64,000 nucleotides of DNA. Source: an uncultured Opitutia bacterium (GTDB lineage Bacteria > Verrucomicrobiota > Verrucomicrobiia > Opitutales > UBA953). A program made the position numbers and the translations under genes. The stretch covers positions 124,001 through 188,000 of the forward strand of contig CAMFKE010000003.1 in NCBI GenBank assembly GCA_945957395.1, written 5' to 3'. How positions within the stretch are numbered: position 1 is the stretch's first letter; every line of letters starts with the position of its first letter. This document shows positions 1-64,000 of this stretch, piece after piece. The notes under the pieces are model-generated. The model saw nothing but the letters and a program-made list of their open reading frames with translations, had not been told where the DNA came from and made no database searches.

Positions 1-2
1 AA

Positions 3-338
3 CTCATCACCGACGCCCCCGTGGACAACCATGGCAAAGGCGAATCCTTCTCCCCGACAGACCTCGTGGCCACCGCCCTGGTGAACTGCATGGGCACGCT
101 CATGGGTATCAAGGCCAAGGGGCTCGGGCTGGACCTCGCCGGCATGACCTTCTCCGTGGAAAAAGTCATGAGCGCCGACGCGCCGCGCCGCATCGTGGCC
201 CTGCCCATCACGGTCACCGTCACCGTCCCCACAACCGAGGACCAACGCCGCTCCCTCATGGCCGCCGCCGACACCTGCCCGGTCGCCAAGTCCATCCGCG
301 CCGACATCGAGCGCCCCGTGGTCTGGAACTGGGCCTGA
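3..338 (+). CDS. OsmC/YhfA-like family protein, 5' end missing
   Basis: This is the C-terminal part of an OsmC-family protein. Such proteins reduce organic hydroperoxides or have uncertain thiol-dependent roles in the cytoplasm. The reading frame is open to the left edge, so the true start lies outside the window. The family pattern is clear: FSPTDLVATAL followed by NCMGTLMGI carries the first conserved cysteine, and DTCPVAKSI carries the second. Both catalytic cysteines of the family are therefore present. The protein ends at WNWA just before a strong bidirectional terminator. The YhfA-like branch is the better fit, but the N-terminal half cannot be examined. Confidence 0.85.
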   Translation, partial: LITDAPVDNHGKGESFSPTDLVATALVNCMGTLMGIKAKGLGLDLAGMTFSVEKVMSADAPRRIVALPITVTVTVPTTEDQRRSLMAAADTCPVAKSIRADIERPVVWNWA

Positions 339-351
339 GCGCCAAACCCGA

Positions 352-389
352 AACGAAAAAGCCCTCCGATTCAGGAGGGCTTTTTCGTT
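352..389. terminator. Bidirectional intrinsic terminator
   Basis: A perfect 16-bp inverted repeat (AACGAAAAAGCCCTCC, six-base loop, then its complement) has an A-tract on one side and a T-tract on the other. It can stop transcription of the OsmC-like gene from the left and of lutC from the right. Confidence 0.9.
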
Positions 390-403
390 CCCGGACCCGG
401 CGT

Positions 404-1072
404 CTACTTCTCCGCCAAAATCAGGTAGATGACGAGGCTGGTCGGGCCGTGCCCGCTCGCCACCGGCCGCCGCTCCGCCCCGTAGGTCATCGAAGGTCCG
501 GTGAACAGCGTCAGCCCGCCGGGCGAACCGGCGACACGGATCGCCTCATCCAGGCTTCCCGCCAGTCGGTGCGCCCGCCCGAACACCACCAGCGTGGGCG
601 CGCAGGCCGAGACCTCCAACGCCCCGTTCTCGGCGCCCACGACAACCGCCCCGGTCTGGGCGTCCATCGCCCGGCACTCGACAATGCCGGCTTCGCACGC
701 GCCCAAGGCGGACTTTCCCTTGTCGGCGGTCACCCGCTCGACTCCGCCCGGCAACCCCGCCAGCACATCGCCCACGAACGGCGACGACTGCACGCCCAGA
801 CGCCTCCACTTTGCACGCTCGCACAGGGCCGCCATGCCCTCGGCGGCGTCCTGCAGCGTGTCGCACAGCACGAAGCTCGTGCGCAGCTCCTCCATCCTTC
901 TGGCGAAAGCCGATATGCGCCCGCCTCTGTCCGCATGAGGCTCGGGAAGCCCGTTTCTGCCGTCGTAAGCCGGCATGGGCGTGGCCGCCCTAAGCCCGGC
1001 CGCCTTCGACGCCTCACGGATGCGCGCCATGATGATTTCCCGCCCGTCGGCGGGCTCGCTTTTCCTGCTCAT
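404..1072 (-). CDS. lutC: Lactate utilization protein C (LUD domain)
   Basis: LutC works with LutA and LutB to oxidise L-lactate to pyruvate. The 222-residue protein has the LUD fold. The C-terminal half shows the usual pattern: an acidic-glycine stretch around TGAVVGAENG-like residues, then a segment near FGRAHRLAGSLDEAI, then GGLTLFTGPS close to the end. The start overlaps the lutB stop as ATGA, which indicates translational coupling. The gene is the last of the lutABC operon and is followed by the shared terminator at 352-389. The gene name rests on operon context as well as on sequence. Confidence 0.85.
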   Translation of the reverse strand: MSRKSEPADGREIIMARIREASKAAGLRAATPMPAYDGRNGLPEPHADRGGRISAFARRMEELRTSFVLCDTLQDAAEGMAALCERAKWRRLGVQSSPFVGDVLAGLPGGVERVTADKGKSALGACEAGIVECRAMDAQTGAVVVGAENGALEVSACAPTLVVFGRAHRLAGSLDEAIRVAGSPGGLTLFTGPSMTYGAERRPVASGHGPTSLVIYLILAEK

Positions 1073-2499
1073 GCTTTATCCTTTCTGGCGGCGGAGGAGG
1101 TCGCCCCCGCCGTGCTTTTCCACCAACCTCGGAATGTCTTTTTGGGAGTTTCCGGAAGCGTGCGATGCCGCATCCAATCCGAAAGAGGGTTGAAGGAGGT
1201 CTTGCGCGTCAGGTCCGCGAGCACGGCCAGGATTCTGACAATCCTGGTGCCGCGATTGTAGCGGGCCTGGGACGACATCATGCGCTCGTGCAATCGCAGC
1301 ATCGCGTTCACCTTCCACCCTCGCGATGCGGGGGGCATTTCCCTGCGCTGCGAAACAAGCGCCCGGTGAAGGTCGATGCCCACGGGGCATACATCCCCGC
1401 ACGCGCCGCACAAGGGTGTGGCCAACGGAAGCGCCTGAGCGCCCCGCGCGGGCATGAGGTGCCTCGTCAACACCGCTCCGATCGGACCCGGCAGCACGCT
1501 TCCGTAGGCGCGCCCGCCCGCCATGCGGTACACGGGGCAGATGTCCGCGCAGGCGCCGCACTTCACGCAGCGCAACGCCTCCGCGCTGGCGGTGTCGGCC
1601 AGCAGCAGCGAGCGTCCGTTATCCACCAAAATCAGATGCATGACCGCGGTTTCTCCGCACGCGCGAGGCGTGTCGGGCCCGATGAGCGAAACACCGGAAG
1701 GCAAAGCCGTGCCGCCGGCGGAAGCGCCGACGAGCTGCAAAAGCAGCGGCAAATCCGAGACGGATTCCGTCACCTTCTCGATGCCGGCCACGACCACGAA
1801 CACGCGCGGCATGGACGCTATCAGGCGAAGATTCCCCTCGTGCTCCACCAGGGCCACCTTGCCCTCCTCGGCCAGGAGGAACGAGGCCCCGGCAAGGCCC
1901 ATGTCGGCCTGCAGGAAGCTCTCCCGCAGCGACTTGCGCACCAGCGCCACCTGCTCTTCGGGATTGGAAGTGGTGGGCGAGCCCATCTTGGCGTGCAGCG
2001 TCTCCCCCACTTCCTCCCTGGAAAGGTGCATGGCGGGGTGCAGCATGTGCGAAGGACGCCCGCCGCGCAGGTGATTCACCATGTCGCCAAACTGGGAATG
2101 GCGCACGGCCACCCCGGAAGTCCCCAGCGCCTCGTCGGCCCCGATTTCCTCCAGCGTGGAGGACAACCCGCGAACGCAGGACCTGACCCCGGCCTCCTTG
2201 GCGATCCGGACCAGGGCCTCGCGCGCATCTCCCGCCGAAGGCGCCCAGTGCAGCCGCCCTCCGGCCGACTCGAACCGCGCGGCAAAATCAGCCAGACGCC
2301 GCTCCAGATGAAGCAGGTCCGCGTCCCTTATGGCCGCGCCGGCCGCCCGCGCCGCGCCCCAGTCACGAAACCTGGCCCTGGCCTCGGTGCGGGCCCAGTT
2401 TTCCCGGTCCAGCCCGTCGCGGTGTCTCTGCGCCGAGGCGACATCGTATTGGAAATCGGCTACGGCCTTTTCGAAATCGGCGTTGGATGAATTTCTCAT
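1069..2499 (-). CDS. lutB: Lactate utilization iron-sulfur protein B
   Basis: LutB is the iron-sulfur subunit of the LutABC lactate-oxidation complex. The N-terminal two thirds form a LUD domain, including the run GGRPSHMLHPAMHLSREEVG. The C-terminal part carries two [4Fe-4S] ferredoxin-type motifs: CVKCGACADICP around residue 315, and CGACGDVCPVGIDL about 50 residues later. At 476 residues it matches the family length. It lies 6 bases after lutA and overlaps lutC by 4, so the three genes are one transcript. No regulator gene is adjacent. Confidence 0.92.
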   Translation of the reverse strand: MRNSSNADFEKAVADFQYDVASAQRHRDGLDRENWARTEARARFRDWGAARAAGAAIRDADLLHLERRLADFAARFESAGGRLHWAPSAGDAREALVRIAKEAGVRSCVRGLSSTLEEIGADEALGTSGVAVRHSQFGDMVNHLRGGRPSHMLHPAMHLSREEVGETLHAKMGSPTTSNPEEQVALVRKSLRESFLQADMGLAGASFLLAEEGKVALVEHEGNLRLIASMPRVFVVVAGIEKVTESVSDLPLLLQLVGASAGGTALPSGVSLIGPDTPRACGETAVMHLILVDNGRSLLLADTASAEALRCVKCGACADICPVYRMAGGRAYGSVLPGPIGAVLTRHLMPARGAQALPLATPLCGACGDVCPVGIDLHRALVSQRREMPPASRGWKVNAMLRLHERMMSSQARYNRGTRIVRILAVLADLTRKTSFNPLSDWMRHRTLPETPKKTFRGWWKSTAGATSSAARKDKA

Positions 2500-2505
2500 G
2501 GCGGT

Positions 2506-3219
2506 TCAGACGGAGGCGAGCACCTCGGCGATGTGCACTCCGCGCAAAGGTTTGGCATGGCGACCCATGATGCCGCGCAACTGCATCAGGCACCCCGGAT
2601 CGTTGGTCACAAAAGTGTTGGCTCCGGAATGAAGCAGGATGTCCGCGCGCGCCTCCCCCATGGCGCCCGACAACGCGGGATAGGTGAGCGAAAAAGGTCC
2701 TCCGAAGCCGCAGCACCCCTCCTCCCTCGCCTCCACGACCTTGAGCCCGCGCACCCTGGCCAGAAGCTGGCGCGATTCGCCCGCCACGCAGCCGCACCGG
2801 CGGCTTTTGCAGCCATCCTGGACGATCACCGTGTCCTCATAACGCGCTCCCACATCCGTCACCCCCAGGATTCCCACCAGAAAATGCGTGAATTCATGGG
2901 TCCGGTTCGACAGCGCCATGGCGGCCGACTCGCTCGGCGTGCCCGCGAAAAGAACGGGATACTCCTTGCGCATCATCGCCGCGCAGGAGGCCGAGGCCGA
3001 CACAATCGCATCGGCGTCGCCATAGACCCCCAGCTGCCTCTGCGCCGTGGCGATGGCGGAGCGACGGTCGCCGGCATCCATCGGAGGCAGTCCGCAGCAG
3101 GTCTGCTCGGGGTTGTAGGACACCTGGTGCCCCAGTCGCTCCAGCACACGCAGCATGGAGACTCCGATTTCGGGCATCCACTGATCGACGAGACAAGGTA
3201 TGTGCAGCGCTATGCGCAT
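2506..3219 (-). CDS. lutA: Lactate utilization protein A (CCG-domain)
   Basis: LutA is the cysteine-rich subunit of the LutABC complex, related to the CCG-domain subunits of glycolate oxidase and heterodisulfide reductase. The 237-residue protein begins MRIALHIPCLVDQWMPEIG. It has two CCG elements, TCCGLPPMDAG near residue 61 and GCCGFGGPF near residue 165, with further cysteines (SASCAAMM, KSRRCGC) that normally bind a cubane cluster. It is the first gene of the operon. The 238-bp gap before the divergent tdh must hold its promoter; I could not pick a convincing -35/-10 pair there. Confidence 0.92.
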   Translation of the reverse strand: MRIALHIPCLVDQWMPEIGVSMLRVLERLGHQVSYNPEQTCCGLPPMDAGDRRSAIATAQRQLGVYGDADAIVSASASCAAMMRKEYPVLFAGTPSESAAMALSNRTHEFTHFLVGILGVTDVGARYEDTVIVQDGCKSRRCGCVAGESRQLLARVRGLKVVEAREEGCCGFGGPFSLTYPALSGAMGEARADILLHSGANTFVTNDPGCLMQLRGIMGRHAKPLRGVHIAEVLASV

Positions 3220-3457
3220 GGCGGAAAATCTTTCGGGGATGGGTGAATCGCGTCACTTCAGCAGCGACACCCTGTCATGATGCGCGGAGCCCGGCCCTGC
3301 GGCAATCCCCCTCCGCCTCCTGCGGCGTCAGCCCCGTGTAAAGTTGCACCCCCCGCCCGCCCCCGGGGGGCCTGAAAACCTCCCCCTCCGGCGCAAGCCG
3401 ATGTGGACAAGCGTGACGCCTTCGATTCTTTGCCCACGCCTCTAAACGCACCCTATC

Positions 3458-4486
3458 ATGAAAGCCCTCGTCAAAGCCGAAGCCGCCGTCGGCCTCAAAC
3501 TCCTCGATGTCCCGATGCCGGAAGTCGGCCCCAACGACGTCCTCATCAAGATCCGCAAGACCTCCATCTGCGGCACCGATGTGCACATTTGGAAGTGGGA
3601 TGACTGGGCCCAGAAGACCATCCCCGTGGGCATGCAGGTCGGCCACGAGTATGTCGGCGAAATCGTGCAGGTCGGCGCCAATGTCACCGCCTACAAGCCC
3701 GGCGCCATCGTCTCCGGCGAAGGCCACATCGTCTGCGGCACCTGCCGCAACTGCCGCGCCGGCCGCCGCCACCTCTGCCCGAACACCAAGGGCGTGGGCG
3801 TGAACCGCCCCGGCGCCTTCGCCGAGTACCTTTCCATCCCCCAGGACAATGTCGTCCCCGTGCCCGCCGGCGTGGACCCGGACATCGTCTCCATCTTCGA
3901 CCCCCTGGGCAACGCCGTGCACACCGCGCTCTCCTTCGACCTCGTCGGCGAGGATGTGCTCATCACCGGCGCGGGCCCCATCGGCATCATGGCCATCGCC
4001 ATCGCCAAGAAGGCCGGCGCTCGCAATGTCGTCATCACCGACATCAACCCCTACCGCCTCGAACTCGCCAAGAAGCTCGGCCCCACCCGCGTGGTCGACG
4101 TCTCCAAGGAGAAGCTCGAGGACGTGCAGAAGGAACTCGGCATGACCGAAGGCTTCGATGTCGCCCTCGAGATGTCCGGCAACGCCCGCGCGCTCGACAC
4201 CATCCTCGATAACATGGCCTGCGGCGGCAAGATCGCCCTCCTGGGCATCATCCCCGGCAAGGCCGCCATCGACTGGAACAAGGTCATCTTCAAGTGCCTC
4301 CACATCAAGGGCATCTACGGCCGCGAGATGTACGAGACCTGGTACAAGATGATCGCCCTCGTGCAGTCCGGCATGGATGTGACCCCGGTCATCACCCACC
4401 GCATGCACTACACCGAGTTCGAGAAGGGCTTCGAGGCCATGATCTCCGGCAACGCCGGCAAGGTCGTCCTCGACTGGACCAAGTAA
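3458..4486 (+). CDS. tdh: L-threonine 3-dehydrogenase
   Basis: Tdh oxidises L-threonine with NAD+ to 2-amino-3-ketobutyrate, which Kbl then cleaves with CoA to glycine and acetyl-CoA. The 342-residue protein is a zinc-dependent medium-chain dehydrogenase. It shows the catalytic zinc site [11 protein letters not shown] and GHEYVGEIV, the structural zinc cluster [15 protein letters not shown], and the Rossmann motif GAGPIGIMA. Length equals that of the E. coli enzyme (341). In many bacteria kbl and tdh are adjacent; here kbl lies at 17136-18329 on the opposite strand. Unlike most genes in the window, this one uses GACGTC/GACGTG freely. Confidence 0.95.
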
Positions 4487-4536
4487 CGCCGGGAGCGCGG
4501 CGGCCCGCCCGCATATCCGCAGCCAGGATACACTGG

Positions 4537-4573
4537 AAAAGGCCCGCCCGGCTCCACGCCGGCGGGCCTTTTT
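4537..4573 (+). terminator. Intrinsic terminator after tdh
   Basis: AAAAGGCCCGCC and GGCGGGCCTTTTT form a GC-rich hairpin ending in a T-run, 50 bases after the tdh stop. The A-tract on the other side would allow some function in reverse. Confidence 0.85.
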
Positions 4574-4715
4574 GCGCGCGCTACACAATCGTGTTCAAAC
4601 GCCCGGGCGCCCCCCGGCGAAAGTCGACATCGCGCAACGGCGATCAATGCGGCCTTCGACTTTATCAAACCCGGATGGCTTGCTCCGAATGAATGCCGTC
4701 GCCATCGAGGAAGGC

Positions 4716-6005
4716 ATGACATCCCGCATCAAATCCTGCGTCGATATGTTCCATGCCGCCGTCGCCGACGGTGAGGTTGATGCGTTGCGGACGCGACTTC
4801 GCCCCGATACGGCACCCGATGTCGCCGTGAGGCAGGCCGATGCGCTCACGACGCCCTTCGCCATCGACCGTCGCTGGCGACACTTGTCGGCAGCCGAAGC
4901 GACCCGCGGCGTCATCGGCGAGGCCGCCGCGCGCCCCGCGCCGGAGTGTTTTTCGCGCAACATCGAGAATTACATCGGGCAGGTGACACTCCCTGTCGGC
5001 GTCGTGGGCCCGCTGCGTGTGCGCGGCACGCACGCCTGCGGCGACTTCCATGTGCCGCTCGCCACCACCGAAGCCGCGCTTGTCGCCTCATGCCAGCGCG
5101 GGGCGTCCGCCATCACCGAGTCGGGCGGCTGCGTCGCGATCACCCTCTCCGAAGGCGTCTCACGCTCGCCGGGCTTCGTCTTCGGCACGCTCGTCGAGGC
5201 CTGCGAATTCGCCGCCTGGGTGGCGGGTGCGGAAGCCCCGCTTAGAAAGGCGGCCGAGGCGACGACAAGGCACGGCCGGCTTTCGTCGCTGCGCATCTCG
5301 GTCGAAGGCACCCATGTGTGGGTTATTTTCGAATACACCACGGGCGACGCCTCGGGACAGAACATGGTCACGATCGCCACGCAGGCCGCCTGCGAATGGA
5401 TCATGGCCTGCACGCCCGTACGCCCGCTCCGCTGGTATGTGGAGGCCAACCTTTCGGGGGACAAGAAGGCCAGCGCCCAGAGTTTCCAATCGGTGCGAGG
5501 GCGCAAGGTGTGCGCGGAGGCGCACCTGCCGGCATCCGTGCTTTCGCACCGACTCCAGTGCGACGCCCGGGCGATGGAGGACTACTGGCGGATGTCCGCG
5601 CTGGGCTCGGTGATGTCCGGCGCCATCGGCGTGCAAGGCCACTACGCGAACCCACTCGCCGCGCTCTACATCGCGACGGGCCAGGACGCCGCCTGCGTAT
5701 CGGAGTCCGCCGTGGGCGTCACCCGATTCGAGTCGCGCCCCGACGGCTCGCTCTATGCGAGCGTCACGTTGCCGAACATCATGGTCGGCACCGTCGGAGG
5801 AGGCACCGGGCTGCCGACACAGCGCGCCTGCCTGGAGTTGCTCGGCCTCGCCGGCGAAGGCAAGGCGCGCGCACTCGCCGAGGTGGTGGCGTCGCTTTCG
5901 CTGGCGGCGGAACTCTCCATCATCGCCGCCCTGGCATCCGGTCACTTCACCCGCGCCCACGCGAAGCTTGCGCGCGGCCCGCGAGAATCCGTTTCCCATG
6001 AATGA
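4716..6005 (+). CDS. Hydroxymethylglutaryl-CoA reductase homologue
   Basis: HMG-CoA reductase reduces HMG-CoA to mevalonate with two NAD(P)H. The 429-residue protein carries the family signatures in order: ENYIGQVTLPVGVVGPL (Glu84), DASGQNM, SGDKKASAQSF (Lys250/251), ATGQDAA (Asp324), TVGGGTGLPTQ, and SGHFTRAHAKL (His415 matches the catalytic histidine). All four catalytic residues are present. The motif style is closer to class I than to class II, but it is divergent. I chose the ATG at 4716 because GAGGAAGG sits 5 bases upstream; 4689 is the alternative. It heads a seven-gene operon and overlaps the next gene by 8 bases. No other mevalonate-pathway gene is visible, so the true substrate could differ. 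Confidence 0.9.
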   Translation: MTSRIKSCVDMFHAAVADGEVDALRTRLRPDTAPDVAVRQADALTTPFAIDRRWRHLSAAEATRGVIGEAAARPAPECFSRNIENYIGQVTLPVGVVGPLRVRGTHACGDFHVPLATTEAALVASCQRGASAITESGGCVAITLSEGVSRSPGFVFGTLVEACEFAAWVAGAEAPLRKAAEATTRHGRLSSLRISVEGTHVWVIFEYTTGDASGQNMVTIATQAACEWIMACTPVRPLRWYVEANLSGDKKASAQSFQSVRGRKVCAEAHLPASVLSHRLQCDARAMEDYWRMSALGSVMSGAIGVQGHYANPLAALYIATGQDAACVSESAVGVTRFESRPDGSLYASVTLPNIMVGTVGGGTGLPTQRACLELLGLAGEGKARALAEVVASLSLAAELSIIAALASGHFTRAHAKLARGPRESVSHE

Positions 6006-6930
6006 TTCCCCTGTCTCCGCCTCGCCCGGCGGCCTCGGCCGCTGGTGGATTTATCAGCGCGAAAGGTTCCCCGTCGTCGCACACGGCCCGCTTATCGCGG
6101 CGTTCTCCGGCTGCGCGGTCAGCTACTCCATGATGCTGCGCGGCGCGACCGGCGCGCCGGACTGGCGGGCCTGCCTCGTCGCCTTCTCGGTCAGCCTCAT
6201 CTTCTTCTTTCACCTGCGCGTCGCCGACGAATTCAAGGACGCCGAGGAGGACGCCCGATTTCGTCCGTACCGGCCCGTGCCGCGCGGGCTCGTCACCCTG
6301 CGCGAACTGGGCGCGATAGCCGGCGTCGGAGCGCTCGCGCAACTGGCGCTCACGGCGTGGTGGAACATGCCGCTGCTCGGCTGGCTGGCCGTCGCATGGG
6401 CGTACTTCTGCCTCATGAGCCGCGAATTCTGGATTGGCGAATGGCTGCGCGCGCACCCGATGATCTACCTGCTCTCGCACCTGTTCATCATGCCGCTGGT
6501 CGACTTCTATGCCGCCGCCTGCGACTGGGAGCACGCCACCGGCACCATGCCCTCGGGCCTCTGGTGGTTTGTCGCCGCCAGCTATTTCAACGGCATGGTC
6601 CTCGAGGTCGGCCGCAAGCTCCGCTCCCCTTCCGACGAGGAGACCGGCGTCCAGACCTACACCGCACAGTGGGGCCGCTCGCGCGCCGTCGCCCTCTGGT
6701 TCTTCGCCCTTCTCGCCGCCGGCGGCTGCGGCGTGATGGCCGCCGCGCGACTCGGCGCCGGTTCGGCGTTCGCCGTCGTCGCAGGCGCCGTGCTGCTCGC
6801 ATGCCTTGCGGCCGGAGTGCGATTCCTGCGCCACGCTCCCGCCGGACGCGGCCGCACCCTGGAAACGCTTTCCGGCATCTGGACGCTCTCCCTGTACGCC
6901 GGCCTCGGCATCCTGCCCCGCATTCTCTGA
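5998..6930 (+). CDS. UbiA-superfamily prenyltransferase-like membrane protein
   Basis: UbiA enzymes transfer prenyl groups from a prenyl diphosphate to an acceptor within the membrane. This 310-residue protein has about eight hydrophobic segments. Near residue 74, after a transmembrane helix, comes RVADEFKDAEEDARFRPYRP, an aspartate-rich loop like the first UbiA diphosphate-Mg site. A second polar loop, EVGRKLRSPSDEETGVQTY, lies near residue 205 at the expected position of the second site. The gene begins inside the HMG-CoA reductase gene (ATGAATGA overlap) and ends 2 bases before the next start. Donor and acceptor are unknown. Genes in the operon suggest an isoprenoid or glycerolipid substrate. 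Confidence 0.78.
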   Translation: MNDSPVSASPGGLGRWWIYQRERFPVVAHGPLIAAFSGCAVSYSMMLRGATGAPDWRACLVAFSVSLIFFFHLRVADEFKDAEEDARFRPYRPVPRGLVTLRELGAIAGVGALAQLALTAWWNMPLLGWLAVAWAYFCLMSREFWIGEWLRAHPMIYLLSHLFIMPLVDFYAAACDWEHATGTMPSGLWWFVAASYFNGMVLEVGRKLRSPSDEETGVQTYTAQWGRSRAVALWFFALLAAGGCGVMAAARLGAGSAFAVVAGAVLLACLAAGVRFLRHAPAGRGRTLETLSGIWTLSLYAGLGILPRIL

Positions 6931-6932
6931 CC

Positions 6933-9467
6933 ATGTCCGAATCCCCCAATTTCGTCGTGCGCCTTTCCGAAGCGCCCGCGGGTGCGCCGCTCGGCGGCAA
7001 AGCCCGGGCCCTCGCCCACCTCATCGGCGCAGGGTTCCCGGTCCCCGACGGGCTGGTCGTGCTTCCCTCCGCCTTCGGTGCCGACGGCTCACTGGGTGCA
7101 AACGCCGCCCTCGAACTGGCCGGAAAGCTCGCGGCGCACCACCCGCACGAATCGCTTTTCGCGGTCCGCTCCTCCGCCTCCGACGAGGACGGGGGCGAGC
7201 ACTCCTTCGCGGGCCAGCTCGACACCTTCCTCGACACACCGCGCGCCGATGTCGCCGAGCGCGTGGCGAAAGTGGCGGCATCCGCCTGCGGGGAACGCGT
7301 GCTGGCCTACCGGCGCGAACGCGGACTCGCGGGGGGAGCGGCGACCGCCGTGCTCATCCAACCCATGATTCGCGCCCACTGCGCGGGCGTCGCGTTCGGG
7401 TGCGACCCGGTGTCGGGTCGACGCGGCACGGTCGTCGTCGCCGCCGTCGCGGGAACCGGAGAGAAACTCGTCTCAGGAGAGACCGACGCGCACACCTGGC
7501 GAATCCATGCCGACGGCACGCAGACCGAGGTGCATGAGACCGGGGAAGCCCGCGTCGTCGACGCCGCGCGCGCGACGGACATCGCCGGATGGGCGCGCCG
7601 GTGCGGACGCCACTTCGGACGCCCGCAGGACATCGAGTGGGCTTGGGATGACGCGGGATTCGTGCTGCTCCAATCCAGGCCGGTGACCACGCTCGGCGCC
7701 ACGCACGACCCCGACGGCGCCTTCGGCCTGTGGGACAACAGCAACATCGCCGAGAGCTACAATGGCATCACGACCCCGCTGACCTACTCGTTCGCCCGCT
7801 ACATCTACGAGGAGGTGTACAAGCAGTTCCTGCTGCTCGCCGGAGGATCGGAAGAGACCGTGCGCGAGCACGGTCCTGCCTTCTCGCGCATGCTCGGGCT
7901 TATCGGTGGACGCATCTATTACGACCTGCTCGCCTGGAACGAGCTGCTCGCCCTGCTGCCCGGCTTCGCCTTCAACCGCAAAGCCATGGAAGGCATGATG
8001 GGGGTCAGCGAAACCATGCCGCCCGAAGGCCTTCGCGCGCTGGACGCGCTGCGCCCGCCCAAGCCGGGCTTCCGTGAAACGGCATCCCTGATCAAGGGCG
8101 TCGCCGCGCTCGCCCTTCAGTTGGCGAAACTCCCGCGCACGGCGAAGGATTACAGGCGCCGGCTGGACGAGGCGCTGGCCGTGAGCCCCGATGCGCTGGC
8201 CGCCATGCGGCTCGACGAATTGATGCTCCGGTATCGCGAGCTGGAACGGCGCCTGCTGCACAAGTGGGACGCGCCCCTGGTGAACGACTTTTTCGCGATG
8301 GTCTTCTTCGGCCTTCTCGGCGCGCTGACCAAGAAGTGGATCGGCGAGGAGTACCTTCACAACGACCTCGTCGGCGCCGACGGCGAGATCGTCAGCGCCG
8401 AGCCGGCGAAGCGCATGCTGAAACTCGCCGCGCTCGCCGCGCCCGACTCCGCATTCGTCGAACTGCTCCGTTCCGGTTCCCCTCGAGAGGCGCTCGCCGC
8501 CGTCGCGCGGCGCAGCGACTTCAATCGCGAGTACGCGGCATACCTGGATCGATTCGCCGACCGCTGCCTCGAGGAGCTGAAGCTGGAGACGGAAACGCTG
8601 CGCGACGACCCGATGCCGTTGCTGCGCTCCGTCGGCGAGCTCGCCTCGCGCATGGCGGCCGGCGAAACCGCCGCCGGTCACGGCGATGTCGCAGCCTCGA
8701 TGCGCGCCGCCGCCGAAGCCAAAGCCCGCGCCGCCCTGCGCGGCAAACCGCTCCGCGCTGCCGCCTACAGCTGGGTCCTGCGCATGGCCAGGCGCCGCGT
8801 GCGCGACCGCGAAAACCTGCGCTTTGAACGCACGCGCCTTTTCGGACGGGTCCGCCTCATCTTCCTCGAGATCGGCAGACGGCTTAACGCGGCCGGCCAC
8901 CTTGCCGAGCCGCGCGACATCTTCTACCTGACCGTCGACGAGATCAAAGGCTTCGTGGAAGGCACGGCGGTCACCACCAACCTGCGCGGGCTGGTCGCGC
9001 TGCGGAAAGAGGAATTCGCCGGCTTCCGCGAGCGCGCCCCCGTCGCCGACCGCTTCCATACCTGGGGCGCCGTGCATGATGGCAACCGGTTCCGCCCCAC
9101 CCGCGTCGAGGAGCCCGCGACAGGGCCCGAGCGCCGCGGCCTCGGCTGCTCGCCCGGAGTCGCGCGGGGACGCGTGCGCGTCGTGCTCGACCCTCGCGGC
9201 GCCCGCGTGGAACGCGGCGAGATACTCGTGGCGCCGCGCACCGACCCGGGCTGGATTCTCCTTTTCCCTCCCGCCGCCGGGCTCGTGGTGGAGCATGGCA
9301 GCCTGCTTTCACACTCCGCCATCGTCTCGCGCGAACTCGGACTTCCCTGCGTCGTCTCCGTACCGCGCGCCTCGCAATGGCTTCGCGATGGCGACCTTGT
9401 CGAACTCGACGGCTCGACGGGCGTCGTGAGACTCCTCGAACGATTCACGCCCGACACCCTCTCATGA
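6933..9467 (+). CDS. PEP/pyruvate-binding phosphotransferase-like protein (RPH/PpsA N- and His-domains)
   Basis: This 844-residue protein has an N-terminal ATP-grasp-like PEP/pyruvate-binding domain (about residues 10-250, with LGGKARALAHL and AVRSSASDED). A long helical middle follows (DNSNIAESYNGITTPLTYS near 265). The C-terminal phosphohistidine domain reads GCSPGVARGRVRV then SLLSHSAIVSRELGLP, with His794 as the predicted phospho-carrier. There is no C-terminal PEP-binding barrel, so it is not a standard PEP synthase. The order and length match rifampicin phosphotransferase, which passes the beta-phosphate of ATP to a hydroxyl group. Here the acceptor may be a lipid or prenyl alcohol made by the operon; that is inference. 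The stop overlaps the next start as ATGA. Confidence 0.85.
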   Translation: MSESPNFVVRLSEAPAGAPLGGKARALAHLIGAGFPVPDGLVVLPSAFGADGSLGANAALELAGKLAAHHPHESLFAVRSSASDEDGGEHSFAGQLDTFLDTPRADVAERVAKVAASACGERVLAYRRERGLAGGAATAVLIQPMIRAHCAGVAFGCDPVSGRRGTVVVAAVAGTGEKLVSGETDAHTWRIHADGTQTEVHETGEARVVDAARATDIAGWARRCGRHFGRPQDIEWAWDDAGFVLLQSRPVTTLGATHDPDGAFGLWDNSNIAESYNGITTPLTYSFARYIYEEVYKQFLLLAGGSEETVREHGPAFSRMLGLIGGRIYYDLLAWNELLALLPGFAFNRKAMEGMMGVSETMPPEGLRALDALRPPKPGFRETASLIKGVAALALQLAKLPRTAKDYRRRLDEALAVSPDALAAMRLDELMLRYRELERRLLHKWDAPLVNDFFAMVFFGLLGALTKKWIGEEYLHNDLVGADGEIVSAEPAKRMLKLAALAAPDSAFVELLRSGSPREALAAVARRSDFNREYAAYLDRFADRCLEELKLETETLRDDPMPLLRSVGELASRMAAGETAAGHGDVAASMRAAAEAKARAALRGKPLRAAAYSWVLRMARRRVRDRENLRFERTRLFGRVRLIFLEIGRRLNAAGHLAEPRDIFYLTVDEIKGFVEGTAVTTNLRGLVALRKEEFAGFRERAPVADRFHTWGAVHDGNRFRPTRVEEPATGPERRGLGCSPGVARGRVRVVLDPRGARVERGEILVAPRTDPGWILLFPPAAGLVVEHGSLLSHSAIVSRELGLPCVVSVPRASQWLRDGDLVELDGSTGVVRLLERFTPDTLS

Positions 9468-10564
9468 CTGAAATCGCCGAACGCGCGCAATTCTCGCGCA
9501 TCCGCTACGCCCAACTTTGGGAGGACGCCGATGTCCTCCTCGACGCGCTGGAAATCCGGCCCGGAGACACCTGCGTCTCCATCGCCTCGGCCGGGGACAA
9601 CGCCATGGCGATGCTCGCGCGAAACCCCGCCAAGGTCCACGCGGTCGACCTCAGCGCGTCGCAGATCGCCTGCGTCGAGCTTCGCCGCGCCGCGATGGGC
9701 GCGTTGAGTCGGGAAGAGTGGCTGGAGCTGGCCGGCTCCCGCACGGGCGGGCGGCGCGAGGCGTTGCTCGCCCGCTGCCTCCCGGACATGCCCGGGGACG
9801 CCGCCGCCTTCTGGCGCGCCATGCCGGACCTGGCGGAGTGCGGCGCGGCGGGGCTCGGCAAGTTCGAGAACTTTTTCCGCATCTTCCGTGAGCGCGTCAT
9901 GCCGTTCATCCATTCGCGACGCGAGGTGGACGCCCTGCTCGCCGGCAATCCGGACAGAGCCGCGCGTGAGCAATTCTATGAGCGGACTTGGAACAACCTT
10001 CGCTGGCGGCTCCTCTTCCGCGTTTTCTTTTCCCGATTCGTCATGGGCAGACTCGGCCGCGACCCTGAGTTTTTCCGGTTCGTCGAAGGCGATGTCGCCT
10101 CGCGCATCCTGTCGCGCACGCGGCATGCGCTGGTCGAGCTGAACCCGGCGGAAAACCCGTACCTGCATTGGATTCTGAAAGGCGGCCATGGAAATGCGCT
10201 CCCGCAGGCCTGGCGCGCCGGCGAGTATGAGGCGGCGGCGAAGAACCGCCGCTCGCTCGAATGCCACCTGTGCTCGCTCGAGGCGCTGCTGGCCAAACTT
10301 CCCGAACGCAGCGTCCACCGGTTCAACCTGAGCGACATTTTTGAATACATGTCGCCCGCCGGGTACGAGGCCGCGCTTGAAGCCATCCTGCGCGTCGCCG
10401 CTCCTGGCGCACGGCTGGTTTACTGGAACATGCTTGTGCCGCGGCACCGGCCCGACCGGCTCGCCGACCGGCTGCTGCCTCGCCGCGACATCGCGGCGCG
10501 GCTGCACGCGAGGGACAAGGCGTTCTTCTACAGCGACCTTGTGGTCGAAGAGGTTGCGCCATGA
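9464..10564 (+). CDS. BtaA-like S-adenosylmethionine:lipid 3-amino-3-carboxypropyl transferase (DUF3419)
   Basis: The DUF3419/BtaA family moves the 3-amino-3-carboxypropyl group of SAM to the hydroxyl of diacylglycerol, the first step of betaine-lipid synthesis, and releases methylthioadenosine. The 366-residue protein begins with the typical RIRYAQLWEDADVLLDAL. The nucleotide-binding segment TCVSIASAGDNAMAML then AVDLSASQIACVELRR follows, and the C-terminal half has FNLSDIFEYMSPAGYEAAL. No BtaB methyltransferase is in the operon, so an unmethylated homoserine-type headgroup or a non-DAG acceptor is possible. It overlaps both neighbours by 4 bases. A nucleosidase able to remove methylthioadenosine lies just past the operon. 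Confidence 0.87.
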   Translation: MTEIAERAQFSRIRYAQLWEDADVLLDALEIRPGDTCVSIASAGDNAMAMLARNPAKVHAVDLSASQIACVELRRAAMGALSREEWLELAGSRTGGRREALLARCLPDMPGDAAAFWRAMPDLAECGAAGLGKFENFFRIFRERVMPFIHSRREVDALLAGNPDRAAREQFYERTWNNLRWRLLFRVFFSRFVMGRLGRDPEFFRFVEGDVASRILSRTRHALVELNPAENPYLHWILKGGHGNALPQAWRAGEYEAAAKNRRSLECHLCSLEALLAKLPERSVHRFNLSDIFEYMSPAGYEAALEAILRVAAPGARLVYWNMLVPRHRPDRLADRLLPRRDIAARLHARDKAFFYSDLVVEEVAP

Positions 10565-11871
10565 ACGCGTGGGGCGCATGCGCACTGGTGCTCGGAGGTC
10601 TCCTCGCCCTGCTCGCGGCGGCCGGAGCCGCGCGTCGCGCGGGACTCCTCACCCCCGAGCTCGCCCGCAAGAGCGTGCATGCCGGACTGGGCACTGCATG
10701 CGCGGCGTTCCCCTGGATTTTCACCGGCAACGCGCCGGTCTTCGCGCTCGCGGCGGTCGCCCTGCTTTCGCTGCTTGCGTTGCGGTTCATGCGCCGCCGC
10801 GCCGGGTTGCGCGGCGCCCGCATCGGAGCGGCGTTGCACGAGGTGGAACGCAGCAGCCTCGGCGAACTCTGGTTCCCCGTGGCCGTCGCGCTCGTCTGGT
10901 GGCTTTCCGCGGGAGATCCCGCGCGGTACTCGCTGCCGGTGCTTATCCTGGCCTGGGCGGACGCGGCAGCCGCCATGGTGGGCGTACGCTTCGGCTCACG
11001 CCGGTACTCGACGGACGACGGCTGCAAATCCTGGGAAGGCTCGCTGGCCTTCCTGATGACCGCCTCGGCGCTCACGGCCGTCGCGTGCATACTTGGCGGA
11101 GAATCGGACCCGGTCCGCATCGCCGGAATCGCGCTCACCGTCGGGCTTTTCTCGATGGGCGTGGAGGCGGTGTCGCGCAACGGAGCCGACAACCTCCTGA
11201 TTCCCGTCGCCTGCTGGGCGCAACTGCGGGTGTATGAGACGCTGCCGACGTCAGCCCTCCTCCTGCGCGCGACGATCCTGTCCGGAGCGGTCATGCTCGT
11301 GTGCGCACGACGCCGCATCACGCCGCTCAACGACGCCGCCCTGTTCGCGGCGTATCTCGCGGTCTACCTCTTCTGGGCGCTGGGCGGCGCGACGGGCCTC
11401 GTCGCCTCCGGCGCCTGCCTGGCCGTTTACACGGCGATAAACCGGCTGCGCCCCGTCGCCCGCGATGACGGCCACGATGTGGCGGGGGTCGCGGCGGCGG
11501 GCTTCCCCGGCGCACTGGCACTCGCCGCCGGCATCGCCTCGGGCGCGGGCGCGGAGAACTCGCTGCCCGGCGCCTTTGGCGCGGCGGCAGCGGTTTTGAC
11601 CTACGCGCATTTCCGCGCGCCGGCCCGGGGGGCGCGCCCCGCACTCATCGCCGTCACCTGCGGACTGGCGACAATCGCCGCGGCGGCCGGAGCATCATTG
11701 GCGTGGCCGACGGCGGAAGCTCTGCTCTCAGCGCCGTTATCGGTCGCGCTCGCCGCACTCTTGTGGCGAAAGCATCTGCCGGGCGCCCGATGCGACGCGC
11801 GCATCGCGGGCCAGATGAGCGCCACGCTGCCGGCGACGATACTCCTCATTCTCCAACCCCTATCACGATGA
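10561..11871 (+). CDS. Phytol/dolichol kinase-like CTP-dependent membrane kinase
   Basis: The 436-residue protein is strongly hydrophobic, with roughly 12 membrane segments. In its first half it carries the pattern of the SEC59/DGK1/VTE5 lipid-kinase family: LARKSVHAGLG near residue 40, WADAAAAMVGVRFG near 135, CKSWEGSLAF near 156, and a later GADNLLIPVACW. Those proteins use CTP to phosphorylate prenols or diacylglycerol. The second half (from about residue 230) is an extra hydrophobic region without motifs I recognise, so this may be a fused or extended form. Translationally coupled at both ends (ATGA). A role in phosphorylating a prenyl alcohol or lipid fits the operon but is inferred. Confidence 0.78.
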   Translation: MNAWGACALVLGGLLALLAAAGAARRAGLLTPELARKSVHAGLGTACAAFPWIFTGNAPVFALAAVALLSLLALRFMRRRAGLRGARIGAALHEVERSSLGELWFPVAVALVWWLSAGDPARYSLPVLILAWADAAAAMVGVRFGSRRYSTDDGCKSWEGSLAFLMTASALTAVACILGGESDPVRIAGIALTVGLFSMGVEAVSRNGADNLLIPVACWAQLRVYETLPTSALLLRATILSGAVMLVCARRRITPLNDAALFAAYLAVYLFWALGGATGLVASGACLAVYTAINRLRPVARDDGHDVAGVAAAGFPGALALAAGIASGAGAENSLPGAFGAAAAVLTYAHFRAPARGARPALIAVTCGLATIAAAAGASLAWPTAEALLSAPLSVALAALLWRKHLPGARCDARIAGQMSATLPATILLILQPLSR

Positions 11872-12878
11872 ACGACATGATGCTCCTGCGCGGCGACTCC
11901 GCCGTGGCGGCGATCGAAGCGCAACACGCGCCCGCCGGGCTTGCCCAGGGTCGCATCCGGCGAGAACGGCCCGACCTCGCGCTGGCGGCGCTGCGTGACG
12001 GCCGTGTGGTGGCGCGCGCCTCCTGCTGGTGGACGGACGCGCCGCCCATCCCGGAGGGCCGCGCCGGCGCCATCGGCCATTTCCACGCCGACGACGCGCA
12101 GGGCGCGCAGACCATACTCGACGCGGCGTGCGCCGCCCTTGCCGAATCGGGATGCACCACCGCGTACGGCCCCATGGACGGCAACACCTGGCGAAGCTAC
12201 CGCCTCGTGGTCGAGTCGGACGGATCCCACCCGTTCTTTCTCGAACCGTCGAATCCACCCGCGTGGCCGGGCTGGTGGGAGGTCGCCGGGTTTTCCGAAT
12301 CCGCCGGCTATTCCTCCTCGCGCATCGCGCTGCCCGCGCCGGCCGACCCTCGCGCGGCGGCGGCCGAAGCGAGACTGGAGCGATCCGGCGTCCGTATTCG
12401 GACGCTGGATGCCTCAAGACTGGAGGAGGAGTTGCGCGCGGCGTATGCCGTGACGGTGGCGGCCTTCGGCGCGGCTCACCTTTATACCACCTTGCCCGAA
12501 TCCGATTTCCTCGGGCGCTACCTGGCGCTCGGCCCCGCGCTCAACCCCGGATATGTCCTTCTCGCGGAGAAAGACGGCCGGTTGGTCGGCTACCTCTTCG
12601 CGATTCCTGACCTGAACGAGGTGCGGCGAACAGGGGCCACGGGCACGCTCATCGGCAAGACCATCGCGGTGCTTCCCGGGCGCGAATTCGCGGGGCTTGG
12701 AGCCGTCCTGAGCCGGAGGCTGTACGACATCGCCGAACGCGCGGGATTCCGGCACCTCATCCATGCCCTGCAGTTCGACGGCAACACCTCGGCCAGGAAC
12801 CTGAGCGGCGACGGGCTTTCGCGACTGCGCCGCTACGCGCTTTTCGCAAAGCGACTCGACGGGAGGAATGCGTCATGA
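11868..12878 (+). CDS. GNAT-like acyltransferase family protein
   Basis: A 336-residue soluble protein with a two-part layout seen in some GNAT-fold proteins. The N-terminal half contains GPMDGNTWRSYRLVVES and FLEPSNPPAWPGWW. The C-terminal half contains a beta-strand and acyl-CoA-loop-like region (YVLLAEKDGRLVGYLFAIPD, then GREFAGLGAVLSRRLYDIA) and ends with NTSARNLSGDGLSRLRRYALF, a pattern common at the end of GNAT domains. In this operon it could acylate an amino group, for example that of the aminocarboxypropyl headgroup made by the BtaA-like enzyme. That is a hypothesis. It overlaps the genes on both sides by 4 bases. Confidence 0.7.
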   Translation: MNDMMLLRGDSAVAAIEAQHAPAGLAQGRIRRERPDLALAALRDGRVVARASCWWTDAPPIPEGRAGAIGHFHADDAQGAQTILDAACAALAESGCTTAYGPMDGNTWRSYRLVVESDGSHPFFLEPSNPPAWPGWWEVAGFSESAGYSSSRIALPAPADPRAAAAEARLERSGVRIRTLDASRLEEELRAAYAVTVAAFGAAHLYTTLPESDFLGRYLALGPALNPGYVLLAEKDGRLVGYLFAIPDLNEVRRTGATGTLIGKTIAVLPGREFAGLGAVLSRRLYDIAERAGFRHLIHALQFDGNTSARNLSGDGLSRLRRYALFAKRLDGRNAS

Positions 12879-14458
12879 ACCTCGCGACGATTCTGCAGGA
12901 GCGCGCACGACGCCAGCCGGACCGACCCGCGCTGATCACCGGCGTCGACGGATCGGAGCGCGTCGTGTCCTACGCGCAGCTTGAGGAAATCTCCGGCCGT
13001 GTCGCCACAGGGTTGCGCGCGCGCGGCATCGGGCGCGGCGACGCGGTTCTCGTGTGGGTGCCGATGTCCGTCGAACTTTACGCCCTGCTTCTCGGCCTCT
13101 TCCGGCTCGGCGCGGTCGCGATGCTGGCCGACCCCGGAGCGGGCGCCGCCGCGCTTGCCGCCGCCTGTCGCCGAGGGCGCCCCAAGATGCTCGCCGCGCC
13201 CTGGTATGCGCACGCGCTGCGCCTCCGGCATCCCTCGCTTCGCCGCATCCCGACGCACCTCACGACCTCGGGATGGTTCCCCGGAAACCTGACCTGGTCA
13301 CGGCTGACGGATGGCGAGCCGATGGTCGGGTGCGAAGCCACCTCGCCCGACTCGCCGGCACTGCTCACCTTCACCAGCGGCAGCACCGGCGAGCCCAAGG
13401 CGGCCATGCGCACGCACGGATTCCTCCTCGCCCAACACGAGGCGATTCGCTCGGCCATCGGGCTTGGCGAAGGCGAAGTGGACCTGGCGACGCTGCCCGT
13501 CTTCGTGCTCGCGAACCTCGCCTCCGGCATGACGAGCCTCATCCCGGCGGGAAACCTGCGCCGGCCCGGCCATGTCGATCCCGCGCCCATCGCCCGACAG
13601 ATCGCCCGACACCGCCCCACTCGCGGCGGCGCCTCGCCCGCATTTTTCCTGCGCCTCGCTGATGGCGGCGTCCGCTGGCCGGAATGTGTCCGGCTCTACA
13701 CCGGCGGCGCGCCGGTCTACCCGCGCTACTTCCCCGCCTTCGCCAAACTCGCGCCGAAGGCAGGCGTGACGGTCGTGTACGGCTCCACCGAGGCGGAGCC
13801 CATCTCGGAATGCACCGGCGAAAGCCTCTCCGCCGCAGATTTCGCCACCATGCGTGCCGGCGAAGGACTCATCGTGGGCAAACCGTGCGAGAACACGCGC
13901 GTGCGCATCCTGCCTCCGCAGGCGCTGCGCGCTGCCGCCCAACCGACGGAGCCGGCGGAGTTTGACGCGATGGAGATCCAAGCCGGCGGCGAGGGCGAGA
14001 TAGTCGTTGCGGGACCGCAGGTGCTGCGTGGCTATCTCGATGGGGTCGGCGACGAGGAGACGAAGATCCGCGTCGGCGACACGATCTGGCACCGCACCGG
14101 CGACTGCGGCCGCTTCGACGCCGCAGGACGGCTCGTGCTGCTGGGCCGCTGCTCGGCGGTCGTCGCCACGCCGCAGGGAACACGACTTCACCCGTTCTCC
14201 ATCGAGGCGGCGGCAATGGAAATCGCTGGCGTTCGACGCGCCGCCTTCCTGTCTCACGACGGGCGACTCACGCTGGTCGTCGAGCCCGACGGCCGGGCGC
14301 CCTCGAAGGATCAGTTTTCCCCGCTCGCGCGACTCGGCGTGGAGGCGGTGGCGTTCGTCGACCGGATACCGACGGACCGACGGCATAACGCCAAAATCGA
14401 GTACCCCGCGCTGCGTGCGCGGCTCGCACGCACACGCCTCGTTCCGATCTCGAACTGA
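12875..14458 (+). CDS. AMP-dependent acyl ligase, OleC-like
   Basis: The 527-residue protein belongs to the ANL adenylating enzymes, which activate carboxylates as acyl-AMP. Visible motifs are the P-loop LTFTSGSTGEPKA (about residue 164), YGSTEAEPISE (about 302), HRTGDCGRFD (about 406) and the C-terminal catalytic-lysine region RRHNAKIEYPALR. The segments LPVFVLANLASGMTSL and YTGGAPVYPRYF are typical of the OleC-like branch, whose best-known member makes beta-lactones during olefin synthesis. OleA, OleB and OleD are not present here, so it probably has another role such as activating a fatty or hydroxy acid for the operon product. It is the last gene of the operon; no terminator is seen before the convergent gene 19 bases away. 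Confidence 0.85.
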   Translation: MNLATILQERARRQPDRPALITGVDGSERVVSYAQLEEISGRVATGLRARGIGRGDAVLVWVPMSVELYALLLGLFRLGAVAMLADPGAGAAALAAACRRGRPKMLAAPWYAHALRLRHPSLRRIPTHLTTSGWFPGNLTWSRLTDGEPMVGCEATSPDSPALLTFTSGSTGEPKAAMRTHGFLLAQHEAIRSAIGLGEGEVDLATLPVFVLANLASGMTSLIPAGNLRRPGHVDPAPIARQIARHRPTRGGASPAFFLRLADGGVRWPECVRLYTGGAPVYPRYFPAFAKLAPKAGVTVVYGSTEAEPISECTGESLSAADFATMRAGEGLIVGKPCENTRVRILPPQALRAAAQPTEPAEFDAMEIQAGGEGEIVVAGPQVLRGYLDGVGDEETKIRVGDTIWHRTGDCGRFDAAGRLVLLGRCSAVVATPQGTRLHPFSIEAAAMEIAGVRRAAFLSHDGRLTLVVEPDGRAPSKDQFSPLARLGVEAVAFVDRIPTDRRHNAKIEYPALRARLARTRLVPISN

Positions 14459-14477
14459 TCGAAACTGCGCCGCGCGC

Positions 14478-15185
14478 TCACTCGACTTCCAGGATCCGAC
14501 GGGTCACCGCCGCCGCATTGGCGGCCGCCATGGGCAGAATCTTGGAAAAATCCTCGGGGGCGGAGCCGTCGGCGCGGTCGGAAATGGTGCGGATGACCAC
14601 GAACGGCACCCGGTTGCGCACGCACACCTGCGCGACCGCCGCGCCCTCCATCTCCACGGCGTCGCCGGCCAGGTCGCTCCGCAGGTGCTCGTGGCACGCG
14701 CGGTCGGAACCCGTCACGAAGCGGTCGCCGGTCAGAATGCACCCCTCGCGCAGCTTGTGCGCGGTCGTCGCGGAAAGCGCGTCGCGCACGAGCGCCTCGT
14801 CGCAGCGGAAGACGCGTTCGCCGGACCAGGGCACCTCGCCGAGCGCGAAGCCCAGCGGCGTGCAATCCAGGTCGTGCTGCATCAGGTCGCGCGCCACCAC
14901 GGCGTCGCCCGGCGCCAGATCCGGCGCGAGCGCCCCGGCCACGCCGGTGAGGATGAGCGCGTCGGGCCTGAACTCGTCGATCACGCGCTGCGCGACCATG
15001 GCCGACTGCACCTTGCCCACGCCGCATCGCGCGACCAGCACGGGGTGCCGGAAGCACTCCAGCTCGAAGCCCTCGAATCCCAGAATGTCGTGGCGACGCC
15101 CGGTTTTGCCCAGCGCGAGCACGGCCTCCAGTTCCTCCCGCATCGGGGCGAGCACGGCGAAACGGCGATGATTCATACCCGCCAT
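14478..15185 (-). CDS. mtnN: 5'-methylthioadenosine/S-adenosylhomocysteine nucleosidase
   Basis: The enzyme hydrolyses methylthioadenosine and S-adenosylhomocysteine to adenine and a thioribose product. The 235-residue protein has the full family pattern: LAPMREELEAV near the start with the conserved glutamate, GVGKVQSAM, LTGVAGALAPDLAPGD, TGDRFVTGS, AVEMEGAAVAQVC with the substrate-binding glutamate, and RTISDRADG with the catalytic aspartate. I chose the start at 15185 because GAGG lies 5 bases upstream; an internal ATG at 15176 is the alternative. It is convergent with the seven-gene lipid operon, whose BtaA-like enzyme would produce methylthioadenosine. A futalosine hydrolase is the main alternative, but the motifs favour MTAN. 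Confidence 0.88.
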   Translation of the reverse strand: MAGMNHRRFAVLAPMREELEAVLALGKTGRRHDILGFEGFELECFRHPVLVARCGVGKVQSAMVAQRVIDEFRPDALILTGVAGALAPDLAPGDAVVARDLMQHDLDCTPLGFALGEVPWSGERVFRCDEALVRDALSATTAHKLREGCILTGDRFVTGSDRACHEHLRSDLAGDAVEMEGAAVAQVCVRNRVPFVVIRTISDRADGSAPEDFSKILPMAAANAAAVTRRILEVE

Positions 15186-15296
15186 GCCAACCTCGACGCC
15201 GCCCCGCGACAAGCGCGGAGACGGCCCCGCCTCCGGGCCCGATATGCGCACGGCTTTTTTTTGCCAAACCGCCCGACTCCCCCACACACCTGAACC

Positions 15297-15953
15297 GTGA
15301 CCGCGAAAAACGCCCAAGCAGCCCCCACTCCGCCCTCGCTCGGCGATTTCCTTCTCCAGGCCCAGCGCGCCGACGCCCCCGAATCGTCCTTCGCGCTCAT
15401 CGCGCCCGACCTGCTTTCCGTGAAGGTGGACGGACGCCTGCGCGCGCGCGCCTCCGCCGTGCTCGCGGCCTCCGGCCAGGTGCGCGTCACCCCCGCCGCG
15501 CGTTTCGCCTCGCTCACGGGGCGCGACGAATCGGCAGGGCTTCTGGCGGCGGTGGACGGCAAGGGGCGCGTCGTGCTGGGAGAAACGGGCAAGACCATCA
15601 CGATACTCCAACTCAAGCGCGACGAGCACCTGGTGCTCGCCCCGCACGCGGTCCTCGCGCTGGAGGACACCGTGTCGTTCTCCCCGCTGCCCATTCGGCT
15701 GCCGCTGAAAAAGCCCGTGGAGTGGAGCGGACTTTCCCTGAAGGGGCCCGGCAAGGTCGCCTTCACCGTGCGCGGCACGCTGCACCCGCTTCGCGTCACG
15801 GCCGGAACCCCGGTTTTCGCCCGCACCGGAGCGGTCGTGGCGTGGACGGCCAACCTGGCCTCCATCGGACGCGCCGGGTCCGCCGGGGACACGCGCGTGG
15901 CGTTCGCTGGCGACGGCTTTGTGATGCTCCAGTCGGGGCAGGACGCGAAGTAA
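15297..15953 (+). CDS. AIM24-like (DUF124) family protein
   Basis: A 218-residue soluble protein predicted to be rich in beta-strands, with repeated short segments such as LLSVKVDGRLRARASAV, FASLTGRDESAGLL, LSLKGPGKVAFTVRG and VAFAGDGFVMLQSG. The glycine-rich turn followed by a valine-rich strand resembles the AIM24/DUF124 beta-fold found in many bacteria, where the function is unknown. The assignment is by general pattern only. The start is GTG at 15297; the region just upstream of it has no clear ribosome binding site. A gspF-like gene follows after 97 bases on the same strand, and the two may share a transcript. Confidence 0.5.
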   Translation: MTAKNAQAAPTPPSLGDFLLQAQRADAPESSFALIAPDLLSVKVDGRLRARASAVLAASGQVRVTPAARFASLTGRDESAGLLAAVDGKGRVVLGETGKTITILQLKRDEHLVLAPHAVLALEDTVSFSPLPIRLPLKKPVEWSGLSLKGPGKVAFTVRGTLHPLRVTAGTPVFARTGAVVAWTANLASIGRAGSAGDTRVAFAGDGFVMLQSGQDAK

Positions 15954-16050
15954 ACCTCGCCGCGGGCCAAGGGGCGACCCGCTCCGGGGCGGCCGAAATC
16001 CGCTTCCCCTCCACGGCCGGAGCCGGAAACATGCGGCCATCATTCACCCC

Positions 16051-17025
16051 ATGTTCCGCCTCGCCCCCTGGTATCGCCAGCTCGCCTCCCTCACCCGCGC
16101 CGGCATCACGATTCCCTCCGCCGTCAGTCAGGCCTATGGCCCCTCGCGACGCGCCCGCGAGGCGCTCGCCGAGGCGCTGGAACTCGGCGGAGACCCGCGC
16201 GAGGTGTGGCCGGACAGCGGGCTGCGACTGGCCGAGGCCGATTCGCTCCTGCTCGCCGCCGGCCAGCTCTCCGGGCGATTCCCCGATGTGTGCGACGACC
16301 TCGCCGAACGCCACGAGACGGCGGCCAGGCTGCGTTCGCGCATGTTCACCGCCGTCCTGTATCCACTTTTCCTCATACACGCCGCCCTCGCGCTCGGCCC
16401 GTTCATGGGAGGCGCCTCGGGCGGTGAAAACGGGAATCCGCCGGGGCTCGGCGAGATTCTCACGGGCGGCGCGCTGGGCGCGGTGTTCAACATCGCCGTG
16501 CTCTGGCTCGTCCTCGGCGGCGCCGTGTTCCTTTTGCGCCGTTTCCCCGACGCGCGCGCCAAGCTGGTGCGCCTGCTCCCCATCTGGAGCGGCGCGGCCC
16601 GAAACGCCTCGCTCGCCACCTTCGCGGGCACACTCGCCTCGCTCCTGCGCGCCGGCGTGGGCATCGGCCAGGCCTGGCACTTCGCCGGACGCGTGTCGGG
16701 CGACCCGCGCATCGCCGGCGCCTCCGCCAAGGTCGCGCGCGCGGTTGAGGATTTCGGCACGCCCCCGCGCGACACGCTGCGCACGCTCGACGACTTCCCT
16801 GGCGAGTTCGTCGCGCTCTACACGGCCGGCGAAATGAGCGGGTCGCTGGAGGCCCGCCTCGACGACCTGCGCCGGCGCCACGAGGACTCGGCGACCCTGC
16901 GCGCCACCTCCGCGGCCATCCTTTACCCCATCGTCATCACGGTCTTCATCATGCTCATGATCGCCGCCAAAATCCTCTCCTTCTGGTCCGGCTACTTCAA
17001 CAATCTCGGCAACCTCGGCAACTGA
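16051..17025 (+). CDS. Type II secretion/pilus inner-membrane protein, GspF-like
   Basis: The 324-residue protein has two copies of the T2SSF domain. The first covers about residues 5-120 (WYRQLASLTRAGITIPSAV and LAAGQLSGRFPDVCDDLAE), the second about 190-310 (TFAGTLASLLRAGVGIGQAW and YTAGEMSGSLEARLDDL). Three membrane segments are seen, the last close to the C-terminus. GspF/PilC proteins anchor the assembly ATPase of type II secretion or type IV pili. It is shorter than the usual 400 residues because it lacks the N-terminal extension. No GspE, G or D neighbours are present, so it is an orphan or the apparatus is encoded elsewhere. Confidence 0.82.
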   Translation: MFRLAPWYRQLASLTRAGITIPSAVSQAYGPSRRAREALAEALELGGDPREVWPDSGLRLAEADSLLLAAGQLSGRFPDVCDDLAERHETAARLRSRMFTAVLYPLFLIHAALALGPFMGGASGGENGNPPGLGEILTGGALGAVFNIAVLWLVLGGAVFLLRRFPDARAKLVRLLPIWSGAARNASLATFAGTLASLLRAGVGIGQAWHFAGRVSGDPRIAGASAKVARAVEDFGTPPRDTLRTLDDFPGEFVALYTAGEMSGSLEARLDDLRRRHEDSATLRATSAAILYPIVITVFIMLMIAAKILSFWSGYFNNLGNLGN

Positions 17026-17073
17026 AGCCGCATTGAGATGGCGCGGCGAGGACGCCGCACCCACGGGGGCAAC

Positions 17074-17115
17074 AAAAAGGCCGCGCGTCGCAGGGAGCGA
17101 CGGCGGCCTTTTTTC
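17074..17115. terminator. Bidirectional terminator between gspF-like gene and kbl
   Basis: AAAAAGGCCGC and GCGGCCTTTTTT form the outer stem, with a second GCGTCG/CGAC pairing inside. It lies between two convergent genes and has A- and T-tracts on opposite sides. Confidence 0.85.
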
Positions 17116-17135
17116 CTGAAAACCGGGGCGGGCGG

Positions 17136-18329
17136 TTAGCAGCCGACGGTCTTCTTGGCCTTGGCGAAGGCTTCGAGGGCCTGGTCGAGGTCTTCCTTGG
17201 TGTGGGCGGCCGAGATCTGCGTGCGGATGCGGGCGAGGCCCTTGGGGACGACCGGGTAGAAGAAGCCGACGGCGTAGACGCCGTTGTCGAGGAGGGCCTG
17301 CGAGAACTTCTGGGCCACCACGGCGTCGCCGAGCATGACGGGGACGATGGGGTGCTCGCCGGGCTGGAGCTTGAAGCCGAGCTCGGTGAGGCCCTTGCGC
17401 CAGTAGGCGGCGTTGCTCATCACGCGGTCGCGGTACTCGGTGGTGCGGGTGAGCAGGTCGAACACGGCCAGCGTCGCGGCGCACAGCGAGGGCGCGAGGG
17501 AGTTCGAGAAGAGGTAGGGGCGGCTGTGCTGGCGCAGGATCTCGACGCACTCCTTCTTGCCGGAGATGTAGCCGCCGGAGGCGCCGCCGAGGGCCTTGCC
17601 GAAGGTGCCGGTGATGAGGTCGATGCGGCCCATGGCGTTGCAGTGCTCGTGGGTGCCGCGGCCGCGCTTGCCGAGGAAGCCGACGGCGTGGGAGTCGTCC
17701 ATCATGAGCATGGCCTGGTGCTTGTCGCAGACATCGGCGATCTTGTCCATGGGGGCGATGAAGCCGTCCATCGAGAACACGCCGTCGGTGGCGACCATCT
17801 TGAGGCGCGCGCCGGCGGCGGTGGCCTCGCCGAGCTTGGCGTCGAGTTCGGCGAGGTCGCAGTTGGCGTAGCGGTAGCGCTGGGCCTTGCACAGGCGGAT
17901 GCCGTCGATGATGGAGGCGTGGTTGAGGGCGTCGGAGACGATGGCGTCCTCGGGGCCGAGGAGGGTCTCGAAGAGGCCGCCGTTGGCGTCGAAGCAGGAG
18001 GAGTAAAGGATGGTGTCCTCGGTGCCGAGGAACTCGGAGACCTTCTCCTCGAGCTGCTTGTGGAGGGACTGGGTGCCGCAGATGAAGCGCACGGAGGCCA
18101 CGCCGTAGCCCCACTTCTCGAGCGACTTGGCGGCGGCGGCCTTCACCTCGGGATGGTCGGCCAGGCCGAGGTAGTTGTTGGCGCACATGTTGATCACGGT
18201 GCGTCCGTCGTTGAGCACGACGCGGTTGCCCTGGGCGCCGGCGATGAGACGCTCCTGCTTGTAGAGGCCGGCGGCGCGGATTTCCGCGAGGCGGCTGTCG
18301 TATTGTTCCTTGGCCTTGGGGGAGAACAT
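17136..18329 (-). CDS. kbl: 2-amino-3-ketobutyrate coenzyme A ligase
   Basis: Kbl cleaves 2-amino-3-ketobutyrate with CoA to glycine and acetyl-CoA, completing threonine breakdown begun by Tdh. The 397-residue PLP enzyme of the alpha-oxoamine synthase family begins [17 protein letters not shown]. It shows [33 protein letters not shown], the PLP-contacting [18 protein letters not shown] and the lysine motif [15 protein letters not shown] around residue 245. Length matches E. coli Kbl (398). The tdh gene lies 12.6 kb away and in the opposite orientation, so the pair is not an operon here. It is transcribed toward the terminator at 17074-17115. Confidence 0.95.
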
Positions 18330-18511
18330 GGTGGTGGGGGAAAACGGTTAAAGGTTTGGCAAACTGGAAATTCGGGGGACAGGGGCGAGCGTGATTTAAC
18401 ACGGGACGCCCCGAGGGCCCGCGCCCCGGGGCGGCGGACCGGCCCCCCTTGGCCGCGGCAAGCCGCGTCCGGCCCGTGCCTCAAGCGGTTCGTGCGCCCC
18501 GCCGAGCGCGC

Positions 18512-18958
18512 TCAGGACTGACCGCCGAAGGAGGCGAAATCGTCGAGATCGAGCACCTCGAACCAGGTGCCGACATCGTCGCGGTGGGCGCCGGAAGCGC
18601 GGTGGTAGCGGTTGAAGGTGTCGCGGCTGTCAGGGTTCTCCGGCACGCGCGCGTCCTGGTAGCGCGACCACTCCGCGATTTCCGAAGGGGTGCGGGCGTT
18701 GCGGGCGTTCTCGCGAATCCACTTGAGCAATTCGCCGTCGCCGAGGCCCTTGGCCACCTCGGCCTTGAGCGCCTCGGGGTCGATGCCGGCGAAGGTCAGG
18801 AAATGCCGGTCGAGCGAGCAGGCGTAGTGGTAGTCGCCGTTCGTGCCGGCCAGGGTGGCGCGGCACTTGTCGAGCATGCGCGGCAGGATGGCGTAACCGC
18901 CCAGTCGCACGCGGGCGCTGCGCGGGGGGCGTTTCGTGAGGTCGGTGACGGGAATCAT
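18512..18958 (-). CDS. DUF5069 family protein
   Basis: A 148-residue soluble protein of unknown function. It begins MIPVTDLTKRPPRSARVRLG and continues with GYAILPRMLDKCRATLAG and YHYACSLDRHFLTFAGID. A later segment reads ELLKWIRENARNARTPSEI. This order is the DUF5069 pattern that I associate with Verrucomicrobiota and Planctomycetota. No catalytic motif is obvious. The divergent neighbour, an N-carbamoylputrescine amidase-like gene, starts 130 bases away, and the two could share a promoter region. Kbl follows downstream on the same strand after a 182-base gap. Confidence 0.75.
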   Translation of the reverse strand: MIPVTDLTKRPPRSARVRLGGYAILPRMLDKCRATLAGTNGDYHYACSLDRHFLTFAGIDPEALKAEVAKGLGDGELLKWIRENARNARTPSEIAEWSRYQDARVPENPDSRDTFNRYHRASGAHRDDVGTWFEVLDLDDFASFGGQS

Positions 18959-19087
18959 GGCGACAGTGAAAGCCCGCCCGACGCGCGATGCCAAGCGCGC
19001 AAAGCCGGCGCCGGAGCGCGCGCGAAATCGAGGACGCACGGGCATTTTGAACTTTGCACCGGCCGCGGGGCCTTTTGTCATCCGCGC

Positions 19088-19966
19088 ATGGCCACCCGCT
19101 CCGACATCGTCCCCATCGGTCTCATCCAGCTGACCGCCGAAGACACGCCCGCCGCAAACCTGCGCAAGACGCTGCCCCGCATCGAGGAGGCCGCCGCGAA
19201 GGGCGCGAAGATCATCGGCCTGCAGGAGATGTTCACCACGAAGTACTTCTGCACCGAGCAGAATGTGAAGCACTTCGAGCTGGCGGAGAGCATCCCCGGC
19301 CCGATCACGAGCGAGCTCATGGCCGCCGCCAAGAAGCTCGGCGTGGTCATCGTGGCGCCCATGTTCGAGGCGCGCGGCAGCGAGGTTTTCCACAACACCG
19401 CCGCCATCATCGACGCCGACGGCACCTACCTGGGCAAGTACCGCAAGATGCACATCCCGCAGGACCCGGGCTTCGAGGAGAAGTTCTACTTCACCCCCGG
19501 CGACCTCGGCTACCGCACCTGGCGCACCGCCTTCGGCGACATCGGCGTGCTCATCTGCTGGGACCAGTGGTACCCCGAGGCCGCCCGACTCACCGCGCTC
19601 GCCGGCGCCCAGATCCTCTTCTACCCCACCGCCATCGGCTGGCTCCCCGAGGAGAAGGCTTCGCTCGGCAAAGCCCAGCACTGCGCCTGGGAGACCGTGC
19701 AGCGCGGCCACGCCGTGGCCAACGGCTGCTATGTCGCCGCCACCAACCGCGTGGGCCGCGAGGGCGACTCCGAATTCTGGGGTCAGTCGTTCGTCGCCAA
19801 CCCCTACGGCGAAATCATCGCCCGCGCCTCCGTGGACAAGGAGGAGGTCATGGTCGTGCCCTGCGACCTCGGCGTGCAGCGCGAGTTCCGCCGCATCTGG
19901 CCCTTCTTCCGCGACCGCCGCATCGACACCTACGCCGACATCACGAAGCGCCTGCGCGACGAGTGA
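19088..19966 (+). CDS. aguB: Carbon-nitrogen hydrolase, N-carbamoylputrescine amidase
   Basis: AguB hydrolyses N-carbamoylputrescine to putrescine, ammonia and CO2 in the agmatine route to polyamines. The 292-residue nitrilase-superfamily protein has the catalytic triad in context: glutamate in GLQEMFTTKYFC, lysine in LGKYRKMHIPQDPGFEEKFY, and cysteine in GVLICWDQWYPEAARL. The aromatic and acidic residues around these motifs are those of AguB rather than of general nitrilases. Agmatine deiminase (AguA), the usual partner, is not in the window. A strong terminator follows at 20001. An alternative would be a beta-ureidopropionase, which is less likely. Confidence 0.88.
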   Translation: MATRSDIVPIGLIQLTAEDTPAANLRKTLPRIEEAAAKGAKIIGLQEMFTTKYFCTEQNVKHFELAESIPGPITSELMAAAKKLGVVIVAPMFEARGSEVFHNTAAIIDADGTYLGKYRKMHIPQDPGFEEKFYFTPGDLGYRTWRTAFGDIGVLICWDQWYPEAARLTALAGAQILFYPTAIGWLPEEKASLGKAQHCAWETVQRGHAVANGCYVAATNRVGREGDSEFWGQSFVANPYGEIIARASVDKEEVMVVPCDLGVQREFRRIWPFFRDRRIDTYADITKRLRDE

Positions 19967-20000
19967 ACGGGCGCGCCCGAGGTGCGCGTTTCAAGTTTCA

Positions 20001-20035
20001 AGCCCGGTGCGTCTCTGAGCGCATCGGGCTTTTTT
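20001..20035 (+). terminator. Intrinsic terminator after the amidase gene
   Basis: AGCCCGGTGCG and CGCATCGGGCTTTTTT form an 11-bp stem with one wobble pair and a T-run, about 35 bases past the stop codon. Confidence 0.85.
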
Positions 20036-20055
20036 AATCGAGGCCGGTCGAGCCG

Positions 20056-21156
20056 CTAGGCGCGGGGAGGGCCGATGGTGCCGCCCGCGATATAGTCCGG
20101 GGTGATGAGGCGCGGCTGCCCGTCAGGCGGCGTGCGGTGCTTGAGGATGTCGAGCGTGAGGCGCGCCACCTTGTCCACATACTTCTCGGGGGAGCGACCG
20201 TAGCAGGTGACGCTGGGAATGAGCATGCCGAACACCGGATCGTCCGCGAGCGCCACAATGGAGACATCGTCGGGGATCTTGAGCCCGTGGCGTGCGGAAA
20301 GTCCGGATACGAGGCCGATGGTGAACCGGTTCCAGCAGGTGAGCACCGCCGTCGCGCCGCCGGGCTCCCTCAGCAGGGGCAGCAGGCTCCTGGCGATCCA
20401 CACGGGCAGGTCCGCCCGGTCCATCGGGTGACGCATGACGGCGTCCTTGCGGCCCCCGGCGTCGAGGAAGCCGGCGAGCACCGTGCGCTGCCCGGCGAGC
20501 TCGATGTCGGGCAGGGCCAGCACGATGCGCGCGGGGTCGTGCCCGAGCCGCTTGAGTTCGCCGAAAGCGTGGCGCGCCGCGGGGGCGTAATCGGAATCCA
20601 CGCCGTAAAGCAGGGCGCCGGGCGCCGGCGTGCCCATGACCACGCACGGCACGGACTGCTTCGCAAACCAACGCTGCACCGCCTCGGGAGTCTGATGCAG
20701 CAGGTAGAGCGACGCCGGCAGACCTTTCACCAACGGCCCCAGGAAGTTCTCGGCGTCGCGCCGGTGGAAGCAGGCGCCGTGTCGGAAGACCAGTTCGAGC
20801 CCCTCGGCGGAAAGGCGCTGCTCCAACAGTCGCACGGCCTCCATCGCGGCCGCCGAAAGGTCGCCGAAGTTTTGTGAGGAAAAAAGCACGACGCGCGAAC
20901 TCCCGGGCGGTGGCGCCGACGGACAGGCGCGCGAGGCGTCCAGGATGCGCGTGGTGCGCCGGTCGCGCCGCTCGATCACGCCGTCGGCCGCCAGCGCCTC
21001 GAGCGCCGTGCGCAACACCGGCCTGCTCACCTTGAGGGTGTCGGCGAGGATGCGCTCGCCGGGCAGCACGTCGCGGTAGTCGCCGCGCGCGATGGCCTCG
21101 CGCAGGTGCGTCTCGACGGAGTCGTGCAGCGGCTTGCGGATGAAGGCGTTTTTCAC
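20056..21156 (-). CDS. GntR-type regulator with LacI-like effector domain
   Basis: The 366-residue protein joins an N-terminal winged-helix DNA-binding domain of the GntR type (residues 1-75; GERILADTLKVSRPVLRTAL is the helix-turn-helix) to a periplasmic-binding-protein-like domain of the LacI/GalR kind (about 88-360; GVDSDYAPAARHAFGELKRL, then PDDVSIVALADDPVFGMLIP). This layout is that of AraR-like sugar regulators. The start codon is GTG. The likely ligand is a sugar or glycan fragment. No transporter or catabolic operon is adjacent, although a secreted SGNH-type hydrolase gene lies 0.9 kb away. Autoregulation from the short upstream gap is possible. Confidence 0.85.
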   Translation of the reverse strand: MKNAFIRKPLHDSVETHLREAIARGDYRDVLPGERILADTLKVSRPVLRTALEALAADGVIERRDRRTTRILDASRACPSAPPPGSSRVVLFSSQNFGDLSAAAMEAVRLLEQRLSAEGLELVFRHGACFHRRDAENFLGPLVKGLPASLYLLHQTPEAVQRWFAKQSVPCVVMGTPAPGALLYGVDSDYAPAARHAFGELKRLGHDPARIVLALPDIELAGQRTVLAGFLDAGGRKDAVMRHPMDRADLPVWIARSLLPLLREPGGATAVLTCWNRFTIGLVSGLSARHGLKIPDDVSIVALADDPVFGMLIPSVTCYGRSPEKYVDKVARLTLDILKHRTPPDGQPRLITPDYIAGGTIGPPRA

Positions 21157-21209
21157 GGCCTCAGGTTAGTCGCGAAACGGGCCTGTGTCCGGTTCGGTTT
21201 CCGGGGCGA

Positions 21210-21932
21210 TCACGCCTCCTGCCCGGGCGGAGGCGGAAGAGGAATCGATGGTGCCGGCGCGCGCCTACGCTTCGCCACAACCACGCCGGTCGCGCCCAGC
21301 GCGAGGAGCGCCACGGCGGACACCCCGATGCGAAGCGGCCACGGGGAGCCGCCCGACGGGGACTGCAAGACCAACTCGATGGTCGGCGGGACCGTGCTGA
21401 AGGGCGTGTAGTCCTTGCCCAGCATCGCATAGCCGGGGGGCACGAAGGTCGAACTCAGGCCCAGCCCGGCGAGTCCCAGCGGAGAGCCGGCAGGCTGCTC
21501 ACTCTCAAAGGCGAACCAAAGGGGCGCATCCATCGGGATGGTCGTGGCTTCGAAGCGGTAGGTCTGCGTGGAGCCCAAAGGGACCCCTGCGGGCGGATCC
21601 CAGCGCAGCGCGTTGGCCGAGCAGGCGACCAGCTTGGTGCGCTCCGCCGAATCGTACGCCTTCAGGTACAGCGGCTTATCATCAAGGCCGACCGTCGTGG
21701 CCTTGTCGCGCGCCGTCAGGGTCACGCTCAGAAGCCGCACCGGCGTCAGGGGGACGGCCTTCTCGCCATCGGTGAACTCGACATTGAAGCCGGCCTCGCC
21801 GGGATTGAGCACAAACCCGGTGACGCGCACGGCGCGGTTATCGGAGGGACCGGAGGCCAGCCGGATATCCGCGCGCAACGGAGCGAATGCGGCTAGCAAC
21901 AGGGCGAGAGGGAGAATGGGCCGGGATAGCAT
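21210..21932 (-). CDS. Secreted or membrane-anchored protein of unknown function
   Basis: I do not recognise this 240-residue protein. It begins with a signal peptide (MLSRPILPLALLLAAFAPLRA). An extracytoplasmic domain rich in beta-strands follows (about residues 22-195; FNVEFTDGEKAVPLTPVRLL and TTIPMDAPLWFAFESE are examples). A hydrophobic segment near residues 202-222 (GVSAVALLALGATGVVVA) is followed by KRRR and a proline-rich tail. The topology is that of a single-pass anchored periplasmic or surface protein. It lies upstream of the GntR-type regulator on the same strand and after a PEP-CTERM gene, so it may share the cell-surface theme of the region. Confidence 0.7.
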   Translation of the reverse strand: MLSRPILPLALLLAAFAPLRADIRLASGPSDNRAVRVTGFVLNPGEAGFNVEFTDGEKAVPLTPVRLLSVTLTARDKATTVGLDDKPLYLKAYDSAERTKLVACSANALRWDPPAGVPLGSTQTYRFEATTIPMDAPLWFAFESEQPAGSPLGLAGLGLSSTFVPPGYAMLGKDYTPFSTVPPTIELVLQSPSGGSPWPLRIGVSAVALLALGATGVVVAKRRRAPAPSIPLPPPPGQEA

Positions 21933-22017
21933 CGCAGGATTGTTTTTTGGAATTTCCGCGAGGTCACGAACCTTTGGCGCCGGCCCGCCCCACTAGAAGA
22001 AAAGCCAATAGGCGCAC

Positions 22018-23553
22018 TCAGACGGCCTTGCGTCGGCGGCGGGCGAACACCGCCACGGCCAGCCCCGCGGCCCCCATCAGCCCGTAGGCGGACGGCTCCG
22101 GCACGGCGGCCAAGGAAGCGGCGGCATACGCGCCGGTGGTGTCGATGGAGACCGACTTCACGATGGCCGCGGTCGTCTCGCTGCTCGTGTAATTGCCCAA
22201 CAGAAGCTTGTTGGAACCGGCCACGGCGGAGGAGCCGGCAAGGGATTCGCCGATGAGCATGCCGTCGCGCCACACCTGGTAAGCGGCGCCATCATACACC
22301 AGGCGGAACGAGTGAAACCCGTCGGTGTTCGCGTTGTAGTCCAGCACGCTGGTGTATGCGTTCGCGCCGGTGTAGCCCCAGGCGGTCTTGTCGGCGTACA
22401 CACGAAGGAATCCGGCAACCGCTCCGCCCGTACCATCGTCGGCCCAGAATACGAAGTTGTTATTGGTGCCGCCGGCGAGCATCTGCAGTTCGACCTCCAC
22501 CGAGTAGGTCGCGCCGGAGGCGATAGCCCAGTTGCTCTGCAGCACGGATGCTCCGCCCGACGCGTTCAGCGCCATCGTGCCGCCCGTACCCACGCTCCAT
22601 CCGGTGCCGGTGCGGTACAGCGCGGTTCCGGCCGTCGTTCCGGGCAGGGAAGTCACCCGCTGTGTGACGAACGCTGCGGCATCACGACGGACCAGGCCGA
22701 CCGTGCGCGGCCCCAGTCCAAGCGCCGCTGCGATGTTGTTGGCGACAACCTTCTGGCCCTGTGCGCTTGGGTGAGTGCCGTCGTGGGTAGAGGCACCGGA
22801 TGCGGGGTCAAAGCCATGTCGGATATCGACATAGGACACTGAGGAAGTCCCGGTAGACAGATTGTTCGCAGCCAATGAAGCGTTCAGATTGCTCACGGCT
22901 GACTGCATCGTGGTGGTGAATGAAGCCGCCGGCGGAACCGACAGCAGATACACCCTTACATTCGGGTTTTTCTGCTGAAGTTGCTGAACCATCAAAGAAA
23001 TGTTGGCGTATGTCGCATCACCTGTCGTGTCCTTGGGACCTCCGCTGCTTCCGATATCATTGGTCCCCAACAAGATAAACGCAGTATCCGGGGTATAAGT
23101 AGCGCCGGAATAGGTCGCCGTGGAAATATTGGTCGTCGTCATGCCAGTGGAGTCCCCGTTCACCTGATAGGTGTTCGTCAGGCCCAGCCAATTGGAGAGC
23201 ACGCCGCTCCCAAGGTTGTTTGTATTGTATCGCCCGGAGGGAAGGGCGACAGCGCCGCTTTCCCACGAGGCACGCCACCCCCAGTGACCATCATGCACAT
23301 TCGAGAAGGTCTGCCCTTGGTAACTCGGAATAGTGCCGGCGTTGTTCTGGTAGGCGCCCGTTTGCGAGCCGACAAAGGTATGACCGACATTATTATCAAC
23401 CAGGTACTTCCACACCTCATAGCGGTAGCTAGCATAACCGGCCCCGCCCTGTGTGATAGAGTCTCCATAAAAAACCGTATTGCCGAGGTCCAGCGCGCTG
23501 GCGGTGGAGGCGGCGGCCAAGAGGGCGAAGGGAATCAGACGGGAGGGGCGCAT
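22018..23553 (-). CDS. Secreted SGNH/GDSL hydrolase with LamG-like region and PEP-CTERM tail
   Basis: The 511-residue protein has a signal peptide, then an SGNH esterase domain (about residues 25-260). Catalytic blocks are YGDSITQGG (serine), LLGTNDIGSSGG (asparagine) and THDGTHPSAQGQ (Asp and His). A second domain (about 310-470; WGYTGANAY, FHSFRLVYDGAAYQVWRDG) looks like a concanavalin-type LamG fold. The C-terminus has VPEPSAYGLMGAAGLAVAVF then RRRRKAV, a PEP-CTERM exosortase sorting signal. The enzyme probably de-esterifies a polysaccharide at the cell surface. Asparagine and threonine content is high compared with its neighbours, which suits an exported protein. The exosortase is not in the window. 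Confidence 0.9.
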   Translation of the reverse strand: MRPSRLIPFALLAAASTASALDLGNTVFYGDSITQGGAGYASYRYEVWKYLVDNNVGHTFVGSQTGAYQNNAGTIPSYQGQTFSNVHDGHWGWRASWESGAVALPSGRYNTNNLGSGVLSNWLGLTNTYQVNGDSTGMTTTNISTATYSGATYTPDTAFILLGTNDIGSSGGPKDTTGDATYANISLMVQQLQQKNPNVRVYLLSVPPAASFTTTMQSAVSNLNASLAANNLSTGTSSVSYVDIRHGFDPASGASTHDGTHPSAQGQKVVANNIAAALGLGPRTVGLVRRDAAAFVTQRVTSLPGTTAGTALYRTGTGWSVGTGGTMALNASGGASVLQSNWAIASGATYSVEVELQMLAGGTNNNFVFWADDGTGGAVAGFLRVYADKTAWGYTGANAYTSVLDYNANTDGFHSFRLVYDGAAYQVWRDGMLIGESLAGSSAVAGSNKLLLGNYTSSETTAAIVKSVSIDTTGAYAAASLAAVPEPSAYGLMGAAGLAVAVFARRRRKAV

Positions 23554-23625
23554 GAGAGTTGGGGGGTAGAAAACGAGGGGGAAAAGGGAACGGACCGAAA
23601 AACTGAAACGAAGGGAGCTGAACGA

Positions 23626-23664
23626 CGACGCCCCCGTCTCCGAGGGGGAGAAGCGGGGGCGTCG
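23626..23664 (-). terminator. Hairpin between the two PEP-CTERM genes
   Basis: CGACGCCCCCG (23626-23636) and CGGGGGCGTCG (23654-23664) pair perfectly over 11 bases with a 17-base loop. No clear T-run follows in the minus direction, so it may be a terminator of the gene at 23793-24563 or a leader structure of the next gene. Confidence 0.5.
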
Positions 23665-23792
23665 AGGAACGGCGATGGGGGGGGGAATCTCAAAGCACCA
23701 TCACCGTCCGATATATGAAATCATCCATTGCCGAACTCACGCCCGCCGCTCCGAGGATTCATCGGAGGACCGGGGCTGCGCCTGGGCGCAAA

Positions 23793-24563
23793 TCAGGCGC
23801 GCTTACGGCGACGGCGCACCAGCGCCGCGGCGGCCAATGCGCCGGCGCCCATCAGCCCGTAGGTGGAGGGCTCGGGAACGGAGGTCGGCACAGCCGTCAT
23901 ATCAAGGGAGAAGACGGGCTCCCAAATCAGGCGATTGTTATAGCCGGTGGTATTGGTGGCAATCAGCTCCGACTCCGCGAGAAGGAGGTTGCCAGCGGCA
24001 ACCGTCTTCATCTCCAGGGAGTTGATGGACGTCACATCGCTGATCAGCGAGGGGGTCCGGGTGGAAGTGACTACAAATTGGTAAGTGCTTCCGACATCCA
24101 GCGTGATTCCGGAGAAATTCCAGGTCAGGGCGCTCTGCGCGGCAGGAGTCAGAATGCTATTGGTGGAGGCGCCGATAAAAGTGCCCAGCGAGGTTACAAC
24201 CCCCGAGGAGTTCACGGTAAGCCCGCTGAAGACGCTCAGGTACTTGGCGCTACCGGAAATCGCGGCACCGGCCTGCCAATTAAGGCTGTTCAAGGTCACC
24301 TGCGTCGCAGTCGCGTCCGGATTCGCCACACCATAGGTGGCGGTGTAACTGTTGGTTGCCCCGCCGGAAGAGCCTCCGGTCGCGGACAGCGTTCCCGTGT
24401 ACGACTGCGTCACATCGATTTTATACGAAACACCGCGGAACGAGCCGGCTTGGTTGTCGTTATCGGTCGTGGAAGTGGAATCCCCGAAAGACATCACGAT
24501 GGACGCCTGAGCGGAGACGGCGGAAGCCAGGGTGATGGCGGCAACGAGAAGCTTGTGTTTCAT
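23793..24563 (-). CDS. PEP-CTERM surface protein of unknown function
   Basis: A 256-residue exported protein with a signal peptide (MKHKLLVAAITLASAVSAQA). The mature region is rich in Ser, Thr, Gly and Asn with short beta-strand repeats, such as VMSFGDSTSTTDNDNQAG and VTQSYTGTLSATGG. The tail is VPEPSTYGLMGAGALAAAAL then VRRRRKRA, the PEP-CTERM signal that directs exosortase processing and surface or EPS attachment. The sorting motif is almost the same as that of the SGNH hydrolase downstream, so the same exosortase probably handles both. No catalytic motif is visible. The divergent radC starts 176 bases away. Confidence 0.85.
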   Translation of the reverse strand: MKHKLLVAAITLASAVSAQASIVMSFGDSTSTTDNDNQAGSFRGVSYKIDVTQSYTGTLSATGGSSGGATNSYTATYGVANPDATATQVTLNSLNWQAGAAISGSAKYLSVFSGLTVNSSGVVTSLGTFIGASTNSILTPAAQSALTWNFSGITLDVGSTYQFVVTSTRTPSLISDVTSINSLEMKTVAAGNLLLAESELIATNTTGYNNRLIWEPVFSLDMTAVPTSVPEPSTYGLMGAGALAAAALVRRRRKRA

Positions 24564-24738
24564 GTCGGTGACAAGGGGGTAAGGGAGCGCCCAACCTTTG
24601 GGCCGCCACACGCGTGACAAATTATTCGTCTGGCTCCGGTTCCGTACCAGATGCCGACCCGGTAAAACACGGGGCAAACACGCCGGCTTCTCGCGTGCCG
24701 GCTTCCGTTGCGCCGCCGCAGCCCCAGCGTGCCCGCCG

Positions 24739-25476
24739 ATGAACGAAGATTACGATGCCGCCGGCCCCGAGCCGGCGCCGAGCCGATTGTGCGAATCCCT
24801 GCCCGCCCGCGAGCGCCCTCAGGAGCGACTGGAACGCCACGGGCCCCGCTCGCTGCGCGACGCCGAACTGCTCGCCATGATCCTGCGCACCGGCACCGCC
24901 GGAGAGAATGTGCTCGCGGTGAGCGAGGGCCTGCTGCGCCGCGCCGGCTCGCTCAAGGGCCTGCTCCAACTCGACGCCTCCGATTTCCGCAACGCGCGCG
25001 GGCTCGGCCGGGTGAAGGCGCTCCAACTGGTCACCGTCTGCGAAATCGCCCGCCGCGTGCTGGCGGACCGCGACGAGTCCGCGATGCTCGACGGCCCCGA
25101 CGCCGTGGCGTCATTCCTCGCGCCCGATGCCTTCGGGCTGCAGGTCGAGAAGTGCTGGGTGCTGTGCCTGAATGTGAAGAACCGGCTGCTGCGCCGCGAG
25201 GAGGTCACCTCCGGCACGGCCACCGCCAGCCTGCTGCACCCGCGCGAGGTGTTCAGGCCCGCCCTGCGCGCCGGCGCGGCCTCGGTGATCGTGGCGCACA
25301 ACCACCCCAGCGGCGACCCGGCCCCCAGCAAGGCCGACCTCGACATGACTCGCCGCCTCGCCGACGCCGCCCGGATACTGGGCGTCACGCTGGCCGACCA
25401 TGTGGTGATCGGCCGCCCCGAAGCCGACCCGACGGGGCGCGGCCGCTTCTCTTTCGCCGAAGCCGGCCTGCTTTGA
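24739..25476 (+). CDS. radC: RadC-family JAB1/MPN-domain protein
   Basis: The 245-residue protein has an N-terminal helix-hairpin-helix region (LPARERPQERLERHGPRSL then LAMILRTGTAGEN and ARGLGRVKALQL). A C-terminal JAB1/MPN metalloprotease-like domain follows, with the metal-binding motif AHNHPSGDPAPSKADLDMT and an upstream glutamate in LRREEVTSGTA. The name is historical: a role in DNA repair is not established, and some homologues act in transformation. Length and layout match the family. Starts at ATG 24739, with no strong ribosome binding site. Not in an operon. Confidence 0.92.
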   Translation: MNEDYDAAGPEPAPSRLCESLPARERPQERLERHGPRSLRDAELLAMILRTGTAGENVLAVSEGLLRRAGSLKGLLQLDASDFRNARGLGRVKALQLVTVCEIARRVLADRDESAMLDGPDAVASFLAPDAFGLQVEKCWVLCLNVKNRLLRREEVTSGTATASLLHPREVFRPALRAGAASVIVAHNHPSGDPAPSKADLDMTRRLADAARILGVTLADHVVIGRPEADPTGRGRFSFAEAGLL

Positions 25477-25515
25477 GCGAGGGAAACCTCTCGCGCGGGT
25501 GATGCCGTCTCGCCG

Positions 25516-26766
25516 TCAGAAACGGTTTCCACGGATTTCCACGGTCTTGCCGGTGGCGCGCGACCGCTCCGCGGCGAACGCCATCACATGGCTGTGCACC
25601 GAGGCGTCGAGGCGCGTGCGACCGTCGCCGCGGCCGCAAAGCTCGGCATGGAAGGCGTGCACCAGCGGCGCATTGCCGCCGTGGCCGCCGCCGGGCACGT
25701 CGATGCGCATCCTGCGCGGCTCGCCGCCGCCGTGTGGTTGAACCAGGATGTCCGCCCCGGAGAAGGTGCGGTAGGACGGGCCGCCGCGCAGCACGCCCTT
25801 GGTGCCGTAGAACGCGTAATGCCGGCCCGAATCGAACGCGGTGAGCGTGAACGTGCCGGTCACTCCGCCTTCGAAACGGAGACCGACGCCGATGTGGTCC
25901 TGCGCGGTGTTGTCGCACCGGTAAACGCAGCGCCCCCACGGCGACCGGCGCAACCACGCGCGCACTTTCTCCGGCGATGCATCAGGATCGTCGTAGACCA
26001 TGCCGAGCCGGTGGCGCCCTTCCGGGCCGGCGTATTTCTCGGCATTGTAGAAACAGGTGTCGCCGGCCGGGCAGCCGTCCGTGCATCGCGCGGGCGAGCC
26101 CGCCGGAGCGTTCTTTGACGCAAAGACGGCGAGCGCCCCGAACGCCGATACGGCCTCGCAGGGGCGCCCGACCAGCCACGAAAGCAGGTCCATGTCATGA
26201 CAGCTCTTGATCACCAGCATCGGCAGCGTCTCCTGCGGCTTCGACCAGTGCCCGCGCACGAAGGAGTGCGCCATGTGCCAGGGCTCCACGCCCTCGGACG
26301 CCTCGAAGTTCACGAGCTCGCCTATCTCGCCCGAGGCGAGGATGTCGCGCATGGCGGTGAAGAACGGCGCGTGGCGCAGCACATGGCACACCATCACCCG
26401 GCTTCGCGTTCGCGCCACACGCGCCTCGATGTCGAGCACATCGTCGAGCGTGGCGGCGATGGATTTCTCCAGCAGGATGTCATAGCCGAGGTCCAGGGCG
26501 TGCCGCATGTGCGCGTGGTGCTGGTGGTCCTGCGTCGCGACGACGAGCGCATCCGCCAACCGACCGGCGGCGAAAAAATCCGCCTCGTCGGAGAACTCGC
26601 GAAACGTCGGATTCGCCGACATCGCGCCCACGCGCGCCGCACGCGCCGCCACCGGATCACACGCCGCGACCAAACGGAATTTCTCAGGCGCGGCGGCGGC
26701 GACTTCGGCGTAGAGGCGTCCTCGCGCGCCGCAGCCTAGCACGGCCAGGGTTTTCAGTTCGGACAT
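25516..26766 (-). CDS. Gfo/Idh/MocA-family oxidoreductase, copy 2
   Basis: The 416-residue NAD(P)-dependent sugar-type dehydrogenase has an N-terminal Rossmann domain (LAVLGCGARGRLYAEVAAAA) and the conserved EKSIAATLDDVLD loop. A C-terminal domain follows, with HWSKPQETLPMLVIKSCHDMD holding the Lys-x-x-His-Asp catalytic feature. An unusual cysteine cluster, ARCTDGCPAGDTCFYNAEKY, and CVYRCDNTAQDHIG lie in the middle. It is closely similar along its full length to the neighbour upstream (26846-28102), so the pair arose by tandem duplication. The substrate is unknown; glycoside or cyclitol metabolism is usual. A hairpin with a T-run sits just before its start codon. Confidence 0.88.
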   Translation of the reverse strand: MSELKTLAVLGCGARGRLYAEVAAAAPEKFRLVAACDPVAARAARVGAMSANPTFREFSDEADFFAAGRLADALVVATQDHQHHAHMRHALDLGYDILLEKSIAATLDDVLDIEARVARTRSRVMVCHVLRHAPFFTAMRDILASGEIGELVNFEASEGVEPWHMAHSFVRGHWSKPQETLPMLVIKSCHDMDLLSWLVGRPCEAVSAFGALAVFASKNAPAGSPARCTDGCPAGDTCFYNAEKYAGPEGRHRLGMVYDDPDASPEKVRAWLRRSPWGRCVYRCDNTAQDHIGVGLRFEGGVTGTFTLTAFDSGRHYAFYGTKGVLRGGPSYRTFSGADILVQPHGGGEPRRMRIDVPGGGHGGNAPLVHAFHAELCGRGDGRTRLDASVHSHVMAFAAERSRATGKTVEIRGNRF

Positions 26767-26780
26767 GGCGGAAAAAGGAT

Positions 26781-26808
26781 TCGGCGCCCGGAACTCTCCG
26801 GGCGCCGA
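26781..26808 (-). terminator. Hairpin with T-run between the two Gfo/Idh/MocA genes
   Basis: An 11-bp perfect stem (TCGGCGCCCGG and its complement, six-base loop) is followed in the minus direction by CCTTTTTC. It ends 14 bases before the start codon of the downstream gene. It could be a terminator for the upstream gene or an attenuator for the downstream one. Confidence 0.65.
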
Positions 26809-26845
26809 GGCGCATTCAAAAGGAAACGGCGGCGAAGGTTCCCTC

Positions 26846-28102
26846 TCAGAACCGGTTGTCGCGAATCTCCACCGTCTTGCCGGTGAGGCGCGAGTGCTCG
26901 GCGGCGAACGCCATGGCGTGGCTCTGCACCGACACGGCGATGCAGGTGCGCCCGTCGCCTCGACCCGTGAGCTCGTCGTACAGCGCGTTCACGATGCCGA
27001 GGTCGCCGCCGCCGTGGCCTGAGGTGGGCGTCGGGATGACCACGCGACGCGGCTCACCGCCGCCATGCGGCTGCACCAGGATGTCGGCGCCCGTGGCCTT
27101 GCGGTAGGCGGGCCCGCCGCGCAGCACGCCCTTGGTGCCGTAGAAGGCGTAGTGGCGGCCGAACTCGAACGCCGAAAGCGTGAAGGTGCCCGTCACCTCG
27201 CCGGAGAACCGCAGCGAGGCCGAGATGTGGTCGGGCGCCGTGTTGTCGCAACGGTACGCGCAGCGTCCCCACGGGGAGGTTTTGAGCCATTCCAGAATTT
27301 CCGAAGCCGGAGCGTCGGCCGCGCGGTCGTACACCATGCCGAGCCAGCGCCGCCCCATCTCCCCGGTGTACTTCACGGCGTTGTAGAAACAGGTGTCGCC
27401 GGCCGGGCAGCCGTCCGTGCAACGCGCCGGAGCGCCCGCGGGCGCATGCTTCTCTGTGAAGCGAGAGAGCGAACCGAACGCCGATACGGCCTCGCACGGG
27501 CGGTCCATGACCCATGCGAGCATGTCCATGTCATGGCAGCTCTTCGCCACGATGGTGGGCGACGCCAGATGCGGCCGCGCCCAGTGCCCGCGCACGAAGG
27601 AGTGCGCCATGTGCCAGGGCTCCACGCCCTCCATGGCCTCGAAGTTCACAATCTCGCCGATCTCGCCGGAGGCGATGATGTCGCGCATGGCCATGTAGAA
27701 CGGCGCGTAGCGCAGCACATGGCACACGATGACCTTGCGCCCCAGTCGCGCCGCCTGCTCGGCGAGCGCGAGCACCTGGTCGTGCGTGGGCGCGATGGGC
27801 TTTTCCAGCAAAACATCGTAGCCCAGGTCGAGCGCGCGGCGGCACTGCTCGTAGTGGTGCGTGTCCTGCGTGCCGATGATCAGCGCGTCCGCCAGCCGTC
27901 CCGCCGCGAAGAACGCCTCGGCGTCGGCGAACTTTTGGAAACCTTCGTGGCCGGACTTCTCCTGCACATACGCCGTGCGCTCGGCGACCGGGTCGCACGC
28001 CGCGACCACGCGGAACTTCTCCGGCATGCCGGCGGCGATGGTGGAGTAGATGCGGCCGCGCGAGCCGCAGCCCAGGACGGCGATGGTTTTGACGGGATTC
28101 AT
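26846..28102 (-). CDS. Gfo/Idh/MocA-family oxidoreductase, copy 1
   Basis: Paralogue of the neighbouring gene at 25516. The 418-residue protein has the Rossmann motif IAVLGCGSRGRIYSTIAAG, LEKPIAPTHDQVLALAEQA (with the Glu-Lys-Pro seen in functional family members), AKSCHDMDMLAW, and the same cysteine cluster CTDGCPAGDTCFYNAVKY plus RCAYRCDNTAPDHI. The other copy has EKS instead of EKP. The start was set at ATG 28102, where GAGGGG lies just upstream; a GTG at 28111 has no site before it. Two paralogues in tandem could act on related sugars or form a mixed oligomer; neither is shown by sequence. Confidence 0.88.
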   Translation of the reverse strand: MNPVKTIAVLGCGSRGRIYSTIAAGMPEKFRVVAACDPVAERTAYVQEKSGHEGFQKFADAEAFFAAGRLADALIIGTQDTHHYEQCRRALDLGYDVLLEKPIAPTHDQVLALAEQAARLGRKVIVCHVLRYAPFYMAMRDIIASGEIGEIVNFEAMEGVEPWHMAHSFVRGHWARPHLASPTIVAKSCHDMDMLAWVMDRPCEAVSAFGSLSRFTEKHAPAGAPARCTDGCPAGDTCFYNAVKYTGEMGRRWLGMVYDRAADAPASEILEWLKTSPWGRCAYRCDNTAPDHISASLRFSGEVTGTFTLSAFEFGRHYAFYGTKGVLRGGPAYRKATGADILVQPHGGGEPRRVVIPTPTSGHGGGDLGIVNALYDELTGRGDGRTCIAVSVQSHAMAFAAEHSRLTGKTVEIRDNRF

Positions 28103-28187
28103 GCCCCTCACAAAACGCCGAACCCGTCGCGGCTAAAGGCAAAAGGCGCCGACCCCCATGCCGCAAGGTGTACGGCCCGCGCCCCGG

Positions 28188-28673
28188 TCATGGCACGGGT
28201 GCTCCGCTCTCGACGGAGAACTTCATGGCGAAATCGGGCCCGCCGGCCGCCTTGCACGCCGGGTGGCGGGTCAGCCCAGTCTTGGAGAAATCGGGGTGCC
28301 CCACATAGAAGACTCCGCTTCGCGTAATTTCGCCCCTCATGTCCTTGTACGAACAGCTTTGGAAGTGAACACCGTCCACGCTCACCTGCTTCCCTCCACT
28401 TGGGCCGAAGTTCACGAACCGGCCGATTTCCCTCAAGGGGACGGCATCCCTTTTTTGCTCTTCAAAACACTGATTGGCGGCGGACGAAATCTGCCGCGCC
28501 TCATTGGCCAATGAGGCGTGCAACGAGTAGTTCCTGACTGCGGCGAATTCCCCGGCCAACCACCAACCGCCGGCGGTTGTGACGACAGCGGCGACGCCAA
28601 TCCACACGAGGCGACGGCGTAGGGCGGGGTTCGCAGGAGTCGGGTCGGCGGGAGTTTCGGAATCGGTCGGCAT
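28188..28673 (-). CDS. Single-pass membrane protein of unknown function
   Basis: I do not recognise this protein. From ATG 28673 it is 161 residues long. There is a short proline-rich N-terminus ([20 protein letters not shown]), one hydrophobic helix ([20 protein letters not shown], about residues 22-42), and then a soluble domain with [20 protein letters not shown] and a CFEEQK-like segment. Three cysteines (CFEE, SCSY, ACKA) could form disulfides outside the cytoplasm. The layout is like a pilin-related or small periplasm-facing anchor protein, but the prepilin cleavage motif is absent. It diverges from tlyA. Confidence 0.55.
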
Positions 28674-28782
28674 GCGGGCGGTTAAAGCGGCCGAGGACCC
28701 GGCGGCAAACCCGGAGTCCGCGCCGGCGGGGGGCGTCATTTCACTCTTCACCCATTACCGCGTGGCCGTTCTTATCCGCGCC

Positions 28783-29544
28783 ATGTCCTCCAAACCCGCC
28801 AAGGTGCGCGCCGACGAACTCCTCGTGATGCGGGGACTTGCCGCTTCGCGCTCCCAGGCGCAGGCCCTCATCATGGGCGGCAAGGTGCGTACGGGGCCCG
28901 ACTCGGTCGTGGACAAGCCCGGGCGCACGCTGCCCGAGGACACCGAGCTCATCGTGGAGGCGCCGCCCAAGTATGTTTCGCGCGGCGGACTCAAGCTGGA
29001 GGGCGCGCTTCAGGCGTTCGGCATTGATCCGACCGGGCTGCACTGCCTCGATGTGGGCGCGTCCACCGGCGGATTCACCGACTGCATGCTGCAGCATGGC
29101 GCGGTCGATGTGACCTGTGTGGATGTGGGCCACGGGCAGCTGCACATGAAGCTGCGCGACGACCCGCGCGTCTCCAATTTCGAGAAGGTGAACGGCCGCG
29201 AACTGGCCGCGGCCGGATTGCCGCGCGCGAGTTACGACCTGGTGGTCGCCGACCTCTCGTTCATCTCGCTCACCAAGGTGCTGCCGTCCATGTGGGGCAT
29301 GACCGCCTCCGGCGGCGGCCGCCTCGTCACGCTCATCAAGCCGCAGTTCGAGTGCACGCGCGCCGAGGCCGACAAGGGCCGCGGCATCATCCGCGACACC
29401 GCCGTGCACGAGCGCGTCATCGGCGAGATCCGCGAGTTCGTGCAGCGCGAGCTGACGGGCGCCGAGATTCTCGGGGTCATCGACTCGCCCATCACCGGCG
29501 GCGACGGCAACCGCGAATTCCTCATCGCCATGCGCAAGGCCTAA
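28783..29544 (+). CDS. tlyA: TlyA-family rRNA methyltransferase
   Basis: TlyA methylates the 2'-hydroxyl of specific nucleotides in 16S and, in some species, 23S rRNA. The 253-residue protein has an N-terminal S4-type RNA-binding domain ([35 protein letters not shown]). An FtsJ-type methyltransferase domain follows, with [13 protein letters not shown], the SAM motif [19 protein letters not shown], and [15 protein letters not shown] and LIKPQFE for the catalytic Lys-Asp-Lys-Glu set. It ends TAA and overlaps the convergent xseA stop by 4 bases. It has also been called a hemolysin because of early reports. Confidence 0.9.
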
Positions 29545-30896
29545 CGGGCCTCATCCGGCCCGACGCCGGCCGCCGACGCCTCGCCGTCGGCGAAACGGAG
29601 TCGGAGCGAGCGCCCCGGGGTGACCTCGCCGGCGTGCGAAAGCAGGGCGCCGTCGGCGTCCTTCACCACGGCGAACCCTCGGCGCAGCGTGGCGTCGATG
29701 CCGGAAGCGCGCAAACGCGCCTCAAGAGAGGCGAGGCGCATCGCCTGCGTGTCGCGCCGGTGGGCGACAGCGTGTCGCATCGAGCGCTCCAGTTCCGCCA
29801 GACGATTACTGGCGAGAGCGACCCGGGCATGCGGGGTGTGCGTGGCGAGCGCGTGCGCATGCGAGTCGAGCACACGATGCAGCCCCGCCGTGCGTCCGGC
29901 GGCGGCGGCCCCCAGCCGGTTCCCGAGCGAATCCAGTCGCATCGCCTCCTGCCGCAGCCTCGCCAGCGGCGATTGCGCCGACAGGCGAGACTCGAGCAGA
30001 TCGAGCGCCTGCGCCTTGTCCTCCATCAGGGCTTGCGCGGCCTCGTGCAGCGACTCTTCGGCGCGCTCAAGCCGGTCGAGCGCCTCAAGCCGCAACGACG
30101 AGATGAGCTCGGCGGCCGCGGTGGGCGTCTCGGCGCGCCTGTCGGCGACGAAATCGCACAGGGTGAAATCCGTCTCATGGCCGACGGCGGAGAGGACCGT
30201 GATGGGGCACGCCGCCACGGCGCGCGCCACGACCTCCTCGTTGAACGCCCAAAGGTCCTCGATGCTGCCGCCGCCGCGCCCCACCACCAGCGTGTCCAAC
30301 ACGCCGAGCTCGCCGGCCCTGCGGATTTGCGCGGCGATTTCGGCGGCCGCCCCGTCGCCCTGCACCTTGGCGGGCAGCACGACAAGACGCCCCTTCCACT
30401 CGCGCCGCCTCAACACGCTGATGAAATCCTGCAGCGCGGCGCCGGTGGGCGAGGTCACAAACCCGATGGCGCGCGGCGGGTACGGCAACGCCTTCTTCCG
30501 GTCCGACTCGAAGAGCCCCTCCGCCGCGAGCTTCGCCTTCAGCGCCTCGAACTCGCGCTTCAGCCGGCCGAGCCCGTCGTCGAGCGCCACGCGCACCACG
30601 AGCTGATACGCGCCGCGCGGCTCGTAAACGGTGATGCGCCCGAACGCCGACAGCTTCGCCCCTTCGCGCAGCGCGGTCTGCGAGCGCAGCAAATCGCCCC
30701 GGAACATCACCGCCGACACCTGAGCGCCGGCGTCCTTGAGCGTGAAGTAGGCGTGCCCGCTGGACTGTATCCGAAGGTTGGACACTTCGCCGGACACCCA
30801 GACCTCCGGAAACGCCTCCTCCAGCAGGTTCTTCACCCTCCGCGTCAGCTCGGTCACGGTGAGCGCGCCAAGCGGCGCGTCGTCGTCGCGCCTCAC
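29541..30896 (-). CDS. xseA: Exodeoxyribonuclease VII large subunit
   Basis: XseA is the catalytic subunit of exonuclease VII, which degrades single-stranded DNA in both directions. The 451-residue protein has an OB-fold at the start ([20 protein letters not shown]), the conserved [37 protein letters not shown] and [17 protein letters not shown], then a long helical coiled region. The start is placed at GTG 30896 because AAAGGAGGT, a near-perfect Shine-Dalgarno, lies about 5 bases upstream. A longer reading frame back to TTG 31019 gives an atypical arginine-rich extension that I reject. The small subunit xseB is not visible. Confidence 0.92.
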
Positions 30897-31054
30897 GGGC
30901 GACCTCCTTTCGAGAGGATTCCGGCGGTCAATCCGTGGAGGCGGCGTGTCATCGTGGGAGCGGCGTCGTGGTTCGCCGCGCAGGCTGCGCGGGCGGGCGC
31001 AGGGCACAAGGCTTTCCAACTTGCGGGCCGCCCGAGGCGCGGCAGGTTGGCCGC

Positions 31055-31948
31055 ATGAGTCTTCCTACCGTCGCGTTTATCGGAATCGGCGTCATGGGCC
31101 GCAGCATGGCCCGCCACCTCATGGCCGCCGGACACCCCCTCGTCGTCTACACCCGCACCCGCGCCAAGGCCGAGGAGCTCGTCGCCGCCGGCGCGCGCTG
31201 GGCGGGCACCCCGGGCGAGGCCGCCGCCGAGGCCGGCGTGGTCATCACCATGGTCGGCTACCCGCACGATGTGGAGCAGGTGTACGGCAACCCCGACGGC
31301 ATCTTCGAGACCGCGCGCCCCGGCACGCTGCTCATCGACATGACCACCTCCAGCCCCGCCCTCGCCCGCGCCCTGCACACCGAGGCCAAGTCGCGAGGCC
31401 TGGCCATGCTCGACGCCCCCGTGTCCGGCGGCGACATCGGCGCTCGCGAAGCCCGACTGTCCATCATGGTGGGCGGCGACCCCGAGGACTTCGCGCGGGC
31501 CATGCCGATTTTCGAGAAGATGGGCAAAACCATCGTGCACCAGGGCCCCGCCGGCTCCGGCCAGTACTGCAAGCTGTGCAACCAGATCGCCATCGCCGGC
31601 GGCATGCTCGCCGTGTGCGAGTCGCTCGCGTTCGCGACGAAGATGGGGCTCAACCCCTCGACCGTCCTCGAGAGCATCACCGGCGGCGCGGCGGGCAGCT
31701 GGGGCCTTTCCAACCTCGCGCCCCGCGTCATCCGCGGCGACTACTCGCCCGGCTTCTTCGTGAAGCACTTCGTGAAGGACATGCGCATCGCCATCGAAAG
31801 CGCGCGCCACTCCGGCCTGCACCTGCCCGGGCTTGAGCTCGCCGAGCGTCTCTACGCGCGTCTCATCGCCGAGGGCGGCGAGAACTTTGGCACGCAGGCC
31901 CTCTACAAGCTCTACGAGGCCCATCCGCGCAACCCCGAGGGCCGCTGA
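31055..31948 (+). CDS. NAD(P)-dependent 3-hydroxyisobutyrate dehydrogenase-family protein
   Basis: A 297-residue beta-hydroxyacid dehydrogenase. The N-terminal Rossmann motif is VAFIGIGVMGRSMARHLMAAG. The substrate-binding loop DAPVSGGDIGAREARLSIMVGG (near residue 125) includes the family serine and glycines. The catalytic lysine lies in QYCKLCNQIAIAGGML near residue 172. The family includes 3-hydroxyisobutyrate dehydrogenase and tartronate semialdehyde reductase (GarR). Which reaction applies cannot be decided by reading, although the family of GHMG-type reductases is certain. It begins 159 bases from the divergent xseA start, so both promoters lie in that gap. Confidence 0.85.
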   Translation: MSLPTVAFIGIGVMGRSMARHLMAAGHPLVVYTRTRAKAEELVAAGARWAGTPGEAAAEAGVVITMVGYPHDVEQVYGNPDGIFETARPGTLLIDMTTSSPALARALHTEAKSRGLAMLDAPVSGGDIGAREARLSIMVGGDPEDFARAMPIFEKMGKTIVHQGPAGSGQYCKLCNQIAIAGGMLAVCESLAFATKMGLNPSTVLESITGGAAGSWGLSNLAPRVIRGDYSPGFFVKHFVKDMRIAIESARHSGLHLPGLELAERLYARLIAEGGENFGTQALYKLYEAHPRNPEGR

Positions 31949-31961
31949 GGCGCCCCGTCGT

Positions 31962-32102
31962 ATGCAAAAGGCAACCACGCCTTCGGCCGCCCACGCGCGC
32001 TTCCGTCGCGCTCCGGACCGCTTCGCCACCGTCGTCTTCACGCTCGCCGGCGTCGCCGCGCTCGTCGAGTTCCTCGCGCTGTTCTGGCTCGATATCTTCT
32101 GA
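31962..32102 (+). CDS. Small single-pass membrane protein
   Basis: A 46-residue reading frame starting 13 bases after the dehydrogenase stop: a basic N-terminus (MQKATTPSAAHARFRRAPDR) followed by one hydrophobic helix (FATVVFTLAGVAALVEFLAL) and FWLDIF. It ends just before a strong terminator, so it lies in the same transcript as the dehydrogenase. The composition (charged start, single helix) suggests a real small protein, though no family is known to me. Confidence 0.5.
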   Translation: MQKATTPSAAHARFRRAPDRFATVVFTLAGVAALVEFLALFWLDIF

Positions 32103-32125
32103 GCCCGCTGGCGCGTGGAATGACA

Positions 32126-32164
32126 AAAGGCCGCCCGGAAACCCGGGCGGCCTTTGTTTTTTCG
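32126..32164. terminator. Intrinsic terminator between the small protein and ahcY
   Basis: AAAGGCCGCCCGG, AAA loop, CCCGGGCGGCCTTT and then GTTTTTT. A 13-bp GC-rich stem with flanking T-run. It can end both the plus-strand transcript and ahcY from the minus strand. Confidence 0.9.
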
Positions 32165-32193
32165 AAGAGCGGGCGGAAGGCCCGCGCTCGGGC

Positions 32194-33636
32194 TTAGTAG
32201 CGGTAGTGCTCGGGCTTGTAGGGGCCCTCGACCTTGACGCCGATGTAGTCGGCCTGCTCCTTGGAGAGCTTGGTGAGCTTGGCGCCGATCTTCTCGAGGT
32301 GGAGGCGGGCGACCTCCTCGTCGAGGTGCTTGGGCAGGATGTACACGCCGGGCTTGTACTTGTCGCGGTTGGCCCAGAGGTCGATCTGCGCGAGCGTCTG
32401 GTTGGCGAAGCTGTTGGACATCACGAACGACGGGTGGCCGGTGGCGCAGCCGAGGTTCACCAGGCGGCCTTCGGCGAGAAGGAAGATGCGGCGCTTGCCG
32501 GGCAGGTCGTAGGCGTCCACCTGCGGCTTGATGTTCACCTTCTTCACGCCCTTGGCGGCGTTGAGGCGGGTCACCTGGATCTCGTTGTCGAAGTGGCCGA
32601 TGTTACACACGATGGCCTGGTCCTTCATCTTGAGCATGTGCTCGAGGGTGAGGATGTCCTTGTTGCCGGTCGTGGTGACATAGATGTCGGCGAGGCCGAG
32701 GGTGTCCTCGACGGTGACGACGCGGTAGCCTTCCATGGCGGCCTGGAGGGCGCAGATGGGGTCGACTTCGGTCACCCACACGGTGGCGCCGAGACCGCGC
32801 AGGGACTGGGCGGAGCCCTTGCCAACGTCGCCGTAGCCGCAGACCACGGCGACCTTGCCGGCGATCATCACGTCGGTGGCGCGCTTGATGCCGTCGACGA
32901 GGGATTCGCGGCAGCCGTAGAGGTTGTCGAACTTGGACTTGGTGACGGAGTCGTTGACGTTGATGGCGGGCACGAGGAGCTCGCCGTCGGCCAGCATCTT
33001 GTAGAGGCGCTTCACGCCGGTGGTCGTCTCCTCGGAGACGCCGCGCCAGTCGGCGACGACCTTGTGCCAGTGCTTGGGGTCTTCCTTGTGAACCTTCTTG
33101 AGCAGGTTCTTGATGATCTGCTCCTCCTCGGATTCCGACTTGGTGTTCACCCACTTGGAGCCGTTCTCGAGCTCGTAGCCCTTGTGGATGAGCAGGGTGG
33201 CGTCGCCGCCGTCGTCCACGATAAGCTCGGGGCCCTTGCCATCCTTCCAGGTGAGAGCCTTGTAAGTGCAATCCCAGTACTCTTCGAGGGTCTCGCCCTT
33301 CCAGGCGAACACCGGGGTGCCGGCCTTCGCGATGGCCGCGGCGGCGTGGTCCTGGGTGGAGAAGATGTTGCAGGAGCACCAGCGGAGATCGGCGCCGAGG
33401 TCCTTGAGGGTCTCGATGAGCACGGCGGTCTGGATGGTCATGTGCAGCGAGCCCATGACGCGCACCCCCTTGAGGGGCTTCTTGGCGGCGTGCTTCTTGC
33501 GGATGGCCATGAGGCCGGGCATCTCGTGCTCGGCGACCTCGATCTCCTTGCGTCCCCAGTCGGCGAGGGACAGGTCGCGGACCTGGAAGTCGGGGGCGGA
33601 GGACTTGGTATTCTTGGAAACGGTCTTCTTGGACAT
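32194..33636 (-). CDS. ahcY: Adenosylhomocysteinase
   Basis: AhcY reversibly hydrolyses S-adenosylhomocysteine to adenosine and homocysteine and so relieves inhibition of methyltransferases. The 480-residue protein includes the conserved [35 protein letters not shown], the NAD-binding [32 protein letters not shown] and the C-terminal KPEHYRY. The 40-residue insert (around residue 170-210) marks the longer type of the enzyme. It follows metK by 103 bases on the same strand, but a metK terminator (33669-33720) lies between them, so ahcY probably has its own promoter or is expressed through read-through. Confidence 0.97.
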
Positions 33637-33668
33637 AAGGGTGAATGCGTTGGATTTTTTCTAACAAA

Positions 33669-33720
33669 AGGCCGCGAAGGGCTCGAAACCGGTTACGGCT
33701 TCTTGGCTTCTTCGCGGCCT
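33669..33720 (-). terminator. metK terminator
   Basis: AGGCCGCGAAG (33669-33679) pairs over 11 bases with CTTCGCGGCCT (33710-33720). The loop is 30 bases. In the minus direction it continues CCTTTTGTT. It lies in the gap between metK and ahcY. Confidence 0.75.
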
Positions 33721-33739
33721 GTTTGCGCAGGGTGAGGTC

Positions 33740-34915
33740 TTACTTCACGGCCTTCTTGAGCGCGGCCACCTTGTTGAGCTTTTCCCAGGGCAGGTCGGCC
33801 TTGGTGAAGTGCCCGTAGTGGGTGGTCTTACGGTAGATCGGCTTGAGCAGGTCGAGCTGGTCGATGATGTCGGCGGGCTTGAAGGAGAAGACCTTCTTCA
33901 CGGCGTCCACGATGGCGGCGTCGGAGAAGTTTCCGGTGCCGAAGGTGTCGACATGCACGGATGTCGGGTTCGGGTGGCCGATGGCGTAGGCGACCTGGAG
34001 CTCGACGCGCGAGGCGAGGCCGGCGGCGACGATGTTCTTGGCGACCCAGCGGCACATGTAGGCGGCCGAACGGTCCACCTTGGAGGGATCCTTGCCGGAG
34101 AAGGCGCCGCCGCCGTGGCGGCCCATGCCTCCGTAGGAGTCGACGATGATCTTGCGGCCGGTGAGGCCGGAGTCGCCGTGAGGTCCGCCGATGATGAACT
34201 GGCCGGTCGGGTTGATGAGGAACTCGGTCTTCTTGGAGATGAGTTCGGCGGGCAGCACCTTCTTGATGACCTTCTCGATGCAGAACTTCTCGATTTCGGC
34301 GTGCGAGACATCGGGGGTGTGCTGCGTGGAGATCACGACGTTCTCGATGTGCACGGGGCGGCCGTCCTTGTACGCCACGGCGACCTGCGATTTGCAGTCG
34401 GGGCGCAGCCAGGAGACCTTGCCGGCGTGGCGCAGGTCGCGCAGCTCGTGCAGGAGGCGGTGGGCGAACATCACGGGGGCGGGCATGAGCTCGGGCGTCT
34501 CGTTGGAGGCGTAGCCGAACATGATGCCCTGGTCGCCGGCACCCTGCTCGGCGGTCTTCTTGCCCTTGGCCTTCTTGGCGTCCACGCCCTGCGCGATGTC
34601 GGGCGACTGGCCGGTCAGCAGGTTGTGGATGAACACCGTGGAGGCGTTGAACACGTCATCGTCCTTGGGCGTGCGGTAGCCGATGTCGTCGATGGCCTGG
34701 CGCACGATCTGCTCCACGTTGAGCTTGGCCTTGGTGGTGATCTCGCCGGCGACGACCACACAGTTGGATTTCACGAGCGTCTCGCAGGCGACGCGGCTGT
34801 TTTTGTCCTGCGCCAGGCAGGCGTCGAGAACGCTGTCGGAGATGTAGTCAGCCACCTTGTCGGGGTGACCTTCGCCGACGGATTCGGAAGAGAAGATGTA
34901 GTCGTAAGCTGCCAT
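33740..34915 (-). CDS. metK: S-adenosylmethionine synthetase
   Basis: MetK makes S-adenosylmethionine from methionine and ATP. The 391-residue protein shows the family landmarks: [19 protein letters not shown] near the N-terminus, [12 protein letters not shown] near residue 120, [20 protein letters not shown], the phosphate-binding segment [19 protein letters not shown] and [19 protein letters not shown]. Starts at ATG 34915; a longer open frame upstream is a chance extension within the divergent gene. With ahcY downstream it forms a small methyl-cycle cluster. The 150-base leader contains a CTCTCAGG element that I considered as a riboswitch and rejected. Confidence 0.97.
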
Positions 34916-35065
34916 GTTGGGCGTGGTTTGCGCAGGCCACGCAAAGGGGAAACCCGGGGCGGGCAAGCGGGAATCAATGAATCCGCATTCAAAGATGCGA
35001 CCAGCCGGGCCTTTCGCGCTGGACGGACGGGCCGGGGAGGTTTCGCCTGAGAGATTACCCACCGC

Positions 35066-38000
35066 ATGCCCGACGCCGCACACATCCCCGACGACTTCCC
35101 CTTCGCGAGCCTTCGCGAATGGGCGGAGCGCCTGGACAAGGGCACGCGCGAGCGCGGCGCCGAGTACGCCGCCGCGGGAGCCGCCCGCCTCTCGACGGTT
35201 TCCGACGACCTTGTGGACGGCGTGGTGCAGGGGGCGGAGGCGAGGCCGCACCGAACAACCCTGTCCCGCAACGCGCGCACGGGAGCCTGGATAGGCCGGT
35301 GCGACTGCCCCGTGGGGGTCTCGTGCAAGCACGCCGTCGCGCTCGCCCTCACCCTGCTGCGCGCCGCGCCGGAGGAACCGGCCGCCGAGCAAAGCGCCGA
35401 CACGGGTCGCGCCCACGCGTCTTTCCTGACGCGTTCGGCGGAGGCGCTTGGCCGCGACCTTTCGCGACGGGAGTCCTATGTGCTGCAATCGGTGAACGAC
35501 GCCTTTCAGGCGGGCATCGAGACACCCACGGGTCGGCGGCACATCGAGGCGGCGCTTCAAACGCTGCTGGGGGTCGAGCGCGTGTATGCGTTCCGCCTCG
35601 TCGGCGAGGTCGCCGAATCCGGCGCATCGTCGCCCGCCGCGCTGCTGGCCGCCGTGGCCGGAGCGCTCGACGGCATCCGCCGACCCGCGCCGGCCTGGTG
35701 CGACACCATTTTGGAAAAGACCGGCGCCGCAGCAGCACTCTCCGTCGCCCGCGAGGCGCGCGAAGTGCGCGAATGGCGCATCAGGCTGACCGAACTGGCC
35801 GCAGGCCCGGCGGCGCCTCGGGAGACGGGCGGCAAGGAGCTTCGGCTGCGTCGCGTGAATCCGGATACGCTTCGGTGGGAGGTCAGGGACGGCCCCGGCG
35901 GCGCATGGCGCGCGACCACCGGCACCGAGCGCGAGACCTGGGCGCAGGTCTCCTACGAGGCGGAAACCGATTTCGCTCCCGAAGCGGTGCGCGCGCACGA
36001 GTGCCTCCGTCGATTCATCAATGCGGTATCCGCGTCGGGTGAGATAAACCTGCAGTCCGGGGTGGGGTCGAACCGGACCCTCCCCGCCATCCTGCGCGCA
36101 CGACACATGCGCGAACACCTTGTCGACGCCGGCGGGGCTCCGCTGGCATGGTCCCCCGTCCGGCTGGTTTGGAACTTCGTCCCCTGCCCGGGCAACACCG
36201 CCGCGATGCGCCCCGTGCTGGCGAGCGAGGACGGGTCGCCGACTCCGTCCGGGCTGCGCCCGCTGGGCGACTGCCTCTATCTGGGGACGCCGGGCCTTTT
36301 CGAGGGTCCGCGTCCCCTGGGCGGTTACGCCGGAGCCGGTCAGGCACCGGAGATTCCGACCTCCGTGTTCGCCGACGAGAGCGTGCGCCGCTCGCTGAAA
36401 ACGGCGGGAGCGCGAGTTCGGGAACCTAAAAGCCGGCGCAGCGTGGCGCTCTCCCCCTGCGTTCGCGTGACCCCCGAGGGTCGCGGCTCGGGCATCGCCG
36501 ACCGCGAATACGCCTTCGCCCGACTCTGCGGTCTCGACGCCGCGGCGCGCGAGCGGCTGCGCTGGGCCAACCGCGACTGGGAAATCGTACCGTGCGACGA
36601 CGAGGAGGGCGACCCTTCCGCCGCATCGCTGAACGACGCCCTCGTGGTGTTCAGGCAGGGTCCCGCCTATGACGGGGACAGCGTGATGCTGCCCATATCG
36701 CCGGACACCATCGACGAGGTGGCCGCCTGGCTTCGCCGGTTTCCCGCAGGCACGCGTTTCGACCTGCCCGAGGAGCTGGCGGCGCTCACCCGCGACGCCG
36801 ACCGGGCCGATCTGGCGGTCGACCTGACAGCCGACCCGGGCGCCCGCGACTGGTTCGACCTCCGGCTGGTGCTGCGCCCCGAAGACACCGAGCTGTCGGC
36901 CTCCGAAGTGAAGCTGCTGCTGGCGCAGCAGGGGCGCTGGGTCCGCATCCCCGGCAAAGGGTGGCGCAGGCTTGTCGCCTCGGTTTCCGAAGGGGCCCGC
37001 GAAAAACTTGAGGCTCTCGGCATCGACCCGCTCGCCGCGCGCACCGAGCCGCTACGCTTCCACGCCGCCCAGCTGGCGGGCGACAGGCTCGCAGGACTCG
37101 CCGGCGAGGCGACGCTCGCCGCGCTGCGCGAACGCGCCGCGGCCCTGGCGGCTCAACCGCCACCGGAGCTCCCGAGCGGCCTGAACGCCACCCTCCGCCC
37201 GTACCAGCTGGATGGATACAGATTTCTGGCCCACCTCTCCGCCAACGGACTTGGCGGAATCCTGGCCGACGACATGGGCCTCGGAAAGACGCTGCAGACC
37301 CTCGCCTGGCTGCTGTGGCTCAAGGAGTCGCACGGCTCCGGCGGACCGGAAGGAACCACGGCTCTCGCGGCGAAGCCGAAGCGAGGCCGTCCGAGGAAAT
37401 CGGAAGCGGCCGCCGTCTCCGCACCCGACGCGACTCCCGCGCGGTTCAGGGCCCTGGTCGTGGCGCCCAAGTCGGTCGTGCCCAACTGGGTTTCCGAGTG
37501 CGCGAAGTTCGCGCCCGGACTGAAGGTCGCCATCCACGGCGAGGACTCCGCGAAGTCCTGCGAATCGGCCGACCTGATTGTCGTGAACTATGTCCGGCTG
37601 CGCCTCGCTTCCGACGCGTTCCTGGGCGAGTCGTGGACGGCTGTCGTGCTCGACGAGGGCCAGCACATCAAGAACCCGACCTCGCAAGTCGCCGAAACGG
37701 CGAGGGCGCTGAAAGCGACGCACCGGCTGGTGCTCTCCGGCACGCCTGTCGAAAACCGGTTGCTGGACCTCTGGAGCCTTTATGCGTTCGCGATGCCGGG
37801 GCTTCTCGGCACGCACGCCTCGTTCAAAAGGAACTTTGACGAAAAGCGCGACCCGAAGGCGGCGTCGCGCCTCGCGACCCGCGTTCGCCCCTTCCTGCTG
37901 CGCCGCACGAAGTCCCAGGTGGCGACGGACCTGCCCGAGCGCATCGAGGAAGACCTGGTCGTGGAACTCGAGCCCTCCCAGCGCCGTCTCTACGAGGCCG

Positions 38001-38656
38001 AACTGAAAAAGGCGCGCGCGCTGCTGCTGCGCACCGGCTCGGCGCGCGAGTTCGACAAGGCGCGCTTCAACATCATCACCTCCCTGCTGCGCCTGCGCCA
38101 AATCTGCTGCGACCCACGGCTGGTGTCGCCCAAGGCCAAGGCGGCGGATTCCGCCAAACTCGACGCGCTTTGGGAGCTGCTGGAGCCCCTGGTCGCCGAG
38201 GGGCACAAGGTGCTCGTGTTCTCCCAGTTCACCGAGGCGCTCTCGCTCGTGTCGGAGAAACTCGCGGACGAGGGCGTGCAGCACCTCACGCTCACCGGCG
38301 CCACGGAGAACCGGGCGGAGCTGGTGGCGCGATTCCAGAATCCGGATACGGAGCGGGTGTTCCTGCTGTCGCTCAAGGCGGCGGGCACGGGGCTCAACCT
38401 CACGGCCGCCTCTTATGTCGTGCTGTTCGACCCCTGGTGGAACCCCGCCGCCGAGGCGCAGGCCATCGACCGCACCCACCGCATCGGCCAGAAGAACAAG
38501 GTCATCGCCTACAGGCTCATCGCCCGCGACACCGTCGAGGAGAAGATCCGCGCGCTGCAGCGCGACAAGGCCGCGCTCGCCGGCGAAATCCTGCGCGAGG
38601 AGTCGCTGGCCGCCGTGCTCGACCTCGACACGCTGCGCGACATCCTGGCGGAGTGA
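35066..38656 (+). CDS. SWIM zinc-finger SNF2-family helicase
   Basis: The 1196-residue protein has an N-terminal SWIM zinc finger ([11 protein letters not shown]; Cys79, Cys81, Cys87, His89), a long middle part, and a C-terminal SNF2 ATPase. Helicase motifs are the Walker [15 protein letters not shown] (around residue 741), DEGQHIKNP for motif [49 protein letters not shown] and DRTHRIGQ. Such proteins remodel protein-DNA complexes, but the cellular role in bacteria is mostly unknown. It is divergent from metK with 150 bases between. The DEGQ box in place of DEAH is common for this family. Possibly it acts in DNA repair; not testable here. Confidence 0.92.
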
Positions 38657-38734
38657 CGGGGCTCGTCGCACGCCATCGCCGCCCGGCCCAAGCGCCGGCT
38701 TGCGCGCCAAGAGCGCCGCCGCTCACATGGCGCC

Positions 38735-39661
38735 ATGCCGCACCCCACCCGATTCGCCCTGCTTCACATCGGCGATGAGCTGCTTTCAGGCCAAAGGGAA
38801 AACGCCCTCACCGCCCCGCTCGCCTCCCGCATCCGCGCGCACGGCGGCGCCGTGCTCAAGGCCGTCGTCCTCCCGGACGAGCGCGACCGGGTGGCCGGCG
38901 AGATCCGCAGCGCGCTTCGCGAGGGGCTGGCGGTCGTGTCCACCGGCGGGCTCGGCCCCACCGACGACGACATCACGCGCGACGCTTTCGCCGACGCGCT
39001 CGGCACCGACACCCTGCACGACGCCGACGCGGTCGCCCGCCTGACCGAGCGCCGCACGGCGAGAGGCCAGCCCACGCGCGCCGCCGACCTGCGACAGGCG
39101 CTCGTGCTGCGAGGCGGACTGGCGCTGGGCAATCCCGCCGGCGACGCCATCGGCATCGGGTACGCCTCGGGCAACCATGGCGAATACCCGGACATTTTCC
39201 TGCTGCCCGGGCCGCCGAGGGAGGTGCTGCCCATGTGGGATGAAGGCGTGACGCCGCACCTCGGGCCGCGCGTCGACGGCGAGAGCGTGACGATTCTGCG
39301 CACCATCGGTTGGCGCACCGCCTCGGAGGTCGACGCGATGCTGCGCCCCCATTGCCCGGACGGCGTGGCGCTCTCGTTCGGAACGGACTCCGGCATCCTC
39401 GACATCCGCATATCGAGTCCCGCGGATTCGCGGCTCGCGGCGGCGGCATTCTCAGCCCGGGTGCGCGAGCTCGCAGGCGAACATGTGTTCGGCACCGGGA
39501 ACCGGTCGCTTCTCGAGGCCACCCTGACGGCCTGCCGCGATTCCGGGCTTCCGCTGAGCTGCGCGCTGGACATCCCCTTGACCACCGACTGCGCCCCGCG
39601 CGAGCTCAACCTCGCGATCGACGCCGTGCGACGGAGGGCCCTCGCCGCCCGCCGCGCCTGA
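38735..39661 (+). CDS. CinA-like molybdopterin-binding-domain protein
   Basis: The 308-residue protein carries the MoCF-biosynthesis/CinA N-terminal domain: LLHIGDELLSGQRENALT, VSTGGLGPTDDDITRDAFADAL, and LLPGPPREVLPMWDEGVTPHL. CinA proteins of the COG1058 family are nucleotide pyrophosphatases acting on ADP-ribose or related compounds. The nicotinamide-mononucleotide deamidase domain of full-length CinA is absent, so this is the shorter type. The gene begins 78 bases after the SNF2 stop and 37 bases before the GH20 gene, so a shared transcript is likely. Function is not assigned beyond the family. Confidence 0.82.
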   Translation: MPHPTRFALLHIGDELLSGQRENALTAPLASRIRAHGGAVLKAVVLPDERDRVAGEIRSALREGLAVVSTGGLGPTDDDITRDAFADALGTDTLHDADAVARLTERRTARGQPTRAADLRQALVLRGGLALGNPAGDAIGIGYASGNHGEYPDIFLLPGPPREVLPMWDEGVTPHLGPRVDGESVTILRTIGWRTASEVDAMLRPHCPDGVALSFGTDSGILDIRISSPADSRLAAAAFSARVRELAGEHVFGTGNRSLLEATLTACRDSGLPLSCALDIPLTTDCAPRELNLAIDAVRRRALAARRA

Positions 39662-39698
39662 ACGACACCGCCACTCCCCCACTCGCTTTAAAACCGTC

Positions 39699-41504
39699 AT
39701 GAGCCAGCACTCCACCACCCTTACCCCCGCGCCAAAATCCGCCGTGTTTTCGGCGGACGCCGCGCGCCCCCGAGCCGGGGCCGGGGTGTACCTCGATCCG
39801 CGCGCCGGCGACGCGCTGCACGAAGCCGCGTCGGCGTTCGCCGAGGTGCTGGGCGCGCGGTACGGCGTGAAGTTGCGCGCCGCGGAATCCGCCGGCGGCG
39901 CCTGGCTGAAGATACTGCCGCGCGAACCCGGCTTCGGCCCCGATGCGCACGCGGTGAGCGTGACCCGCGAGGGAGTCACCGTGCGCTCGGGCGATGACGC
40001 GGGCGCCTACTACGCGCTCGGATCACTGCTGCAGCTGACAGGGCCCGAAGGGCTGGCGTGCTGCGCGATCGAGGACGCTCCGGCGCTGCCCGAGCGCGGC
40101 TTCATGCTCGATGTGTCGCGCACCAAGGTGCCCTCGCTCGAAACGATCCTGAGGCTGGTGAACGCGCTGTCCTCCCTGCGCTACAACCGCCTCCAACTCT
40201 ATGTGGAGCATACCTTCGCCTTCCCCGGCCACGAGCTTGTGTGGGGCGACTCCGGAGCGCTCACGCCCGAGGACATCCGAACGATCGACGCGCACTGCAA
40301 GAGCCGGTTCATCACCCTGATTCCCAACCTCAACGGGTTCGGCCACCTGGAACGATGGCTCAAGTATCCGGAGTACAAGCACATGGCGGAGTGCCCCGAG
40401 GGCTTCTGGCACGACCTTGCCCACGCCCACCGCGACCCCGGCACGCTCAAGCCCGAGGCCGCGTCGCAGCGCTTCATGGCTTCGCTGTATGACGCCTACC
40501 TCCCGCATTTCAGCGCCGGGGAGTTCAATGTCGGCGGTGACGAGCCGTGGGAACTCGGGCAGGGATGGTCGAAGCCCCTCTGCGAAGCCCGCGGCAAGCA
40601 GACCGTGTATCTGGAGCACATGCGCGCGCTGCACGCGCTGTGCACCGAGCGCGGGAAGCGCATGCAATTCTGGGCCGACATCCTGCTCGAACACCCCGAG
40701 CGCGCGGGAGAAGCGCCGGCCGACGCCATCCCGGTGATCTGGGGATACGACGCCGGCCACCCGTTCGCCGAACAGTGCGCGACGCTCAAACAGCTCGGCC
40801 GCACCTTCCTCGTCGCCCCCGGCGCGAGCACCTGGAACTCGCTCTCCTCCCGCTGGGAGAACGCGCGTCGGAACATCCGCGAGGCCGTCGACAATGCGGT
40901 CTCCGGTGGCGCATCGGGTTTCCTGATGACGGCCTGGGGCGACAACGGGAACCACTGGGCCTGGCCCGTCATGTATCCTTCGCTCGTTTACGCCGCCTGC
41001 CTCGCCTGGAACCCGCTCGCCGATCCCGACATGCGGGACGCGCTGGACTCCACCTTCTTCGGCGACGGGGGCGCCTCGGCCGGAGCGCTGATGGAGTATC
41101 TGGGGACCGACGCCGTCGCGCCGAAGACGGTGAGAAACAAGTCGGTCCTGTGGGAGCTGCTGTTCAACCCGCCCGCGCGCCGCCAGGTCGCGACGGAAGG
41201 GGTTTCCGAGGAGGACATCCTTCGCACACTCGCCCACCTCGACCGCGTGGAGTCGGCCCTTTCGAGCCTGCCGCACGACGGCGCCGACCCGTTCCTGCGC
41301 GACGAGCTGCTCAACGGCGTCGCGCTCTCGAAACTGGGCTGCCGGCGCGGGCTGGCGGAGATCACCGGAAAGCCCGACGCGCGCCTGAGGCACGACCTGC
41401 AGTCGGCCATCGGCGACTACGAACGCGTCTGGCTGCTGCGCTCCCGCGTCGGGGGCCTCGCGGAGTCCGCGGGACACCTGCGGCGCGTGCTGGGCGAACT
41501 TTGA
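39699..41504 (+). CDS. Glycoside hydrolase family 20 beta-N-acetylhexosaminidase-like protein
   Basis: GH20 enzymes release terminal N-acetylhexosamine residues by substrate-assisted catalysis. The 601-residue protein has an N-terminal GH20b-like domain (GDDAGAYYALGSLLQL) and the barrel domain, which begins at LPERGFMLDVSRTKVPSLET. The catalytic pair is in NVGGDEPWELGQGW (Asp281, Glu282). Residue order and the tyrosine-rich LSSLRYNRLQLYVEHTFAF support the family. There is no signal peptide, so it may be cytoplasmic and act on imported glycans. A relaxed-specificity branch of the family is possible because the tail after residue 430 is longer than usual. Not clearly linked to its neighbours. 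Confidence 0.87.
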   Translation: MSQHSTTLTPAPKSAVFSADAARPRAGAGVYLDPRAGDALHEAASAFAEVLGARYGVKLRAAESAGGAWLKILPREPGFGPDAHAVSVTREGVTVRSGDDAGAYYALGSLLQLTGPEGLACCAIEDAPALPERGFMLDVSRTKVPSLETILRLVNALSSLRYNRLQLYVEHTFAFPGHELVWGDSGALTPEDIRTIDAHCKSRFITLIPNLNGFGHLERWLKYPEYKHMAECPEGFWHDLAHAHRDPGTLKPEAASQRFMASLYDAYLPHFSAGEFNVGGDEPWELGQGWSKPLCEARGKQTVYLEHMRALHALCTERGKRMQFWADILLEHPERAGEAPADAIPVIWGYDAGHPFAEQCATLKQLGRTFLVAPGASTWNSLSSRWENARRNIREAVDNAVSGGASGFLMTAWGDNGNHWAWPVMYPSLVYAACLAWNPLADPDMRDALDSTFFGDGGASAGALMEYLGTDAVAPKTVRNKSVLWELLFNPPARRQVATEGVSEEDILRTLAHLDRVESALSSLPHDGADPFLRDELLNGVALSKLGCRRGLAEITGKPDARLRHDLQSAIGDYERVWLLRSRVGGLAESAGHLRRVLGEL

Positions 41505-41510
41505 TCCCCG

Positions 41511-41795
41511 ATGGCGTCATCCGTGAAAAACTTGGGCCCGATATGCGTGGCCGAGCTACGCTCAATCGGCATCGAACCGGAGCGCGATTTGCCTCATGCC
41601 GATTGGCGAGACGTGGCGGTGCGCTGGACGGAAGCCTACCCGAACAGGGCCAACCTTAACGCGCTTAGGGCTCTTATTGGCGCCACATCGGACACGGATT
41701 GGCGACGCATCGACGCGGCGGAGTTGCACGAGGCGCGAGTCTTCCTTGCCGCGCTGCGGAGATCCATCGGCACGCCGTCGAGGCGCAGACGATAG
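41511..41795 (+). CDS. TfoX/Sxy C-terminal-domain-like small protein
   Basis: A 94-residue protein with the pattern of the TfoX C-terminal helix-hairpin-helix domain: VKNLGPICVAELRSIGIEPE, then RWTEAYPNRANLNALRALIGA and TDWRRIDAAE. Only that domain is present; the N-terminal TfoX domain is missing. In Gammaproteobacteria TfoX/Sxy controls competence genes, but stand-alone domains have no known role. It starts 6 bases after the GH20 stop (ATG 41511), so it is likely cotranscribed. Confidence 0.7.
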   Translation: MASSVKNLGPICVAELRSIGIEPERDLPHADWRDVAVRWTEAYPNRANLNALRALIGATSDTDWRRIDAAELHEARVFLAALRRSIGTPSRRRR

Positions 41796-41888
41796 GTAGC
41801 GAGGCGGAGAGGCGCACGGGTGTCGGCAGAGAGAAATCAGAGTGGACGAGGGGCGAGGGACCATGAGGCTGCCGCCAAACCCTTTCTC

Positions 41889-42980
41889 ATGCACCACCCC
41901 CGCCCCCTGACACTCCTCGCGCTCGCCGCGCTGACGGCCCCGTTCACCCATGCCGCGGACACGCCGGCTCCCGCCGCGTCCGTTTCGGCCAAACCGGCCG
42001 AAACCGCCACAGCCATTCCCGCCGAAGGCCTGCCGACCGTCTGGCTTCAGGGCGAGCCGGTGAAAGCCTATGAGACCGGCAAGCTGTACATTTTCGAATG
42101 CTGGGCCACCTGGTGCGGCCCCTGCCTGCAGGCCATGCCGCACATGGAGTCGCTCCATCAGAAGTTCAAGGACCGCAAGGATGTTCAAATCGTCGGCATC
42201 AATGTCTTCGACACCGTGGCGGCGGAGAAGCTGCTGCCGTTTCTCAAGACCCGCGGCGTATCGGTCACCTACTCGATGGCGGCCGACGGCAAGGACGGCC
42301 CCGTGTCGCGCCTCTGGCTCAAGCCGCTGGGCGTGACCGGCATCCCCTTCGCGATGGCCGTGCGCGACGGCAAAATGGTCTGGAAGGGACATCCGGCCGG
42401 ACTGGAGGAAGCGCTCATCGAGGCGATGGCCAAGCCCGACTACTCCGCGGAAAAGGCCCCGTTGACGCGCGAAAACCGACGCGAGGCGATGCGCCCCACG
42501 CTGCGCAGCGCGCGTATCGCGGGGGCTCGCGGCGACATGAAGGCGGTGAAGGAAATCCTGCTGAAGGCCGCCGCGGCCGAACCCGACGAGTCGCTGGTGC
42601 TCCCGGCATTCAGCGAAGCGTTCGCGGGATGCGTGTCCAAGGAGCGCGATGCGGACGCCCTTTCGGTGCTGCGCCTGATGACGGAAACCTACCCGGACAG
42701 CCGCACCGCGCTGCTCAACGCCGGCAACATGGCGATTCATTCGGAAGAAATGTCCCGCAAGGACGCCGAATTCGCCCTGGCGTGCGCCGAGAAGGTGATT
42801 GCCGGCAACGCCAAGGATGTGGCGGCGCTGGAGCTCAAGGCCGCCGCGCTCTTCGCCAAGGGAGACAAGGCCGCCGCCATCGCCACCCAGGAGGAGGCGC
42901 TGAAAAACACCAAGCTGAGCGCCGAGATCGAGGCCCTGAAAGCCTCGATGGCCGCCGATAAGCCCGCCGCCGCGAAGTAA
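41889..42980 (+). CDS. Exported thioredoxin-fold protein (TlpA/ResA-like) with helical repeat tail
   Basis: The 363-residue protein has a signal peptide (MHHPRPLTLLALAALTAPFTHA). A thioredoxin-like domain of the TlpA/ResA kind follows (about residues 45-175). The active site is ECWATWCGPCLQAMPHM, a standard CxxC, with GVTGIPFAMAV holding the cis-proline. After that comes a helical region (about 190-355) that looks like TPR-like repeats, including EKVIAGNAKDVAALELKAAA. The likely role is thiol-disulfide exchange in the periplasm. A second, related gene lies immediately downstream (43014). Confidence 0.87.
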   Translation: MHHPRPLTLLALAALTAPFTHAADTPAPAASVSAKPAETATAIPAEGLPTVWLQGEPVKAYETGKLYIFECWATWCGPCLQAMPHMESLHQKFKDRKDVQIVGINVFDTVAAEKLLPFLKTRGVSVTYSMAADGKDGPVSRLWLKPLGVTGIPFAMAVRDGKMVWKGHPAGLEEALIEAMAKPDYSAEKAPLTRENRREAMRPTLRSARIAGARGDMKAVKEILLKAAAAEPDESLVLPAFSEAFAGCVSKERDADALSVLRLMTETYPDSRTALLNAGNMAIHSEEMSRKDAEFALACAEKVIAGNAKDVAALELKAAALFAKGDKAAAIATQEEALKNTKLSAEIEALKASMAADKPAAAK

Positions 42981-43013
42981 TCGGGATCGCTACAACAACC
43001 CACCAACACCGCC

Positions 43014-44123
43014 ATGCGTACCCTTACCCTTCCTCTCCTTTGCGCCGCGCTCTCCACGCTCGCCCACGCTTCCGAAGTCGCCGCCGCCCGCCCCGAGGCC
43101 GAAGCGGCATCGCCGGCGACGGCCCCCTTGCAAGTCGGCGACGCCGCGTCGTCGGCCCTCCTGCCCGAGATCTGGATTCGCGGCGAGCGCGTGAAGGCGT
43201 TCGAACCCGGAGTCACCTACCTCATCGCACTCTGGAACACCTCGGGCAGCCACAGTTACGCCCCGGGCTACAACATCGAACGCGCCATGCGCCGATACCG
43301 GGGTGACTCTCGCATCAAGCCCGTCGTCGTGCTGCTGATGGACGAAAGCTCGCCCGAGAAACTCTCCGCACGGCTGGCGCGCCCTTCGCAACAGACGCCC
43401 TTCCCCATCGCCCACGCCACGGCCGGCAGCCCCTCCGAGGCGCTGTACGCGCGGCTGTTCAACCCCGCCGACGCCGGAAAGCGCGACCGCAAGACCGGGC
43501 TGATCGTGCGCGACGGGCGCATCATCTGGACGGGCGATGTGAGCGACCTGACCCATCACACGCTGACGCCGCTGCTGGCGCCGGACTTCAACCTTGAGAC
43601 GCACGCCAAAAACCAGGCGGAGAGGGGAAAGCGCACCCGCGAGCTCATCAAGCTGCTCATGAACGAGCTGCCGGAGGCCGAGAAGGCCAAGGATGACGCC
43701 AGGGTGCAAAGCATCCTGCGCACCGTCGAGAGCGAGCCCGACCTCGAACGCTTCGTGTACACGCGTCTGCGCGACACCAAGTGCGGCATGGCCATGGAAA
43801 AGGGCGACCTTGCGGGCGCGGTGGCCGAGATGCGCCTGCTCTCGGACAAGTACCCCGACGATGCCGGCACGCAGTCCTGGGTCCACAAGGTCGTCGCCGG
43901 AACCGAAGAGCTGTACAAGCCCGGGCTCGACCTGTGCGCCGTGGCGTCGGAACGCATGACGCGCATCCCCGAGGTGGACAACGCCTCGGCGTGGTGGCAG
44001 ATGGTCGCCAAGTACCGGCTTGAGCTCGGCGACAAGAAGGCCGCCCTCGCCGCGCTCGAAAACGCGCTCAAAACCGGAGCTCCGTACAAGCGGCTCGAGG
44101 CCATGAAGAAGGCCGCGAACTGA
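43014..44123 (+). CDS. Exported thioredoxin-fold paralogue lacking the CxxC active site
   Basis: The 369-residue protein resembles its upstream neighbour in layout: signal peptide (MRTLTLPLLCAALSTLAHA), thioredoxin-like region with LPEIWIRGERVKAFEPGV, then helical repeats. At the place where the neighbour has WATWCGPC this protein has WNTSGSHS, so both redox cysteines are missing. It could serve as a redox-inactive partner or binding protein. The start and stop are well set: 33 bases after the neighbour's stop and followed by a strong terminator. The two form a probable operon and derive from duplication. Confidence 0.8.
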   Translation: MRTLTLPLLCAALSTLAHASEVAAARPEAEAASPATAPLQVGDAASSALLPEIWIRGERVKAFEPGVTYLIALWNTSGSHSYAPGYNIERAMRRYRGDSRIKPVVVLLMDESSPEKLSARLARPSQQTPFPIAHATAGSPSEALYARLFNPADAGKRDRKTGLIVRDGRIIWTGDVSDLTHHTLTPLLAPDFNLETHAKNQAERGKRTRELIKLLMNELPEAEKAKDDARVQSILRTVESEPDLERFVYTRLRDTKCGMAMEKGDLAGAVAEMRLLSDKYPDDAGTQSWVHKVVAGTEELYKPGLDLCAVASERMTRIPEVDNASAWWQMVAKYRLELGDKKAALAALENALKTGAPYKRLEAMKKAAN

Positions 44124-44148
44124 GACTTCAACGCGAGTTCCACAGGCG

Positions 44149-44178
44149 AAAGCCCCGTCGGAAACGACGGGGCTTTTT
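44149..44178. terminator. Intrinsic terminator
   Basis: AAAGCCCCGTCG, GAAA loop, CGACGGGGCTTTTT: a perfect 10-bp GC-rich stem plus A/T tract between the thioredoxin paralogue and the convergent miaB. Confidence 0.9.
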
Positions 44179-44202
44179 CACGCCCGCGGCGAGCGTGCGA
44201 CG

Positions 44203-45561
44203 CTATTCGGCGACGACCACCTCGCCCGAGAGCGCGGTGACGGTGGCGCCGGTGATGCGTACGCGCACAAGTTCGCCCACGAGGCGTTCGGGGCCGGCGA
44301 AGTGCGTCTTGCGACCGCCCGGGGTGCGGCCTTCCAGCATGCCCTCGCCCTTGCGCGCGCGGCCCTCGACCAGGATTTCCTGATCGGTGCCCACGAGTTC
44401 GCGGTGGCGGCGCAGCGACTGCTTTTCCAGCAGTTCGAGCAGGACGCGGTTGCGCTCCTCCTTGACCGACTCGGGCACCGGATCGCCCTCGGGTTCGGCG
44501 GGCGTGCCGGAGCGCACCGAGTATTTGAACACATACGCCATGTCGAAACCGACCTCCTCGAACATCGCGCGGGTCTGGCCGAAGTCCTCGTCGGTCTCGC
44601 CGGGGAAGCCCACGATGATGTCGGACGATATCCACAGGTCCGGGCGCGCCTCGCGCAGCTTGCGCACGATGCGCCTGTATCCGTCCACCGTGTACGCGCG
44701 GTTCATGGCGCGCAGGACGCGGTCGGATCCGGCCTGCAGGGGAAGGTTGATCTGCGGGCAGAGCTTTTCGAGGTCGCGGTGGGCGGCGGCGAGGTCGTCG
44801 CGGAAGGCCACCGGGTGAGGGCTGGTGTAGCGGATGCGCGCGATGCCCGGGATGGCGTGGATGCGCTCCAGCAGTTGCACGAACGGGCTCTTGCCGTCCA
44901 CGACGGGGAATTCGCGGGCGCCGTAGCGGTTCACGATCTGCCCCAGCAGGGTGACCTCGCGCGTGCCGGAGGCGGCGAGCGACTCCACCTCGCGCACGAT
45001 GTCGCCCATGGGGCGAGCGCGCTCGGCGCCGCGGGTCTTGGGCACGATGCAGTAGGCGCACTTCATGTCGCAGCCCTGCATGACCGACACGAAGGCGGAA
45101 ATCTTGCGATCCGGGCCGTGGTCGCGGATCGCGTTCTGCGAGCCCGCCTCGGCGTCGAGGTCGATGAGCGTGGCGGGCTTCGGGCCCAGCGCGCGGTTCT
45201 GCGCGATCAGGGCGTCAAGGAAGTCGGGCACGCGGTGGATTTTCTGCGTGCCCACGATGAGATCGAGGTCCGGCAGGCGGTCGAGCAGGTCGGCGCCGCG
45301 GTTCTGCGCCATGCAGCCAAGGATGCCCAGCATGCGCCGGGGCTTCGCGCGACGCGCGTCCTCGCGGCCCAGCTCCCACGCCTTGCCGATGGCCTTCTGC
45401 TCGGCCTGGTCGCGCACGGAGCAGGTGTTGAGCAGCACGATGTCCGCGTCGGCTTCGGAATCCACCACGGCGTAGCCGCGCGCGCGCAGCCCGGCGGCGA
45501 CGGACTCGGAGTCGCGCTCGTTCATCTGGCAGCCGTAGGTCTTGATGTGTACGCGGTTCAT
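44203..45561 (-). CDS. miaB: tRNA-2-methylthio-N6-dimethylallyladenosine synthase
   Basis: MiaB is a radical-SAM enzyme that adds a methylthio group to i6A37 of certain tRNAs. The 452-residue protein has the N-terminal UPF0004 domain with three cluster cysteines (TYGCQMNERDSE, LNTCSVRDQAEQKA, ILGCMAQ). The radical-SAM motif is QGCDMKCAYCIVPKTRG, and the C-terminal region holds the TRAM domain. The start at ATG 45561 gives the standard MNRVHIKTYGCQM; a longer frame to 45615 adds a non-conserved extension. Terminated from the right by the shared hairpin at 44149. Confidence 0.95.
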   Translation of the reverse strand: MNRVHIKTYGCQMNERDSESVAAGLRARGYAVVDSEADADIVLLNTCSVRDQAEQKAIGKAWELGREDARRAKPRRMLGILGCMAQNRGADLLDRLPDLDLIVGTQKIHRVPDFLDALIAQNRALGPKPATLIDLDAEAGSQNAIRDHGPDRKISAFVSVMQGCDMKCAYCIVPKTRGAERARPMGDIVREVESLAASGTREVTLLGQIVNRYGAREFPVVDGKSPFVQLLERIHAIPGIARIRYTSPHPVAFRDDLAAAHRDLEKLCPQINLPLQAGSDRVLRAMNRAYTVDGYRRIVRKLREARPDLWISSDIIVGFPGETDEDFGQTRAMFEEVGFDMAYVFKYSVRSGTPAEPEGDPVPESVKEERNRVLLELLEKQSLRRHRELVGTDQEILVEGRARKGEGMLEGRTPGGRKTHFAGPERLVGELVRVRITGATVTALSGEVVVAE

Positions 45562-45630
45562 GGCGTGGGCGAGCCATGCGAGGTGCGGGGAGCGCGCGAC
45601 AACGCAAGCCGACAACGCAAAACGGCCGGC

Positions 45631-46827
45631 TCAGCGGTCGCCGCGCAGGTCGGCGTCGGCGACGAAGCGGGAGGAGGCGTCGAGGTCGGCCTTGCGGTTG
45701 CCGCCGTCGATCAGGCCGATGCGGCAAAAGGCGTTGTTACGCCCGGAGGCGACGCTGTTGAACGGCATGCGCAGGGTGAGCGCGCCGAGCGAAAGGCGGG
45801 TGTTGTCGAGCACGATGGCCGCCTCGTACGGGGCCTTGCCGCCGCCTTGGAAAAAGGCCGACGAGGCGCGGATGACGCCGGCGTTGCGCGCGTACACGGG
45901 GCGCTCGGTCTTCTCGGTGTAGTAGGCGCCGATCGTGTTGCCGCGCAGCGCGCCGCCCGGCGTGGCGTCGGACCCGACGAGGTAGAGCCCGGTGCCCGGC
46001 TCGCCCTTGGGCAGCACGACATTCTCGGCGCCGCCGCGCGTCTCCTGCCCCTGCGCGGTGAATTGGACAAAATTGAACTGCATGGGCGCCCCGGCGACGG
46101 CGACCTCGCCGCCGTCGCAAATCACGCCGTCGAGCGTGGCGAGGTTGTGGAACCATCCGGAGCTGCCGCCGTTCCAACCCTTCTCGGGTTTGCCGAGCGG
46201 GTCGTCGTGGCTGTCGCGCAGGGCGAACATGAAGTGGCAGGCGGGCCCGTGGGAGCGCACATTGCGCCACTGGTCGTGCATCGTGAACCGGTTGAACCAC
46301 GCGTATTTGAAGGGGCCGTTGACCGCGATGTTCTCGTAGGTGCTCCAGGCGCTCTGCACGCCCATGGGCGTGGCGAACACGATGCCGACGGGCGTCCTGC
46401 CGGGCGCGGCGTGGAGAACGGAAAGGTCCTTCACCACGAACCACTCGGCGTGCTCGAACAGCACGGCGTTGGGAGACTTGGGAGCAAAATGTATCCGCGT
46501 TCCGCGCACACTCTCGCCGCGCACGGTCAGGCTGCCGCGTCCGCGCTCGCGCGAGTAGCTGTGGCAGCGCAGCGTGTCCGTGAGCCGGTAATCGCCGGCG
46601 GGGATGATCAGGGCGCGCCCCGTCTTCAGGCACTCCGCGACGGCCGCGGCGAAAGCCGGCGTGTCGTCCGTGACGCCGTCACCCCTGGCGCCGAACTCGC
46701 GCACGGAAAGACCGAGCGTCGCCGGCGCGGAGGCGGAAGACCCGGCCTTGCCCGTTTCATCGGCAGCAGACATCGGGCAGGCCGCGGCAAGCGCGGCGCT
46801 CAGGGCGAGCAGGGCGGATCGAGTCAT
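45631..46827 (-). CDS. Exported pectate-lyase-3-like beta-helix protein
   Basis: The 398-residue protein has a signal peptide (MTRSALLALSAALAAACPMSA). The family-typical segment SVREFGARGDGVTDDTPAFA (about residue 40-60) follows, matching the pectate-lyase-3/GH55-like parallel beta-helix fold. Repeating short strands follow to the end, such as FVVKDLSVLHAAPG and ENIAVNGPF. Catalytic residues are not evident, so it could bind or cleave a polysaccharide, or be structural. It stands divergent from the M20 peptidase gene, with 133 bases between starts. Similar proteins occur in tailspikes, but no phage genes are nearby. Confidence 0.78.
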   Translation of the reverse strand: MTRSALLALSAALAAACPMSAADETGKAGSSASAPATLGLSVREFGARGDGVTDDTPAFAAAVAECLKTGRALIIPAGDYRLTDTLRCHSYSRERGRGSLTVRGESVRGTRIHFAPKSPNAVLFEHAEWFVVKDLSVLHAAPGRTPVGIVFATPMGVQSAWSTYENIAVNGPFKYAWFNRFTMHDQWRNVRSHGPACHFMFALRDSHDDPLGKPEKGWNGGSSGWFHNLATLDGVICDGGEVAVAGAPMQFNFVQFTAQGQETRGGAENVVLPKGEPGTGLYLVGSDATPGGALRGNTIGAYYTEKTERPVYARNAGVIRASSAFFQGGGKAPYEAAIVLDNTRLSLGALTLRMPFNSVASGRNNAFCRIGLIDGGNRKADLDASSRFVADADLRGDR

Positions 46828-46960
46828 TCCGAAGAAGACATCCGGCGCGCCTTCGGGTTCCCCCTGCTGCGGTGGGGTCGGAGGTCCCCCGCCCCACCCC
46901 GCCGGCGGCGGCAATTTCAGCGTTTCCGAGTATGGCGAATTCCGCTTGCTGGGCGGCGAC

Positions 46961-48337
46961 ATGGACCCCGTACAAATCATCTCCGACTACATCCGCTTTC
47001 CCAGCGTGTCCACCGACCCGTCCTTCCAGGAGGGCATGATCGGCGCGCGCGAGTTCTGCGCGAACCTCCTGCGCTCCGCCGGCCTGGCCGTGGAGATCGT
47101 GCCCACGCCGCTGCACCCCATCGTGCTCGGCCGCCGCACCGGCCCGAAGGAGTGGCCGCACATCGTGCTCTACGGCCACTACGACGTGCAGCCGGCGGAG
47201 CCGCTGAACCTGTGGACGACCCCCGCGTACGAGCCCACCGTGCGCAACGGCAAGATCTTCGGCCGCGGCTCGGCGGACAACAAGGGCCCGCACGCCATCG
47301 GCGTCATCGCGCTGGCCAATGTGCTCAAGCGCAACCCGAACCTGCCCCTGCGCGTCACCGTGCTCATCGAGGGCGAAGAGGAGATCGGCAGCCCCAGCTT
47401 CCCCGCCTTCCTCGACAAGTACCGCGACGAGCTCGCGGAGGCCGACGGCGTCATCCTGTCCGACACCGGCAGCCCGTCCGCCGAGCAGATCACGATCACG
47501 ACCGGCCTGCGCGGCATCATGGGCTGCGAGATCCGCCTGACCGGCCCCAAGGGCGACCTGCACTCCGGCCTGCACGGCGGCGCTGTGTACAACCCCATCC
47601 AGGCGCTCGTCGAGCTGTGCGCGTCGCTGCACAACGCCGACGGCTCGGTGAACGTGCCCGGCTTCTACGACGGCGTGGAGCTGCCGCAGCCGTGGGAGCG
47701 CGAGGAGCTCAGGAAGCTGCCGCTCGACGACGCGAAGTACCGCGAGTTCCTGAAGGTGGACGCGCTGTATTCGCAGCCTAACTACACCCCGCTGGAGGCG
47801 GTGCGCTTCGGGCCCACGCTGGAGTTCAACGGCATCGGCGGCGGCTACCAAGGCGCGGGTTCGAAGACCATCATCCCGGCGCAGGCCTTCGCCAAGATCA
47901 CCTGCCGCCTGGTGCCCGGGCAGGACGAGGCCAGGGTGTACGCGCTGCTGAAGAGGACCATCGAGGAGCGCGTGCCCAAAGGTGTGCGTTGCGAGCTCGT
48001 GCCCAAGCAGGGCAGCAACGCCTACGCCGTGTGCCCGCCCGACCGGCCCAACACCCCCGCCGACCAGAACCCGGTGCTCGCCAACGCCTTCCGCGCGGCG
48101 GATGCGGCGATCGGCAAACACTTCGGCAAGAAGCCGCTGTACCTGCGCGAGGGCGGCTCCGTACCCATCATCGGCGACATCAAGGCGCGCACCGGGCTTG
48201 ATTCGCTCATGATCGGCCTGTTCCTGCCCGACTCCAACCTGCACGCCCCGGACGAGAACCTCGACCTGGCGCTGGTGACCAACGGCATCAAGGTCTACGA
48301 GGAGCTCTTCGAAGGCATCGCCGGCAAGCGCGCCTAG
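46961..48337 (+). CDS. M20-family metallopeptidase (dipeptidase-like)
   Basis: The 458-residue protein belongs to the M20/ArgE/CPG2 family of dinuclear zinc peptidases. Metal-binding and catalytic residues appear in order: VLYGHYDVQPAE (His, Asp), GRGSADNKGPHAIG (Asp), LIEGEEEIGSPSF (two Glu), SDTGSP (Asp), and LFLPDSNLHAPDENL (His). The insert dimerisation domain spans roughly 190-330. It resembles carnosinase-like dipeptidases (Dug1 type). No signal peptide, so it is cytoplasmic. Substrate is not defined by sequence. No clear operon; a hairpin repeat lies past the stop. Confidence 0.88.
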   Translation: MDPVQIISDYIRFPSVSTDPSFQEGMIGAREFCANLLRSAGLAVEIVPTPLHPIVLGRRTGPKEWPHIVLYGHYDVQPAEPLNLWTTPAYEPTVRNGKIFGRGSADNKGPHAIGVIALANVLKRNPNLPLRVTVLIEGEEEIGSPSFPAFLDKYRDELAEADGVILSDTGSPSAEQITITTGLRGIMGCEIRLTGPKGDLHSGLHGGAVYNPIQALVELCASLHNADGSVNVPGFYDGVELPQPWEREELRKLPLDDAKYREFLKVDALYSQPNYTPLEAVRFGPTLEFNGIGGGYQGAGSKTIIPAQAFAKITCRLVPGQDEARVYALLKRTIEERVPKGVRCELVPKQGSNAYAVCPPDRPNTPADQNPVLANAFRAADAAIGKHFGKKPLYLREGGSVPIIGDIKARTGLDSLMIGLFLPDSNLHAPDENLDLALVTNGIKVYEELFEGIAGKRA

Positions 48338-48396
48338 TTCTCTCCGGGGAGCGCGGGCGGCCCGCCCGCATTGCCCCGAACCGCGTTGCAAAGCTC

Positions 48397-48458
48397 AAGG
48401 AGCGCGAAGGTCGGACGGGAAAATCCCCCGCCGGCCTTCGCGCTCTTTGCGTTTTCAG
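48397..48458 (+). repeat. Hairpin repeat, copy 1 (probable terminator)
   Basis: A 62-base near-palindrome: AGCGCGAAGG and CCTTCGCGCT form the outer stem, and TCGGACGGG pairs partly with CCCCGCCGG inside. It ends in TTTGCGTTTTCAG. It is nearly identical (about 59 of 62 positions) to the copy at 49294. It may end transcription of the M20 peptidase gene. Confidence 0.85.
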
Positions 48459-48527
48459 TAATTCCGCCCCGTCTGTTTCCCGTTGCCGCTCGCGAGGCTT
48501 CGCTCAATTTCCGCGGACTTTCTCCCC

Positions 48528-49262
48528 ATGATTGATACCCGATACCTCGCCGGCGGGCTGCTCGTCGCCGGCATCACGCTGAGCGCCCACTCCGCTGCGA
48601 TGACTCCGGCCGCCGGTCCCGCCGAGGCTGCGCAAGCGTCCGTTGCCGCCGAGAACGCGTCCATCGACTTGACGTATGTCGAGTTTCTCGTGCCCGCCGA
48701 ACAACTGCCCGTATTGGCGGCGCAAAAGCCGGATTTCGCCGTCCTTCTCGGTGAAGCCAAGTCCGGAAAAGTCGGAGTAGTGGTCTCCGCATTCAAGGCC
48801 AAGGATACGATGCAATCCATGAGCAAGGCGGTCTCGCTGGTGAAATATCCCACTTCGCACGCCATGGTGACCCTGATTGACGCCCCCACCCCTTCCACCC
48901 CGACGACCACAACGGCCGGCGCCACGCCCGCCTCCCCTGCGAAAATCCCTTATTTTCACCCGCAGGATTTCGAACATACGGAAGTCGGCCTTGCGCTAAC
49001 CTGCACTCCCTCCCTCCAGGCTGATGGGAAAACGGCCGAATTGGAGCTGCAAGCTAACCGGACGAACATGGATACGGCCTACGGCGAGCATGCGGACGGC
49101 GCGGGATACCCCTGCCTGCCGATATTTTCAGTAAACCAAGCGATGCTGAAAGTGCATGTCACCAACCATGTCGCCACGCACATCGCCACTTTCCAACCTG
49201 CCCAACAGGCGAAGGAGTCGAGGACGCGCGTGGTCTTCATTCGAGCCGACTGGGGCAAGTGA
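48528..49262 (+). CDS. Exported secretin-domain-like protein
   Basis: The 244-residue protein has a signal sequence (MIDTRYLAGGLLVAGITLSA). An unrecognised domain of about 80 residues follows (LTYVEFLVPAEQLPVLAAQ), then a Ser/Thr/Pro-rich linker (PTPSTPTTTTAGATPAS). The last part, including YFHPQDFEHTEVGLALTCTP and SLQADGKTAELELQANRTN, resembles the conserved core of secretins (the V-G-x-x-L-x-x-x-P pattern before a DGKT turn). It is much shorter than a real secretin and has no beta-barrel-sized region. So it may be a secretin-derived fragment or an accessory domain. The gene is flanked on both sides by the same hairpin repeat. Confidence 0.5.
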   Translation: MIDTRYLAGGLLVAGITLSAHSAAMTPAAGPAEAAQASVAAENASIDLTYVEFLVPAEQLPVLAAQKPDFAVLLGEAKSGKVGVVVSAFKAKDTMQSMSKAVSLVKYPTSHAMVTLIDAPTPSTPTTTTAGATPASPAKIPYFHPQDFEHTEVGLALTCTPSLQADGKTAELELQANRTNMDTAYGEHADGAGYPCLPIFSVNQAMLKVHVTNHVATHIATFQPAQQAKESRTRVVFIRADWGK

Positions 49263-49293
49263 CGCGTTTTCGCGCATAACCTCGCACCGGACA

Positions 49294-49355
49294 AAGGAGC
49301 GCGAAGGTCGGACGGGAAATCCCCCGCCGGTCTTCGCGCTCTTTGCGTTTTTCAG
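49294..49355 (+). repeat. Hairpin repeat, copy 2 (probable terminator)
   Basis: Second copy of the 62-base repeat at 48397, differing by one base in an A-run, one substitution in the right arm and one base in the T-run. It lies 31 bases past the stop of the secretin-like gene, between convergent genes. Confidence 0.85.
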
Positions 49356-49400
49356 AGGGGCGGTTTGGACGGACGAAAGCCGTGGGCGCCCCGCCCCACC

Positions 49401-50183
49401 CTACCCGATCAAGGCGGCGTCGAGGCGGAGGGAAACCGGGCAGTGGTCGGAGCCGGTGACTTCGGGATGGATGGCCGCGGCTTGCCAACGGCCGGCCAGG
49501 CGCGCGTCGGCGAGCCAGTAGTCGAGGCGCCACCCGATGTTGCGCTCGCGCACGCCGGGACGGTAACTCCACCAGGAATACGCCCCGCGCGCGTCGGGAT
49601 TCTCGCGTCGGAAGGTGTCGTGGAAGCCCGCGTCGAGCAGCGCGGCAAACGAGGCGCGTTCCTCGTCGGTGAAGCCCGCGTTGCGGCGGTTGGACTTCGG
49701 GTTGGCGAGGTCGATTTCGGCGTGGGCGCAGTTGAAATCGCCGCAAACGAGCACGGGCTTGGACGCGGCGAGCTTTTGCAGGTGCCGGCGGAAGGCGGCG
49801 TCCCACGCGAGGCGATGGTCGAGACGGGTGAGCTCGCGCTGGGCGTTGGGCACATAGGCGCAGACGACCCAGACGCCGGCGAACTCGGTGGAGATGACGC
49901 GGCCCTCGCGGGTGTCCTCACCCTCGAAATCGAGAAGCACGGAAAGCGGCTTCACCTTGGAAAGGATGGCGGTGCCGGAATAGCCGGGCTTGGCGGCGGA
50001 GTGCCAGGTGCGGTGAGGGAAAGCCGCGACCACCTCGAGCGATTCGGCCTGATGGTCGCCGGCCTTGGTTTCCTGAAGGCAGAGCACCTCGGGGGCGAAC
50101 CGCTCCAGGTAGGCGTCGAAGCCCTTGCCGGCGACCGAGCGCAGGCCGTTCACATTCCACGAGTGCAGGGAGACCAAAGACAT
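49401..50183 (-). CDS. xth: Exodeoxyribonuclease III
   Basis: Xth is the apurinic/apyrimidinic endonuclease and 3' exonuclease of base-excision repair. The 260-residue protein shows SWNVNGLRSVAGKGF near the start, CLQETKAGD with the metal-binding glutamate, WVVCAYVPNAQ, VCGDFNCAHAEIDLANPKSN with catalytic Asp and Asn, then WWSYRPGVRERNIGWRLDYW and TGSDHCPVSLRL with the terminal Asp-His pair. All main catalytic residues are present. It follows the SIS-domain gene by 67 bases on the same strand, so both may share a transcript. Confidence 0.95.
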   Translation of the reverse strand: MSLVSLHSWNVNGLRSVAGKGFDAYLERFAPEVLCLQETKAGDHQAESLEVVAAFPHRTWHSAAKPGYSGTAILSKVKPLSVLLDFEGEDTREGRVISTEFAGVWVVCAYVPNAQRELTRLDHRLAWDAAFRRHLQKLAASKPVLVCGDFNCAHAEIDLANPKSNRRNAGFTDEERASFAALLDAGFHDTFRRENPDARGAYSWWSYRPGVRERNIGWRLDYWLADARLAGRWQAAAIHPEVTGSDHCPVSLRLDAALIG

Positions 50184-50250
50184 GAGGCCGCAGGAAACCC
50201 GGCGGCCTCACGGAGAAAAGTGCGAACGGCAAATCGTCCGCGGGGCCGCC

Positions 50251-50868
50251 TCAGGCGGGCGGGAACATCGTCTCCTCCACGGCCAGGCACAGCGCGTGGT
50301 ACACGGGCAGGTGGTACTCCTGAATCTTGAAGGTCTCGGTCGCCGGCACACGGATCGCGAGGTGCGCGCGTTGGGCGAGCGTGCCGCCCGTGGCGCCGGT
50401 CAGGCCGATGACGGTGAGACCGGAGGCGCGGGCGACCTCGACGGCGTGGGCGACATTGCGGGCGTTGCCTGAGGTGGAGATGGCGAGAAGCACATCGCCG
50501 GGCTTGCCGAAGCCGTGCACGAGCTGCGCGTAGACATACTCGGGGTCGCAGTCGTTGGCCCAGGCCGTGAACAGGCCGGAGAACGAGGGCAGCGACAGCG
50601 TGGGCAGCGAGCCCTGGAGGTGCGCGGCGAGAGGCTCGCCCAGACGCGCGCGGTCGGCGGCGGGCAGGGGGCGCTTCTGGCCGAAGCCTTTCAGCATCTC
50701 ACCCGCGATATGGTCGCAGTCGGACGCCGAACCGCCGTTGCCGCAAAGCAGCAGCTTGTTGCCGGAGCGGAACAGGGCGACGAGCGCCTCGTAGGCGCGC
50801 AAAAGCTCGGCTTCGCACGGGGCGAGGGCGGGGTAGCGGGCGATCAGCTCGGCGAGACGGGGCGGCAT
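50251..50868 (-). CDS. gmhA: SIS-domain phosphoheptose isomerase-like protein
   Basis: GmhA converts sedoheptulose-7-phosphate to D-glycero-D-manno-heptose-7-phosphate for lipopolysaccharide core synthesis. The 205-residue protein has LLLCGNGGSASDCDHIAGEMLKG-type residues near position 38-60 and the SIS phosphate-binding segment LLAISTSGNARNVAHAVEVA. The segment ETFKIQEYHLPVYHALC is characteristic of the GmhA/DiaA group. Substituting DiaA (a DnaA regulator with the same fold) is an alternative, but the QEYHLPVYH motif fits GmhA. The parS-like palindrome lies 75 bases upstream. The gene name is tentative. Confidence 0.75.
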   Translation of the reverse strand: MPPRLAELIARYPALAPCEAELLRAYEALVALFRSGNKLLLCGNGGSASDCDHIAGEMLKGFGQKRPLPAADRARLGEPLAAHLQGSLPTLSLPSFSGLFTAWANDCDPEYVYAQLVHGFGKPGDVLLAISTSGNARNVAHAVEVARASGLTVIGLTGATGGTLAQRAHLAIRVPATETFKIQEYHLPVYHALCLAVEETMFPPA

Positions 50869-50942
50869 ACGGGCAAGGTTTCAGGCTTCGGGTATCCGGT
50901 TTCAAGCCCGGAGACACCCCGACCGGACGATACGCGCCGGCG

Positions 50943-50958
50943 TGTTCCACGTGGAACA
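50943..50958. other. parS-like centromere site 1
   Basis: TGTTCCACGTGGAACA is a perfect 16-bp palindrome and matches the chromosomal ParB-binding parS pattern (TGTTNCACGTGNAACA). It lies between the SIS-domain gene and the end of phoR. A second site is at 53032. Confidence 0.8.
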
Positions 50959-50972
50959 CCGGACGCCAACCG

Positions 50973-52196
50973 CTAGGCGACGAGGGCGGGCACCGGGCGC
51001 GCCGCGACCGGCAGGGTGATTTCCACGGCGAACCCCTTGGGCACCACCGGCACGGCGCGGACGACGCCGCCGTGGGAGAGGACCAGGTTCTTCACGATGG
51101 CCAGGCCGATGCCGCTGCCGCCAAGGGTCTGGGCCCTCGACTTCTCGGCCCGGTAGAAACGGTCGAATATGCGGGCGTACTCGGCGTCGGGAAGGCCGGC
51201 GCCGTCGTCCTCGATGCGGACATGGAAACCCTCGGCGTCGGCGTAAGTGGTTATGCGCACGCGGGTTGCGCCGGTGGCGTAGCGCATGACATTCTCCAGC
51301 ACATTGATGGTGATGCGGGCGAACCTCATCGGATCGACCTCCACGAACGCGTCGTCGGCGTCGCACGCCACCTCGATGGCCAGTCCGCGGGCCGCGAGGC
51401 GGTCGGTCATCATTTCGGCGGTGTCGCGCAGGACCGCGTTCAGCGCGCCGGCTTTCAGCGAAAGCTCGGTGCCGTCGTCGGCGGCCGCGAGTTCGACCAT
51501 GGATTCGAGAAGGCCGTGAAGGCGGTCGGTGTTGCGTCGGATTTTCTCAAGAAAACGCAGCCGGTCCGAGTCGTCCATGACCTCGAAATCCTCGGTGAGC
51601 GTCTGGGCGTAGCCCTTGAGGATCGTGACCGGGGTGCGCAGGTCGTGGGAGACATTCGCGACGAACTCGCGACGCAGCCGCTCAAGGTGCCGCAGACGGG
51701 TGTGGTCGATGAGTGAGACGGCCAGTGCAGCGGGCCCGAAGCCCGCGGATTCGGGAAGGGTGGTGGCGCGCATGCCGAAGACGCGGTCGCCGGTGCGCGG
51801 CCCGCGCCGGAGCACCACTTCGGACTCGGCGCGAACCATGCCGGGATCGCGGCGGATAGCGCGCAGCCGCTCGATGAAGTCGGCGCTGCGGATAAGCAGG
51901 GCGGCATCCTCATCCATGTCGGCATCGCCCAGGGAAAGACTTTCGCGCGCGCTTTCGTTGGCGAAAACGAGCCTGTCGCGCGCATCCAGCACGAGCACGG
52001 GATCGGGCAGGAGTCCGGCGAGCGCGAAGAGGGTCTCGCGCGAATTTCCGACACGGGGCGCCACCACCGCCTCCGGCTTTGGCTCGGTATCCGTCGCCTC
52101 AGACGGACGACGCCGGCCGCGAAGCGCGATCGCGACGAGCCCGGCGACGGCCATGCCGGCGGCGAAGGAGAGCAGAATGGTCGGGAGAGGCTGCAA
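50973..52196 (-). CDS. phoR: Two-component sensor histidine kinase, PhoR-like
   Basis: The kinase senses phosphate limitation in the PhoR family and phosphorylates PhoB. The roughly 407-residue protein starts with one hydrophobic helix (TILLSFAAGMAVAGLVAIAL), a PAS-like domain (LLPDPVLVLDARDRLVFANE), the H-box FVANVSHDLRTPVTILKGYAQ, the N-box region RITINVLENVMRYA and the ATP-lid motifs DDGAGLPDAEYARIFDRFYR and GGSGIGLAIVKNLVLSHGG. TTG 52196 is used because it retains the whole helix; ATG 52154 cuts it. It begins 35 bases after the phoB stop. The PhoR name rests on domain order and partner. Confidence 0.85.
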   Translation of the reverse strand: MQPLPTILLSFAAGMAVAGLVAIALRGRRRPSEATDTEPKPEAVVAPRVGNSRETLFALAGLLPDPVLVLDARDRLVFANESARESLSLGDADMDEDAALLIRSADFIERLRAIRRDPGMVRAESEVVLRRGPRTGDRVFGMRATTLPESAGFGPAALAVSLIDHTRLRHLERLRREFVANVSHDLRTPVTILKGYAQTLTEDFEVMDDSDRLRFLEKIRRNTDRLHGLLESMVELAAADDGTELSLKAGALNAVLRDTAEMMTDRLAARGLAIEVACDADDAFVEVDPMRFARITINVLENVMRYATGATRVRITTYADAEGFHVRIEDDGAGLPDAEYARIFDRFYRAEKSRAQTLGGSGIGLAIVKNLVLSHGGVVRAVPVVPKGFAVEITLPVAARPVPALVA

Positions 52197-52230
52197 AGGA
52201 AGGGAAGGGGAGGGGAGAGGGCTCCCCGGT

Positions 52231-52929
52231 TCAGGAGGCGGAAACGCGATAGCCGACCCCGCGAAGGGTTTCGATGATGTCGGCCCCGGCGCCCAGTTTC
52301 TCGCGAAGGCGGCGAACATGCGTGTCGACCGTGCGCGTCTCCAGCTCGGCCTCGTAGTTCCACACATCGGCCAGAAGCGAGTCGCGGCTTTGCACGCGCC
52401 CTTTGCGTTCGATGAGAAGGCGCAGCAGCTTGAACTCGGTGGCCGTCAGCTCGACCAAGGCGCCGGCCACGGTGACCTCGTGCTTTTCGACATCCACCAT
52501 CACCGACCCGGCGGCCAGGCGGGTGTCGGGACGGGCGGCGGCGGACTTGGCGCGGCGCAGGAGGGCCTGCACGCGCAGAAGGAGCTCACGCGGCTCGAAG
52601 GGCTTGGCGACATAGTCGTCGGCCCCGGTCTCCAGACCCTTCACCTTGTCCTCGGTCGAGGAGCGGGCGGTGAGCAGGATGACCGGAGTGTCCTTGAGCA
52701 GGGAATCGGCGCGGATCATGCGCAGGAGGCGCACGCCGTCCAACTCGGGCATCATGACATCGAGGATCATGACATCCGGGCGCAGGTCGCGCGCCAGGCC
52801 CACGGCGCGAAGGGGGTCGTTCAGGGCGCGCACGGTGTATCCGGCCTGCTTGAACTTGTATTCAAGAAGCTCGGTGACATCGGGCTCGTCGTCGACCACG
52901 AGGATGGTTTTGCGGTGTTCGTCGGACAT
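52231..52929 (-). CDS. phoB: Response regulator, PhoB-like
   Basis: The 232-residue OmpR/PhoB-type regulator has a receiver domain with DDEPD, phospho-acceptor VMILDVMMPELDGV, ILLTARSS and ADDYVAKPFEPRELLLRV. The winged-helix domain follows, with LTATEFKLLRLLIERKGRVQ and TVDTHVRRLREKLG. PhoB controls genes of phosphate uptake. Starts at ATG 52929. Upstream lies a pair of repeats (52950 and 52981) that may be its own binding site. With phoR it forms an operon flanked by two parS-like sites. The assignment to phosphate sensing is by family resemblance; no pst genes are in the window. Confidence 0.88.
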   Translation of the reverse strand: MSDEHRKTILVVDDEPDVTELLEYKFKQAGYTVRALNDPLRAVGLARDLRPDVMILDVMMPELDGVRLLRMIRADSLLKDTPVILLTARSSTEDKVKGLETGADDYVAKPFEPRELLLRVQALLRRAKSAAARPDTRLAAGSVMVDVEKHEVTVAGALVELTATEFKLLRLLIERKGRVQSRDSLLADVWNYEAELETRTVDTHVRRLREKLGAGADIIETLRGVGYRVSAS

Positions 52930-52935
52930 GGCGCT

Positions 52936-52995
52936 TCGCACTATATGCGACGATTGTGACAGGTCGTCCGGCGCATTGTTACGATTGTGCCAACT
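52936..52995 (-). promoter_or_regulatory. Probable phoB promoter and repeat operator
   Basis: In minus orientation CACAATCGT occurs twice, at 52950-52958 and 52981-52989, exactly 31 bp apart (about three helical turns). The downstream copy is followed by CGCATATAGT, which may hold the -10 element. Each copy follows a half-site-like CTGT or TTGG. This layout could be a PhoB autoregulatory site. Confidence 0.45.
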
Positions 52996-53031
52996 TGAAG
53001 GCGTCCCGCGGGTCCGCCGGGCGCGCGCGCC

Positions 53032-53047
53032 TGTTCCACGTGGAACG
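53032..53047. other. parS-like centromere site 2
   Basis: TGTTCCACGTGGAACG keeps 15 of the 16 palindrome positions (14-bp core perfect). It is 2.09 kb from site 1, upstream of aroA and phoB. Confidence 0.78.
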
Positions 53048-53128
53048 AAAAACGGGAGGAAAGGAAACGGACCGCCTCGCGCTTGGCCCTTGCCGAGGCC
53101 GGTCCCGCTCCTAAATGAGGCGCCCAAC

Positions 53129-54505
53129 ATGAGTTCCCCGGCCCTCACCATCACGCCCATCACGCGTCGCGGCAAGACCACCGTGACCCCGCCCGGCTCC
53201 AAAAGCATCACCAACCGCGCCCTGATTTTCGCCGCGCTGGCGGAAGGCCCGGTCACGCTCACGGGCGCCCTGTTCAGCCGCGACACCCGCATCATGTGCG
53301 CCTCGCTCAAGGCCCTGGGCTTCGAGGTGAACGCGGACGAGAAGGCCAAGACCATCTCGGTGGTCGGCCTCGGCGGGAAGATTCCCAACGGCAAGGCCAC
53401 CCTGCATGTGGGCAACGCCGGCACCGCCGCACGATTCCTCACCGCCATGCTGGCCATCCACCCCGAGGGCGAGTTCACCCTCGACGGCGACGAGGCCATG
53501 CGCGCGCGCCCCATGGGCGGCCTGCTGGAAGCCTTGGAAAAGCAGGGAGCCACCTTCACCGACCCCGCTACCGGCGCGCGCACCGACCGTTTCCCGTTCA
53601 TCTTCCGCACCCGCGGCCTGCGCGGCGGCGACATCCCCGTGGACGCCTCGGCCAGCTCGCAGATGCTTTCCGCCCTGCTCATGGCCGCCCCGTACGCCAA
53701 GACGCCGGCCACCGTGAAGCTCATCGGGCACACCGTGAGCGAACCGTTCGTGGACATGACGGTGCGCATGTGCGCGCAGTTCGGCGTCGCCGCGAAGAGC
53801 GACGGTGTCGGCTCGCACGCCTTCCCGTGCGGAAAGTCCTACAAGAATCCCGCCGTTTACGCGATCGAGCCCGACGCCACGGCCGCCAGCTATTTCCTCG
53901 CGCTGCCGCTGGCCGCTCCGGTGGAGACCACCGTCGGCGGACTCGCCGAAAACGGGCTGCAGGGCGACACCGCCTTCGCCGGCGTGCTCAAGCGCATGGG
54001 CATGGCGCTCACGGAAACCACCGCCGGCTGGACCGTGTCCGTCCCCTCGACCGCCCCCAAGGGCCGCGACGAGGACTTCAACGCCTTCTCCGACACCTTC
54101 CTGACGCTGGCGGCCACGGCGACGCTGCTGGACGGGCCGACCACCATCCGCGGCATCGCGCACACGCGCAAGCAGGAGACGGACCGCGTGCTCGCCATGT
54201 GCACCGAGCTCGAACGCCTCGGCCAGAAGTGCTCGCCAAGCTCCGCGGAACTGAAGGCCGACAAGACGCTCTCCAGCCTCACGGTTTACCCGGACAAGGC
54301 CGCGATGAAGCGCGCCGCCGCCAACGGCCCCGTGTCCATCCACACCTATGAGGACCACCGCGTGGCCATGAGCTTCGGCATCCTCGGCTCGCACGACCTG
54401 TTCGGCGACGGTCGCCCCTGGATCACCATCGAGGACCCCGCCTGCTGCGGCAAAACCTTCCCGAACTTCTTCGAGGTTCTCGCGGCCATCCGCGAAGGCC
54501 GCTGA
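53129..54505 (+). CDS. aroA: 3-phosphoshikimate 1-carboxyvinyltransferase (EPSP synthase)
   Basis: AroA joins shikimate-3-phosphate and PEP in the sixth step of the shikimate pathway. The 458-residue protein has the conserved PPGSKSITNRALIFAALAEG near residue 22, the PEP-binding HVGNAGTAARFLTAML near 92, DASASSQMLSALLMAAPYA, and EDHRVAMSFGILG near the C-terminus. The NAGTA box (Gly-Thr-Ala) lies in the glyphosate-site loop. It starts at ATG 53129. A terminator follows. No other aromatic-pathway gene is adjacent. Confidence 0.95.
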   Translation: MSSPALTITPITRRGKTTVTPPGSKSITNRALIFAALAEGPVTLTGALFSRDTRIMCASLKALGFEVNADEKAKTISVVGLGGKIPNGKATLHVGNAGTAARFLTAMLAIHPEGEFTLDGDEAMRARPMGGLLEALEKQGATFTDPATGARTDRFPFIFRTRGLRGGDIPVDASASSQMLSALLMAAPYAKTPATVKLIGHTVSEPFVDMTVRMCAQFGVAAKSDGVGSHAFPCGKSYKNPAVYAIEPDATAASYFLALPLAAPVETTVGGLAENGLQGDTAFAGVLKRMGMALTETTAGWTVSVPSTAPKGRDEDFNAFSDTFLTLAATATLLDGPTTIRGIAHTRKQETDRVLAMCTELERLGQKCSPSSAELKADKTLSSLTVYPDKAAMKRAAANGPVSIHTYEDHRVAMSFGILGSHDLFGDGRPWITIEDPACCGKTFPNFFEVLAAIREGR

Positions 54506-54541
54506 GTCGCGGTTTCCACCGGAGAGAGCCTCCGGAAAAGC

Positions 54542-54575
54542 AAAAAGCCGGCGCCCGAAAGCGTCGGCTTTTTGT
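54542..54575. terminator. Intrinsic terminator
   Basis: AAAAAGCCGGCGC and GCGTCGGCTTTTT form a 13-bp stem with one wobble pair between aroA and the convergent epimerase gene. Confidence 0.88.
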
Positions 54576-54601
54576 CACCCCGGTGGGGGAGAAATCGCGC
54601 G

Positions 54602-56482
54602 TCAGTCCAGATACGGGGTGTACTCGGGAACGAGGTCGCGGATGGCGAGCTTGGCCTTTTCGCGCTCCTCGGTTTCCGAGATGTTCCTGATTTTTCCGAG
54701 AAGCTCCGGAAGTTGGGAGGAGGGCAGGGGAGTGGAGATGAAGCGGAAGATGCGCGGATGCTTCGTGTCGGCGAAGGACTCCCCCGAATGCTTGAGCTCC
54801 TCGAAGAGCTTTTCGCCGGGACGCAGCCCCGAGAACTTGATCTCGATATCCACATCCGGACGCAGTCCGGTGAGCGTGATGAGCTGGCGCGCGAGATCCA
54901 CGATTTTCATGGGTTCCCCCATATCGAGGACGAAAATCTCGCCGCCCTCGCCGAGCGTGGTGGCCTGCAGCACCAACCCGACCGCCTCGGGGATGGTCAT
55001 GAAGTAGCGGGTCATGTCCGGGTGCGTGACCGTCACCGGACCGCCTGCCGCGATCTGCTTTTTGAAGAGCGGTATGACGGAGCCGGAGGAACCCAGCACA
55101 TTGCCGAATCTCACGGCGACGAAGCGCGTGGTGTTTCCCGCGCGCCCGGCGAGGGACTGCAGGAGGATCTCCGCCAGACGCTTGGACGCGCCCATGGCGT
55201 TCGTCGGGTTGATGGCCTTGTCGGTCGAAATGAGCGTGAAGCGCGCGACCCCGTGGCGCGAGGCGGCCTCGGCGACGGTGTAGGTGCCCAGGCTGTTGTT
55301 TTTGACGGCCTCGCAGGGCTGGTGCTCCATCATCGGCACATGCTTGTGCGCCGCGGCGTGCAGCACGAACTCCGGCTTGTACTTGGCGAACAGCGTGTCG
55401 ATGCGCTGCGCGTCGGTCACATCGGCCACCACCGGGGTGACGATGCCGCCGAAGCCGGCGCCGAGGAGCTCCTGCTCGATCTGATAAAGAAGCACCTCGC
55501 ACTGCTCCACGATGATGAGCCGGGCGGGCGCGCGCCGGCACACCTGGCGGCAGATTTCCGAACCGATCGAGCCGCCGCCACCGGTGACAAGCACGGTGCG
55601 GTTGGCGATGAGCGAGGCGATGCCGGCGTCGTCGAGCTTCACCGGGTCGCGGCCCAGCAGGTCCTCGATCTCCACCGGACGCAGGTCGGTCGCGCGCACA
55701 CGACCGGAAGCCAGTTCGGCGAGCGAGGGGATGACGCGCATCCTGAGCGAGGCCGAGGTGGCGATTGTATGCACATCACGGATACGACGGACTGCCGCCG
55801 AGGGGATGGCCATGATGACCTCGTCGAAACCGTAGCGGGCGCGCGCCGCGGGGATGCCTTCGGCGGCCCCGATGACGGGGACGCCGTGCACCTCCAGCCC
55901 GTGCTTGGAGGCGTCGTCGTCAAAGAAGGCCACCGGACGCAGTCCCAGGGCGGGCTTGGCCAGAAACTCGGCGCAAAGGCCGGCCCCTGCGTCGCCGGCG
56001 CCCATGATGGCGACCCTCACGGGCTCGGACACGCGCCCCGCCACATTGTGCCCCAGCATGCGCTCGCGCAGGAGGCGAAGACCGAGACGGCCGCCGCAGA
56101 CGGCCAGAACGGAGAGGTTGAAGTCAATGAGGGCGATGCTGCGCGGAACGATGTTCTCCGCGTTGTCGGTCATCTTGCCCGAGAAAAACAGGAACACTCC
56201 GGCGACCCCGATCGCCCCGGCCAATCGCGCGGCGTCGGGAAGACGGAAGTAGAAAAGGAGGCCGTGGAACTGTCCCACGGCGTAAATGAGAAGGAGCTTG
56301 AAGGGGATGACCCAAAGAAGCTGGGACAACCGGGCGGCGCGGTAATGGCCCAAGTCGCCCCCGAGCCTCGAGTCCATGAAGCGCAATTCGTAAGCGAACC
56401 AGAAGGCCAGACTTAGGAGCAGGGCGTAGAAGAAAACGCGCAGGAGAAAGCGCGCGAGCTTGCCTGAAAACAGCGTGGGCAT
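54602..56482 (-). CDS. CapD/WbpM-like nucleotide-sugar epimerase/dehydratase, membrane-bound
   Basis: The 626-residue protein starts with four hydrophobic helices (about residues 8-130). A CoA-binding-like Rossmann domain follows (VAIMGAGDAGAGLCAEFL), then the SDR-type catalytic domain with TVLVTGGGGSIGSEICRQV, AAAHKHVPMMEHQPCEAV, LISTDKAINPTNAMGASKR and FGNVLGSSGSVIPLFKKQIA. Members convert UDP-GlcNAc to UDP-4-keto-6-deoxy sugars for capsule or O-antigen synthesis. The usual active-site tyrosine is replaced by methionine (NAMGASKR), as in WbpM-type enzymes. The start at ATG 56482 is weakly supported; a TTG at 56497 is also possible. No other polysaccharide genes are nearby. Confidence 0.9.
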   Translation of the reverse strand: MPTLFSGKLARFLLRVFFYALLLSLAFWFAYELRFMDSRLGGDLGHYRAARLSQLLWVIPFKLLLIYAVGQFHGLLFYFRLPDAARLAGAIGVAGVFLFFSGKMTDNAENIVPRSIALIDFNLSVLAVCGGRLGLRLLRERMLGHNVAGRVSEPVRVAIMGAGDAGAGLCAEFLAKPALGLRPVAFFDDDASKHGLEVHGVPVIGAAEGIPAARARYGFDEVIMAIPSAAVRRIRDVHTIATSASLRMRVIPSLAELASGRVRATDLRPVEIEDLLGRDPVKLDDAGIASLIANRTVLVTGGGGSIGSEICRQVCRRAPARLIIVEQCEVLLYQIEQELLGAGFGGIVTPVVADVTDAQRIDTLFAKYKPEFVLHAAAHKHVPMMEHQPCEAVKNNSLGTYTVAEAASRHGVARFTLISTDKAINPTNAMGASKRLAEILLQSLAGRAGNTTRFVAVRFGNVLGSSGSVIPLFKKQIAAGGPVTVTHPDMTRYFMTIPEAVGLVLQATTLGEGGEIFVLDMGEPMKIVDLARQLITLTGLRPDVDIEIKFSGLRPGEKLFEELKHSGESFADTKHPRIFRFISTPLPSSQLPELLGKIRNISETEEREKAKLAIRDLVPEYTPYLD

Positions 56483-56497
56483 GGAGAGTAAGGACAA

Positions 56498-56995
56498 GAG
56501 TCCGGCTCATCATGAGCACGGGGTCAACCGCCCAAAAGCGTCGAAATCCAAAGGTCCGGCCACGCCCTGGTGACAGGGAAGAAGATTCAAACCCATCTTG
56601 GCATTTCCGAAATTCGGGGAAATCGTCGCTTTCCCGCCGGATGATCCGGTTGTCCGAAGCCTGTTGGAGCCGGCCAACAAGTGTCGGATAACCTCCGGGA
56701 AAAGCTGTGAACAAATCGGGGCCCGAATCGGGACAAAGTTGTTCCCGGAAGCGCGACCGGAGTTTTCGGAAGGTTATTGGTCGTCACCCATGGTTCGCAT
56801 CCACCGTCAAACCAAGGGGTTGCGAACTTGCCGACAGAACTCACGGCTCCAAAGAAGATGACTGATTTATATATAAGGAAAGGATAAGACATTATCAGGC
56901 AGGCAGGGCGTGGGAACCGGCCGGTCATGCTCAAAGGTGTTTGGCATCCCATCTCTCCTCTCGCCGGAAGGCGTCCGTCGCGCACATTGCCTCCC
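56498..56995. other. Long intergenic region with nested inverted repeats
   Basis: This 500-base gap has no credible gene. At 56628-56705 GCTTTCCCG and CGGGAAAAGC close a stem that contains two inner hairpins: CCGG/CCGG at 56637-56649, and TTGTCCGA/TCGGATAA with CCTGTTGG/CCAACAAG inside, at 56650-56691. A third hairpin is at 56729-56747. TGTGAACAA (56706-56714) differs from a DnaA box at one position. An AT-rich stretch with TTATATATAAGG is at 56867-56878 and may be a promoter for pdxH. Confidence 0.55.
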
Positions 56996-57631
56996 ATGGA
57001 CCTGCATCACCTTCGTCAGAACTACACCCTGCATGGCTTGGACTTGCCCGACTTGGACAAGGATCCCGTGCATCAGTTCGAGAAATGGTTCAAGCAGGCG
57101 TGCGAGGCCGGCCTGGCGGAGCCCAACGCCATGAGCCTGGCCACCGCCTCCAAGCACGGCATGCCTCTGCTGCGCACCGTCCTTTTGAAGGCCTTCGACC
57201 GCCACGGCTTCGTCTTCTACACCAACTACGGCAGCCGCAAGGCGCAGCATATCGCCGAGAATCCTCAGGCCTCCCTGCTGTTCGCGTGGCTGGGACTCGA
57301 GCGTCAGGTGCAGATCACCGGACGCGTCGAGAAAGTCTCCACCGCCGAGACGCTCAAATACTTCCTGTCGCGTCCCTACGAGAGCCAGCTGGGCGCCTGG
57401 GTGTCCCGGCAGAGCTCGGTCGTCAGCTCGCGTTCGTTGCTGCTGGCCAAGTTCGACGAGATGAAGCGCAAGTTCGCCGAGGGCAAGGTGCCGGTGCCGG
57501 ACGGCTGGGGCGGCTATCGCGTGGTGCCCGAAACGATCGAGTTCTGGCAGGGCCGTCCCGGCCGTCTGCACGACCGTTTCCTGTACTCGCGCCATGGCGA
57601 GCAATGGACAATCGAGCGCTTGGCCCCCTGA
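56996..57631 (+). CDS. pdxH: Pyridoxamine 5'-phosphate oxidase
   Basis: PdxH oxidises pyridoxamine or pyridoxine 5'-phosphate to pyridoxal 5'-phosphate with FMN and oxygen. The 211-residue protein has [35 protein letters not shown] (FMN site), [15 protein letters not shown], the segment [19 protein letters not shown] and the C-terminal [20 protein letters not shown] then LHDRFLYSR. Length agrees with E. coli PdxH (218). Start ATG 56996. It precedes the ATP synthase operon by 237 bases and is not obviously part of it. Confidence 0.95.
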
Positions 57632-57770
57632 ACCGGGGCTTCCGGACCGGGCGATGCGCCGTTAACACTTCGTTTAATTGGCCGCTTTGGGAAAAAATGA
57701 GCCGTCGCATTTGCCGGCTTGTTCCAGATTTAGCGCGGCTTCTGCGGAGGATTAGGAAAATTTTCACCGA

Positions 57771-57804
57771 TTGTGCTTACGCATTTTGCCGCGGGGCATA
57801 TAAA
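57771..57804 (+). promoter_or_regulatory. Possible promoter of the ATP synthase operon
   Basis: TTACGC (57777-57782) and TATAAA (57799-57804) are separated by 16 bases in the AT-richer part of the gap before atpB. The match to a sigma-70-like promoter is approximate. Confidence 0.35.
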
Positions 57805-57868
57805 CCCGCCTTGACGGAGGGGGGACGCGACCCAACTAGGTGCATCCCTTTTCCGGGTTTCCGCCCCC

Positions 57869-58735
57869 ATGAAACGCTTTTTCCTACCTCTTCTTGGCTG
57901 CCTTGCGGCCGCCCCGGCGTTCGCTTCGGCATCCATTCCCCCTCAAAACCTCGGGGGCACGCCATGGCATGCCAATTGGCTGACCAACTCGATTTTCACC
58001 TCATGGGTCGTGACGATTTTGGTGCTGGTCGTTTTTCGCCTCATGCTCGGTCGCGTGAAAACGATTCCCGGCCGCTTTCAAAGCGTCCTGGAGACGGCGG
58101 TGGACGGGCTGAGGGGCGTCTATGAGCCGATAGTCGGCAAGAAGGCCATGCCGCTGGCCTTTCCGGTGCTCGTCACGCTCTTCTTCTTCATTCTCATCCA
58201 CAATTGGTCCGGTCTCATCCCCGGGGTCGGCACCATCGGCTGGGGCGAACCGACCGGCCAAACCTATATGGGCGTGCCCGATGTGCACCTCGCGCATGGC
58301 ACCCCCTTGCTGCGTCCTCACACGGCGGACTTCAACGGCACCCTCGCGCTGGCGCTGTTCTCCTTCGGCGCTTGGTTCATCCTGGTTCTGAAGTACGCCG
58401 GGCCGAAGCTGCTGATGAAGGACCTTTTCGGCAACAAGGCGGACAAGAAGGAGCTGCCCTCGCCGATGTACTACGGCCTTTCGGTGATATTCCTCGCGGT
58501 CGGTTTGATCGAGGTCTTCTCCATTTTGATTCGTCCCTTCACCCTCTCGGTGCGTCTCTTTGGCAATGTGTATGGCGGCGAATCGCTCATGCACTCCGTG
58601 GGCTTCCTCTTCCCCTTCTACTTCCTGGAAGTGCTCGTGGGCGTCGTTCAGGCGCTCGTCTTCACCCTGCTGAGCGCCGTGTACATCGGCCTTATCTGCA
58701 ACCACGGTGACGATCACGCCGACGAGCACCACTAA
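57869..58735 (+). CDS. atpB: ATP synthase F0 subunit a
   Basis: Subunit a forms the proton half-channels of the F0 motor. The 288-residue protein has a signal-like leader (MKRFFLPLLGCLAAAPAFA) and five to six further membrane helices. The essential arginine is in LSVRLFGNVYGGE (Arg229), and ILIHNWSGLIPGV and PSPMYYGLSVIFLAVGLIEV are typical. The C-terminus has an unusual His/Asp-rich tail (HGDDHADEHH). First gene of the operon; no atpI or atpZ gene precedes it. Confidence 0.96.
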   Translation: MKRFFLPLLGCLAAAPAFASASIPPQNLGGTPWHANWLTNSIFTSWVVTILVLVVFRLMLGRVKTIPGRFQSVLETAVDGLRGVYEPIVGKKAMPLAFPVLVTLFFFILIHNWSGLIPGVGTIGWGEPTGQTYMGVPDVHLAHGTPLLRPHTADFNGTLALALFSFGAWFILVLKYAGPKLLMKDLFGNKADKKELPSPMYYGLSVIFLAVGLIEVFSILIRPFTLSVRLFGNVYGGESLMHSVGFLFPFYFLEVLVGVVQALVFTLLSAVYIGLICNHGDDHADEHH

Positions 58736-58828
58736 GTTCACTTTCCCAAGCCGGCGTAGCGCCTGAAGCCACGGCCTGAGCGCCGCCAGCCGAAGATAAA
58801 AACAAAACAACCAACACCTGACATCATC

Positions 58829-59086
58829 ATGATCCTCGCAGAAGCCACCGCCGCCGCGGTCGACGCCATCGCCCTCGCCAAGGCCAACCAGGCCGGCCTC
58901 ATCGCCCTCGGTAAGGGCCTCGGAGCCGGTTTCGCCGCCATCTCCGTCGGTTTCACCGGCCTGAAGGCCGCTGAAGGCGTTTCCCGCAACCCCGCCGCCT
59001 CCGGCAAGATCCTCGTTCAGGGTCTGCTCGGCATGGCCCTCGCTGAAGGTCTCGGCTTCGCCATCATCTTCGGTATTACCGCTTAA
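58829..59086 (+). CDS. atpE: ATP synthase F0 subunit c
   Basis: Subunit c forms the rotor ring. The 85-residue protein is a two-helix hairpin with an N-terminal extension of about 20 residues. The polar loop is EGVSRNPAASGK and the ion-binding carboxylate is Glu73 in GMALAEGLGFAIIFG. The Glu is not followed by Ser/Thr, so the sodium-type signature is absent and proton coupling is the likely form. A hairpin lies 23 bases past the stop. No ribosome binding site is seen. Confidence 0.96.
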   Translation: MILAEATAAAVDAIALAKANQAGLIALGKGLGAGFAAISVGFTGLKAAEGVSRNPAASGKILVQGLLGMALAEGLGFAIIFGITA

Positions 59087-59108
59087 GCGTAACCGCTTGG
59101 ATCGGCCG

Positions 59109-59134
59109 CCGGGGCCCGCAATCGCGGGCTCCGG
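59109..59134 (+). other. Stable hairpin after atpE
   Basis: CCGG-G-GCCCGC, AATC loop, GCGGGC-T-CCGG. The stem has ten base pairs and one G/T mismatch. There is no T-run, so it is more likely an mRNA-stabilising or attenuating structure than a terminator. Confidence 0.6.
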
Positions 59135-59181
59135 CACCGAGGGTTACCACGAATCCAAGATCCCCCTTTCCCTTTTCAGAC

Positions 59182-59745
59182 ATGCTTTCCGCCTTCCTCG
59201 CCTCCGCCTCCGAAGCCGCTTCTTCCGGCGGCAACCCGCTGACCGACATCAAGCAGCAGTTCGGCATTGAGGCCTCCTATGTGGGGATGCAGCTCCTCAG
59301 CTTCGCTATCCTTGCGGTGGTGCTCTATCAATTCGGCATCAAGCCCGTCCTGGCCACCATGGACGAGCGCCGCAAGACGATCGAGGACGGCCTCAAGTTT
59401 TCCCGCGAGGTGACCGAGAAGCTCGCCTCCGCCGAGCGCTCCGCCGCCGAGACCGTCGCCAAGGCCTCCGCCGAAGCCGCCTCCATCCTCAAGAAGGCCC
59501 GCGACGACGCCGATGCGCGCATCGCCGCCGCCGCTCAGGACGCCATCGCGCAGGCCGAGATCATCCGCAAGAAGAACGAGGAGTCCCTCGAACTCGAGCG
59601 CCGCAAGATGCTCGACGAAGTGCGTTCCGAAGTCGCGCGCCTCGTGGTCGCCACCTCCGCCAAGGTCCTCACGCGCGAGCTTTCCGACGCCGAGAAGGCG
59701 CGTTACTCCGAGACCGCCACCCGCGAACTCGCCTCCGCGCGCTGA
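59182..59745 (+). CDS. atpF: ATP synthase F0 subunit b
   Basis: Subunit b is the peripheral stalk. The 187-residue protein has one N-terminal membrane helix (YVGMQLLSFAILAVVLYQFG, about residues 33-52) after a short loop. A long charged helix follows, with ASAEAASILKKARDDADARI, ending in LVVATSAKVLTRELSDAEK. Layout and length match the family. It is 95 bases after atpE. The atpF-atpH spacer (59746-59832) contains a weak GGTTTC/GAAACC inverted repeat. Confidence 0.95.
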   Translation: MLSAFLASASEAASSGGNPLTDIKQQFGIEASYVGMQLLSFAILAVVLYQFGIKPVLATMDERRKTIEDGLKFSREVTEKLASAERSAAETVAKASAEAASILKKARDDADARIAAAAQDAIAQAEIIRKKNEESLELERRKMLDEVRSEVARLVVATSAKVLTRELSDAEKARYSETATRELASAR

Positions 59746-59832
59746 ACGCCCTCCTGCGTTTGAAGGTTTCCGGTTTCACGCCGGCACATCCGCCCCGCCT
59801 GAAACCTCAGACCTGAAACCACCCCTGTCCCC

Positions 59833-60231
59833 ATGAGCCATTCCCGGAAAATCACCGACCAGGTGCATCGTCTTCGCGACCTCTCACTCGAGGCCGGCAT
59901 CGTGTCCGCCGAGCGCGTGAACGCGGTGCTCCGGGCGCTCGTCGCCTCGCGCAAGCCCCACGAGCTTCGCCCGATCCTGCGTGGCTATTTCGCCGCCATC
60001 CGCCGCGAAATCGCCAAGGGGGAAGCCCGCGTGCAGCACGCCGGCGCCCTTTCCGAAGCCGACAAGGCCTCCCTCGCCGCCTCCTTCACCAAGGCTTACG
60101 GCCGTCCCGTCTCCGTCGTCTCCTCGCCCAATCCCGCGCTTATCGCCGGCTTGCGCGTTCGTGTCGGTGACGACGAGTACGACTCCTCCGTAGCCGGCCG
60201 CCTCGCGCGCCTCGAACAGGCCCTCACCTGA
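59833..60231 (+). CDS. atpH: ATP synthase F1 subunit delta, short form
   Basis: Subunit delta (OSCP) links F1 to the peripheral stalk. The 132-residue protein aligns with the C-terminal two thirds of standard delta subunits (about 178 residues): GEARVQHAGALSEADKASLA, then PALIAGLRVRVGDDEYDSSV and GRLARLEQALT. The first 45 or so residues of the N-terminal helical domain are missing. An in-frame stop upstream excludes a longer start within the spacer. The position between atpF and atpA confirms identity. Confidence 0.9.
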   Translation: MSHSRKITDQVHRLRDLSLEAGIVSAERVNAVLRALVASRKPHELRPILRGYFAAIRREIAKGEARVQHAGALSEADKASLAASFTKAYGRPVSVVSSPNPALIAGLRVRVGDDEYDSSVAGRLARLEQALT

Positions 60232-60240
60232 GTTTTCAGC

Positions 60241-60323
60241 GTTCGGTTTTCAGTTTTCAGCCCATCACCTTCCGCCCGAGTGCGACGGTAACCCGGCTTA
60301 AAACCGAAAACTGAAAACAGAAC
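60241..60323 (+). repeat. AT-rich inverted repeat in the atpH-atpA spacer
   Basis: GTTCGGTTTTCAGTTTTCAG (60241-60260) and CCGAAAACTGAAAACAGAAC (60304-60323) are complementary over 18 of 20 positions, separated by 43 bases. The sequence is markedly richer in A and T than the flanking genes. The TTTTCAG and CTGAAAA units recur in the atpG-atpD spacer. Confidence 0.8.
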
Positions 60324-60372
60324 ACCGACTCCCCCCCTTCAGTTTCCTCCTTCTCCCTTTTCCCGTATTCCC

Positions 60373-61905
60373 ATGAGCAGCTCCGTCCTCGACCAAATCC
60401 AGGCTGAAATCGCCAAGCTCGACACCCGCGTCGGCAAGACCAACGTCGGCACCATCGTCGGCCTCGCCGACGGCGTCGCCATCGTCGAAGGCCTCTCCGG
60501 CGCCATGATGAACGAGATGATCTCGTTCCCCGGCGGCCTCTACGGCATCGCCCTCAACCTCGCCGAAGACGCCGTCGGTTGCGTGGTCATGGGCGACATC
60601 TCCGACCTCAAGGAAGGCATGGAGGTGAAGACCACCGGCAAGCTGCTCTCCGTCCCCGTCGGCAAGGGTCTCCTCGGCCGCGTGGTCGACTCCCTCGGTC
60701 AGCCCATCGACGGCAAGGGTCCCATCGCCGCCTCCGCCACCTACCCGGTCGAGCGCATCGCGCCCGGCATCATGCCCCGCAAGTCCGTCGACCAGCCCCT
60801 GCAGACCGGCATCATGGCCATCGACGCCATGATCCCCATCGGCCGCGGCCAGCGCGAGCTCATCATCGGCGATCGCGCCACGGGCAAGACCACCATCGCC
60901 ATCGACACCATCATCAACCAGGCCAACGCCAACCGCGTCGGCCTGAAGTCCGGCGACGCCTCCTTCCGCCCCGTCTACTCCATCTACGTGGCGATCGGCC
61001 AGAAGCAGTCCACCATCGCGCGCACCATCGGCGTGCTCGAGAAGGCCAACGCCCTCGAGTACACCATCATCGTCGCCGCCGCCGCCGCCGACAACCCCTG
61101 CAACCAGTACATCGCGCCCTTCTCCGGAGCCGCCATGGGCGAGTGGTTCATGGAGAACGGCATGGACGCTCTCATCGTGTACGATGACCTTTCCAAGCAC
61201 GCCGTCGCCTACCGCCAGATCTCGCTCATCCTGAAGCGCCCCGCCGGCCGCGAAGCGTACCCCGGCGACGTGTTCTACCTGCACTCCCGCCTTCTCGAGC
61301 GCTCCGCGCGTCTCGCCGGCAAGGGCTCGCTCACCGCGCTGCCCATCATCGAGACCCAGGCCGGCGACGTGTCCGCGTACATCCCGACCAATGTGATCTC
61401 CATCACCGACGGTCAGATCTTCCTCCAGTCCGACCTGTTCAACCAGGGCGTGCGCCCCGCCGTCTCCGTCGGCCTCTCCGTCTCCCGCGTGGGCTCCGCC
61501 GCCCAGACCAAGCCCATCAAGCAGGTCGCCGGCAAGGTGAAGGGCGAACTCGCCCAGTACCGCGAACTCGCCGCCTTCGCCCAGTTCGGCTCCGACCTCG
61601 ACGCGCAGACCAAGGCCGTGCTCGAGAAGGGCGACCGCTTCGTCGAGCTCTTCAAACAGCCCGCGTTCGCCCCCAAGCCCGTCGAAATCCAGGCCTCCCT
61701 CATCTTCGCCATGCAGTCCGGCGTCTTCGGCGACATCGAGGTGAAGAGCATCCTCGACGCTTCCGACTCCCTCCGTCGCCACCTTGAGGACAACGCCCCC
61801 GCCGCCCTTACCGAGCTGCGCGCCGGCAAGAAGATCGAGGGCGACCTCGAAAAGGCCCTCAAGGACGCCTTCGCCGTCTGGAAACGCGGCTTCAAGGGAA
61901 ACTAA
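60373..61905 (+). CDS. atpA: ATP synthase F1 subunit alpha
   Basis: Subunit alpha forms the non-catalytic nucleotide sites of F1. The 510-residue protein has the beta-barrel start ([20 protein letters not shown]), the Walker [19 protein letters not shown] around residue 170, the DxxL motif [19 protein letters not shown] and the family hallmark [18 protein letters not shown]. It also has [15 protein letters not shown] and [14 protein letters not shown]. All features of a normal alpha subunit are present. Ribosome binding is weak. Confidence 0.98.
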
Positions 61906-61909
61906 GAGT

Positions 61910-62095
61910 GAAGAATTAAGAACGAAGAACGGGGAAACTTCCCGGCCGGCTCCTCCTTCTTATTCGTTCCTTCTTCCTCCGTCCTGGTCTCATTCCCTTC
62001 TCACAACCTCCGCCTAAAACTGAAAATAGAAACAAGTGTTGAGATCCACCCTTGGTGGCTTCGCCCGCCTCACGGCTCTTAATTCTTAATTCTTC
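61910..62095 (+). repeat. AT-rich inverted repeat in the atpA-atpG spacer
   Basis: GAAGAATTAAGAA (61910-61922) is perfectly complementary to TTCTTAATTCTTC (62083-62095), the arms lying 160 bases apart and bracketing most of the 209-base spacer. The unit differs from that in the other two spacers. CTAAAACTGAAAATAG at 62014-62029 echoes the TGAAAA unit. Confidence 0.75.
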
Positions 62096-62114
62096 CTTCT
62101 CAGCTCCCACGCCC

Positions 62115-63080
62115 ATGGCCAAAGGACTTCGCGAAATCAAGAACCGCATCAAGGCGGTCAAAAACACTGCGCAGATCACGCGCGCGATGCAGCTCGTCGC
62201 CTCATCCAAGATGAAGCGCGCGCAGGACACCGCCGTCGCCGGTCGCGAGTACCGCCGCCTCATCGCCGACATGCTCAGCGGCACCCTCTCCCTCGTGGGC
62301 GAGGACTTTTCCCATCCCCTGTGCACCCCGCGCGAGGTCGTGCGCAAGCGCTGCATCGTGCTCGTGTCCACCGACAAGGGCCTCTGCGGCGGTCTCAATT
62401 CCAACCTGCTTCGCCAGGTCGGCGAGCTTCTCCCCAAGCGCGGCCAGCCAGGATCCACCGTGCTCGACCTCGACGCTCGCGTGCTCGAAGAGGCCTCCAA
62501 GCTGCCCTCCTCCGGCGTGGCCTTCGTGACCGTCGGTCGCAAAGCCGCCCAGTATGTGGCCCGCATGGGCGGCGAACTCCTCGCCGACTTCCATGTCTCC
62601 GACCGCGCCCACTTCTCCGAGGTGCGCGTCATCGCCGGCTTCCTCCTCCAGCAGTACCTGGACGGCGAAATCGACACCGTCGAAGTCATCTACCCGCAGT
62701 TCCGCAACACGCTCATCCAGACGCCCACGCACGCGCACCTGCTGCCCATCACCGACATCGCCCTGCGCGCTGTCGAGATGCGCGGCAAGCTCGGCGCCCC
62801 CGCCTCCGGCTGCGTCGACGAGCAGTGCTCCATGCTTTTCGAGCCCTCCGTCTCCGCCGTGCTCGAAGAACTTCCCCCGCTCTTCTTCAAGGAGGAGCTC
62901 CTTCAGATGATTCTCGAGGCCAAGGCTTCCGAGCACTCCGCGCGCATGGTCGCCATGAAGGCCGCCACGGACAACGCCAAGAAGATCGCCCACTCGCTCA
63001 CCCTGGATTACAACAAGGCCCGCCAGGCCGCCATCACCCAGGAGATCCTTGAGATCACGGCCGCCGCCGCCGGCGCCTAG
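62115..63080 (+). CDS. atpG: ATP synthase F1 subunit gamma
   Basis: Subunit gamma is the rotating central shaft. The 321-residue protein has the N-terminal helix GLREIKNRIKAVKNTAQITR then AMQLVASSKMKRAQ, the conserved STDKGLCGGLNSNLLR, and the C-terminal helix with ASEHSARMVAMKAATDNAKK. It is about 35 residues longer than usual, with additions in the middle (residues 190-240). Starts at ATG 62115. Confidence 0.97.
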   Translation: MAKGLREIKNRIKAVKNTAQITRAMQLVASSKMKRAQDTAVAGREYRRLIADMLSGTLSLVGEDFSHPLCTPREVVRKRCIVLVSTDKGLCGGLNSNLLRQVGELLPKRGQPGSTVLDLDARVLEEASKLPSSGVAFVTVGRKAAQYVARMGGELLADFHVSDRAHFSEVRVIAGFLLQQYLDGEIDTVEVIYPQFRNTLIQTPTHAHLLPITDIALRAVEMRGKLGAPASGCVDEQCSMLFEPSVSAVLEELPPLFFKEELLQMILEAKASEHSARMVAMKAATDNAKKIAHSLTLDYNKARQAAITQEILEITAAAAGA

Positions 63081-63085
63081 TCCCA

Positions 63086-64000
<915 letters not shown>

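Follow-up and report, generated by a model that had tools for sequence, protein, structure and literature searches.

A probable FcrA-type homologue of HMG-CoA reductase at the head of a seven-gene lipid operon in an uncultured Opitutia bacterium

The DNA analysed here, a stretch of 64,000 nucleotides referred to as the window, carries a compact group of seven genes, named A to G. The group spans positions 4716-14458 on one strand, and A is its first gene. The successive gaps from A to G are -8, 2, -4, -4, -4 and -4 bp. Because the genes lie on the same strand and are separated by only -8 to 2 bp, they are very likely co-transcribed. The first-pass annotation had described A as heading a lipid operon, and the six further genes, tightly packed downstream, fit that description. 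The genes and two upstream signals are as follows, with the evidence for each in brackets.

4540..4573, + strand: likely intrinsic terminator, a GC-rich inverted repeat and T-run after tdh (read from the sequence)
4707..4711, + strand: GAGGA, likely ribosome-binding site of A (read from the sequence)
4716..6005, + strand: A, 429-residue class I HMGR homologue, probably of the FcrA type (profile, alignment, tree)
5998..6930, + strand: B, UbiA-family membrane transferase (PF01040 50 bits, conserved columns)
6933..9467, + strand: C, PEP-synthase-like dikinase (PF01326, PF00391, NCBIfam, motifs)
9464..10564, + strand: D, DUF3419 protein of the BtaA family (PF11899, alignment, phylogenetic profile)
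10561..11871, + strand: E, membrane protein whose N-terminal half is CdsA/CTP-transferase-like (motifs, weak profile, predicted fold)
11868..12878, + strand: F, tandem GNAT acyltransferase (PF00583, AlphaFold)
12875..14458, + strand: G, AMP-forming acyl-CoA ligase-like enzyme (PF00501, NCBIfam, conserved motifs)

The hairpin and T-run at 4540-4573 likely divide the operon from the upstream threonine dehydrogenase gene (tdh). The ATG at 4716 is preferred as the start of A, since GAGGA lies just upstream and the Met is invariant in the 17 orthologues compared. The coordinates 4716-6005, originally given for the HMGR homologue, are upheld by the same start codon, GAGGA and orthologue Met. Residues of A are counted from this Met. 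Further, tdh (3458-4486, + strand) and kbl (17136-18329, - strand) are found on opposite strands and enclose the lipid operon, at a distance of 12.6 kb from each other. In five relatives of the same family, the two genes are adjacent and on one strand. This difference fits an acquisition of the operon together with a rearrangement. The operon genes are otherwise missing from the window's family, and no island stood out clearly by its GC content. A nucleosidase gene of the MTA/SAH type (PF01048; 14478-15221, - strand) converges on the operon. It was considered as a salvage partner that could recycle MTA made by D and was rejected, as its adjacency to the cluster is not conserved.

The partners of A belong to several enzyme families. 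B retains the DExKDxxxD motif of its TM2, and its second motif reads ExxRKxxxPxxE in place of DxxxD. C combines an ATP-grasp domain with a phosphohistidine domain, as PEP synthase does, and retains the catalytic SHSAIV motif (SHSAIVxRE); its nearest group among the NCBIfam models is that of rifampicin phosphotransferase and RedH/PigC (prodigiosin ligase). D scores 209.6 bits on PF11899, above the gathering cut-off of 28.2. It thereby shares a Pfam family with BtaA, the SAM-dependent 3-amino-3-carboxypropyl transferase of betaine lipids, but it forms a separate subfamily that is linked to the A-G operon. F is predicted with confidence (AlphaFold pLDDT 94), and its best PDB matches are the tandem GNATs 7q3a and 1ozp/2c27, the latter being MshD. 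G groups with PRK09274 of NCBIfam. An identity of G as OleC of the olefin pathway was rejected, since it scores 208 bits where 900 are required.

In the N-terminal half of E, the KxxEGS and ExxxxxGxDN motifs are conserved, and the CdsA signature is absent. We take these KxxEGS and GxDN motifs to be those of polyprenol and phytol kinases. The profile PF01148 (CTP_transf_1) matches weakly, with an E-value of 1.2 in the window protein and 5e-5 in one relative. The predicted fold has a pLDDT of 90, and the top structure match of the N-terminal half is the CDP-DAG synthetase CdsA (4q2g; Z 8.8 over 164 residues), a level that may arise by chance in helical proteins. A Foldseek search gave no match below E 0.001, and the C-terminal half is poorly conserved. 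Going by the weak profile matches, the motifs and the middling structural match, E may be a CTP-dependent kinase-like protein.

A itself was compared with profile models of the HMGR family. PF00368 gives 370 bits over residues 82-429 of a slightly longer version of the reading frame (P0001). On the class I model TIGR00533, A scores 328.1 bits, and on the class II model 47 bits; the former value falls below the NCBIfam equivalog cut-off of 441.8 bits. No Lad or ACP domain is present in A, and a Lad-like N-terminal domain was rejected on the ground that the N-terminal extension measures only ~80 residues. Alignment places Lys250, Lys251, Asp324 and His415 opposite human Lys691, Lys692, Asp767 and His866, in agreement with the first-pass annotation. 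Glu84, which had been counted in the same catalytic set, belongs to an ENxxG motif instead; the catalytic Glu is Glu119, in ATTEAAL, the counterpart of human Glu559. All four catalytic residues (Glu119, Lys250, Asp324 and His415) are present.

The substrate pocket is a different matter. As compared with the human enzyme, A has Glu243 for Ser684, Met293 for Lys735 and Phe411 for Leu862. The same replacements run through the 98 members of its clade: the Ser684 site is Glu or Asp in 98/98, the Lys735 site is likewise never Lys (98/98; M/V/I/S/T/F/L, mostly Met), and the Leu862 site is Phe in 96, the other two being alignment gaps. Glu559, Asp690, Lys691 and Asp767 are retained throughout these 98 sequences. 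The ordinary HMGRs of the phylum retain both Ser684 and the pocket Lys. Lys735 is known to pair with the carboxylate of HMG in a salt bridge (PMC9500038). As read from the alignment, the contacts to this carboxylate are lost in A and in all 98 relatives. The divergent motif style noticed in the first reading is thus genuine, and it defines a clade rather than noise. Another observation in the window's order is a third, very divergent HMGR-like protein (L042:8762-9991), which has EKRP instead of DKKP (D690E, K692R) and is without Lys735.

In a reductase tree of 60 sequences, the window-type enzymes form one clade with 97% SH-aLRT support. The HMGRs of human, plant and Methanothermococcus fall outside this clade, as do the ordinary HMGRs of its own phylum. 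A shares with the canonical class I enzymes (human, plant, Methanothermococcus 6hr7) the fold, the catalytic Glu/Lys/Asp/His and a TIGR00533 score of 328 bits, but it differs from them in the sub-cut-off value of that score, the replaced HMG-carboxylate contacts, the missing mevalonate pathway and the separate clade. A full mevalonate pathway and a placement within the characterised HMGRs, named early on as evidence that would speak against an unusual role, were both looked for, and neither was found.

The reductase also occurs without the operon in Vibrionaceae and Thalassotalea, and those copies nest within the window-type clade. Such stand-alone FcrA-type genes were seen in Vibrio, Photobacterium and Thalassotalea loci (including L071, L082, L086, L098, L100 and L106), where they have Asp at the Ser684 site and the partners are missing nearby. 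The operon-type D was not found in the six Vibrionaceae/Thalassomonas genomes searched, and no alternative partner set was evident around the Vibrionaceae copies. Of these six genomes, only that of a Photobacterium has the wax synthase WS/DGAT. A search of plasmids returned only lone HMGR-like genes, none of them above 60% identity.

A characterised precedent for such a pocket is available. The HMGR homologue FcrA of Ca. Promineifilum breve carries out the NADPH-dependent reduction of acyl-CoA of at least C14 to the alcohol (Grossi et al. 2025, PMC11948995). It does not reduce HMG-CoA and is not inhibited by simvastatin, and the paper describes it as selective for unbranched chains. Three pocket changes are named: Glu stands at the Ser684 site, residues other than Lys take the place of the pocket Lys, and Leu862 has given way to a bulky side chain; this Lys is printed as Lys795 in PMC11948995 and is read here as Lys735. 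The same study states that bacteria having FcrA without the canonical enzyme have no mevalonate pathway. In Natronomonas, FcrA serves wax-ester storage, but it is often found without a wax synthase, and hence other roles must exist (PMC11948995). The Ser684/Lys735 pattern had been noticed in the present analysis before that paper was found, so the two observations are independent.

A resembles FcrA in many respects. It has the class I HMGR fold, the equivalents of the catalytic Glu559/Lys691/Asp767/His866, Glu at the Ser684 site (Glu243), loss of the pocket Lys (Met293) and an aromatic residue for Leu862 (Phe411). Carriers of either enzyme without a canonical HMGR have no mevalonate pathway, and both are widely spread in bacteria. 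Unlike the tested FcrA, however, A is missing the N-terminal Lad domain, and the Lys735 site in the window-type clade is mostly Met instead of a small residue. A is also part of a seven-gene operon, undescribed in the main text of PMC11948995, and the genomes with the cluster are without wax synthase. A common descent of A with the characterised enzyme is suggested by the residue signature that they share and by what has been published on FcrA.

The isoprenoid supply of the organism was examined through its genome (2.79 Mb, 96% complete). A is the single HMGR homologue; the genome search gave no second copy. The MEP pathway is represented by IspH and IspE. HMG-CoA synthase was not found in a search of this genome, and it has no GHMP kinases of the mevalonate type, its only GHMP proteins being GalK and IspE. 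The window had been noted to hold no other mevalonate-pathway gene, and this is borne out on the scale of the genome, from which HMG-CoA synthase and the mevalonate-type kinases are missing too. The suggestion that A supplies mevalonate to a partial pathway finds no support: the organism has MEP genes, its genome is without HMG-CoA synthase and mevalonate kinases, and the 98 relatives have all lost the HMG-carboxylate contacts.

Since a single genome could be incomplete, further genomes were tested for HMG-CoA synthase. It was present in all six genomes of the phylum that have both the ordinary and the window-type HMGR. Among the other genomes carrying the window-type reductase, where an ordinary second HMGR was sought except in 15 genomes reached through named loci, it was present in 1/26 (Fisher p 8e-6 for the contrast with 6/6). 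HMG-CoA synthase thus tracks the ordinary HMGR type and not the window type. On the whole, the residues and gene content make it almost certain that A has a function other than the reduction of HMG-CoA.

To survey the spread of the cluster, the window genes were compared by tblastn with 80 loci taken from named genomes. All seven genes lie within ~10 kb in 43 of these loci. The records with the complete cluster include some titled Verrucomicrobia, Planctomycetota, Acidobacteria, Alpha- and Gammaproteobacteria, Desulfobulbus and Geobacteraceae, and further Bacteroidetes (Dyadobacter, Rhabdobacter, Sphingobacterium), Cyanobacteria and Trueperaceae. With the record titles taken at face value, those of metagenome bins included, this amounts to about ten phyla. 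Part of the set was seen in records titled Betaproteobacteria, Ktedonobacterales and Armatimonadetes. One complete cluster is on the chromosome of a Coxiellaceae bacterium (L108). Within the window's phylum, the same gene set is found, and its order differs in some genomes; in one of the genomes surveyed (G336, L048), the reductase and the DUF3419 gene (G336:C52:26606-27673) are on different contigs, apparently a split cluster. Of 177 genomes in the window's order, four have the window-type reductase, and exactly these four have the window-type D (p 3e-8, both being rare).

A comparison of neighbourhoods gave no extra gene consistently adjoining the cluster. A cytochrome P450-like gene is near it in seven loci and a sulfotransferase-like gene in three Rhodobacteraceae loci, both identified by eye from the sequence; the cluster loci L119, L130 and L136 have such genes upstream. 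It is possible that these neighbours tailor the product. WS/DGAT (PF03007) was found neither in the window genome nor in 26 further genomes with a cluster or split cluster. As it is absent from all 27 tested, the alcohol would not be routed to wax esters in these genomes.

It is proposed that the seven proteins act in one lipid pathway. G would activate a fatty acid as a thioester, and A would reduce the long-chain acyl thioester to a fatty alcohol with NADPH, in a four-electron reaction. This first part, from fatty acid through acyl-CoA to fatty alcohol, is well supported, as we infer from the chemistry of the two families and the FcrA precedent. The alcohol or a later intermediate would then be phosphorylated by the kinase-like E and the dikinase C. 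B, a UbiA-like protein with altered motifs, may move the activated alkyl chain onto an acceptor in the membrane. D would add a 3-amino-3-carboxypropyl group from SAM in the manner of BtaA, and F would acylate the product, perhaps at the amine. The expected product would be an alkyl (ether) aminolipid. UbiA-type chemistry usually requires an allylic diphosphate, and an alkyl transfer by B would therefore be unusual. How the steps after the alcohol follow one another and what the product is are conjecture, and doubtful in the details. The earlier alternative, in which A reduces a different acyl-CoA to an alcohol that the later enzymes phosphorylate and modify, gains support from the FcrA signature and the conserved ligase, kinase-like, dikinase and transferase genes.

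Other explanations of the locus must be weighed against this proposal. A could be a working HMG-CoA reductase after all, whose mevalonate serves as a building block or in a partial pathway. The fold and the four catalytic residues are retained, and the degradation of leucine can yield HMG-CoA without HMG-CoA synthase; an imported precursor is another conceivable source. Nevertheless, Lys735 is lost and an acid is at Ser684 in 98/98 relatives, HMG-CoA synthase and the mevalonate-type kinases are missing, and the synthase tracks the other HMGR type, which makes such an activity very improbable. A branched or isoprenoid alcohol of the phytol or polyprenol type could instead be made from its acyl-CoA, with E, C and the UbiA-like B running a prenyl transfer. 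The pairing of a phytol kinase with a UbiA protein is known from phytol salvage in plants, and the motifs of E are similar to those of CTP-dependent polyprenol/phytol kinases. However, the cluster is without an aromatic acceptor pathway, B is without the usual second Asp motif, and FcrA is described as favouring unbranched chains (PMC11948995); we regard this route as quite improbable.

It may also be that A reduces a thioester internal to the pathway, such as a homoserine-ether or amino-acyl group activated by G, with Glu243 binding the amine, and that F acylates the product, an amino-alcohol lipid resembling ceramide. This would account for the invariant acid in the reductase pocket; D would provide a carboxylate beside an amine, G could activate the acid made by D, and F is a GNAT like MshD. 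But FcrA has the same Glu and yet uses plain fatty acyl-CoA (PMC11948995), and the orphan copies of Vibrionaceae, which are without D-G, still have Asp at this site, so that such a substrate appears unlikely. Storage of wax esters, the role described for FcrA in PMC11948995, has hardly any claim here, as WS/DGAT is missing from the 27 genomes and the conserved partners are lipid-modifying genes instead. The reading of A as an FcrA-type enzyme and not an HMGR, working within a dedicated lipid module, is thus the preferred one, and we give it a probability of about 0.8 from the sequence comparisons.

The kind of enzyme has been known since 2025 as FcrA; as far as the open literature searched goes, the seven-gene module seems not to have been described. 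Queries on DUF3419 with HMGR and UbiA, on the Vibrio HMGR and on the operon found no description of the A-G cluster in open-access papers. The lipocone paper mentions HMGR together with a GHMP kinase, which is another context and was set aside as not relevant here. As far as the description in PMC11948995 goes, the module also differs from the ElbD/FarA route to alkyl ether lipids in myxobacteria: the reductase family is a different one, and ElbD/FarA is one multidomain protein, as against seven genes, without the UbiA, dikinase and DUF3419 partners.

The operon is a concrete candidate for the role of FcrA outside wax synthesis that PMC11948995 left open, and it comes with six named partners. 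Cultured hosts of the cluster are found in Dyadobacter, Ruegeria, Sphingomonas and Sphingobacterium. An annotation as HMG-CoA reductase is probably wrong for many bacterial genes, whose enzymes would yield fatty alcohols and not mevalonate. It is tentatively suggested, with the odds still against it, that A-G is a widespread route, so far undescribed, to a new class of membrane lipids in bacteria, the product being an alkyl ether or phospho-alkyl aminolipid; B would then be a repurposed UbiA enzyme, and the group added by D a homoserine group. If this is true, the lipid class would be spread across about ten phyla.
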